Shown: in pieces, positions 1-36,546 of the stretch | Position numbering within the stretch: position 1 is the stretch's first letter | Layout: each line of letters opens with the position of its first letter | Virus record (IMG/VR): IMGVR_UViG_3300031198_000006 | Location: 1-36,546 of that record | DNA: 36,546 nt | Origin: a virus | Reading direction: 5' to 3' (one strand) | Translations under genes and position numbers: made by a program | The notes under the pieces: model-generated | What the model was told of the DNA's origin: nothing | The model's input: the letters and a program-made list of their open reading frames with translations, nothing else | Databases searched by the model: none

Positions 1-126
1 TGGCCTGCTCCAGCGCTCGCGGACGGACACACGCAACACCGTTTGTGCAGCGAGTGCTGGGGCGTCTATTTCGCGGTGGGTGGGCATGGTGTCCATCGAC
101 ACGAACCCCCTGGCCCGCGTTTGTAG
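1..126 (+). CDS. Possible 3' end of a small Cys-containing protein (partial)
   Basis: Frame 1 is open from the window edge to a TAG at 124-126, about 41 residues. It contains LCSEC followed by WGVYF, which resembles the small zinc-binding phage proteins at 5446 and 5643. The start lies outside the window. If the genome is circular, the frame continues back to a GTG at 36517 and would give about 51 residues. An overlapping frame from an ATG at 36536 would also cross the junction, so the call is weak. Nothing else recognisable lies in 127-253, apart from an RBS-like AGGGGGAAA just before the next gene. Confidence 0.25.
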   Translation, partial: WPAPALADGHTQHRLCSECWGVYFAVGGHGVHRHEPPGPRL

Positions 127-253
127 CGCGCGGGTCGGGGGTGCTTGCATGAGCTGAGTTTCAGCGACCGAGGGCGTGGTGCGCAGGGACGTCCTGCGAC
201 GAGTCCTCTGAACTCCATGAATCACCTCGGGCGCTGTTTATAGGGGGAAACGA

Positions 254-1054
254 GTGGCGGACGTCGAGCATGCGAGCGGGCCGGGCTGGTCGCTTCACCT
301 GGGCAGGTGGCAGGACGCGCTGTCGCATGTGGGCGAGGTGGACGCGCTTATCGTGGACGCGCCTTACAGCGAGCGCACGCATGAGGGGATGCGCGTGGGC
401 GTCATGGGCGACGCCGGCTCGCTGCACGGGAATCGCAAGTACACGCGCGACACCGTTGCGTACGACTCTTGGACGGCGGAGGACGTGCAGAGTTTCGTCG
501 CATCGTGGGCGCCACGTACGCGCGGGTGGATTGTGAGCGTCACAGATCACCGGCTGGCCCCCGCGTGGGAAGACGCGTACGCGGCTGTCGATCGTTACAG
601 TTTCCAGCCGCTTCCTTTCCTCGAGATGGGCAAGCAGCCGCGCATGGGGGGCGATGGGCCGGCTTCGTGGTCGTGCTGGATTTGCGTCGCACGGCCACGC
701 GCTCGGCGATTCCAGTCGTGGGGCTCGCTGCCCGGCGGCTACCTCGCCCCCGACGCCGTGGTCGGGAATCGTGGCGAGCGCCTCGTGAAGGGCGGCAAGC
801 CCCTATGGCTCATGCGCGCGCTCGTTCGCGACTACACGCGCCCGGGCGACCTGGTCTGCGACCCATGCGCAGGCGGTTCAACGACTTTGCTCGCCGCTGT
901 GATGGAAGGCCGGCGTGCCATCGGCGCGGAGATGGACCCTGCTCATTACCTCATAGGCAAGCGCCGGCTTGAGCGCGGCTTTACGGCGCCGCTGTTTGCC
1001 GAGAGCGCGGGCCGGCCGGCGGAGCAGCTCGAGCTGGCGGGGGGCGAGAAGTGA
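254..1054 (+). CDS. Phage DNA methyltransferase (N4/N6-type, beta order)
   Basis: This 266-residue protein probably methylates the exocyclic amino group of adenine or cytosine in DNA, using S-adenosylmethionine. The catalytic motif appears as DAPYS at residues 35-39, in place of the usual DPPY. The SAM-binding motif DPCAGGSTT follows at 203-211. Catalytic motif first and SAM motif last is the beta-group order. The middle (SWTAEDVQSFVASW, VTDHRLAPAWE) is typical of methylases found in actinophages and proteobacterial phages. The GTG start follows AGGGGGAAA at good spacing. It is the first complete rightward gene after cro, so it should be made early, perhaps to protect phage DNA from host restriction. 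The target sequence cannot be predicted. Confidence 0.85.
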   Translation: MADVEHASGPGWSLHLGRWQDALSHVGEVDALIVDAPYSERTHEGMRVGVMGDAGSLHGNRKYTRDTVAYDSWTAEDVQSFVASWAPRTRGWIVSVTDHRLAPAWEDAYAAVDRYSFQPLPFLEMGKQPRMGGDGPASWSCWICVARPRARRFQSWGSLPGGYLAPDAVVGNRGERLVKGGKPLWLMRALVRDYTRPGDLVCDPCAGGSTTLLAAVMEGRRAIGAEMDPAHYLIGKRRLERGFTAPLFAESAGRPAEQLELAGGEK

Positions 1055-1242
1055 TCGTGGTCGCGTACCGCCTGCGCCTGATCGTGCTCGACGGCATCGA
1101 CGCGCCCGACGACGCCCGCCACCAGGGCGGCGACCCCCTGGCCCGGTTCGAGCGAAGGAAGGCCGCCTTGGCCCGCACAGCGCTGTCGGCGGCGGACTAC
1201 GAGCGCGAGCTCTCCCGCATCGCGGACGAGGAGGGGGTGTGA
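1051..1242 (+). CDS. Small hypothetical protein
   Basis: A 63-residue protein of unknown function. GTG overlaps the methyltransferase stop (GTGA), so translation is probably coupled. The N-terminal half looks like a beta strand (VVAYRLRLIVLDGI). The C-terminal half is a charged helix (FERRKAALARTALSAADYERELSRIADEEG). No cysteine motif or membrane segment is visible. It lies between the methyltransferase and the replication initiator. Confidence 0.6.
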   Translation: MIVVAYRLRLIVLDGIDAPDDARHQGGDPLARFERRKAALARTALSAADYERELSRIADEEGV

Positions 1243-2090
1243 AGTACGCAGCTCTTCATGGCGCGTTCGTGCGCTTCGCTGCTGCTGGCGCGACCGACGC
1301 CGCGCTGGGCGCTTGGGCCCGTGTGATGGTCCTCGCGTCCGAGCTCGAGACGCAGGACGAGGAGGCCCCCAACACGGCCCGCCTGGCTGGTGCAGCGACG
1401 TGGGACGACCGCCGGTGGATCTCGGCGACGGGCACGGACAGGGCGGGCGTCCAGACTGCCGTGGGCGCAGGCCTCGCGGCCTTCGATGGCGACGACCTGG
1501 TGGTGTTCGGGTACGACGCGGAGGGCCACCAGAAGACGACCACCCTCCGCGACAACGGACGGTTCGGCAAGCTCGGCGGGCGGCCGAAGGCCAAGGGCGC
1601 GGAGGAGAAACCCTCGGCAAAACCCTCAGGGTTAAAATCCGAAACCCTGGGCGAAACCCTGAGGGTTAAATCTCAAAACCCTGACGGTAACCCTGACGGT
1701 AACCCCCTACCTCTCCTTCCTACCTCTCCTTCCTTACCTACCTACCTACCTCCGCGGGCGGACGAGCCGGCCGCAAGTCCGCAACCCTCGGAAGCTCTCC
1801 GAGCCCACCTCGAGGCGGTCGTCGCGGCAGAGTTCGAGATCCGGGGAGTCGACCCCCAGAAAGCATCCGCGGGCTTCTGGCGGGACGGGGCCTCGCGCGT
1901 CCAGCTGGCGGTAGCGCAGGGTAAGTTCCCCGACGCCGGGGAGGCCTGCGGGGCGCTGGCGCGGGTCGTGGTCGCGGCGTGCTCGAAGCGCGGGGGCAAG
2001 CTCGGCTTCGCGCTGCAGCAGGAACCCTTCGCCGAGGCTCGCCGCCCGCTCGGGCTGGTGCGTGGGCTCAACGCCGCGGAGGACGTGTGA
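1239..2090 (+). CDS. Phage replication initiator-like protein (O-protein position)
   Basis: A 283-residue protein starting at a GTG that overlaps the previous stop. Residues 1-115 look like the N-terminal DNA-binding region of phage replication proteins. They include WISATGTDRAGVQTAV.AGL, GDDLVVFGYD and a GKLGGRPKAKG tail, a combination common in phage replisome organisers. Residues about 120-175 are low complexity and are encoded by iteron-like repeats (1607-1752). The C-terminal domain (about 180-283) is helical and may contact the helicase. The next gene encodes a DnaB-type helicase, so the pair parallels lambda O/P and similar initiator-helicase modules. The function is inferred from context and N-terminal features, because no catalytic motif is present. 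Confidence 0.65.
   Translation: MKYAALHGAFVRFAAAGATDAALGAWARVMVLASELETQDEEAPNTARLAGAATWDDRRWISATGTDRAGVQTAVGAGLAAFDGDDLVVFGYDAEGHQKTTTLRDNGRFGKLGGRPKAKGAEEKPSAKPSGLKSETLGETLRVKSQNPDGNPDGNPLPLLPTSPSLPTYLPPRADEPAASPQPSEALRAHLEAVVAAEFEIRGVDPQKASAGFWRDGASRVQLAVAQGKFPDAGEACGALARVVVAACSKRGGKLGFALQQEPFAEARRPLGLVRGLNAAEDV
1607..1752 (+). repeat. Iteron-like repeat cluster, candidate replication origin
   Basis: The cluster lies inside the initiator gene. Two imperfect 34-bp units sit side by side (1607-1640 and 1641-1674). Each contains a 13-bp palindrome, AACCCTCAGGGTT at 1621-1633 and AACCCTGAGGGTT at 1655-1667, followed by TAAA. Next come two exact copies of AACCCTGACGGT (1677-1688 and 1689-1700). 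Then follows a pyrimidine-rich tract with two exact copies of CCTACCTCTCCTT (1706-1718 and 1719-1731) and a CTAC run. Repeats within an initiator gene are the known layout of lambda-type origins; the origin role here is inferred. Confidence 0.6.
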
Positions 2091-3391
2091 ACAAATCCGT
2101 GCCGAACGCAGACGCCGACCTCGAGTGGGCCATGGCCGCGGAAGCCGTGTACGCCCACGACCGCTACCTCGCGCTGGCCGTGAACGCCGAGGACTACGGC
2201 TTCGAAGACCCACGCCACGTCGCCGAGGCCGCGCGCGAGGCCTGGGAGGTCGATGGTGCCGTCACGCTCGAGACGGTCGCCAAGGCCCTGCAGCGGACCG
2301 GGAAGCTCCTGCGCGTGGGCGGCCCGGATGGTCTCGCCGCGAAGCTGCACGCGCCCGCGGTCCCGGACGTCGAGCGCCTGGTCGAGTTGCGCCGGTTGCG
2401 CGCGGTCACCGCGGCGGCGACCACGGTGCTGCTCGCCGCCGAGCGGGGGGACCTGCAGGCCGCGCTCGGCGCGCTGGGCGAGGCGCAGACCACGGCCGTG
2501 GATGGGAACCGCGTCCAGGCGCACGAGGGTTACGAGATGGGGCGGCGCCAGCTCGAGCGGCTGCAGCAGCGCCGGCATGCGACCGCGCTCGTGCACCCGG
2601 GGTTCGAGTACCTGGAGCTCGCCACGGGAAGCCTCCCGCTCGGCGGCATGACCGTGCTCGGCGGCGGCACCAACGTGGGCAAGTCCAGCTTCGCGCTGGA
2701 GCTCATGGCCAAGGCGGCAGAGCGCAGCGTGGTGAGCGGCTACGTGAGCTGCGAGGACCCCGAACCGATCGTGAGCGCGCGCCTGGTCTCGGTCTACTCG
2801 GGCCTGAGTTCGCGCAAGCTCATGACCGGGGCGATCTCCGACCACGAGTGGCCGCGCCTCGGCGCTGCCCACGAGCCGATGCGCGAGATGCGCGGGCGCA
2901 TGTGGTTCGCATTCGCGGTAGGCGGGAGCGACGTGGACGTGTGCGCGGCGATGAGCCGGTGCGCGATGCAGGGCGCGAAGGTTGTGATCGTGGACTACGT
3001 GCAGGCGATCGAGTCCAGCAAGCGCCAGCAGGACCGCCGCAATGAGATCCGCTGGCTCGCGGCGCGCCTCAAGGCTCACGCCCAGCGGCTGAACGTGCAC
3101 CTCGTGCTCGTGTCGCAGCTGTCCCGGCCCACGAAGGGCGATGAGGCCCGCGAGCCCAGTAAGCACGACCTCAAGGAGGCCGGCGACCTGGAGAACGCGG
3201 CGGACTACATCGTGCTGCTGTGGCGCGAGCGTGAGGACGACTTCGCGGAGCTGCGCGCCAAGCTGGCCAAGTCGAAGCTCGGGAACGTGGGCGCGACGTG
3301 GAAGCTCGCCCGCCATGAACGCACTGCTCGACTCGAGGAGGTCGAAGGCACGTACGAGAGCGCGGCCCAGCGCAGGAAGGCCGCCCGATGA
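2087..3391 (+). CDS. DnaB-type replicative helicase
   Basis: A 434-residue hexameric helicase that should unwind DNA 5' to 3' at the phage fork. An N-terminal helical domain (about 10-135) matches DnaB-N. The RecA-like domain has Walker A GGTNVGKSS (193-201), a catalytic-position acidic run SCED (221-224), Walker B VVIVDY (299-304) and the sensor SQLSR (343-347). DLENAADYIVLLWR (367-380) is the typical DnaB motif 4 region. The GTG start overlaps the initiator stop, so the two are probably translationally coupled. Length is close to bacterial DnaB. No primase domain is visible, so a host primase is probably used. Confidence 0.9.
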   Translation: MNKSVPNADADLEWAMAAEAVYAHDRYLALAVNAEDYGFEDPRHVAEAAREAWEVDGAVTLETVAKALQRTGKLLRVGGPDGLAAKLHAPAVPDVERLVELRRLRAVTAAATTVLLAAERGDLQAALGALGEAQTTAVDGNRVQAHEGYEMGRRQLERLQQRRHATALVHPGFEYLELATGSLPLGGMTVLGGGTNVGKSSFALELMAKAAERSVVSGYVSCEDPEPIVSARLVSVYSGLSSRKLMTGAISDHEWPRLGAAHEPMREMRGRMWFAFAVGGSDVDVCAAMSRCAMQGAKVVIVDYVQAIESSKRQQDRRNEIRWLAARLKAHAQRLNVHLVLVSQLSRPTKGDEAREPSKHDLKEAGDLENAADYIVLLWREREDDFAELRAKLAKSKLGNVGATWKLARHERTARLEEVEGTYESAAQRRKAAR

Positions 3392-3693
3392 AAGCGCGCG
3401 AGTTCGCAACGCATCACCTGCTACGCGAGGCGCGAGAGCGCATTCTCGAGCGGCACAAGCGCAGCGCTCCGAGCGAGCTGTCACGGGCGCTCGCGAACGC
3501 TCGAGCCGAGATGGCGCCGGTGGACGCCACGATCCGCGTCGCCCGCAAGCGCGCGGGTCTGGCGCAGTTCATCCACGAGCGGTTCGGCCACGAGGAGTGG
3601 CCAGAAGACACGCACGCGAAGATCGCGGCGATGGGGCTGTGGCGGCGGGAGCTCGCTGAGATGGCGCGGGCAGAGGGGCTGGACGTCGAATGA
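3388..3693 (+). CDS. Hypothetical helical protein
   Basis: 101 residues. ATG overlaps the helicase stop (ATGA). The protein is rich in Arg, Ala and Glu, predicted mostly helical (LLREARERILERHKR, ALANARAEMAPVDATIRVARKRAGLAQFI). No known domain was recognised. Its place directly after the helicase suggests an early role, but nothing in the sequence shows which one. Confidence 0.65.
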   Translation: MKAREFATHHLLREARERILERHKRSAPSELSRALANARAEMAPVDATIRVARKRAGLAQFIHERFGHEEWPEDTHAKIAAMGLWRRELAEMARAEGLDVE

Positions 3694-3848
3694 TCAACCT
3701 TGACCAAGCGCTCACGTGGGTGAGCTGGGCGTTCTTCTCGGGCCTCGCGCTCGGCGTGGGCATCGGCGTGTCGCTCACGTTCGCGATGTGCTGGCGTGAG
3801 CTGCCCCTGCGCAGCCATCGCGGCCGCGCGCTGCGGAGTGCGCCATGA
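3690..3848 (+). CDS. 52-residue single-pass membrane protein
   Basis: It starts at an ATG overlapping the previous stop and stops over the next ATG. One hydrophobic span covers about residues 9-33 (TWVSWAFFSGLALGVGIGVSL and onward), followed by a basic tail (LRSHRGRALRS). The short N-terminus and positive C-terminus suggest an outside-to-inside topology. Function unknown. It is one of four tiny membrane proteins in this early region and so one of several possible holin-like candidates. Confidence 0.55.
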   Translation: MINLDQALTWVSWAFFSGLALGVGIGVSLTFAMCWRELPLRSHRGRALRSAP

Positions 3849-4051
3849 CTCTGCGCAAGGACTTCGCCGCGACGTTCACCGCCGAGGAGGTGAAGCTCCT
3901 GTACGACCTGCTCGGCCATGTGGAGGCCGCGCACGCGTACGGGCTCGACCTGGACCAGCGCGTGCTCGACGCGATCGCCGCGAGGCCCGAGCTCGCAAGC
4001 GTGGCGGCCAAGTTCGCGCGCATGCGCGACATGGCGCGAGGTGACGCATGA
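3845..4051 (+). CDS. Small hypothetical protein, paralogue of the 4236-4418 product
   Basis: 68 residues, ATG overlapping the previous stop. It begins with FAATFTAEEVKLL and ends with KFARMRDMARGDA. The protein at 4236 has LVTTFTLDEVLLAL and KFARLRDRARGAG in the same order, so the two look like diverged duplicates. Mostly helical and charged, with no catalytic motif. Function unknown. Confidence 0.6.
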   Translation: MTLRKDFAATFTAEEVKLLYDLLGHVEAAHAYGLDLDQRVLDAIAARPELASVAAKFARMRDMARGDA

Positions 4052-4239
4052 CTGACGAGGGAAAGTACACCGTGTACGACTACAACTACGGCCAGGCTGC
4101 GCACGAGGCGTTCGTGTTGGCTCAGGGCCTGCGCTGGTCCAAAAGCGCGTGGCTCGAGCTGGACCGCAAAACGAAGGACGCGTGGGTCGCAGCGGCGCTG
4201 CGCGTGATGGACATCCAGGCACGGGTGGCGCTGATATGA
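4048..4239 (+). CDS. Small hypothetical protein
   Basis: 63 residues, ATG overlapping the previous stop (ATGA). An aromatic-rich N-terminus (KYTVYDYNYGQAAHEAF) precedes a helical part. It separates the two paralogues at 3845 and 4236. No recognised domain. Confidence 0.6.
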   Translation: MTDEGKYTVYDYNYGQAAHEAFVLAQGLRWSKSAWLELDRKTKDAWVAAALRVMDIQARVALI

Positions 4240-4418
4240 CCGGCGCGCGTAGCCGTCCGCTCGTCACCACGTTCACGCTGGACGAGGTGCTGCTGGCGTT
4301 GCGCGCGTGCGACGTGGCGCTGTGGGGGCCGCGGCTGACGCAGGAGGAGCGGCTGGTGCTGGAGCGGCTCGAGAGAAAGTTCGCGCGCCTGCGCGACAGG
4401 GCAAGGGGGGCTGGGTGA
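4236..4418 (+). CDS. Small hypothetical protein, paralogue of the 3845-4051 product
   Basis: 60 residues, ATG overlapping the preceding stop by four bases. It shares a TFT..EV.LL start and a KFAR.RD.ARG end with the 3845 product, while the middle has diverged. This suggests an old local duplication now split by another small gene. Function unknown. Confidence 0.6.
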   Translation: MTGARSRPLVTTFTLDEVLLALRACDVALWGPRLTQEERLVLERLERKFARLRDRARGAG

Positions 4419-4567
4419 TGGTCTTACTATCTGCGACTGCGACCGTGTGCAAGACGTGCTGGGACTGCTGGCCGATCACGCTGGGCGCGTTCGTGCTCGG
4501 CTCGTGGTTCGGCATCATCATCCTGGGCCTGCTCATCGGCGCCAAGGACCGCACGAGGCGCCCGTGA
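4418..4567 (+). CDS. 49-residue membrane protein with CxxCWxCW motif
   Basis: The ATG shares its A with the previous TGA. The protein starts MVLLSATATVCKTCWDCW and continues into a long hydrophobic span (about 19-43), then a short basic tail (KDRTRRP). Three cysteines precede the span, so it could bind metal or be lipid- or disulfide-linked. Function unknown. A GTG one codon earlier is an alternative start. Confidence 0.5.
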   Translation: MVLLSATATVCKTCWDCWPITLGAFVLGSWFGIIILGLLIGAKDRTRRP

Positions 4568-4836
4568 TCGAGGCGCTCTCATGCCCCGAGTGCCACGCGG
4601 AGGGCTACCGTGCCCTGGGCGCGCATGCGCTGGGCGTGCGGGTCTCGTGCGCGCTGTGTGGCTGCGTGTACCTGCTGCCAAGCGTGCGGCGGCTCAGGGA
4701 GCGCGCGGACCGCTGGGCGGTGGACGAGCCGAGCTACCACCCACCGCGCGTTGCGGGCGCGCATGAGCCTGCGCCAGTGGCGCGGCGCTCGTTCTGGGCG
4801 CGGCTGGGTGCGTGGTGGAGGGCGCCATGGGCGTGA
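4564..4836 (+). CDS. Small zinc-ribbon protein
   Basis: 90 residues from a GTG overlapping the previous stop. CPEC near residues 7-10 and CALCGC near 29-34 form a two-knuckle zinc ribbon. The C-terminal half has an Arg- and Trp-rich tail (RRSFWARLGAWWRAPW). Such proteins often act as nucleic-acid or protein adaptors. It overlaps the RusA-like gene by ten bases, and the exact role is unknown. Confidence 0.6.
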   Translation: MIEALSCPECHAEGYRALGAHALGVRVSCALCGCVYLLPSVRRLRERADRWAVDEPSYHPPRVAGAHEPAPVARRSFWARLGAWWRAPWA

Positions 4837-5324
4837 AGCTGGCAAACCCCGCGGACGAGACGCTCTTCGAGATGCTGGTCTGCACCGGCGTGGACCAAGC
4901 GACCGGCACAATCACGTACACGAGCGCCGAGTCCGTGGGGTTCGTGGTGCCCGGGGTGCCCGTGCCTTGGATGCGCGCGCGGAAGCGTGGCAAGCGGCAC
5001 TACACGCCCCCGCGCATGGCAGCACACCAGGAGCGCGTGGCCTATGCGTTCAACGCCGCTGTGGGCCATGGCTGCTGGCGCCCTGATGGCATGTTCCGCG
5101 TAGCCTACGAGTTCGTGCTGCCCGACTGGCGCGTGGTCGACCTCGACAACCTCCGCAAGCTGCCGAACGACGCCCTGAACAAGCTCGCGTGGGTGGACGA
5201 CAGCCGCATCATGGAGGACCCAGGCCGCAAGATCGTGGACGCGACGCGGCCGAGTTGCACGCGCATCACCATCACGCGCCTCGGCGACTGGCCCGTGAAG
5301 TCGCGGAAGGTGAGGCGCCCATGA
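4827..5324 (+). CDS. rusA: RusA-type Holliday-junction resolvase
   Basis: A 165-residue endonuclease that should cut Holliday junctions symmetrically before packaging or after recombination. The RusA signature is clear: VVDLDNLRKLPNDALNKL with acidic residues at 105, 107 and 115, then AWVDDSRI with D124 and D125. The fold core begins with GVPVPWMRARKRG, matching the strand that opens RusA proteins. ATG 4827 is preferred over GTG 4812 because a GGAG lies just upstream. An N-terminal extension of about 35 residues precedes the domain. It fits with the Bet/exonuclease pair on the left arm, as in lambdoid phages. Confidence 0.88.
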   Translation: MGVKLANPADETLFEMLVCTGVDQATGTITYTSAESVGFVVPGVPVPWMRARKRGKRHYTPPRMAAHQERVAYAFNAAVGHGCWRPDGMFRVAYEFVLPDWRVVDLDNLRKLPNDALNKLAWVDDSRIMEDPGRKIVDATRPSCTRITITRLGDWPVKSRKVRRP

Positions 5325-5446
5325 ACCACACCGTCACGATCGTGTTCGACCGGGGCGAGCTCATCTGGGGTGTGCTGGTCTACGTGGCGGCGCAGTTCGT
5401 GGTCGAGTGGGCGCTGCAGCGCACCAAGCGAAAGGGGGGCGAGTGA
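5321..5446 (+). CDS. 41-residue membrane protein
   Basis: ATG overlaps the rusA stop (ATGA). One hydrophobic span, about residues 13-31 (LIWGVLVYVAAQFVVEWAL), is followed by a basic tail (QRTKRKGGE), suggesting N-out/C-in insertion. Function unknown; it could be a small lysis or inner-membrane effector. Confidence 0.5.
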   Translation: MNHTVTIVFDRGELIWGVLVYVAAQFVVEWALQRTKRKGGE

Positions 5447-5643
5447 TGGCGCTCGAGCAGGTAAACACGATGATCTGCGACCGGTGCGGCGCGCGGGGAG
5501 TCTTCAATCCCGGCCCGCCAAGGAACTGGGAGAAGTTCACGCGCAAGTCTTTCGGGCCCAGCGGCGGGGGCAGCGAAGACCACCTGTGCGCCGCCTGCTG
5601 CCAGGCGTTTGACGCGTGGATGGACGCGGGGCGGCGGAAGTAA
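5446..5643 (+). CDS. Small zinc-finger protein (tandem copy 1)
   Basis: 65 residues. It has ICDRCGARGVF near the start and HLCAACCQAFDAWMDAG near the end, two CxxC knuckles about 40 residues apart. The next gene encodes a protein with the same plan, so the two are probably a tandem duplication. The ATG overlaps the previous TGA. Likely zinc-binding; partner unknown. Confidence 0.65.
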   Translation: MALEQVNTMICDRCGARGVFNPGPPRNWEKFTRKSFGPSGGGSEDHLCAACCQAFDAWMDAGRRK

Positions 5644-5843
5644 TGCCGCAGCTCCTGACCATCCTGTGCGACCGCTGTGACGCCCGCGCGCCCGAGCTGC
5701 GAGTGCCGCGCGGTTCGCTCGAGCGCGACTACCTACCCGACGGCTGGACGCGACTGAACGGGCTCGACCTGTGCGAAGGCTGCTGGGCGTCTTACTGCGA
5801 CTGGGAAGGCGCGCACATCAGGCAGCGCAAGGAGACGCGATGA
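5643..5843 (+). CDS. Small zinc-finger protein (tandem copy 2)
   Basis: 66 residues, ATG sharing its A with the preceding TAA. LCDRCDARAPEL and DLCEGCWASYCDWEGA match the two knuckles of the 5446 product in order and spacing. The middle segment (PDGWTRLNGLDLC) resembles short bacterial proteins that pair a CDRC knuckle with a W-rich second knuckle. Function unknown. Confidence 0.65.
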   Translation: MPQLLTILCDRCDARAPELRVPRGSLERDYLPDGWTRLNGLDLCEGCWASYCDWEGAHIRQRKETR

Positions 5844-5938
5844 TCAACGACCCGGTGCAGGCGGTGGAGTGGACGGTGCGCTTTCTATGCGCGCTAGGCT
5901 GCCTGCTCGTGCTCGCGTGGCTGTGGGAGCGGTGGTGA
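5840..5938 (+). CDS. 32-residue membrane microprotein
   Basis: ATG overlaps the previous stop (ATGA) and TGA lies three bases before the small terminase gene. Residues about 11-30 (WTVRFLCALGCLLVLAWLW) form one hydrophobic helix. Its tight fit between overlapping genes supports it being real despite its length. Function unknown. Confidence 0.45.
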   Translation: MINDPVQAVEWTVRFLCALGCLLVLAWLWERW

Positions 5939-5941
5939 CGC

Positions 5942-6403
5942 ATGCCAGCCCCTCAGCGCCTCAGTGAGCAGCAGCGGAAGTTCGCCGAGCGAGTCGCGGT
6001 GCACGGCAACCACACACGCGCCGCTGCGGAGGCCGGCTACAAGCATCCGAACGTCATTAGCGTGCGATTAGTAAAAATGCCTCTCGTGGCGGACGAGATC
6101 GCTCGGGTGCGCGCCGTGATCACCAAAAAGGCCGACAAAGCCGCCGTAGCTGACGCCATGGAGCTGCAGACGTTCTTGACCGGGGTGATACGCGGCGAGA
6201 TCAAAGACTACGACCTGACGCTGTCAGGCGACGTCGAGGAGCTGCCCCCAAAGCTTGCGGAGCGGCGTAAGGCGGCCATGGACCTGGCGAAGCTGCTCGG
6301 CCTGCTCAAGGACCGCATCGAGCACTCGGGCGGCGTGAGCCTGGTGGAAATGTCGTTCGAGCAGCTCGTGCAGCTTGCCAAGATCGGGGGCCCCGATGAT
6401 TGA
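5942..6403 (+). CDS. terS: Terminase small subunit (Terminase_2-like)
   Basis: A 153-residue DNA-recognition subunit of the packaging motor. The N-terminus (LSEQQRKFAERVAVHGNHTRAAAEAGYKHPNVISVRLVKMPLVADEI, here read in segments) carries the QRKFAE...G..T.AA..AGY pattern and helix-turn-helix typical of Terminase_2 small subunits. The C-terminal part is helical and probably oligomerises. It sits just upstream of the portal module, whereas the large subunit is at 22687, an unusual separation of about 16 kb. Confidence 0.85.
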   Translation: MPAPQRLSEQQRKFAERVAVHGNHTRAAAEAGYKHPNVISVRLVKMPLVADEIARVRAVITKKADKAAVADAMELQTFLTGVIRGEIKDYDLTLSGDVEELPPKLAERRKAAMDLAKLLGLLKDRIEHSGGVSLVEMSFEQLVQLAKIGGPDD

Positions 6404-6836
6404 CCATGCGGTGGAGGCCGAGCTGGCGCTTGTCGAGGACGCGTGGGTCAACAGCCAGCGCGACTACTACGCGGGCACGCCCCCGGGGGCTTACTACCCC
6501 TGGATCCGTAAGCTCGTGCGGCGCAAGCTCGCCCGCACGCTCGTGCTGGTGGACCGTGAGGACGGGCTCGTGCTGGCCTACGTGGTGGCCGAGAGCGTCG
6601 GGAGTGCCGTACGCATCCACCACCTCTACACGCGCTCGCACTATCGGCGCGAGGGCCGGGCGTTTCGTCTGCTCGCTCGAGCGTGTGAGCTGCTCGGCGG
6701 CGAGCGTTTGGAGTACACGTGTCGTACTGCTCGCGCGGCGAAGGTCGAGCGCAGGGCATGGACAGTCAAGAAATGGTGCGACGCGCTTGGAGCGCGGTTC
6801 GTGCACGAAGGAGAGGCAGCCCGTGAAAGTGCTTGA
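6396..6836 (+). CDS. GNAT-like N-acyltransferase fold protein
   Basis: 146 residues, with ATG overlapping the terS end by eight bases. The pattern LVLVDREDGLVLAYVVAE, then IHHLYTRSHYRREGRAFRLLARACELLG, matches strands 2-4 and the acetyl-CoA pyrophosphate-binding helix of GNAT proteins, although the Q/R-x-x-G-x-G/A motif is degenerate (R-R-E-G-R-A). Similar proteins occur beside packaging genes in other podoviruses. Acceptor substrate unknown; fold call moderate. Confidence 0.55.
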   Translation: MIDHAVEAELALVEDAWVNSQRDYYAGTPPGAYYPWIRKLVRRKLARTLVLVDREDGLVLAYVVAESVGSAVRIHHLYTRSHYRREGRAFRLLARACELLGGERLEYTCRTARAAKVERRAWTVKKWCDALGARFVHEGEAARESA

Positions 6837-7089
6837 AGTCGTAACGACCACCCGCATCCGTGACCCCCACCGTCCGCCCATGACGTCCATGACGCAGCGG
6901 GACGAGTACAAGACGTCTGACGGTTACGAGCTCGAGCTACACCCGAGCGGCCTGGCCGTCATCATCCGCGGCCGAGACCACACGCGCCTGGCGCCCATCG
7001 CGAGCGCCATCGTGGTGGAGGACGACGAGCGCGCGGAGCTGCGCGATAGGCCGCTGCTGGCCGCGACCAAGAAGCGAGGCGCACGGTGA
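6823..7089 (+). CDS. Hypothetical protein
   Basis: 88 residues from a GTG with GGAGAGG upstream, overlapping the GNAT-like gene by 14 bases. The sequence alternates beta-like stretches (GYELELHPSGLAVIIRG, IASAIVVED) and charged turns. No domain recognised. It lies in the small-gene run before the portal. Confidence 0.6.
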   Translation: MKVLEVVTTTRIRDPHRPPMTSMTQRDEYKTSDGYELELHPSGLAVIIRGRDHTRLAPIASAIVVEDDERAELRDRPLLAATKKRGAR

Positions 7090-7493
7090 GACGCGTGCGC
7101 GCCGTGCATCGCTCAAGCGTCGAGGTGGTGCGCCACGACCTGAAGCCTTTGATCATGGGCCTGTGCCGCAACATCGTGGAGCACGGCGAGGAGAACACGC
7201 AGCGCCTGGACGCGCAGGACAGGCTCTGGAAGTACGACCAGGTGGAGTGCATCTGGTATCGCGCTGAGTGCGTTCAGGACGAGCCGCCGCGCTGGCGTGG
7301 CGAGACCGTGTCGGGCCTGCCTGAGCGCGTACCGCCCATCAAGGTGTTCGCGAACGCGGAGGAGTCGCTCGAGCTCGAACTGCGCTACCGGTTCGCCCAC
7401 GAGGTGATGGCGGCCCGGCTCGTGCGAGACTGGGACGACGCCAGGGCCCGGGCGGGTAAGGCCAAGTTTCTGTGCGCGGAGGTGGTGACGTGA
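7086..7493 (+). CDS. Hypothetical protein
   Basis: 135 residues from a GTG overlapping the previous stop (GTGA). It contains two cysteines and a tryptophan-rich centre (DQVECIWYRAECVQDEPPRW), then a helical end (LELELRYRFAHEVMAARLVRDWDDARAR). Unknown function. Conservation of overlapping starts argues that it is a real gene. Confidence 0.6.
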   Translation: MRRVRAVHRSSVEVVRHDLKPLIMGLCRNIVEHGEENTQRLDAQDRLWKYDQVECIWYRAECVQDEPPRWRGETVSGLPERVPPIKVFANAEESLELELRYRFAHEVMAARLVRDWDDARARAGKAKFLCAEVVT

Positions 7494-7726
7494 ACAAAGA
7501 CGAGTTCGTGGACCTGTGCAAGGAGCTGCTCGAGCACGGCGCGGTGGACGTCACGGCGGGCATCTTCCGCGCGACCTTTCGCCAGCAGCCCGCGCAGGCG
7601 CATGCCCTGCGCCGCGAGCGTGAGGCGCCCGAGGCAGGCAGTAAGCCCCCAAAGCCCGTGACGCCGGACGACGCGCGCCGCAGCTACTACGACCGCGTCA
7701 TGGGCAGCGGCCGGGACGAGCGATGA
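7490..7726 (+). CDS. Hypothetical protein
   Basis: 78 residues from a GTG overlapping the previous TGA. The N-terminal helix is acidic (VNKDEFVDLCKELLEHGAV) and the C-terminus is basic and proline-containing (APEAGSKPPKPVTPDDARRSYYDRV). No recognised domain. It is a candidate head- or portal-associated small protein on position only. Confidence 0.55.
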   Translation: MNKDEFVDLCKELLEHGAVDVTAGIFRATFRQQPAQAHALRREREAPEAGSKPPKPVTPDDARRSYYDRVMGSGRDER

Positions 7727-7929
7727 CAGCAAAACTGAAGCCGCTGGCGGAGGCAGGCCTTCACTCCGTTCAGCTGAAGCGCATTGCCAAGCTGCTGGAA
7801 GACGCGTTCGATGAGGACGGCGACCTCCTGAACTCTCTCAATTCCATCGCGAACTCGCTTGCCGAGATCAGCGCGACCCTGGAAGTGGAAGCACAACGGC
7901 GGCGCAGGACGCAGCCAGACACGGAGTGA
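7723..7929 (+). CDS. Small helical hypothetical protein
   Basis: 68 residues, ATG overlapping the previous stop. The middle (LKRIAKLLEDAFDEDGDLLNSLNSIANSLAEISATLEVEAQRRRR) is a regular amphipathic helix, likely a short coiled coil. It ends three bases before the portal gene. Function unknown. Confidence 0.55.
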   Translation: MTAKLKPLAEAGLHSVQLKRIAKLLEDAFDEDGDLLNSLNSIANSLAEISATLEVEAQRRRRTQPDTE

Positions 7930-7932
7930 AAC

Positions 7933-9819
7933 ATGGACTACGGCGACACGCAGCGGCGAGCAGAGTTCTGGTGGGACGCCCCGAAGGGTGTAGTAGGCAT
8001 GGCGGTCATCCGCATGGCCGACAGCATCGTGAACCAGCAGCGCGCCCAGCGGGAGGACACGCGCTTTTACATGGACTTGTGCAGCAACTCCAACACCGCG
8101 GGCAATGACACCTACGCGCTGCTCTCGAACGGCAAGCGCTGGGGCTGGGACCGTAAGATGCGCCAGAACATCTGCGCGGCGGGCGTGGACACGGCGTCGT
8201 CGCTCATCGCGCAGAACCGCACCGCGCCGATGTACCTGACAAGCCTGGGCGACTTCACGCTGTCGCGGAAGGCCGAGCAGCGCTCGCGGGTCTTACACAG
8301 CCAGTTCTATGACCTCGGCATCTACCGCAACATGCCCGAAGCGTGGCGTGACGGCGGGGAGACCGGCACGGGCCACCTCTTCGGCTGCGTGCGCAACGGG
8401 CGGCCGTATGTCGAGCGCTGCCTGCCCAATGAGGTGCTGGTCGATGACATGGACGGCCGCTATCGCTCGCCGCGGTCGATGTACCGGGTGCACTTCGTGG
8501 CGCGCGAGCAGCTTCGGAAGCTGTACAAGGACGTCGAGGGCATCAAGGAGAGCGGCGGCCCGTCTGCTCACGACTACATCGATTTCAACCTGCGCACGGA
8601 CGCGTGCGTGGACCGCGTGCGCGTCCTCGAGGCCTGGCACCTGCCCAGTGTCACGGGCGGAGACGACGGGCGGCACGTCATCTGCACAGACAAGGTGGTG
8701 CTCCGAGACGAGCCATGGAAGCGTGACCGCTTCCCGTTCGTGCGCGTCGCCTATGCGGAGCGGCGTATCGGCTACTACGGCCAGGGCCTGTGCGAGCGTC
8801 TCGCGGGCGCCCAGATCCAGCTCAACGAGGTGAACGACACCATTCGCGACTGCCAGCGCCTGCTCAGTAACGCCATGGTCTGGATGGACGAGAACGACGA
8901 GGGCGCGTGGGAGGACATGACGAACATGCCCGGCCAGGTCTACCGCAGCAGGACGCCCCCGCAGCTGCTCAGGTGGGAGGCGACGCCGGGCGACCTGTTC
9001 CGGGAGCGCCAGGTCATCAAGGAAGACGCCTTCGACCAGGAGGGTCTATCCGCCTCCATGATCTCCGGCGACGGCGGCAGCGCCGGCCTCTCGAGCGGCC
9101 GGGCCATTCGTGCCGAGGACGACGTGCGCTCGCGGCGTCACATCGACCCCACGCGAAGGCTTGAGTACGCGTACCTCGACGTCACGCAGCTCATCAGCGA
9201 CCTCAACGACGAGTGCGCCGAGCTTGACCCGGACTACGTGGTCACCGGGCGCGCGCGCTTCGGGCGCCAGACGTTCCTGCGCACGTCCAAATGGAAGGAG
9301 CTCGAGCTGCCGGACGGGGACGTGCGCGTGAACATGTTCCCCATGGCCGCCCTCCCGACCACCGTGCAGGGTAAGTTCGCCGCGGTGGACGAGTGGATCC
9401 AGGGGGGCTTTGTGAGCCGGCCCCAGGCGCTCGACCTGATGGAGTTCCCCGATATCGACGCCTGGCAGCAGCTCGAGAATGCGAACATTGACCTGGTGCG
9501 CTGGCAGATCGAGCGGCTGCTCGACCTGGCCGAGGGTGAGCCCGGGGAGCTGCCGATCGAAAACCAGGACATTCCGATGGCAGTCAAGTTCATCAATCAA
9601 GCCTTTCTGGTCGCCTATCGCATGCAGGCGCCCGCCCACGTGCAGCTCGCGTTCCAGACCTACCTCGCCTACGCCAAGCAGCTCACGGACAAGCTCGCCG
9701 CGGAGGAGGCCGCCCAGGCCGCGCCCCCGCCCGAGTCCATGGGCCCCGCCGCGCTCGACCAGAACGCCGCAGCCGCGGCCCAGCTCGCCGCTCCGCCGGC
9801 AGGGGGCATCGCAGCATGA
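7933..9819 (+). CDS. Portal (head-tail connector) protein
   Basis: A 628-residue protein expected to form the dodecameric DNA portal at one capsid vertex. Features matching T7 gp8/SPP1-type portals include an N-terminal region that meets solvent-exposed wing helices, a central FPFVRVAYAERRIGYYGQG followed by GAQIQLNEVNDTIRDCQRLLSNA (the long stem-forming helix region), then SGRAIRAEDDVRSRRHIDPTRRLE. The C-terminus is Ala/Pro-rich. It sits between terS and the scaffold gene, exactly where a portal belongs. Portal identity rests on these patterns and order; no alignment was run. Confidence 0.8.
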   Translation: MDYGDTQRRAEFWWDAPKGVVGMAVIRMADSIVNQQRAQREDTRFYMDLCSNSNTAGNDTYALLSNGKRWGWDRKMRQNICAAGVDTASSLIAQNRTAPMYLTSLGDFTLSRKAEQRSRVLHSQFYDLGIYRNMPEAWRDGGETGTGHLFGCVRNGRPYVERCLPNEVLVDDMDGRYRSPRSMYRVHFVAREQLRKLYKDVEGIKESGGPSAHDYIDFNLRTDACVDRVRVLEAWHLPSVTGGDDGRHVICTDKVVLRDEPWKRDRFPFVRVAYAERRIGYYGQGLCERLAGAQIQLNEVNDTIRDCQRLLSNAMVWMDENDEGAWEDMTNMPGQVYRSRTPPQLLRWEATPGDLFRERQVIKEDAFDQEGLSASMISGDGGSAGLSSGRAIRAEDDVRSRRHIDPTRRLEYAYLDVTQLISDLNDECAELDPDYVVTGRARFGRQTFLRTSKWKELELPDGDVRVNMFPMAALPTTVQGKFAAVDEWIQGGFVSRPQALDLMEFPDIDAWQQLENANIDLVRWQIERLLDLAEGEPGELPIENQDIPMAVKFINQAFLVAYRMQAPAHVQLAFQTYLAYAKQLTDKLAAEEAAQAAPPPESMGPAALDQNAAAAAQLAAPPAGGIAA

Positions 9820-10841
9820 GTGACGTAGCCGCACCCGCGCCACCCAGCGCCACCACAGCGCCCGCAGACGGCGCTGCCGCCCCAGCGGCTGCCCCGGAAC
9901 CCGGAGCGCCCCAGAACGCCATCGAGGCCATCCTTGCCAAGCGCCAGGCCAAGGAGGCCGCCGCCGCGAAGGAGGAGCCGGCCGACAAGCCGGGCGACCC
10001 GCCCAAAGATGGGGACAAGCCCCCGCCGCCCGAGGACAAGGGCCTGTCGCTCAAGCACGCCCAGCTCAAGGCGGACCACCGCAAGACCCTGGCCGAACGG
10101 GAGGCGCTCAAGGCCGAGCACGCCGCGGCCGTGAAGGAGCGGGACGAGCTGAAAGCGATGTTCGGTCCGGGCAAGAACCACCTTGCCGCGCTCGAGAAGG
10201 CGGTGGGTAAGTCTTTCAAGCAAATCATGGAGGACGCCGCGCGGGGGGCGTACGACCAGCGCAACGCCCTCCCGCCCGAGCAGCAGGCCAAGCTCGATGC
10301 CTTCGACCGCTGGAAGCAGGAACAAGAGGCGGAGAAAGCGCAGAAGCAGGCCGCCGCCGCCCGGGCCGAGGACGTCGGCGTGGCTGACGAGTTCATGAAG
10401 GCGAACACGGACAAATACCCGCTGTTCGCGCTGAGCGGGTTCGCGGCCGAGGACCTGGTGGAGCGGGCCTACGCCGAGCTGAAAGAGGGCAGGCAGCCCA
10501 ACTTCGACGCCCTGGCCAAGCAGGCCGAGGACTACGCGGTGGCGAACCTCGACAAGTTCTTCGACCGGGCGGAGCTGCTGAGCGTGCTTGTCAAGCGTCC
10601 CAATGTGCGACAATCTTTGCTCCAGGCCCTTGGCCTCAGCGAGAACAATGCGGCGCGCCCCGCAAGCAGTACGCAGGGCGGAAGCGGTGCCGGGACTGGT
10701 CCCCGGACGCTCACCCACACATCGACGCAAGAGTCCCCGGTACCACCCGAATCCCCCCCGAATGACGAGGAGGAGGACTGGATGGCTGGGGCCAAGGCGC
10801 GGCTCGCCCAGTACAAGCAACACGGCCGGATAGGCCGGTAA
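9816..10841 (+). CDS. Capsid scaffolding protein
   Basis: 341 residues, ATG overlapping the portal stop. The first 70 residues are Ala/Pro-rich. A long charged helical segment follows (LKHAQLKADHRKTLAEREALKAEHAAAVKERDELKAM, described here as a heptad-type coiled coil at about 75-115). Another helix with runs of K, E, Q and A spans about 150-190. The C-terminus is acidic then basic (NDEEEDWMAGAKARLAQYKQHGRIGR), a typical scaffold tail that touches the capsid protein. Length and position between portal and major capsid match T7 gp9-type scaffolds. Confidence 0.75.
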   Translation: MSDVAAPAPPSATTAPADGAAAPAAAPEPGAPQNAIEAILAKRQAKEAAAAKEEPADKPGDPPKDGDKPPPPEDKGLSLKHAQLKADHRKTLAEREALKAEHAAAVKERDELKAMFGPGKNHLAALEKAVGKSFKQIMEDAARGAYDQRNALPPEQQAKLDAFDRWKQEQEAEKAQKQAAAARAEDVGVADEFMKANTDKYPLFALSGFAAEDLVERAYAELKEGRQPNFDALAKQAEDYAVANLDKFFDRAELLSVLVKRPNVRQSLLQALGLSENNAARPASSTQGGSGAGTGPRTLTHTSTQESPVPPESPPNDEEEDWMAGAKARLAQYKQHGRIGR

Positions 10842-10880
10842 CCCTCCATGTGTCCTGCGCGAGCCGCTGAGGTGGCTCGC
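10823..10880 (+). promoter_or_regulatory. Paired hairpins around the capsid-gene leader
   Basis: The first hairpin, arms CGGCC/GGCCG (10823-10837), ends at the scaffold stop codon. The second, arms GCGAGCC (10859-10865) and GGCTCGC (10874-10880), encloses GCTGAGGT in its loop. The loop holds the probable ribosome-binding site of the capsid gene, whose ATG is at 10883. This is the largest gap in the rightward structural array, about 41 bp. It may tune capsid translation or RNA processing; that is inference. Confidence 0.5.
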
Positions 10881-10882
10881 CC

Positions 10883-12121
10883 ATGGCAACGACCCAGACG
10901 ACTGACGTCAGCTACATCAGCAAAGTCATCTACAAGGACGGCATTCAGCAGAAGCAGATCGTGCGTGATAAGGCGCTGCTGACTGCGACCAAGCACAACA
11001 CGAAGTTTACCTCGGCCGAGGGCATCAAGGTCCCGATCCTATACGGCACGGGGCAGGGCGCGAGTGCGACCGTGGCGAACGCCGCGAGCAACGCCTCGCC
11101 TGACGCGGGCGAGGCCTTCACGGTCACGCAGGCGACCTACTACACCAATTTCGATATCCACGGCAAGGTCGTGCGCAACGCCCTGAAGGGGAACGACGAC
11201 TCGTACTTCCTGCAGCAGCTCAAACTCGCCATGGACAACGCCCAGGAAACCATGGGCAGCGAGCTCAACCGTCAGGCCTTCGGCACGTCCGCAGGCTGGC
11301 GCGCGCGTGTGGGCGGCGCTGCCCCCACCGGCAGCACCATCGTGCTGGCGAATCCGCAGGACGCGGTCTTCTTCGAGAAGAACATGATCGTCGTGCTCGC
11401 GGCGACGCCCACGGGCGCCATCCGCGCGGGCACGCCGGGCTCGGCCAAGATCACGAAGGTGGACACGTCCACCGGCATCCTGACCGTGGAGGGCACGATC
11501 ACCACGCTCATCACCACGCCCGGCGCGGGCGACTACATCTTCCGCCAGGGCGACGCGCAGAACGGCGCCGCGAGCGGCCTTCTCACCTCGGGCCTCGCGG
11601 ACTGGAACCCGCAGACGGTCACGGCCACGCCCTTCTTTGGCGTGGACCGCACGTCGTTCCCCAGCCGCCTTGCCGGCGTGCGCTACCCGGGCTCGAACGA
11701 CCCGCTGGAAACGGTCTTTATCAAGGCCATGGCAGCAGGTCGCGCGGAGGTCGGCAGCGGCTTCAAGAAGGGCGACCTTTTCCTCAACCCCATCAACTTC
11801 GCCGCCATCCAGTCCAGCAAGGAGGGCGGGCGATGGATCACGGAGCCGAGCTCGTACGGCATCGGCATCGACAAGTTTCAGATCGGGGCATTCAAGTTCG
11901 TCGAGGACGCCATGTGCCCGGTCAACGTCGCGCACATGGTGGCAGACGGCGCCTTCGAGCGTGCGAGCTGCGGCGACGCGCCGTACTGGAACAACTTCGA
12001 CGGGGCGGACATGTGGCTCGACCGCGCCACGGACCAGTACAAGGGGCAGCTCGTCCACGACGGCAACTTCATCGCCGTGCACCCGCAGCAGCTCATGCGG
12101 ATCGAACTGCAGGCGGCGTGA
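10883..12121 (+). CDS. Major capsid protein
   Basis: 412 residues. The order portal-scaffold-this gene, the length and the sequence style (long beta segments with TYYTNFDIHGKVVRNALKGNDDSYFLQQLKLAMDNAQETMGSELNR, seen in pieces as the spine-helix region) suit an HK97-fold capsid protein. A Gly/Thr-rich central part (about 165-225) may be the E-loop or an insertion. The C-terminal WNNFDGADMWLDRATDQYKGQLVHDGNFIAVHP is consistent with a P-domain end. Likely present in hundreds of copies per virion. Confidence 0.8.
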   Translation: MATTQTTDVSYISKVIYKDGIQQKQIVRDKALLTATKHNTKFTSAEGIKVPILYGTGQGASATVANAASNASPDAGEAFTVTQATYYTNFDIHGKVVRNALKGNDDSYFLQQLKLAMDNAQETMGSELNRQAFGTSAGWRARVGGAAPTGSTIVLANPQDAVFFEKNMIVVLAATPTGAIRAGTPGSAKITKVDTSTGILTVEGTITTLITTPGAGDYIFRQGDAQNGAASGLLTSGLADWNPQTVTATPFFGVDRTSFPSRLAGVRYPGSNDPLETVFIKAMAAGRAEVGSGFKKGDLFLNPINFAAIQSSKEGGRWITEPSSYGIGIDKFQIGAFKFVEDAMCPVNVAHMVADGAFERASCGDAPYWNNFDGADMWLDRATDQYKGQLVHDGNFIAVHPQQLMRIELQAA

Positions 12122-12124
12122 ACC

Positions 12125-12481
12125 ATGGCCAACTTCCTCAAGAAGATGCTCAGGGCCTACGGACCCGACCGAGTACAGGCCTCTTGCCAGTTCACGACGG
12201 CGGGCACGGGCCAGCCGAGCACGTTCAATTTGAATGGCGTCGTGAGCGTCGTGCGCAGCGGCGTGGGCCTGTACACGCTGACGCTGCTCGATTCCGCGAA
12301 GGAGTACCACGTGAGCGTGAGCCGGCAATCCACGGCTGCGCTCGCAGACAACCAGGCCGTCATCGGCACCATCAACCTCCAGGCCAGGACCATCCTCATC
12401 ACCGTCGCGTCGGCCGGCGCTGCGGCGGACACCACCGGCATCACGCTGTACGTCACCATCGGCGTCCGGGTGGGCAACTAA
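12125..12481 (+). CDS. Hypothetical beta-rich structural protein
   Basis: 118 residues, four bases after the capsid gene. Short repeated beta-type segments (STFNLNGVVSVVRSGVGLYTLTLLDSAKEYHVSVSRQ, TILITVASAGAAADTTGITLYVTIGVRV) resemble small capsid-decoration or head-completion proteins found next to capsid genes. No specific family recognised. Confidence 0.55.
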   Translation: MANFLKKMLRAYGPDRVQASCQFTTAGTGQPSTFNLNGVVSVVRSGVGLYTLTLLDSAKEYHVSVSRQSTAALADNQAVIGTINLQARTILITVASAGAAADTTGITLYVTIGVRVGN

Positions 12482-12666
12482 TGGACGACGAGAAGCCCAA
12501 GGGCCTCGGCCTGCTCATCGGCCTCAAGCCGAAGGGTAAGGACGAGTCTGACGAGGACGACGACGAGGAGGACACGAGCGCGGCGCAAGCGGTGCTCGAT
12601 GCCATCGAGGCCAAGGACCCCAAGGCCCTGAAGGCCGCCCTCAAGCTGTGTTACGCGGAGGAATGA
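12481..12666 (+). CDS. Small acidic hypothetical protein
   Basis: 61 residues sharing one base with the previous stop. It has an acidic run (GKDESDEDDDEEDTSAAQ) between a hydrophobic N-terminus and a helical C-terminus (VLDAIEAKDPKALKAALKLCYAEE). Its position between head and tail-adaptor genes suggests an assembly helper. Function unknown. Confidence 0.55.
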   Translation: MDDEKPKGLGLLIGLKPKGKDESDEDDDEEDTSAAQAVLDAIEAKDPKALKAALKLCYAEE

Positions 12667-13350
12667 ATGCCCACCGTGCTCGTGTCGGCCATCCAGGAGC
12701 GCGTGCGGGTCCTCTGTGACCTGCCCGTGTACACCACAGACACGCCCATCACGAGCGCGATGATCTTAGACTTGGTCAAGGTGGCCACGGAGCTGCTCGC
12801 GGGCCTCGTGGGCTCGGCAGCGTCGGCGGAGCTGTACTTCGCCACGTCCGCCGAACTCACGACGGCGCCGGGCATCGACACGGTGGCCCTGCCGGCGGGG
12901 TTCGTGAGCCTGCTCCGCCTGTCTTGGCAGAAGAGCGCGACGCAGGACCTGCCGCTGGAGGTGGCGAGCGTCGACAACTTCGACGCATGGCCGGGCACGT
13001 GGAGCGGCGTCACCCCGCGCTATCGCCTGCTGGGTGAGACAGTCCAGCTATTCCCAACGCCGGACGCTGTGCACACGCTCAACGTCTTCTACGCCACGGG
13101 CTTGTCGCCCACGTCCGCTGCCGACCAACTCGTGCTTCGTGCGGGCTGGGACCTGTGGATCGGGCTGCAGGCGGCCATGCTGGTCCGCGCTCGGCAGCAG
13201 AAGGACCCGAGCGACCTGGGCGCGCTGCTCGGTAAGGTCGAAAACGACCTACGCGCGCAGCTCAAGCGGGACCGCTGGGGCGTCCGGCGCGTGCGCGACG
13301 TGCGGCCCGGGGGCGACCGCGGCTACCCCCGCAACGGCCGGTGGTGGTGA
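12667..13350 (+). CDS. Head-tail adaptor (T7 gp11-like position)
   Basis: 227 residues. The pattern LPAGFVSLLRLSWQ, then TPRYRLLGETVQLFPTPDAVHTLNVFYATGLSP, then WDLWIGLQAAMLVRARQQKDPSDLGALLGKVENDLRAQLKRD, matches the adaptor/tail-tube A proteins of podoviruses: a beta-rich middle, a W-x-x-P-type loop and a C-terminal helix bundle that docks on the portal. It precedes the giant nozzle gene as gp11 precedes gp12 in T7. Inferred from pattern and order. Confidence 0.7.
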   Translation: MPTVLVSAIQERVRVLCDLPVYTTDTPITSAMILDLVKVATELLAGLVGSAASAELYFATSAELTTAPGIDTVALPAGFVSLLRLSWQKSATQDLPLEVASVDNFDAWPGTWSGVTPRYRLLGETVQLFPTPDAVHTLNVFYATGLSPTSAADQLVLRAGWDLWIGLQAAMLVRARQQKDPSDLGALLGKVENDLRAQLKRDRWGVRRVRDVRPGGDRGYPRNGRWW

Positions 13351-13707
13351 ATGGCGAGCCTGCCGCCGTTCCCCTGGGCGACCACGCTCCGTAAGACGGA
13401 GGAGATCCTCGGCTTCTGTCAGAAGGTGGCGGAGTTCCTCCGCGCCGTGTCGAAGCTTCAGATCCTGGACGGGCAATTCGTTCAGGCGAGCTTCGTGGCG
13501 AGTAAGAGCCCCGGGCTCATCCGGCACACGCTGGGCCGCCCCTACAACGGCGCGTGGGTCGTGAGCACGACGAACCCAGGCAGCGCGCCCATGATTTCGG
13601 TCCTGCCCCCGCTCGAATCGGCACAGGCTGGCATTGACCCTGCGGTGTACCTCGCCATGGGCGCGCAAGCTGCGTGGACGGGCACCGCCAAGCTGTGGGT
13701 GTTCTGA
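13351..13707 (+). CDS. Hypothetical tail-associated protein
   Basis: 118 residues, between the adaptor and the nozzle. The N-terminus is helical (TLRKTEEILGFCQKVAEFLRAVSKL) and the rest beta-like (PGLIRHTLGRPYNGAWVVST, TGTAKLWVF). H-x-L-G-R followed by a W-V-V strand is seen in small phage structural proteins. Function not assigned. Confidence 0.55.
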   Translation: MASLPPFPWATTLRKTEEILGFCQKVAEFLRAVSKLQILDGQFVQASFVASKSPGLIRHTLGRPYNGAWVVSTTNPGSAPMISVLPPLESAQAGIDPAVYLAMGAQAAWTGTAKLWVF

Positions 13708-16700
13708 TGCCCAGCAAGGTCCAGGAGTTCGCCCAGTCGTTCACGCTGGATCTCGGCGTCGACAACACGGCGCACCGCTCGGCCGTGCAGCCCTTCGGCC
13801 CGGCCGGCGCGCTTGTCTCGAGCACGAACACGCGCCTTTCAAAGACCCGCGGCGTGGCCCGCAAGAGCCCGCGCGCGGCGGTGATGACCGACCCGGGCTC
13901 GCCGCACGCAGGCTCGATCGCCGCGGGCGGCGTCATCCCGTGCGGGCACATGTCCTCGAGTCTGGTCGTGCGTAACCGCCGCTATGGCAGCCAGCGCATC
14001 GCGGGCACGAGCCTGATGCCGCTCGCCGCGCCGCTGACGGCACAGGCCCCGGGCGGGCTTCGCCAGTACTGGCCGGCGGACGTCACCCGCGCAGGCGTGG
14101 TGCCAAACCCCGGGCAGTACACCGCGCCGGCCATGGTCTCGCACAACGGCTTTCTCTGGTTTGCGTCCATCCGCTACGACTCTGGCTCCATCGGCGTGTT
14201 CGTGACGGCGCTTGGCCCAAACGGCGAGCTCGCCGCGATGCCCCTGTGCGTGGACTACGTGAGCGGCTCCATTGCGCAGCCGCCCTGGGTCGGGCTCACG
14301 GCGCACGGAGCGAATGGCGTCCGCCTCTGGTACAGGGATGGCGCGACCACAACGATCGCGCTCAGCACGCTCACGATCGCGAGCGGCCTGGTGGTCGCCT
14401 CGGCACCCGTCGCGATCTACACGGCGATTGCGGCGGGCCTTGGCACGCACGACGTGACCGGGCACGACGACACGATCGCCTACCTCGTGACGCTCGGCGC
14501 AGCGCTCGCCACGGACCTCGCGCTGACCAAGGTCAACGTGGCCACGAACACGGTCGTGAATACCACCGTGGTCGCGTCGACGGCAGCCACCACGTCCAAG
14601 GTCGCCGTGAAGTCCGCCGTCCTGAGCGTCGGGACGCGCATCGCGGTCGCGCACGTGGTCGCGGCCGGCACGTGCACGTGCCGCGTGTTTCAGGACACGG
14701 GCGTGCCCAGCACGGTGTACAGCCAGACCCTGGCCGGGACGCTCGGCGGCGAGCCGCTGGTGGGGTTCTACCGCCGGGGCGTGACCGAGCATCTGATCAT
14801 GGGCGTGTCCGACAGCACGGGCACCGTGACCACGGCTGACTTCACGGCCACGGCGGGCACGTTCCTCGAAATCCGCGATATTGTCGGGGGAGCGCTCTCC
14901 AGCAGCCTGACGTTGCCCTGGACGCGCGCGATCTCGAGGCTCCTGACGTACAGTCCGTCGAGCACCGAGCTGTACCCGCTGTTCTGCGTGCAGACCTGCT
15001 GGGACGGCGACAACGGCGACCGTCCGACCACGCACGCGTGGCTGAGTGACCCGGACGTGCGTGTGCTGCGGCTCGAGCCGGGCGCGAGCGCGACCTGTGT
15101 CGGGCGCTTCGGCGTGGACACGGCCGCGATCTACCCGCCTGACCCCGGCGGCGGCACCCTGAACGTCCTCTACAACAGTCAGGTTGCGTGCATTGCGGGC
15201 GACAAGTTCGCGTTCGTGTACTTCGAGCGCCAGGTGGACTTCGACCTGCCCACGGGAAGCTCCACCGTGCGCTACGTCGAGATGGACTTCGCCTCGCGGC
15301 AGCCCCGCTTCGCGCTCGGCGCGGACGGCGTGGCTATCATCGCGGGCGCTATCCCGATGGAATGGGACGGCATTACCTTCAGCGAGATCTGCGCGCCCGT
15401 GCGGCCCAAGGTCGCCGTGGCGATCACTGGCGGCGCGGGCCCCGTCATCGCGGCGGGCACGTACCTCGTGTCCGCGGTGCAGCAATGGGTGGACGCGGCG
15501 GGCGTTCTGCACCGCTCGATGCCCGCGGAGGCGGTCAGCGTGACGGCTGCCGGCGCCGCTTGGATCGTGTACGTGAGCATCCCCGCGGCGCTTGTCCGCG
15601 ACGGCCAGACACACGACAAGTACGAGACGCTGGTCTACATCAGCCAGGTGGGCGGGACGATCCTCTACCGTCAGTACGCCAACCCCACCTCCAGCACGGC
15701 CTACGTCGACACGTTCGGCAACATCGCGCTTTCGGTCGGCGATGCGGTGCACCCGCCGATCTACAGCACTGGCGACCCGGCCGAAGAACTCATGGCCCAG
15801 CAGCCGCCCGCGTTCGCAGACACGGACGTGGTGAGCGATCGTGCCTGGGCCATCGAGGCCGAGCGGCCGGGTCGTCTGTGGCACACGAAGCCCAAGGCCG
15901 CGGGCATCGCCTATGAGTGGAGCAGCGACCTGACCGTGGACCTGCCGCCGCGCGCGGGCCGGGCGCTCGCCGTCGTGGACCTGAGCGGTAGCGTGGCTGC
16001 GCTGTGCACGGGCGGCGTGTGGGCGGTCACGGGTCCAGGGCCTGACAACGCCTTGCTGAGCGGCAGCTTCAACCCACCCGAGCAGGTGAGCGACATCGCC
16101 TGCACGGACCGGGGCAGCGTCATCCGCACCCCCGCCGGGGTGTTTTTCATCTCGAACGGGCGCTTTGCCATGATCGGGTCGGGCGGCCAGCGCGTGTTCG
16201 AGCAGATCGACGCATCCGCGCTCGGCGCGGTGTGCCCGGTGCTCCTGCGCGAGACGCACGAGGTGGTCTGGCTGAGCGCCAGCGGCGTGCACATGGTCTA
16301 CAACTACCAAGTCGACCGCTGGACGTCATGGGCCAGCGACACGGTGCCCGCGCTCGCGTGCGCAGCGCGTGACCCGGTGAGCGGCTATGTGAACGTCGTA
16401 CGCGCGTCGGACGGCGCCGTGTGGCAGCTCGACCCGCGTCTGGCCTCGCTCACGGCGCAGCTCGCCTTCGAGACGGGCGATATGGTGTTTGGCGGGCCCG
16501 AGGACGACAACGTCGTGAACGAGGTGGTCCTGCGCGCCCAGTCTTACGGGTCGCACGGCGTCACGGTGACGCTCACGAACGACTACGGCCAGGGCGAGGG
16601 CTCGCCCTTTACGCGCGTGTACTCGGCGGCTGAGGTCGCTGCGTGCACGGTGGCAGGCCAGTACACGCTATCCGTGAGCCCCGGGAGCATGTGCCTGCGC

Positions 16701-16829
16701 GCGCTCAAGGTGGCGGTCGCAGAGACGGGCGCGGTGGGCGACGGGATGGGGCCGCTTGCGGTCACCGTCCAGGGTGCGCGCAACGGCGGCACGCTTCGGA
16801 GCGCAGTGCGCGCGGCGGGGAGGAAATAA
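13707..16829 (+). CDS. Large tail nozzle/hub protein (gp12-like position)
   Basis: 1040 residues. The start ATG 13707 overlaps the previous stop; upstream ATG 13674 lies inside that gene. The sequence is a long series of beta strands with short turns, and near residues 700-890 it has blade-like segments ([89 protein letters not shown]) as in tail nozzle/hub beta-propellers of podoviruses. It would close the tail tube after the adaptor ring. It is longer than T7 gp12, so extra domains are likely. Confidence 0.65.
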
Positions 16830-17791
16830 TGGCCTTCGGAGACCGATTCAAAAACTTCTACGGCAAGATCGACCCTTTCGGCGGCCGTATGTTCGGCTTC
16901 GACAAGAAGGACCGGGAGAAGTTCAAGCCCGAGCAGCAGTACGCCGGAGGTTCGAAGGAAGCGTCCGAGCGCATGCAGCAGCGCTACGAGCAGGGCACCC
17001 AGGCCGGCGGCGAGACCATGCGGGCCGGTCTCGACCGCACGAACGCGGCGGCCGACGACGCGGCCGAGAGGTACGGGCGCATCGAGGGCAACGCGAAGCT
17101 CGAGCAGACCAAGGCGCAAGACCGCGCCGGGGAGGACCGCGGCCAAGCCCTCGGCAGCGCGGGGCAGATGACGGGCGTGGCCGACAAGGAGATGGGGCAA
17201 GACCGCCAGCGCATGCTGCAGATGGCGGATAACGCCTCGAAGGACTACCAACGCACCGCGGACAGGCAGCTGGCCTTGTCCCAGGACTCCACGCAGCGCC
17301 AGGCGCTTGCGCAGGGCTCGCGCGGCGGCGCGGGCGGCCTGCGTGCTGCCATGGCCGGGTCGCTCAACGCCAACCAGCAGGCGGCCAGCCAGGCGCAGAT
17401 CACGAACGCGCAGGAGCAGAACCAACTGATGCAGACGAAGGCGGACCTGTACGGCAAGGCCCACGACGTTTCCGCGAACCGAGCGAGCGTGTACGGGAAC
17501 GCCGCGGGTCTGTTCTCCCAGCGCGAGGACGCCGCGCGTAACCAGGGGCTCGCGCAGCAGGGCATCCAGGGCAACGCCGTGGGCGGACGATTCGGCGCGC
17601 AGTCGACCGCGGGCGGGCAAGAGACCGGGGCGGGCGTCGCGACGCGCGGGCAATACCTGGGCGCGGAGACAGGCAAGACGAACGCCGAGCTGAACGCGGC
17701 GCGCGAGTACGAGCAGCAGCGGCAGCAAGACGAAAAGGCCAACTACACGCAAGAATGGTTCCCCCTGAAGCGCTTCAATGCGCCTGCCTGA
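16829..17791 (+). CDS. Putative internal virion (ejection) protein 1
   Basis: 320 residues, starting at an ATG sharing its A with the nozzle stop. It is highly helical, rich in Q, A, R, E and G (ERMQQRYEQGTQAGGETMRAG, NAQEQNQLMQTKADLYG). The N-terminus (FGDRFKNFYGKIDPFGGRMFGF) is aromatic. Low-hydrophobic, Q/A-rich helical proteins after the nozzle gene are typical of ejection proteins that enter the host with DNA. Assignment by composition and position. Confidence 0.55.
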   Translation: MAFGDRFKNFYGKIDPFGGRMFGFDKKDREKFKPEQQYAGGSKEASERMQQRYEQGTQAGGETMRAGLDRTNAAADDAAERYGRIEGNAKLEQTKAQDRAGEDRGQALGSAGQMTGVADKEMGQDRQRMLQMADNASKDYQRTADRQLALSQDSTQRQALAQGSRGGAGGLRAAMAGSLNANQQAASQAQITNAQEQNQLMQTKADLYGKAHDVSANRASVYGNAAGLFSQREDAARNQGLAQQGIQGNAVGGRFGAQSTAGGQETGAGVATRGQYLGAETGKTNAELNAAREYEQQRQQDEKANYTQEWFPLKRFNAPA

Positions 17792-17800
17792 GGTAAGGCC

Positions 17801-18238
17801 ATGGCGAACTACGGCGCATTCCTGAAAGACAACCCCCAGATGATGGGGCAGGTCATGGGCATGTTCGGCGGCGGCGGCGGGCAGCAGCAGGGCACGCCCC
17901 CGCCGCAGGACGCGCAGCCCGGCATCGAGGGCGTGCGCCAGCAGCGGGACACGGGGGACAAGGGCTACGAGGGCATCAAGAACGTCGTCAGCACGATCGC
18001 AAGCTTCTGGACGGGCGGCGCTGCGGGGCTTGCGAAGAACGCGGCGAGCACTGCCGCGAGTGGCCGTGGCGGACCTGACGCTGCGCAGGGTGGAGGCGGC
18101 GGGGGCGGCGCGAGCTCCGGCGGGGCCGGGGGCGGTTATGGCAGCCTCGACGCCGGGCCCAGCTACAGCCAGACGGCGCAGAACGCGAACGGCCAAGACT
18201 GGATGAAAAAGTGGTCGGGAGGGTTCTCCGGTGGCTGA
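17801..18238 (+). CDS. Small Gly-rich virion-associated protein
   Basis: 145 residues. The first 22 residues (MANYGAFLKDNPQMMGQVMG and following MF) resemble the start of the next protein (MADYSELFRQNPQLFAQVMA). The rest is Gly/Gln/Ser-rich and disordered, ending FSGG. This shared N-terminal helix may be a packaging or docking signal for internal proteins. A GAGGTAAGG ribosome site precedes the ATG. Confidence 0.6.
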   Translation: MANYGAFLKDNPQMMGQVMGMFGGGGGQQQGTPPPQDAQPGIEGVRQQRDTGDKGYEGIKNVVSTIASFWTGGAAGLAKNAASTAASGRGGPDAAQGGGGGGGASSGGAGGGYGSLDAGPSYSQTAQNANGQDWMKKWSGGFSGG

Positions 18239-19868
18239 CTACTCCGAACTATTCCGCCAGAACCCTCAGCTGTTCGCGCAGGTGATGGCCTCGCTGTCTG
18301 GCGCGGTCGGCTCGAGCGCGTCCGCCGAGCAGCCGCCCCCGGCCGTCGAGGCGCCGCCGCCGGTCCAGCAGGCGCCGCCCGTCGAGCCGATGCCCACCCA
18401 GGCGCCAGCCCCCGCGCCGCCGCCCGTGCAGGCCCAGCCCGTCCAGCCACCGCCCGCGCCCGAGCCGCAGCTGGTGGAGCCGCCCCCGCCTGTCGAAGAG
18501 CCTGCGCCCGCGCCCACCGGCCCCATCGACATGCGCGTGACGCCGGATGTGACGCAGCCCCAGGGCTCGCTCGGTCAGCAAGGGGCGCAGCTTCAGGCCG
18601 AGGACCTGGCCGCCGCGAACGAGACGGCCACAAGCTTCGAACGCGAGGGCGACGCCAAGGCGCTCGCGGCCAGTGAGGCGGCGAAGATTTACGGCGCCCA
18701 GGCGGACGTCGCTAACCGGTACGCGCGGGCGGCCGAAACGGGTTTCAAGGACCATCAGGACCGCGCCGCGAAGTACCGGCAGATGGAGGACGAGGACTAC
18801 GCGCGTCTGCAGCAGGAGCCGCCGAAGCCCGGCCACCTGAAGAACATCTTCAACGTGATCACCGGAATTATCGGCGCGGCGGCGGGCGGCGAGCAGGGCG
18901 CGGCGATCGGCATGCTGCGCCAGCATGTCAACCGCCAGGCCGAGGAGGACGCGCAGGAGCGGGCGGCGGCCGAGAAGCGTCTCGAGGTGGGCGGCAGGAT
19001 TCAGGACCGGATCCTGCGCGACTCAGCGAACGAATTCGACGCGGCGGCGAAGCTCGTGGCGGGTCAATGGATCGTGGCCTCGCGGCAGCTCGAGCAGGTC
19101 GCGAATGAATCGAGTGTGCCCGCCTTCAAGGAGCAGGCGCTCAGGCTCGCGGAAAACTGCAGGCAGCAAGCCCGGGACGGGCTGAAGCACAACGTTGCGG
19201 CGCAGACGGCGCAGGAGGAGGCCGCTCAGGCCGCGGCAGCCAAGGCGCGCGCGGGGTCCATGCGCACGAAATGGGACGAGATGTCGCAGCGCGACCTTGA
19301 GCTGTATGCGTCGAAGGGCCTGCTCCCGATCGCGGTCGCCAAGAAACTCGCGGAGACGCAGAAGGCGCAGCGTGAGGCGCCGGGCGACGCGGCCAAGAGC
19401 CCGCGGTCTATCCCTGGCCGCGAGGTGGTGGACCCGGCGGCATTCGCGTCAGTGCGCGATGTCGACCTTTCAAGCTTTCGAAGCGCCCAGTCGGGCATGA
19501 AGGCGCTCAACAAGACGCTGGATGAACTCGATGCGCTCCTTGCGCAGCACGGCACCGAAGCATTTGGGAACGTGGCCGCCGAAATGGAGACCAAGGCTGC
19601 GACTGCGCTCGGGACCATCAAGGACGTGAAGAATCTAGGCACGCTCGACAACGGTCTGCTTACGTTTGGCGAGAAGCTCCTGGGCGACCCGACGAGCATG
19701 TACAAGACGGGGGGGTCAGTCCGCACGCGCATCAAGGCTACGCGCGACGCGCTCAACGAGGAGCTTGAGTCAAAGGCGGAGGATATGGGCCTCAGCCGGC
19801 GCAAGGACACCACGGTGGACGACCAGGCCGCAGCGTTCGGCGCCGTGCCGCTGGCGGGCTCCCCCTGA
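18231..19868 (+). CDS. Putative internal virion protein 2
   Basis: 545 residues from a GTG overlapping the previous stop. After the shared N-terminal motif comes a Pro-rich linker (about 34-102), then long alanine-rich helices (AQEEAAQAAAAKARAG), a glycine-rich hydrophobic helix (IFNVITGIIGAAAGGEQGAAIG, about 206-230) that could insert in membrane, and a C-terminal helical region. This suits an ejection protein that forms a channel. No enzyme motif was seen. Confidence 0.55.
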   Translation: MADYSELFRQNPQLFAQVMASLSGAVGSSASAEQPPPAVEAPPPVQQAPPVEPMPTQAPAPAPPPVQAQPVQPPPAPEPQLVEPPPPVEEPAPAPTGPIDMRVTPDVTQPQGSLGQQGAQLQAEDLAAANETATSFEREGDAKALAASEAAKIYGAQADVANRYARAAETGFKDHQDRAAKYRQMEDEDYARLQQEPPKPGHLKNIFNVITGIIGAAAGGEQGAAIGMLRQHVNRQAEEDAQERAAAEKRLEVGGRIQDRILRDSANEFDAAAKLVAGQWIVASRQLEQVANESSVPAFKEQALRLAENCRQQARDGLKHNVAAQTAQEEAAQAAAAKARAGSMRTKWDEMSQRDLELYASKGLLPIAVAKKLAETQKAQREAPGDAAKSPRSIPGREVVDPAAFASVRDVDLSSFRSAQSGMKALNKTLDELDALLAQHGTEAFGNVAAEMETKAATALGTIKDVKNLGTLDNGLLTFGEKLLGDPTSMYKTGGSVRTRIKATRDALNEELESKAEDMGLSRRKDTTVDDQAAAFGAVPLAGSP

Positions 19869-22690
19869 TGGCAACCCTGGCCATCATCGCGCCGGACGGG
19901 CGCACGTTCGACGTCCCGGAGGAGAACGTCCCGGCGGCGCTCGCCGCTGGCTGGAAGATGCCCGGGGCGGCGGCCGAGGTGCCGCCAGGCGAGCCCGCGC
20001 CCATGAGCGCCGAAGTCGCGCCGCCCGCTCCTGCCGAGGCAGCCCCGCCGCCGGTGAACATGGTCCCGGTCAAGGCGCCGGACGGGCGCACGTTCAACAT
20101 CCCCGAGACGAACCTGCAGGCCGCCATGGACGCGGGCTGGGAGCCTGAGGTCTCGCTCGGCCAGAAGATTCGCACGGGCGCGGAAGGCCTCGCGCGCGGC
20201 GCCTCGTTGGGCATTTCCGACGCCATTCAGGCGGGCGGCGCGGGCCTTGGCACGGCGCTTGGCCATGCGCTGGCGGACGACTTCGGCCCCGGCGCTGTGT
20301 CGCGTGCGGCCGGCCCGGGCATCGACGCGCCCACGCTCGGCCCCCGGGGCATGTTCGACCGCGCGGCCTCCCAGGAGGCGCTGCAGGGCATCCGCACGCG
20401 CGAGACGGCGAGCCCCACGATCGCGGGGGCCGCGGGCGTCGCAGGCGCCATCCTGCCGGCGGTCCTCTCGGGCGGCACGAGCACGGCAGCGTCGGCCGCC
20501 CGCCTCACGCCTGCGGGCCTCACGAGCCTGCTGGGGGCCCGTGTGCAGGCGCACCTGGCCCAGAAGTTCGGCGTAGGCGCGCTCGGCCGTCTGGGCGCCC
20601 TGGCAGCCGGCGGCGCGGCCGAGGCGGGCGTGCAGAGTGCCACGGAGCGCGTGGTAGACGACTTGATCTCGGGCGACCACGAGATCAGCGCCGAGCGCAT
20701 GCTGTCGGGCCTGGGCGGCGTGCTCGCGGACGCGGGCCTGGGCGCGCTCACGGGCGGCGTGATCGGCGGGGCCATCGAGGGCGGGCAGAAGGCCTACGGC
20801 GCCGTCCGGGGGCAGCTGGCGCGCCGGGCCGCAGGGAAGGCAGCCGAGGAGGCGGCCGAGGCTGCACCGTCGCTCACGTGGGACTTGTCGCTCGAGCCGG
20901 CGGCGGCGGCCGAGGCGGCGGGGCCCATGCTGGCGAAGGACCTGCCCTCGCTGGCAGACAACAGCAACTCGAGCATCGTGCAGGCCGCACGCGGGTCCGT
21001 GGACGGCTTCGAGGACGTGCAGCAGGGCGCCGTGCGCGGTATCCGCGACGACTACGATGACTTTCTGAAGCTGCGCGCGGACATCAACGGGCGCGCAAAC
21101 ATCGGAGCGAAGCGCGCGGACGCCATCAAGCTCACAGGCACGCCCGAGCAGGTGGCCGCGGCTCGCCAGGGCGCCAACGCGATGCTGGACGAGACCGAGA
21201 TCGCCATTAAGACCATGACCGAGCTTGACGGCTTCAAGTCTGCGCTGGACGAGGGCGGCATGGCGGCCTTCAAGCGGGTCGAAGGCGCTGCAGACGAGGC
21301 GCGGAAGATCATCAACCAGAAGCTGGACGAGGGCGAGCTCGGCGAAGCGTTCATGGTGCTCGATGACTTCAAGCGCATCGTGGGGCGCGGGCAGAACACG
21401 CGGAACCGGTTCGCCAAGGACAAGCTCCGGGACATCTACGACCGCGTCGTGAAGCCAGCGGGCGAGGACGAGGCCGCGTGGGGCCAGCTGGCGGTGAACC
21501 AGAAGCGCGTCAACCCAGCGTGGGCCGAGTCCATCCGCCGGGACGGGGACGACGAGGTTCAGGCGTTCACGCGCAAGTCTGGCGAGCGCTCGCTGGACCC
21601 GTGGGAGGACCTCGAGCAGTCGAACAGCCACACGATCGGAACGTTTCTGAATGGTCTCGGCCAGGCAGAGACCGAGGCCACGGAGATGGCGTTCCGCAAG
21701 CACCTGCGCGCCGCTGTCGTGGACGCCAAGACGCGTGCAGAGGTGTGGGGCACCCCCACGGACATCGCGCGCGCTGCGAAGATGACCGCAGCTGTGGAGC
21801 GCATCGAGAACCGCATGAACGCTGTGGCCTTCGCCGCCAAGGACAAAAAGGCCTGGGCGAAAGTCATGCGGTTCGCCCCCGGCACCGCGGGCGGCGTGCT
21901 GCAGGGCGCCGCCAAGCTCGGCCAGCTCACGCTCACCCCCATCCAGCGCATGGCCGACGCGGCCCTCAAGCAGCAGCAGTCCATCGAGAAGGCCGCGAAG
22001 AACGTGGGGCAAGTGCTGCTCGGCGCAGGCTCGCCCAAGGCGCTTCTCGCCACCATCAGCGTGGGCCGCGTGCAGGACGCGGTCGCCCAGGCCCAGGCCC
22101 TCCAGGACCCTGCCTCGCCCGAGTCCGGGCGCCTCCGGCAGGCCGTGAACGAGATCGGCCAGGACGACCCGGCCTTCGCCCAGGCCATGGAACAAAAGCA
22201 GCGCCAGCAGGCCGCATTCCTGGCCGAGAAGGCGGGCCCCGTGAGGGACGAGGGCGACCCGTTCGCGACGGGCCCCGCGCCCCGGGACAAGGTGGCCGCG
22301 CAGCAGCTCGGCCGGTACGTGGCTGCGGTGGACGACCCGGGCGAAGCGCTCCTGCGCGTGTCCCAGGGCATGGGGTCGGCGGAGGACCTGGAGGTGCTGC
22401 AGACGCTGTACCCGCGGATCTACGACGTGTGGGTCAAGCGCGTGGAGGCGCAGCTGAAGAGCGCCAAGAAACCCCCCACGACGGCGCAGCGCCAGCACCT
22501 GCACCGCGCCACGGGCATCCCCCTGTCACGCGAGCAGCAGCCGGACGCGCTCCTATTCCTGCAGCGTGTGGGCAACGCCCCCGCCGACACGGAGCAGCCG
22601 CCCCCGCCCGCGTCGGGCAAGGGCATGGACATCGACCCGGAGAAGCATTTCGGCTCGCGCAGCGACCAGATTCTGGCAGGTGGCGAGTGA
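19868..22690 (+). CDS. Putative large internal virion protein 3
   Basis: 940 residues. A 20-residue motif occurs twice at the N-terminus: PDGRTF-D-V-PE at 9-17 leading to AAGW (26-29), and PDGRTF-N-I-PE at 71-80 leading to DAGW (88-91), separated by a Pro/Ala linker. Similar PE...N/QV..AL..G motifs occur in phage internal proteins. The body is helical with several glycine-rich hydrophobic stretches (GLGALTGGVIGGAIEGG, around 300) that could cross a membrane. It lies just before TerL, as large ejection proteins lie late in T7-like clusters. No lysozyme motif was found. Confidence 0.6.
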   Translation: MATLAIIAPDGRTFDVPEENVPAALAAGWKMPGAAAEVPPGEPAPMSAEVAPPAPAEAAPPPVNMVPVKAPDGRTFNIPETNLQAAMDAGWEPEVSLGQKIRTGAEGLARGASLGISDAIQAGGAGLGTALGHALADDFGPGAVSRAAGPGIDAPTLGPRGMFDRAASQEALQGIRTRETASPTIAGAAGVAGAILPAVLSGGTSTAASAARLTPAGLTSLLGARVQAHLAQKFGVGALGRLGALAAGGAAEAGVQSATERVVDDLISGDHEISAERMLSGLGGVLADAGLGALTGGVIGGAIEGGQKAYGAVRGQLARRAAGKAAEEAAEAAPSLTWDLSLEPAAAAEAAGPMLAKDLPSLADNSNSSIVQAARGSVDGFEDVQQGAVRGIRDDYDDFLKLRADINGRANIGAKRADAIKLTGTPEQVAAARQGANAMLDETEIAIKTMTELDGFKSALDEGGMAAFKRVEGAADEARKIINQKLDEGELGEAFMVLDDFKRIVGRGQNTRNRFAKDKLRDIYDRVVKPAGEDEAAWGQLAVNQKRVNPAWAESIRRDGDDEVQAFTRKSGERSLDPWEDLEQSNSHTIGTFLNGLGQAETEATEMAFRKHLRAAVVDAKTRAEVWGTPTDIARAAKMTAAVERIENRMNAVAFAAKDKKAWAKVMRFAPGTAGGVLQGAAKLGQLTLTPIQRMADAALKQQQSIEKAAKNVGQVLLGAGSPKALLATISVGRVQDAVAQAQALQDPASPESGRLRQAVNEIGQDDPAFAQAMEQKQRQQAAFLAEKAGPVRDEGDPFATGPAPRDKVAAQQLGRYVAAVDDPGEALLRVSQGMGSAEDLEVLQTLYPRIYDVWVKRVEAQLKSAKKPPTTAQRQHLHRATGIPLSREQQPDALLFLQRVGNAPADTEQPPPPASGKGMDIDPEKHFGSRSDQILAGGE

Positions 22691-24171
22691 ACGCCGCCCG
22701 CGAGATTACGCCCCAGCAAGCTGCCGCCGAGCTCGGCCGGCGCGCTCGAGCGCAGCTCATGCTCGTGCGGGACACGCCCGAGTTCAAGCGCTGGGTGGCC
22801 GAGGACATCGACGCGGGCCTGCACCCGCACCAACTCGAAGCAGCCAAGAGCCCCGCGCGCTTCAAGGCGTACTGCTGCTCGCGCCGCGCGGGGAAGACGA
22901 GCGTGGTCGCGCGGGAGATCGTGAAAGCGCTCGAGCGGGCGAAGCGCAAGCAGTGGGTGCTGTTCATCGCGCCCACGCTCGACATCGGCAAGGACTTGGT
23001 CTGGGCCGAGCTTCAGGAGCTGCACGACCACTACCAGCTCGGCTGGAAGCTGCGCGAGGACCGCGGCTACCTCGAGACGCCCGCCGGCGCGAAGTTCCGC
23101 ATCGTGGGCCTCGACAAGCTCAAGCAGGTCGCGAAGCTGCGCGGCTACGACGTCGTGCTCTTCGTGACCGACGAGACGCAGACCTACGAGCACCTGCTGC
23201 AGCCGCTGCTGGACGCCGTCTCGCCCGCGCTCACGGGCCGGCGCGGCACGTGGATCTCGGCGGGCACGCCCGGCCCTGCCCTGCGCGGCTTCTGGTACGA
23301 CCTGTGCCACGGCGGCGAGGGCTTCACGGCGTTTCACTGGACGATCCTCGACAACACCAAAAACCCCCGCCCCGGCGCGGAGGTCTTGCGCGAGGAGCGC
23401 GAGCGCCGTGGCTGGAACGAGGACCACCCGACATACCGCCGCGAGTGGATGGGCGAGTGGGTCGAGGACGCGAACTACCTCGTGTGCGAGTACGCGTCCG
23501 AGCGGAACGCGATCGCTGCGCTGCCGGACGACTACGGCCCGCACTGGAAGCACGTCATCGGCATCGACTACGGCTACGTGGACCCCTGCGCGTGGGTGGT
23601 ACTCGCGCTCGACCCTTACTCACGGCGCACGGTCGTGGTGCACGGCGAAGAGCACGCCAGGCTCACGAACGACCAGGCCGCGGACGTCACGAAGGCGCTC
23701 GTGCTGCAGTACAAGACCACGCTCGTGGTCTGTGACCCGGCGGGGGGCGGCAAGCCGTTCTTCGAGCTGTTCAATGCGCGGTTTGGCAAGCAGCTCGGGT
23801 GCACCATCCGCCACGCCGACAAGGTGGACCTGCTCGGCAGCATCAGCCTGCTCAACACGGAGCTACGCTGTGTCGTGCGCGAGGGCGCAGGCGGCGGGCG
23901 CATGACGGTCGTGGCGAGCGCTGCGCCGAATCTGGTGCACCAGCTCGGCCTCCTGAGGTGGAAGGACGACCGGCACGAGGCGGTGCTCGAAGGCGTCTTG
24001 TACCCCGACCACAGCGTGGACGCGCTCAGGTACGCGCTGATTGAGATTGCGCCCTGGGCCGTGAAGCAGAAGCCGGGCGAGCAGACGCCAGAACAGCGTG
24101 CGCGCGTGGAGCGTGCGGCGCGTATTCGCAAACAAGCGGCCCGCCAGTGGTGGGACCGGGACCGGAGGTAG
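22687..24171 (+). CDS. terL: Terminase large subunit
   Basis: 494 residues from a GTG overlapping the previous stop. The ATPase domain has a Walker A variant SRRAGKT (65-71), Walker B VVLFVTDE (156-163, with catalytic E163) and coupling motif SAGTP (191-195). The RNase H-like nuclease has GIDYG (D294), VVCDP (D350) and DHSVDALRY (D445). The protein translocates and cuts DNA at the portal together with TerS. Its position after the internal protein genes, far from terS, is unusual for lambdoid phages and resembles T7-type order. Confidence 0.92.
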   Translation: MNAAREITPQQAAAELGRRARAQLMLVRDTPEFKRWVAEDIDAGLHPHQLEAAKSPARFKAYCCSRRAGKTSVVAREIVKALERAKRKQWVLFIAPTLDIGKDLVWAELQELHDHYQLGWKLREDRGYLETPAGAKFRIVGLDKLKQVAKLRGYDVVLFVTDETQTYEHLLQPLLDAVSPALTGRRGTWISAGTPGPALRGFWYDLCHGGEGFTAFHWTILDNTKNPRPGAEVLREERERRGWNEDHPTYRREWMGEWVEDANYLVCEYASERNAIAALPDDYGPHWKHVIGIDYGYVDPCAWVVLALDPYSRRTVVVHGEEHARLTNDQAADVTKALVLQYKTTLVVCDPAGGGKPFFELFNARFGKQLGCTIRHADKVDLLGSISLLNTELRCVVREGAGGGRMTVVASAAPNLVHQLGLLRWKDDRHEAVLEGVLYPDHSVDALRYALIEIAPWAVKQKPGEQTPEQRARVERAARIRKQAARQWWDRDRR

Positions 24172-24173
24172 CT

Positions 24174-24608
24174 ATGGGGACGCACTCGGAAAAGGCCGCG
24201 ATGATCTCGGGGCCCATCATCACAGCGAACGCACTGGGCGTGCTCACCGCAGACCCTACGAACATCACCGGCACCGTGCGCTACGCGGTCACCACCGCAT
24301 CGCAGGGCGTGCTGCTGCCCGCGGCCGTGGCGGACCCGCAAAAGAAGAGCACGCTCGGCACGCGCTTTCTGTGGGTGCTCGCGTCGGGCTGCAACGTGCA
24401 GCTCTCGCACGGCGCGGGGGCGGCTCCCACGCTCGTGTACAACCAGCTCTCATCGTTCGGCACGGGCCATGTGGCTGCCGGGCCCACGTTCGCGAACGGC
24501 CAGGCGCGCGAGTACGTGGTGCCCCCGAACGCCACGCACATCGCGTTTATCGGCGACGCTGCGGGCTTCATCGAGTTCTACGTGTCTGACGGGCTGGGGC
24601 GGCCGTGA
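24174..24608 (+). CDS. Hypothetical beta-rich surface protein
   Basis: 144 residues, starting at ATG 24174 after GGAGG. Beta-type segments dominate (TRFLWVLASGCNVQLSHGAG, AREYVVPPNATHIAFIGDAAGFIEFYVSDG). It directly precedes the lectin-like protein and overlaps it by four bases. It may be a small virion-surface or fibre-associated protein; no family assigned. Confidence 0.55.
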   Translation: MGTHSEKAAMISGPIITANALGVLTADPTNITGTVRYAVTTASQGVLLPAAVADPQKKSTLGTRFLWVLASGCNVQLSHGAGAAPTLVYNQLSSFGTGHVAAGPTFANGQAREYVVPPNATHIAFIGDAAGFIEFYVSDGLGRP

Positions 24609-25375
24609 GCAGGCGACCACGAGGCGCAGGCAACACGCGCGGCGGGCGTGGTGGAGGGCGTGGGGGTGGCGGTATCGTCGCGGTGCCGCCCCTGCTTGGC
24701 CTTACGGGCTTCACGACCGCGAACTACGCGTCCAGCGCGGTCCCCGGCGGGTTTGCGGGCGATGTGGGCGGCTTTTGGGGCGGCCTCTTGTTTAGCGTTC
24801 TATCGCAAGTTGCCCCCGCGCAGCGCACGCTTCTCGGACGGATCTCGACAACGTTGTTTGGAGGGTGGGAAGTCAGGACGATGAGTTCTAACACGTCCCT
24901 AAGTATCTTGATGTACGACGATCTCAGTCAACCCATTACGGGACCAGTCTTCACCATCCCCGCGGGGCACGTCGGGAAAGAAACGATGGTCATCTTTGCA
25001 CACACGGGCACCCATCTCAAAACTTATGTCGATGCTGTGGAGGTGGGCACGGCCGCGCCCATCACAGGATACAAGCCACAAACAACCGCCATGCGCGTAG
25101 GCGTTAGGGCGCCGGGCAATCTCCCGGCGGCCAACATCACCATCTACGGTGCTGCTGGGGGGAACGGGGTGCCCGCGCTTGCGGATGTCGTAGCCTACTT
25201 CGCCGCCGTGAAGGCCGCGCGCAAGATGGCGGTGATGCCAGGAGCCGCTCTTACACAGGGCCTGTGGAACGTGACGGACACGGTTAGCATTCTGGACTCC
25301 ATCGGTACCGACCACCTCCCCGTGGTCGGCACGCCAACCCTCGTCATCAAGCCCAACCCCGTGTGGTCGTGGTGA
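24605..25375 (+). CDS. Lectin-like (LamG/ConA-type) putative surface or receptor-binding protein
   Basis: 256 residues from a GTG overlapping the previous stop. A short Gly/Arg-rich leader precedes beta segments typical of LamG/ConA-like jelly rolls (FSVLSQVAPAQRTLLGRIS, GWEVRTM, SILMYDDLSQPI, GKETMVIFAHTGTHLKTYVDAVEVG). Such domains bind carbohydrate in phage fibres and in capsid decorations. Hand counts give about 51% G+C for 24841-24960, well below the surrounding genes, suggesting acquisition or rapid change. It is the last gene of the rightward structural array. Confidence 0.6.
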   Translation: MSRRPRGAGNTRGGRGGGRGGGGIVAVPPLLGLTGFTTANYASSAVPGGFAGDVGGFWGGLLFSVLSQVAPAQRTLLGRISTTLFGGWEVRTMSSNTSLSILMYDDLSQPITGPVFTIPAGHVGKETMVIFAHTGTHLKTYVDAVEVGTAAPITGYKPQTTAMRVGVRAPGNLPAANITIYGAAGGNGVPALADVVAYFAAVKAARKMAVMPGAALTQGLWNVTDTVSILDSIGTDHLPVVGTPTLVIKPNPVWSW

Positions 25376-25394
25376 CCGCAAAGGAGACTCGCCC

Positions 25395-25652
25395 ATGAAC
25401 ATGGTCCTACTCAACCTCGGCGACGCAACCGCCGTCCACGTCAACCCGGCCCAAGTCTCGCACGTCGCGGAGCTGCCCGGCGGCGCAGGCTCCGAGGTCA
25501 CCATGGCCACCGGCTCGAGCTTCCAGGTCGCGGAGGGCTTAATGTTGCTGCTGTCTACATGGAGACGGCTGGCGGCTCGACCGCGCCCGCGGTGGTATGC
25601 TCCGCCCGGGAGGAGGCGGTCATGCGCGCGTGGGGGCTGTGGGCTGTGCTGA
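25395..25652 (+). CDS. Small protein, C-terminus probably altered by a junction
   Basis: 85 residues, with AAAGGAGA ahead of the ATG. Residues 1-48 read as a small beta fold (VLLNLGDATAVHVNPAQVSHVAEL, EVTMATGSSFQVAEG) that resembles short FlbD-like phage proteins. The remaining residues are Arg/Pro/Trp-rich and run across a 19-bp palindrome (25542-25560) and into the following lipoprotein gene. This looks like an original end lost to insertion of the accessory region. Function unknown. Confidence 0.5.
   Translation: MNMVLLNLGDATAVHVNPAQVSHVAELPGGAGSEVTMATGSSFQVAEGLMLLLSTWRRLAARPRPRWYAPPGRRRSCARGGCGLC
25542..25560. promoter_or_regulatory. 19-bp operator-like palindrome, site 1
   Basis: ATGTTGCTGCTGTCTACAT. 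The outer ATGT/ACAT arms are perfect and the inner positions imperfect. It lies 62 bp upstream of the lipoprotein ATG and belongs to a family of related sites between 25.5 and 29.0 kb. Confidence 0.5.
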
Positions 25653-25972
25653 CGCTGGCGGGAGTAGGCTGCGCGCCGAAGGTCGTGTCAGGCGGCATCG
25701 AGGTGTACGAGAGCATCTGGGAGCGGACCGACCGCGACCTGCGCTACCGGGCGGCCATGGAGCTGCGCTGCAGCCACGACATCGTGCGGCTCACGCTCGT
25801 GCAGCGGCAGGGCAAGTTCCCGGTACTCGTGCACGCGGAGGGCTGCGGCGCCCAGGCGCTCTACAGCCGGCAGCTGAGGCGCCACCACGGCCAGTACACG
25901 GACAAGAACTCGGACTGGACGGTGGAGTCGAAGAGCGCCGCCGAGCAGCCCGCGCTCAGCCAGTACCCGTAG
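25622..25972 (+). CDS. Secreted lipoprotein-like protein (moron), Myxococcota-type pattern
   Basis: 116 residues, with GGGAGGAGG six bases before the ATG. The N-terminus MRAWGLWAVLTLAGVGCAP is a signal peptide with a weak lipobox and Cys17, so it is probably lipid-anchored. The mature part has RYRAAMELRCSHDIVRLTL then VHAEGCGAQALYSRQ. The RAA-x-E/D-L-x-C ... GCG-x-A-x-Y pattern is one I know from many Myxococcota lipoproteins. It may alter the lysogen's envelope, for example by excluding other phages; an o-spanin role is also possible. Function inferred only. Confidence 0.6.
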   Translation: MRAWGLWAVLTLAGVGCAPKVVSGGIEVYESIWERTDRDLRYRAAMELRCSHDIVRLTLVQRQGKFPVLVHAEGCGAQALYSRQLRRHHGQYTDKNSDWTVESKSAAEQPALSQYP

Positions 25973-25988
25973 CCGCCCGCCGGGCAGC
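25972..25988. terminator. GC-rich hairpin between convergent genes
   Basis: Arms GCCGCCCG and CGGGCAGC (7 of 8 paired) lie directly after the lipoprotein stop, in the gap before the convergent gene at 26017. There is no T run, so it would be a weak or factor-dependent terminator. Confidence 0.35.
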
Positions 25989-25991
25989 GGA

Positions 25992-26010
25992 ATGTTACCA
26001 CCGCAAACAT
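25992..26010. promoter_or_regulatory. 19-bp operator-like palindrome, site 2
   Basis: ATGTTACCACCGCAAACAT, closely matching site 3. It lies between the convergent lipoprotein gene and the RHH gene (stop at 26017), so it is not upstream of either start. It could be a second contact or looping site. Confidence 0.45.
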
Positions 26011-26016
26011 GTGCGC

Positions 26017-26202
26017 TCAGTCCGACAGGCAGCGCGCGCGCACGTACTCGGCCACGCTGTCGCAGCCTGCCCGCTTCGCCCGCAGCTGCAGGGCCGCGTG
26101 CTCGGCGGCGGTGAGCTTGATGCGCAGGCTGCGGTCCGCCACGGTGCCGTCTGCGGTGCGCGCGCGGCGCCCTGGGGGCTGGCCGGTGGGCTTGCGGGGC
26201 AT
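26017..26202 (-). CDS. Ribbon-helix-helix DNA-binding protein
   Basis: 61 residues, starting at ATG 26202, which overlaps the stop of the upstream gene. The sequence DRSLRIKLTAAEHAALQLRAKRAGCDSVAEYVRARCL has a ribbon strand, a helix and an xxSVAEYVR helix as in CopG/MobC-type RHH proteins. It is probably a small transcription regulator. Two of the 19-bp palindromes (25992 and 26730) bracket its operon, so it is the best local candidate to bind them. That link is inferred. Confidence 0.7.
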   Translation of the reverse strand: MPRKPTGQPPGRRARTADGTVADRSLRIKLTAAEHAALQLRAKRAGCDSVAEYVRARCLSD

Positions 26203-26696
26203 CAGCGCCTGCTCGGGTGGCACGACCAGCCAGCGGCCAGCGCGGCGTTGACAAGCGCGTGGGCGGCGTCCACGACCGCGTCCTCGCCGGCCTTCGGCGC
26301 CGCTGCCCCCACGGCGTCGCAGAGCCGGCGCCACGCCTGTTCGGTCTCAGGCCAGCCGCCCTCAGCGGTCAGCAGGCAGGCGCTCATCTGGCCCAGCACG
26401 GAGCCGCCCGTCTTCGTGTGGTCGACAGCAGCTGCGATGCGGGCGACGCGGTCCGTGAGCAGCGCCCAGAAGCGCGTGACCGCTTCCTGGTGCTCGAGCT
26501 GCCCAAGCTGCTGCTGGGCGGCCTTGTAGAGTTCTGCGTACACGGGGCGCAGCTCGCCGTCCTCCTGCGTGGCGGCGGCCTTCAGCAGTGCCCACGGCAG
26601 CACGTGCTCCTGGGGAATCCCCTCGCACAAGACCAGGATCGTCACAGTGTCGGCATTCACGCGGGCGACCGCGCGGGTGATGTTGGGAGTCGTCAT
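26202..26696 (-). CDS. Hypothetical protein, co-transcribed with the RHH gene
   Basis: 164 residues from ATG 26696, with AGGAAGAA upstream. The N-terminus is beta-like (RVNADTVTILVLCEGIPQEHVLPWALLKAA). The rest is helical with many alanines (EDAVVDAAHALVNAALAAGW). It overlaps the RHH gene by one base. No domain recognised. A partner or toxin-type role with the RHH protein is possible but unsupported. Confidence 0.55.
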   Translation of the reverse strand: MTTPNITRAVARVNADTVTILVLCEGIPQEHVLPWALLKAAATQEDGELRPVYAELYKAAQQQLGQLEHQEAVTRFWALLTDRVARIAAAVDHTKTGGSVLGQMSACLLTAEGGWPETEQAWRRLCDAVGAAAPKAGEDAVVDAAHALVNAALAAGWSCHPSRR

Positions 26697-26729
26697 GATT
26701 CCATTTCTTCCTGCCCGCCTGGCAGCTTA

Positions 26730-26748
26730 ATGTTTACACCGCAAACAT
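26730..26748. promoter_or_regulatory. 19-bp operator-like palindrome, site 3
   Basis: ATGTTTACACCGCAAACAT, arms matching at 7 of 8 positions. It sits 34 bp upstream of the leftward ATG at 26696, in promoter position. A poor -35-like TGTGACA lies beside it on the minus strand. Confidence 0.55.
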
Positions 26749-26769
26749 CGTGTCACACATGTGCGCGCA

Positions 26770-27063
26770 TCAGCGACCCAGCGGGCGGGCGCCCGGCAGC
26801 TGCGACCAGAACACCTCCTCCGCGCTGGGCCCCTCCGGCGAGAGGTAGACGACCCACGTGCCGTCGAGACGGCGGCCCACGTGCGTGACCTCGCGCTGGA
26901 TGCCGTTCAGCTCGAGCGTGCCCCGCACCTGGCGCTCGACGTCACCCCGGGAGGCGGTGCCGCTGTGCGTGCGCAGCGTGAACAGGGCCTTGTCGTTGGC
27001 GGTGACTACGATGTCGTCGTCATGGTCGTCTTCTTTCTCGGGGGTCGTCTCTCGTCCCCACAA
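26770..27063 (-). CDS. Hypothetical protein, start uncertain
   Basis: 97 residues if started at TTG 27063. Most of the product (VVTANDKALFTLRTHSGTASRGDVERQVRGTLELNGIQREVTHVGRRLDGTWVVYLSP) looks like a small beta-rich domain. No in-frame ATG or GTG lies near the front. The ATG that matches the neighbouring gene's start by position (27023) opens a five-codon frame only. Either it is a leaderless TTG start, directly after a promoter, or an ancestral start was lost. Function unknown. Confidence 0.45.
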   Translation of the reverse strand: MWGRETTPEKEDDHDDDIVVTANDKALFTLRTHSGTASRGDVERQVRGTLELNGIQREVTHVGRRLDGTWVVYLSPEGPSAEEVFWSQLPGARPLGR

Positions 27064-27067
27064 GATA

Positions 27068-27096
27068 AGAATAGCGCGGTGCCAGTTGAGTGTCCA
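27068..27096 (-). promoter_or_regulatory. Sigma70-type promoter, unit A
   Basis: Minus strand TGGACA (27091-27096), 17 bp, TATTCT (27068-27073). The -35 region lies in a 17-bp sequence, AGTTGAGTGTCCACGCA on the plus strand (27084-27100), repeated exactly at 27401-27417. It should drive the 26770-27063 gene. Confidence 0.6.
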
Positions 27097-27149
27097 CGCA
27101 AATCGACACTGGGCAGTCGAATCTCAGAAGCCCGCGAGGGCCAGGCCCA

Positions 27150-27335
27150 TCAGGCGTAGACCGCGTAGCCGGCGGCGGTGAGGGCGCTCTCGAGCACCAT
27201 CTTCGCGCGGCGGATGGGCAGCTCGTCCGTCTTGGCGGCGCGGAGGCTGGGGCGGTAGCCCTTGGCGCAGGCGGCGGCGAGCTCGGCGTAGGTGGCGAAT
27301 GCGGTGGCGAGGGCGGCGGCGGTGTTCTTGTTCAT
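27150..27335 (-). CDS. Small hypothetical protein
   Basis: 61 residues from ATG 27335. It is alanine-rich and helical (NTAAALATAFATYAELAAACAKG), then has a basic end. A GAGAAAGAGAAG purine run precedes the start. It has its own promoter (27385-27413), whose leader is copied at the 26770-27063 gene. Function unknown. Confidence 0.5.
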   Translation of the reverse strand: MNKNTAAALATAFATYAELAAACAKGYRPSLRAAKTDELPIRRAKMVLESALTAAGYAVYA

Positions 27336-27384
27336 GGTCTCGGCTTCTCTTTCTCGGGGGCGGCGTCTCGCCCTCACAAGAAAC

Positions 27385-27413
27385 AGTATGACCCGGGGCG
27401 AGTTGAGTGTCCA
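27385..27413 (-). promoter_or_regulatory. Sigma70-type promoter, unit B
   Basis: Minus strand TGGACA (27408-27413), 17 bp, CATACT (27385-27390). Surrounding sequence duplicates unit A, including CTTGTG near the start point and CCCCCGAGAAAGA in the leader. The predicted leader is about 43 bases before ATG 27335. Confidence 0.6.
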
Positions 27414-27461
27414 CGCATCATGCACCGTCTCATGTCGATTTTGCGGGCGGTGTAGGCAACG

Positions 27462-27480
27462 ATGTAAACGATGGCAACAT
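27462..27480. promoter_or_regulatory. 19-bp operator-like palindrome, site 4
   Basis: ATGTAAACGATGGCAACAT, upstream of promoter unit B. It is imperfect but shares the ATGT/ACAT ends and the inner C...G pair. Its centre is about 47 bp from site 5. Confidence 0.45.
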
Positions 27481-27508
27481 TCGGGACTGCGGCGGATGTG
27501 GGATAGTC

Positions 27509-27527
27509 ATGTAGGCGCTGTCAACAT
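27509..27527. promoter_or_regulatory. 19-bp operator-like palindrome, site 5
   Basis: ATGTAGGCGCTGTCAACAT, with inner arms nearly matching site 6. It lies between the leftward genes at 27556 and 27335. Confidence 0.5.
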
Positions 27528-27555
27528 CGCGGACCGCGGAAACGGCGCGCGGCAG

Positions 27556-27945
27556 TCAGCGCGCGTAGAACAGCGCGGGGATGTGCCAGTCGCCACGGCA
27601 GCCGCAGTCGCAGCCGTCCACGAGCTTGCGGCGCATCATCGAGGACAGCTTCGCGCGCAGCACCTTCTCCGGGAACGCGGCGAGCTCGGGCGCGCGGCAG
27701 GGCAAGCTCCAGCACTCGGCGAGGTCACAGGTCGCCCGGTGGCAGGGCCAGTGCGTGAACCACCGGCCAGGCTCCGTGCGCAGCACGCGCAGGATGGCGT
27801 CCTCAGGCACGTCCTTGGCTTGCGGAAGGCGCCACAGCGGTCCGTGCAGTCTGGTGCACGCGAGGCCGCGCCACTTGCGGCCCTCGACGCACAGCACCGG
27901 GCCGTCTGCGGTCGGCGCCATCACCGCTGCGTACACCAGCCTCAC
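27556..27945 (-). CDS. Hypothetical Cys-rich protein
   Basis: 129 residues from GTG 27945, which overlaps the preceding stop (GTGA). Several cysteines lie in the second half (CHRATCDLAECWSLPC, DGCDCGCRGDWH), with a winged-helix-like stretch (EKVLRAKLSSMMRRKLVDG) between. It may bind zinc and nucleic acid. The operon is 28265 to 27556; function not recognised. Confidence 0.55.
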   Translation of the reverse strand: MRLVYAAVMAPTADGPVLCVEGRKWRGLACTRLHGPLWRLPQAKDVPEDAILRVLRTEPGRWFTHWPCHRATCDLAECWSLPCRAPELAAFPEKVLRAKLSSMMRRKLVDGCDCGCRGDWHIPALFYAR

Positions 27946-28265
27946 GGCCCGCCCCGCAACGCAGCCTCGATGCGCGCCAGCGTGTCGATGGCAGGCTCGT
28001 CGCCGCGGTGGGTGAGCGCCTCCCGCACGCGCTCGAGCGTGGCCTCCAGCCCGACCACGCGGTCGCGCAGGGGCAAGAGCTCTGTGACCAGGTGATCGCG
28101 CTCGACACTCGTCTCGAGCCTGCCTTGCTGCTGCATGTCGTATCGGCTCTTCCAGAACGTCACTTCGCGCTCCAGCTCGGCCACGCGGGCCAGGGCGGCG
28201 TCGCGCTGTGAGGCGTACCCCTCGGCCAGGTCGAGCAGCCCTTGTGTGCGCGGGTCCTCGGTCAT
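27942..28265 (-). CDS. Coiled-coil hypothetical protein
   Basis: 107 residues. Heptad-like charged helices run through most of it (RDAALARVAELEREVTFWKSRYDMQ, DRVVGLEATLERVREAL). It overlaps the next gene's start by four bases, so the two are probably coupled. Function unknown. Confidence 0.55.
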   Translation of the reverse strand: MTEDPRTQGLLDLAEGYASQRDAALARVAELEREVTFWKSRYDMQQQGRLETSVERDHLVTELLPLRDRVVGLEATLERVREALTHRGDEPAIDTLARIEAALRGGP

Positions 28266-28268
28266 CGC

Positions 28269-28907
28269 TCAGGGCGGCGGCGCGGGGTTGTCCGCGCACT
28301 GGTTGTTCTGCGTCAGCTCGAAGACGTCGTCGAACGGCGCGATCGTGAACGGCACACACGCCGCCCGGGTCGCCGCAGTCTCGAAGAACTGCGCGTCGCA
28401 CGCGGCCTGGAACGCCTCGCCGCACGCGTCCGTGGCGAGCCGCTCGAACAGGTCGGCCAGGCCCAGCCCGCCGAGAGCGATGGACAGGTCGCAGTAGAGC
28501 TGCGCCGAGATCTCGCCGATGAACTCGCCATCGGCGATGCACGCGTCGTTGACGCAGGTGTCCTGCAGGTCCGTCACCTCAGCGACCAGGCCGGCGACCT
28601 GGCCGAGCACATGACAGCGAACGGCGTCTGACACATCGCCCGGCACTGCGATGGCATCGGCGATCGAGACGACGGTCACCTGCAGCTCGGTGATCGCGTC
28701 GGGGTCGGCGCAGATATCCGCCGTGTCGAGCGTGGCGATGGCCTGCTCTGCCAGGGAGCGGCCCTTGCGCACGCCGAGCAGGAAGAACCTGACCTCGCGC
28801 ACCGAGTCGCAGACGGCGGGAGTGGGCTGGGCGGCGGCGGGGGTTGGCGCGAGCGCGAAGCACGCGCACAGGGTGAGAGCGGTGAGCAGCCAGATCAACG
28901 GTCGCAT
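28269..28907 (-). CDS. Secreted Cys-rich hypothetical protein (moron)
   Basis: 212 residues with a clear N-terminal signal (MRPLIWLLTALTLCACFAL, then AAAQ cleavage site). The mature protein has about nine cysteines, arranged as VCDSV, DICAD, RCHVLG, DTCVNDACIAD, YCDL, DACGEAFQAACD, AACVPF and QCADN, so disulfides are likely. A strong AGGAGG ribosome site and a perfect 19-bp palindrome precede it. It is probably expressed in the lysogen and exported; the role is unknown. Confidence 0.6.
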   Translation of the reverse strand: MRPLIWLLTALTLCACFALAPTPAAAQPTPAVCDSVREVRFFLLGVRKGRSLAEQAIATLDTADICADPDAITELQVTVVSIADAIAVPGDVSDAVRCHVLGQVAGLVAEVTDLQDTCVNDACIADGEFIGEISAQLYCDLSIALGGLGLADLFERLATDACGEAFQAACDAQFFETAATRAACVPFTIAPFDDVFELTQNNQCADNPAPPP

Positions 28908-28921
28908 GGGGAAACCTCCTG

Positions 28922-28940
28922 ATGTAGACAGCGTCTACAT
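28922..28940. promoter_or_regulatory. 19-bp operator-like palindrome, site 6 (perfect)
   Basis: ATGTAGACAGCGTCTACAT, 8-bp arms with a 3-bp centre. It lies 15 bp upstream of the secreted-protein ATG (28907), directly before its ribosome site. A degenerate copy, AAGTTTGCAGTGTCTACAT, follows at 28956-28974. Confidence 0.6.
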
Positions 28941-29045
28941 TCGCCTGTCCGAGAGAAGTTTGCAGTGTCTACATCAAGGTCCCCGACGCGGACCGGGGCT
29001 GCCAGCCGAACAGCTCACAAGCGGGCGCGGCGGCCTCCGAAAATA

Positions 29046-29241
29046 CCCCACCAGTTACCCCACCAGGACCGTTATCCGGGGGGTAGGGACGGGCGCGTCT
29101 GTGGTGTTTTCTAGCGTGAAAATGCAACTTACTCCCCCTCCAAAACCCCTTGTGTAAAAGGGCCTGATCTACGTGAAGCCACTGGTTACCCCTATTTTTT
29201 AGGGGTCTTCTTCGAAGTTGCCCCACCAGGCACCCCACCAG
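29046..29241. other. Candidate attP with integrase arm-type repeats
   Basis: CCCCACCAG occurs four times, as two 12-bp-spaced pairs: 29046-29054 and 29058-29066, then 29221-29229 and 29233-29241. The second pair lies inside the integrase C-terminus. The 154 bp between is AT-richer, with A/T runs and short inverted repeats. Paired arm repeats around a core beside int is the known plan of tyrosine-integrase attP sites. The core crossover cannot be placed without attL/attR or host data. Confidence 0.6.
29189..29205. terminator. Hairpin at the end of int
   Basis: Arms CCCCTA and TAGGGG with a TTTTT loop overlap the last integrase codons. There is no T run beyond the stem. It could end leftward transcripts or belong to the attachment site. 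Confidence 0.35.
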
Positions 29242-30451
29242 CGGGCTGCTTGAGCTGGACGACGTCCGCGCCCCCGAAGATTTTCCCCCCGATCCGGCTC
29301 TCGAGCTGGGTGGCGTGGTTTGCCGCGCGCGCCTGGCGGTGGGACTCGTCCGTGTACCCCTCGGTCACCCTCTGGTCGCCGTGGCCAACCGAGTCGCGCA
29401 GGTCGCGCTCAGCCTCGCGGTGCACGGCGTCGCTCTCGAGCGTGCGGGCAAGCGTCACGTGGGTGTGACGCAGTACGTGGGTGGAGGAGGCGAGGGCGAT
29501 GCCCAGGTCGCGCAAGAGGTCGCTCACGTGGTCCTGAACGGTGGAGTAGGGCCACGTGTCGTAGTGGCGCACGCGGCCGGTCGGCGGGCGCGGGAAGGCC
29601 CAGACGCCACTCCCCGGCCACCCCTTGGCTGCCATGTCCGCCCGGTGCCCGCGCAGGAACGCAAGCCCCTCCGGGCCGAGTGCGGCGGGGCGGGGCGTCT
29701 GGTTCTTCGGCGGGCCCATGGCGCCCTTGGTGCGCCCTTGGCTGCGCCGGATGACGATGACCCCCGTGTCCCAGTTGACGTCGGACCACTTGAGGGCGCT
29801 GGCCTCGCCCCACCGGCAGCCAAGCAGGAGCTGGCAGCGCACGAGCGGGTACAGGTCGGGGTGGCGCTCGAGCAGGGCCGCGAAGAACGTCGGCAGCTCG
29901 TCGCCCAAGAGCGCCCGCCGTGGGGGCGGGGCCTCAAGCGCGGCCAGGCGCTCGGCCGCGGTCTTCGGCGTGCGCCTGCGCAGCGTTTTCTCGATGGGGT
30001 TCTGACCCTGTAGACGGCCCTGGGCCCGCGCGTACCTGTAGAGCGCGAGCATGGACGTGCGGTAGCAGTTCGCGGTGTGGTCCGTGCACTTGAGCTCCGC
30101 GATCCAGCGCTGCACGTCGGCGGGCGGCACGTGCGACAGCTTGAGCTTGCCGAACCGTTCACGGAACCGCCTCGCGTGCGGCTCCCGGGTGCCGCGCGTT
30201 CCCGGCACCATCGTGGGCAGCCACGCGTCGATCGCCTCGTCCACGGTCCACTCGTCGCCCGTGCCAGCTAGCTCGTCGCGGATGCGCTCACGCTCGGCGG
30301 CGGCTCGTTTCTTCTCTTCGCGCAGCCCGCCGTCCGTGCTGACGGTGATGGACCGGTTCGTGTCGTGCTTCTTGCGCTTCGCGTCGCGCCAGACGATGCG
30401 CGCGTCCCATCTCCCGGGAGCAGTTCTCGTCAACCCATCGCTGCTTTTCAT
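29192..30451 (-). CDS. int: Tyrosine-family integrase
   Basis: A 419-residue site-specific recombinase for integration and excision. Catalytic residues are visible: R213 (LLGCRWGEASAL), a lysine in the beta-hairpin near 249, H325 and R328 (HVLRHT), H357 (VGHGDQ) and nucleophile Y366 (EGYT). An N-terminal SAM-like core-binding domain spans about 67-150, and the first 65 residues form an arm-binding-type basic region. The last ~30 residues contain GGVPGG encoded by attP-type repeats. A weak GAAAGGTG ribosome site precedes ATG 30451. It sits beside xis-like and attP-like sequences. Confidence 0.93.
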   Translation of the reverse strand: MKSSDGLTRTAPGRWDARIVWRDAKRKKHDTNRSITVSTDGGLREEKKRAAAERERIRDELAGTGDEWTVDEAIDAWLPTMVPGTRGTREPHARRFRERFGKLKLSHVPPADVQRWIAELKCTDHTANCYRTSMLALYRYARAQGRLQGQNPIEKTLRRRTPKTAAERLAALEAPPPRRALLGDELPTFFAALLERHPDLYPLVRCQLLLGCRWGEASALKWSDVNWDTGVIVIRRSQGRTKGAMGPPKNQTPRPAALGPEGLAFLRGHRADMAAKGWPGSGVWAFPRPPTGRVRHYDTWPYSTVQDHVSDLLRDLGIALASSTHVLRHTHVTLARTLESDAVHREAERDLRDSVGHGDQRVTEGYTDESHRQARAANHATQLESRIGGKIFGGADVVQLKQPAGGVPGGATSKKTPKK

Positions 30452-30484
30452 GGGCGCGCACCTTTCGTGTAAATCACATCGTCG

Positions 30485-30691
30485 TCAAGTCTCGCTCGTG
30501 TAGTGACGGTCGAGCGTGGCGCGGCGAAACATGTGCTGCTTGCCGCGGCCCCGGCCGCCCCAACAGTCAGGGGCGATGGAGCCTCGCGCGACACGCATGC
30601 TCAGCGCCTTAGGCGTCGTGCGGAGGTATACGGCCGCCTCTTCGGTCGTGAACCACTCCTGCGCCTGCTGCTGGTTTGCCGGCTCACCCAT
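30485..30691 (-). CDS. xis: Excisionase-like (HTH_17) protein
   Basis: 68 residues with the pattern WFTTEEAAVYLRTTPKALSMRVARGSI, a winged-helix MerR/excisionase fold, ending FRRATLDRHY. Immediately upstream of int in the same direction, it is probably the recombination directionality factor. It starts inside the upstream gene's end (30684), suggesting coupling. Symbol given by role and position. Confidence 0.7.
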   Translation of the reverse strand: MGEPANQQQAQEWFTTEEAAVYLRTTPKALSMRVARGSIAPDCWGGRGRGKQHMFRRATLDRHYTSET

Positions 30692-31232
30692 CGCGTCCCC
30701 CTGTCACCTGTGGCAGCAAAACGCCCGCCAGCGCGGCGGCGTAGCCTTCGGCGAGCGTGGGGTATGACGCCGCTTCCCACGCGTCCTCGCCATCGCGCAC
30801 CACCCACACCGTGATCTCCACGCTGTCGTCGTTGACGCCGACGCACAAGATCTCGGCCTCCCTGAGCAGCCGCTCGGCCTCGCCAAGGACCGCAGCTGGC
30901 GACCTGAGGCGCTCGATCTCGGCGTGCATGTCGTCCGCCTCTTGCCTCGCCTTCGCGGCCATCTCTCGCCACAGTTCGCACAGCTCGCTGCTCGGCGGGG
31001 CGTCGTGGTAGGAGGCGCCTGCCAGCGCTGCGGCGCATCTGATGATGTGGTGGCGGGGGTCAGGCACTGGTGGCTCCCTTGTCGAGCCGCGCGATCGCAT
31101 CGGCGAGCGTGCCTCGGCCAGCACCTCACACGGCGCACACAAACCGCACGCGAGGCAGGCCTGGTCGCCGTACTCATCGTCGGCGTGCATAGGCTCCGCG
31201 CAGCTCGGGCATGCCATTGGGTTACCCGCCAT
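30684..31232 (-). CDS. Zinc-ribbon and coiled-coil hypothetical protein
   Basis: 182 residues from ATG 31232, overlapping the HNH gene by 11 bases. An N-terminal zinc ribbon (CPSCAEPMHADDEYGDQACLACGLCAPC, about residues 8-35) is followed by a helical stretch (EMAAKARQEADDMHAEIERL) and a beta-like C-terminus (VEITVWVVRDGEDAWEAASYPTL). Function unknown. It ends on the excisionase start. Confidence 0.55.
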   Translation of the reverse strand: MAGNPMACPSCAEPMHADDEYGDQACLACGLCAPCEVLAEARSPMRSRGSTREPPVPDPRHHIIRCAAALAGASYHDAPPSSELCELWREMAAKARQEADDMHAEIERLRSPAAVLGEAERLLREAEILCVGVNDDSVEITVWVVRDGEDAWEAASYPTLAEGYAAALAGVLLPQVTGGRDG

Positions 31233-31731
31233 GGCGTGCCTCGCTAGCCAGGTACGCGGACTTTCGCCGCGGCGCGAACTCTCCGTGCAGCTCGCCAGCC
31301 GCCGCGATGTAGGCGGCCGATGCCTCTTCGGGGGAGTCAAAGGTTCCCAGGTGTCTCTGACGCCCGTTTACAGTGATAACAGCGCGCCACCTCCCAGAGC
31401 ACTCTCCCCGGGTCACTCCCTTGAAGCCTGTCGTGTTGCGTCGAGAGAGGCCCTTGTTGAGCTGGTTCTGCACGTGGGTGCAAAGACGCAGGTTCGCGCG
31501 CCGGTTGTTTAGGCCATCGCCGTCGACATGATCGACAAACAGCCCACCAGGCGCACTCATGATGTGCCGATGCAAGTAGACGCGGGTGCCGAGCCGGTGT
31601 TGGCCTGCCATGACGTAGACAGCCCGCTTGCGTCGGCTGCGAAGAGCGAACCAGCGCCGCGTCTGGACGAAGGCATCGTCAGCGTCGTCCACGACGAACT
31701 CTGTCCCGTCGACGCACTGGTGGACGCCCAT
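31222..31731 (-). CDS. Free-standing HNH-AP2 homing-type endonuclease
   Basis: 169 residues from ATG 31731, with GGGGAGG upstream. The HNH nuclease is VYLHRHIMSAPGGLFVDHVDGDGLNNRRANLRLC in order: H54, D67-H68 and the asparagine-rich N75/N80 region. TGFKGVTRGECSGRWRAVITVNG...HLGTFDSPEEASAAYIAAA (about 101-145) is an AP2 DNA-binding domain. This combination is typical of mobile phage endonucleases. Its start and stop overlap both neighbours, an unusually neat insertion. Its target is probably a related phage allele. Confidence 0.9.
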   Translation of the reverse strand: MGVHQCVDGTEFVVDDADDAFVQTRRWFALRSRRKRAVYVMAGQHRLGTRVYLHRHIMSAPGGLFVDHVDGDGLNNRRANLRLCTHVQNQLNKGLSRRNTTGFKGVTRGECSGRWRAVITVNGRQRHLGTFDSPEEASAAYIAAAGELHGEFAPRRKSAYLASEARHGG

Positions 31732-32033
31732 CACTCGCCTCCCCTCGCCGCCGCCTGCGCGACCACGAAGTGCGCCAGCTCGTCCAGCACGTCCGCCCCC
31801 GCCTGCAGGCCGCCGCGCGCGTACCGCTGCTCGCACTGCTCGAGCAGCTGCCGCACGTCCGCGAGCGGCACGCAGCCCGCGTGCTCGGGCGGCCCCAGCG
31901 CCACCGCACGCAGGGACGCGATCTCGTCGCGCGCCTGCTCGAGCGCACGCTCGGCGTTCAGCGCGCGCGTCTCGAGTTCGAGCGCAGCAGCCTGGGCGGA
32001 GCGCAGTTCGGCGTCGAAGTCGTGGCCGTTCAT
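31731..32033 (-). CDS. Coiled-coil hypothetical protein
   Basis: 100 residues, stop overlapping the HNH start. LRSAQAAALELETRALNAERALEQARDEIASL forms a long amphipathic helix; a second helical part follows (DVRQLLEQCEQRYARGGLQAGADVLDELAHFVVAQ). Unknown function. Confidence 0.55.
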   Translation of the reverse strand: MNGHDFDAELRSAQAAALELETRALNAERALEQARDEIASLRAVALGPPEHAGCVPLADVRQLLEQCEQRYARGGLQAGADVLDELAHFVVAQAAARGGE

Positions 32034-32311
32034 GCTGCCTCCCCTGCTTGCGGCAAGGCGAACGCGCCGAGCAGTGCGGCGACGGGCCTCGTGTCGAGCG
32101 CGTCAGCGATGACCCTTTGGACGTCAGCGAGAGCGTCAACGTGTGAGGCGCGGCCGGGTATGTAGCCAGCGCTCCAGTAATCGTCGCCAGACAGTGGGAC
32201 GAGCACCGAGCCGTACCAGAGCGAGGCCAGGCTGTTCCACTCGACTTTCGCAATGATGCCGAGGCAGCGCCGGGCGTGGAGGTCACTGTACTCCGTGATC
32301 GTGAAACTCAT
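32030..32311 (-). CDS. Hypothetical protein
   Basis: 93 residues from ATG 32311, overlapping the exonuclease stop. It contains [45 protein letters not shown] and a helical end. Predicted alpha/beta with no known motif. It lies in the recombination operon after the exonuclease. Confidence 0.55.
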   Translation of the reverse strand: MSFTITEYSDLHARRCLGIIAKVEWNSLASLWYGSVLVPLSGDDYWSAGYIPGRASHVDALADVQRVIADALDTRPVAALLGAFALPQAGEAA

Positions 32312-33159
32312 GCTGCCTCCGAGTCGTCTAGCCAAGCCGGCACGTCTGCCACCGTGATCTCGGACGGGACGAGCGGCCACTCGCCCGTCTCGTAGTGCTG
32401 CGCCAGCGCATCCAGCTGCTGCACGCACCAACGCTCGCCCGCGTCGATCAGCGCGGTGGGAATCTCGACCACGCGCCAGCGGTACGGGAACGCCTTCTCG
32501 GCGCCCAGCAAGAGGTACCTGAACGCAGACACGTCTACGCCCTCGTACTCGAGCGCGAGCCTGACCATGGCGGCCTGCCTGTGATAGCCGTAGGAGCAGA
32601 TCACGCGGCCGCTCTCGAGCTTCCGGAGCGTGGCGGTCGTTTTTAAGTCGAGGGCAAACGGGCGCCACTCGCTCGCCGCGGAGCCTTCGAGGCAAAGCCA
32701 GTCAGGCCGCGACTGAATGCCGGGCACGCCCCAGCGCCCGCGCACGGCGTCCTCGTGATAGATGGTCGCTTGCGGAATGCTGCCGGCCATTAGCGACTGC
32801 GAGATGGGGCAGCACTCCAGCGTCGAGATCAGCGCCTCGATGGCGCGCGCGTCGTCGCCGTCGACAATGGAGCGACCCATGGCTTCCTGGTCGCTCCTCC
32901 ACGCCTTGCCGTCCTTCGTGGCGAAGCTCATGCCGGCGGGCTTCGCGACGTAGCGCGCCGCGTACTCGGCCGGGCGCTGCAGCGCGTCCTCCATGGCACG
33001 GCCGGTGAGATAGGCGCGCGTGTCGTCGTCGGCGTGTGCGTGCTGCTCGTGCTTGATGAAGTAGCCACGTGCGCCGCGCTCGGCCAGCGTGCGCAGCTTG
33101 TGGTGCGACACGCGCTTGCTGGACAGGTACTGCTCAATCGGCATGTCGAGCGAGATCAT
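32308..33159 (-). CDS. RecE-type exonuclease (PD-(D/E)xK, DUF3799-like)
   Basis: 283 residues from ATG 33159. The nuclease core is visible: [12 protein letters not shown] (D153), then FALDLKTT (D171, K173), then [10 protein letters not shown] (Q195), the usual D..DxK..Q arrangement. The N-terminus ([19 protein letters not shown]...[14 protein letters not shown]) matches the RecE/VIII exonuclease start. It should resect DNA ends to leave 3' strands for the Bet annealase encoded just upstream, whose stop it overlaps. The pair is a typical phage two-component recombinase. Confidence 0.85.
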
Positions 33160-34031
33160 GCGGCCTCCCGCTTGGCGCGCGCGGCGTCGGCAACGTCCTT
33201 GGGGGTGAACTTGAGGGCCGTGCAGCGCTCGCCGAACGCCCGCCAAAAGACCTCGCGCGCCTGCTCGGGGAGGCGGTAGGCGTTTATCTGCTGCACTGCG
33301 TGGTTACAGAACTCCACGAGCGCGCCGAAGTCGTTCTGCGCAGCCAGTTCGGCGTGCAGCGTCGCGAGCACGGGGGCGGGGTCGCTAGCGCTGGCAGCCA
33401 GGGGCTTCGCCTGCGTCTTGGCCAAGGGGCGCTGCGTCGGCTCCTCGGCACTCTCGGCCTGGGCCATCTCTTCGGCGGTGTAGAGGCCGCTCAGCTCGTT
33501 CGGGAAGGCGGCGCGCAGGGCCAAGGCCTCGGCACACTTCGCCAGCATCACCTCCGGCATCGTTGCCCACATGCGGTTGGGGCGCGCCTTGCCTGACTGT
33601 TGGTCCTTCGTGGTCTGCACGTACGACGTATACTTGGCGACGCGGTAGAGCGGCTCGGCGAAGCCCTCGCGGTGCACACCCACGCGGGCAGCAGCGGGCG
33701 GGTCGTCGGCAAGCCACACATCCAGCCACTTGCCGTCCATTCCGCACCACTGGGGCACCGTCTGTCCGCGGTACTGGCGCGTGCGCTCGGCGACCAGGCG
33801 GAAGCCGTCGATGCTCACCTGCGCCTGCGCGACCATAGCGTTTGCGCTGCTGTCCCAGCGCTTCACGAGGTAGATCTGGCGCGCGAACGGGTCGAGCCGT
33901 AGGCGGTCACAGACCTGGACGAACAGGCGGAGTTCGCCGTCCGATGCGCCCTTGGCGATGGTCTGCTTGATCAGGTCCACCTGCTCCGTGGAGAGGCCGG
34001 TGTCCTGCACGCGTGCGAGGGCGGCGCTCAT
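33156..34031 (-). CDS. bet: Single-strand annealing protein, Bet/RecT family
   Basis: 291 residues. The N-terminal signature [47 protein letters not shown], read in parts, is diagnostic of phage Bet proteins. [46 protein letters not shown] and [15 protein letters not shown] follow as in RecT-family annealases. It anneals complementary strands with the RecE-like exonuclease encoded downstream. The C-terminal helix region (about 235-291) may bind the host SSB. Confidence 0.93.
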
Positions 34032-34333
34032 GCTGCCACCTTGCGCGCGCTGCGCTGGTAGGTCTCGCCGCGCGAGAACGCCGTGATCAGCACCATCACC
34101 GGCTCGACGGGCCCGAGCTGCGTTGCGTAGTGCTCGGCCGCGTCGATCGCATCCATGCTGGTCGTGAAGCGCTCAGCGCCGTACAGCCGCGGGCTGATGG
34201 TGTGGCCCGTCGACTGCCAGGCGTGGCTCAGGTAAACGAACGCGCTCCAGTTGCCCTCGTAGGACCTCACCACGATCAGCGTCAGCTTGCCCTCGTGTCG
34301 CTGCATCTCACTCGTTTTCCAGCCCGTATTCAT
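34028..34333 (-). CDS. Hypothetical protein upstream of bet
   Basis: 101 residues from ATG 34333, with GGAGG upstream. Beta-like N-terminus ([24 protein letters not shown]), then helical and basic end. It overlaps bet by one codon. Function unknown; early expression expected. Confidence 0.55.
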
Positions 34334-34626
34334 CGCCACTCCTCCGCCTCACTGATTGCCACTGGCCCGTAATCGTTCTCGAGCGCTTCCTGCTCACGGT
34401 GCGCCACGTCCGCGCAGTCGCCACACACGAGGTCGCACGGGTCGACGCGCTCCATCAGCGCGCGCTCGAACACGACGCCGCAGTGCTCGCACGCCGCCTG
34501 GTCCTCGCTGCAGGAGGGGCACACGCCGTCCTGCATGACGTCTTCGGGGTGAGGCAGTCCGCAGCCTCGGCCGCGGCAGCGCTCGACTCGCGTCTCCGGA
34601 CGCCCGCTGTCATGCGCGCGCATCAT
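34330..34626 (-). CDS. Multi-zinc-finger hypothetical protein
   Basis: 98 residues. Cysteines pair as RCRGRGCGLPHP, GVCPSCSEDQAACEHCGVVF and DPCDLVCGDCADVAH, suggesting two or three zinc sites. Such proteins could regulate or adapt the recombination module. Two tandem ATGs start it. Function unknown. Confidence 0.6.
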   Translation of the reverse strand: MMRAHDSGRPETRVERCRGRGCGLPHPEDVMQDGVCPSCSEDQAACEHCGVVFERALMERVDPCDLVCGDCADVAHREQEALENDYGPVAISEAEEWR

Positions 34627-34925
34627 TACGCCGCCCTCCGCGTCTCGAGCACGTACGCGCGCCCGTCCAGCACCGCAGCCGCCAGCGCATGCTCAGGCTC
34701 GCTGCGCAGCGCGTCTGCAGCCTCCTGGCCGAGCGCATCCGCCAGCGGCCACTCGCCCAGCACCTCGATGCACGCGTCGCCGTGGCGGTCCTCCCAGGCC
34801 TGCACGTCGACGTAGGCGCTCTCGCCGCCGCGCTCGAGCAGCAGGCGGTAGGTGTGGTCGCCGTCGTCCGGGCCAGCGGCCGAGACGATGTGCCAGCGGG
34901 GGTCAGGTTTTACAGCGGGGCTCAT
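34626..34925 (-). CDS. First gene of the leftward early operon, hypothetical
   Basis: 99 residues from ATG 34925. The sequence (RWHIVSAAGPDDGDHTYRLLLERGGESAYVDVQAWEDRHGDACIEVLGEWPLADAL) looks like a small alpha/beta domain. A promoter with a perfect operator sits immediately upstream, so the mRNA may start on the ATG. An upstream start at 34961 would lie inside the promoter and is less likely. The role is unknown; in lambda this position belongs to N, but no antiterminator features are seen. Confidence 0.6.
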   Translation of the reverse strand: MSPAVKPDPRWHIVSAAGPDDGDHTYRLLLERGGESAYVDVQAWEDRHGDACIEVLGEWPLADALGQEAADALRSEPEHALAAAVLDGRAYVLETRRAA

Positions 34926-34931
34926 GCGTAG

Positions 34932-34961
34932 AACATATCCCACGGATATGTCCCACGTCAA
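34932..34961 (-). promoter_or_regulatory. PL-like early promoter
   Basis: Minus strand TTGACG (34956-34961), 18 bp, TATGTT (34932-34937). Six bases separate the -10 from ATG 34925, so transcript start probably coincides with the start codon. A 19-bp operator overlaps the -10. Confidence 0.7.
34933..34951. promoter_or_regulatory. Repressor operator OL (perfect palindrome)
   Basis: ACATATCCCACGGATATGT: 8-bp arms perfectly inverted around CAC. It overlaps the PL -10 box, so binding would block RNA polymerase. Related imperfect sites flank the repressor-Cro gap at 36043 and 36097. Confidence 0.75.
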
Positions 34962-35025
34962 GCGTGGCGGGTCGCAGGCCTGCGATCACGCAGTCGCCGT
35001 GTACGATTTCGGACCTATCCGGCGG

Positions 35026-35292
35026 CTAGTTCGCGATCTGGCTGCCGACGTCTTCGGGCACGTAGACGTAGCCGCTCCGCTCGACCAGGTCGCGCACGAC
35101 GTCTTCGTCGCGCACGCCGACTATGGCCAGCAGGCGGCGGTAGGCCACGCTTGCGATTTCGTCGTCGCTCGCGCACAGGCCTATCTCGAGCACAGGGCCA
35201 TCCTGTCGCACGACACCCCAGTCAGGGACGCGCACCACCGTCAGCCCCGCACTCTTCGCGATTGCGCGTGCGCTCACCCCCCGGATCGCCAT
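35026..35292 (-). CDS. Rex-position hypothetical protein
   Basis: 88 residues from ATG 35292. It contains GVSARAIAKSAGLTVVRVPDWG and EIASVAYRRLLAIVGVRDEDVVRDLVERSGYVYVPEDV. It lies between the repressor gene and PL, reading the same way as the repressor, the place occupied by rexAB in lambda. This suggests expression in the lysogen. No HExxH or other catalytic motif is seen, and a GTG at 35355 is an alternative start. Confidence 0.5.
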   Translation of the reverse strand: MAIRGVSARAIAKSAGLTVVRVPDWGVVRQDGPVLEIGLCASDDEIASVAYRRLLAIVGVRDEDVVRDLVERSGYVYVPEDVGSQIAN

Positions 35293-35433
35293 AGGGGGTG
35301 GACTGTATGTTTCGGGACGGACGCGTTGCAATGACTTTTTGGCGGCGAGTCCCACCCAATGGGGTGATCCGCCCCGTCACCTGTCCTGGACCTGGGCGCG
35401 TTCGCGATCGCGTTGCCTGACACTCGCTGTGGT

Positions 35434-35449
35434 CGCAAGTCGGCTTGCG
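35434..35449. terminator. Short hairpin after the repressor gene
   Basis: CGCAAG-TCGG-CTTGCG, 6-bp arms and a 4-base loop, nine bases past the repressor stop. No T run. It may weaken read-through into the rex-position gene. Confidence 0.35.
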
Positions 35450-35457
35450 CTGCGCGC

Positions 35458-36021
35458 CTATTTCCGCGGCGGTTTCGGTGGTTTTGCCTGCGGTTTGTGC
35501 GGTTTCACCAGCTGCAAGGTATTGCGCCGCCGGTGCTCTTCGAGCTCGCGGTCAAGCGCGTCGTTTTCTTTCGCCACCTCCATGACCTGATCGAACGGGA
35601 TGCGCTCCTGCAGGGCGAGCGCCCAGGCCGCGTACAAGTTCGCGGTGGGTAGGATTTCGCCCGGGAAGCGCGTCGACTCCAGGATGCGCCGCTGCTCGGG
35701 CGTCGTCGCCTGGCCTATCTCCGTGCGCAGGAAATCGTAGAACACGCGCAGGCGGTGGCGCTCACGCGCGGCGGCCAAGTCGGGCTGCGTGAAGTAGTTG
35801 TGTGGCAGGCCGAGGACCTCGGCGGCCTTCTTTTGGTTGTCTGCGTTGAAACCCCGGCCGTCAATCCAACGTTTTACCGTCTGGTAGGGGGTCGTGTACC
35901 CCAACCGTTTCCCAAGTTCTGTGGGCGGCATGCCTGCGCGCTGCAGGGCCTCGCGCAGCAGCTCGCCTGGCGCGGCTGCAATCATTTCGTGCAGCAAGAG
36001 GAATGAATCCAGGGTGTGCAT
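35458..36021 (-). CDS. CI-type repressor (HTH, no visible S24 protease)
   Basis: 187 residues from ATG 36021. An N-terminal HTH of XRE type reads REALQRAGMPPTELGKRLGYTTPYQTVKRWIDGRGFNADNQKKAAEVLGL (about 24-72 in parts). The C-terminal half (RHRLRVFYDFLRTEIGQATTPEQRRILESTRF, then PTANLYAAWALALQERIPFD) is helical and ends in a Lys/Pro-rich tail. No LexA-like Ser-Lys protease signature is evident. It is the probable phage repressor, divergent from cro, with operators in the gap. How it is inactivated during induction is unclear. Confidence 0.8.
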   Translation of the reverse strand: MHTLDSFLLLHEMIAAAPGELLREALQRAGMPPTELGKRLGYTTPYQTVKRWIDGRGFNADNQKKAAEVLGLPHNYFTQPDLAAARERHRLRVFYDFLRTEIGQATTPEQRRILESTRFPGEILPTANLYAAWALALQERIPFDQVMEVAKENDALDRELEEHRRRNTLQLVKPHKPQAKPPKPPRK

Positions 36022-36041
36022 CACGTCAATAGGGCCACGGT

Positions 36042-36071
36042 GACATATCCGTCGGGTATGGTCACCGTGAA
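36042..36071 (-). promoter_or_regulatory. PRM-like repressor promoter
   Basis: Minus strand TTCACG (36066-36071), 18 bp, TATGTC (36042-36047). It overlaps the OR-like site at 36043-36061, as expected for autoregulation. Weak consensus match. Confidence 0.45.
36043..36061. promoter_or_regulatory. OR-like operator 1
   Basis: ACATATCCGTCGGGTATGG: the left arm is identical to OL and the right arm diverged. It sits over the -10 of the repressor promoter. Confidence 0.6.
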
Positions 36072-36076
36072 AAGTA

Positions 36077-36105
36077 TTGCATCCCACCCGAATAGGATGT
36101 ATCCC
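36077..36105 (+). promoter_or_regulatory. PR-like promoter of cro
   Basis: Plus strand TTGCAT (36077-36082), 17 bp, TATCCC (36100-36105). As at PL, exactly six bases separate the -10 from the ATG (36112). The -10 match is weak. Confidence 0.45.
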
Positions 36106-36115
36106 GGCAATATGT
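36097..36115. promoter_or_regulatory. OR-like operator 2
   Basis: ATGTATCCCGGCAATATGT: imperfect palindrome overlapping the PR -10 and the cro ATG, matching OL best in the outer bases. Confidence 0.5.
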
Positions 36116-36357
36116 CCGAGCTTGCTCGTTGGCTGTCCCACAACGGGGAAACCGCCACAACCCTGATGAAACGCACCGGCTTGTCGTGGGCGACGATCCA
36201 GCGCGCGGTCCACAAGACGCGGCGGCTGGACCTGAGCACGGCGATCCGGCTGCACGTCGCCACGCGCGGCGAGGTGCCGGTGGCGGCGTTCTCGCCCGAT
36301 GCGGGCGTGCTGGACGAGCTGGCCGCGCTGCGCAAGCCGCGCCGTAGGTCGGCATGA
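36112..36357 (+). CDS. Cro-like HTH regulator
   Basis: 81 residues from ATG 36112, divergent from the repressor. LARWLSHNGETATTLMKRTGLSWATIQRAVHKTRRLDLSTAIRLHVATRG is a compact HTH with a recognition helix near SWATIQRAVH. The end is basic (LRKPRRRSA). No Shine-Dalgarno lies close upstream, and the -10 ends six bases before ATG, suggesting a leaderless mRNA. Earlier starts at 36097 and 36058 are possible. It is probably the lytic-switch regulator of the rightward array. Confidence 0.7.
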   Translation: MSELARWLSHNGETATTLMKRTGLSWATIQRAVHKTRRLDLSTAIRLHVATRGEVPVAAFSPDAGVLDELAALRKPRRRSA

Positions 36358-36432
36358 AGTCCCCCCGCGCAAGCTCACCCGGGCGGCTGTGCTCCCCCGC
36401 CTCCCGCCTGGGTGGGCCTGCGCTCTCTTGTT

Positions 36433-36454
36433 GGCCTGGCAATTCCGCCAGGCC
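36433..36454. terminator. Strong hairpin downstream of cro
   Basis: Perfect 8-bp arms, GGCCTGGC (36433-36440) and GCCAGGCC (36447-36454), with loop AATTCC. No T run follows on either strand. In position it matches a tR1- or nut-like site between cro and replication genes. The rest of 36358-36546 shows no convincing gene. Confidence 0.45.
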
Positions 36455-36546
36455 TGCCCCTGCGCGTGAGGTCAGCCGGGAAGTACGGCCGGCCGGGCTC
36501 GTGACAGCGCGCAGGGGTGTTCTTTACGGCCGCGCATGCTGCGTGG

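Follow-up and report, generated by a model that had tools for sequence, protein, structure and literature searches.

Described immunity switches and the layout of the locus

Switches of the type considered here are already well known, and those of the telomere phages N15 and PY54 resemble the present one closely in design. The immB regions of N15, phiKO2, and PY54 carry divergent repressor and cro genes, the N15 repressor has sites in the gap that separates the two genes (OR) as well as two sites at another promoter (OL), and the cro and cI mRNAs of PY54 have been mapped as leaderless. In the S. aureus phage phi11, three homologous operators separate the divergently oriented repressor and cro genes, and neither of its repressors recognizes the full set (PMC3991615). 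An arrangement in which a repressor and a Cro both read every site does not hold in PY54 or phi11.

We analyzed the record IMGVR_UViG_3300031198_000006 over its full length of 36,546 bases (here called the window; ~69% G+C), which comes from an uncultured virus of bacteria. Judged from its gene order, its immunity region is that of a temperate phage with a lambda-like layout, in which a leftward repressor gene (35458 to 36021, minus strand; 187 aa, with an N-terminal HTH) is paired with a divergent gene encoding a Cro-like HTH protein of 81 aa (36112 to 36357, plus strand). A divergent pair of this kind marks a lambda-type region, as do recombination and integration genes in the PL operon, replication genes in the PR operon, and apparently related operators at the left and right early promoters, all of which are found here. 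The likeness to N15, phiKO2, and PY54 concerns the design, and OL drives recombination and integration genes here, whereas theirs drives repA.

As in lambda, the leftward operon from PL encodes an annealing protein, an exonuclease, and an integrase, cro and replication genes run rightward from PR, and the operators overlap the promoters. The left operon begins with a 99-aa gene (34626 to 34925, minus strand), probably leaderless, which had no Pfam match and a single weak, unnamed match in PHROG. Leftward of PL, two further small ORFs separate it from the gene for the RecT annealing protein (33156 to 34031, minus strand; Pfam RecT, 2.5e-30), and these are accompanied by an exonuclease VIII-like gene (32308 to 33246, minus strand; phrog_412, 6.6e-35), whose true start is probably internal to the ORF, and by the integrase gene (29192 to 30451, minus strand; phrog_1, 4.2e-40). 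The gene for a DnaB-like helicase (1979 to 3391, plus strand; Pfam DnaB_C, 4.2e-35) is placed downstream of cro because the end and the start of the window adjoin in a close relative, and the rightward operon therefore probably continues from cro. The positions that adjoin, in the relative's locus L004, are 1 and 36465, so that the record probably represents a nearly complete genome in circularly permuted form.

A conserved 88-aa gene of unknown family (35026 to 35292, minus strand; 53% identical in a distant relative, L017) lies between the repressor gene and PL. It had no Pfam match even at an E value of 10 when an ImmA/IrrE metallopeptidase was sought beside the repressor. It is preceded by a promoter-like sequence without an operator, TTGCAA-N18-TACAGT (35302 to 35331, minus strand), and TTGCCG-N18-TAGAGT stands at the equivalent place in L017. 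Among 50,697 sequenced phage records, window positions 12000 to 36546 had no DNA match, the repressor and the gene at 7933 to 9819 had none as queries, and the integrase query gave distant matches alone (<60% identity, in 9 records).

Operator sites and their conservation

Every window position was ranked by its match, out of 16, to ACATATCC-N3-GGATATGT. The perfect 8-3-8 palindrome that the initial annotation had placed at PL is present as OL1 (34933 to 34951), which reads ACATATCC-CAC-GGATATGT, is self-complementary at 8/8 positions, and sits in the PL spacer, overlapping the PL -10 box. Two weaker copies named in the same annotation are there as well, with scores of 14/16 and 12/16, respectively: ORM (36043 to 36061; self-symmetry 6/8), the candidate operator nearest to the repressor start, and OR (36097 to 36115; self-symmetry just 4/8), which extends over the -10 box of PR and the start codon of cro. 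The count of one perfect and two imperfect operators, correct for those three, overlooked a fourth site, a probable OL2 (35013 to 35031; 12/16) that overlaps the stop codon of the 88-aa gene. These four are the sites scoring at least 12/16 in the whole 36.5-kb window, and every one of them lies within 34900 to 36200; the fifth-best position, at 19770, scores 11/16. By chance, 0.14 sites of at least 12/16 would be expected per Markov copy of the window (300 copies; maximum, 3).

The 109-bp gap between the repressor gene and cro holds two sites of at least 12/16 and not a three-operator OR of the lambda type; N15 has three OR sites and PY54 one. Since 299 of 20,000 Markov copies of this gap reach at least 12/16 (~1.5%), the site at 36097, taken alone, is suggestive, and it is strengthened by the diverged relative L017, whose cro start carries a site of 14/16 in an identical register. 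As for the graded operator strength suggested previously, the PL site comes first however the sites are scored, but the two OR sites change places with the matrix used, the consensus score putting 36043 ahead of 36097 and a matrix derived from L017 putting 36097 ahead. A longer operator or hairpin around 36043, formed through the outer arms CACGGTGAC/GTCACCGTG, was considered and rejected, as these arms are not conserved in the close relative.

Two relatives with this region were found. The closer one, IMGVR_UViG_3300006969_000026 (loci L003, L004, and L009, also L018 and L022), matches the region at 85% identity and carries all four operator sites letter for letter (19/19), which is weak evidence because long coding stretches are also DNA-identical there; the 35013 site likewise lies inside a broadly conserved stretch. 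Within the repressor gene, positions 35670 to 35760 and 35860 to 35930 are identical in DNA between the two genomes, a pattern that suggests recent exchange.

The more distant relative, L017 (IMGVR_UViG_3300045977_000572), encodes a repressor 63% and a Cro 60% identical to those of the window. It has exactly two 14/16 sites, one at the PL position and one over the cro start (3591 to 3609), the latter homologous to 36097 and in the same register, while none of its 300 Markov copies contained any 14/16 site. The distance from operator to ATG is equal in the two phages at both PL and cro. When a matrix built solely from the two L017 sites was used to rank the window positions, the window's four sites took ranks 1 to 4 (26.3, 19.8, 17.6, and 13.4 bits); in 60 Markov copies, the means for these ranks were 11.9, 10.6, 9.9, and 9.3 bits, and the maxima were 16.8, 13.9, 12.1, and 11.5 bits. 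Between the window and L017, the PL operator is identical at 16/19 positions versus 22/60 flanking bases (Fisher P = 0.0004). For the PR operator, identity does not exceed that of the flanks (13/19 versus 39/60; P = 1), and the L017 version is closer to the consensus than that of the window. The 36043 site is intermediate (13/19 versus 26/60; P = 0.07), with a counterpart in L017 that is alignable but decayed (~9/16, counted by eye), and no counterpart of the 35013 site was located there.

In wider searches, the repressor query found no relatives in genome_contigs, phages, or plasmids; L020 and L021 gave 34% matches to the repressor that span 49 residues, and L016 (RecT, 48%), whose match to the window is confined to recT, had no site above 11/16. 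The palindromic sites are very probably real, and those at PL and PR form the firm core of the predicted operator set.

Two observations concern gene content in L017. The accessory gene at 25622 to 25972 (plus strand) has a homologue at 2300 to 2641 (plus strand) of L017 with 75% DNA identity over 255 bases, and, by comparison of its positions, this gene of the 25.6-kb region has moved, lying between PL and the 35026-type gene in L017. In addition, L017 has an extra HTH repressor-like gene downstream of a methyltransferase gene (4719 to 5051, plus strand; phrog_3, 6e-11), for which no window counterpart appeared among the tblastx matches listed.

Early promoters and the predicted repressor and Cro proteins

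The PL promoter (34932 to 34961, minus strand), found by a consensus scan, reads TTGACG-N18-TATGTT-N6-ATG, and its L017 equivalent reads TTGAAG-N18-TATATA-N6-ATG. PR (36077 to 36111, plus strand) reads TTGCAT-N17-TATCCC-N6 followed by the A of the cro ATG, against TTGTCA-N17-TATCCA-N6-ATG in L017; its -10 box, TATCCC, is a poor match to the consensus, and the scan returned PL alone. From this geometry, PL and PR transcription would begin at the A of the ATG. Because the -10 box lies 6 bases before the ATG, without a good ribosome-binding site, both mRNAs are probably leaderless. The predicted Shine-Dalgarno pairing was -4.0 kcal/mol for the PL gene, -4.9 for cro, -1.5 for the repressor gene, and +0.9 for the 35026 gene, whereas 13 of the 14 other gene starts pair at -5.3 to -11.4 kcal/mol, the exception being int at -3.9; these counts omit the 27336 start, misplaced by one base, and the alternative starts of cro at 36097 (-1.8) and of the repressor at 36024 (-1.5). 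The cro -10 geometry and weak Shine-Dalgarno pairing would fit a leaderless message as in PY54, and probable leaderlessness of the PL and PR messages sets the region apart from lambda.

The proposal that the 36043 site lies at a PRM-like promoter found no support. The sole promoter-like match there, TTCACG-N18-TATGTC, was dropped as the repressor promoter since it loses its -35 box in the 85% relative, and the operator itself has decayed in L017. No convincing or conserved promoter was located for the repressor gene. What survives of the lambda-like switch put forward earlier is thus the arrangement, the PL and PR operators, and the divergent repressor/Cro-like pair.

The repressor starts at an ATG (36021) or a GTG (36024). 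Its profile matches were HTH_3 (E = 0.0019, below the cut-off) and PHROG transcriptional regulators, with no LexA/S24-like autocleavage family in Pfam, PHROG, or NCBIfam. In the predicted structure (pLDDT 68, from a three-sequence alignment), the HTH is followed by helices only, as appears to be the case in the DdrO, Stl, and ImmR repressors. These are among the top structural neighbors, together with the P22 c2 HTH domain, but the good match is limited to the HTH (residues about 15 to 83), with Foldseek E values of 0.03 or worse. None of the structure matches listed, mostly to the HTH alone, places an autocleavage domain over the C-terminal half, and sequence searches against solved structures gave marginal matches alone. 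Unlike in lambda, the modeled repressor is a 187-aa protein with helices only and no autocleavage family match; the region also differs from lambda in having fewer operators and neither N nor CII among the proteins scanned. The Cro-like protein matched HTH_26 (E = 0.0007, below the cut-off), and its model (pLDDT 84.6) had the lambda cI N-terminal domain and Xfaso 1 Cro among its Foldseek neighbors (E = 0.1 or worse). Over the two HTH helices, the repressor keeps 13/17 residues between the window and L017 and Cro 7/17 (P = 0.08), a comparison that tends to favor the repressor as the protein recognizing the conserved sites, notably that at PL.

Control of the switch and its possible link to the moron cluster

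From the sites, the gene order, the promoter geometry, and the conservation at PL and PR, we infer, with a probability of about 0.78, a temperate-phage immunity region in which a predicted repressor dimer occupies the PL and PR sites and shuts both operons. The dimer would most likely bind the 8-3-8 sequences that start at 34933 (PL) and 36097 (PR), and, because each site overlaps a -10 box, the bound repressor would silence the leftward recombination and integration operon and the rightward operon of cro and replication genes in the lysogen. Both messages should start at the AUG. The sites at 36043 and 35013 would be secondary, probably serving repressor autocontrol, Cro action, or cooperative binding.

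The part played by Cro can be read in more than one way. A division of labor like that of PY54, whose Cro recognizes just one site, close to cI, is a tentative option: the repressor would read PL and PR, and Cro would act mainly or only at 36043, silencing the repressor gene. The decay of 36043 in L017, alongside a divergence of the HTH helices that is greater in Cro than in the repressor, points this way, but it is one comparison with a P value of 0.08, and in the window itself 36043 remains a 14/16 match to the shared consensus. We regard it as rather doubtful that the full lambda logic applies, with repressor and Cro on all sites in opposite orders of preference and a repressor that activates its own gene. 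The gene order and shared operators agree with it, and a leftward TACTTT box resembling a -10 element (36076 to 36071, noted by eye) puts 36097 at about -42, where OR2 lies in lambda; however, two OR sites were found instead of three, no good -35 box was seen for a repressor promoter, and L017 does not retain the 36043 site.

Readings in which the sites do not belong to the phage's own switch fare worse. That they are sites of a host regulator borrowed by the phage is very unlikely, given that genome_contigs contains a single instance of the exact motif with a TTG box, from an unrelated genome of 36% GC, and that, among the ten loci in viral_contigs with the exact motif, the clustered arrangement is seen in the close relative alone. 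Chance palindromes in AT-richer intergenic DNA deserve almost no weight: one perfect 8-3-8 palindrome per 36 kb is not rare by our own estimate, but the clustering, the conserved register, and the recovery of the sites through another phage's matrix contradict this explanation.

Beyond the repressor-operator switch that we favor, the window contains five palindromes in the moron cluster (25992 to 26010, 26730 to 26748, 27462 to 27480, 27509 to 27527, and 28922 to 28940), of the form ATGTNNNC-N3-GNNNACAT, with a further imperfect copy near 28957. They share the 8-3-8 format of the immunity operators. Their half-sites carry ATGT....C in 10/10 cases and those of the immunity region are mainly ACATATCC, so the half-sites do differ as the initial annotation stated; its separation of them into two regulatory codes is less secure, as both fit one 8-3-8 frame. 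The window contains this frame, AYRTNNNC-N3-GNNNAYRT, six times, at OL and at each of the five moron palindromes, whereas 400 Markov copies average ~0.2 (none in 332, three in one). The count is no independent test because the frame was drawn up after both sets of sites had been seen. The two codes may be related despite their differing sequences. Control of both the switch and the 26- to 29-kb moron cluster by one reader of an extended 8-3-8 family, either the phage repressor or a near paralogue, seems improbable, though somewhat less so than a host regulator; if it existed, accessory (moron) gene expression would be tied directly to the immunity decision. An alternative candidate reader of the moron sites is the product of a small gene at 26017 to 26202 (minus strand), with a match to a NikA-like ribbon-helix-helix protein (E = 4.2e-07, above the Pfam cut-off).

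Views of phage switches are not overturned by this region. It provides candidate operators and promoters for uncultured temperate phages that, for the queries used, have no close relative in the 50,697 phage records, and it is probably a further example of early transcripts without leaders whose operators cover the -10 box and the start codon.
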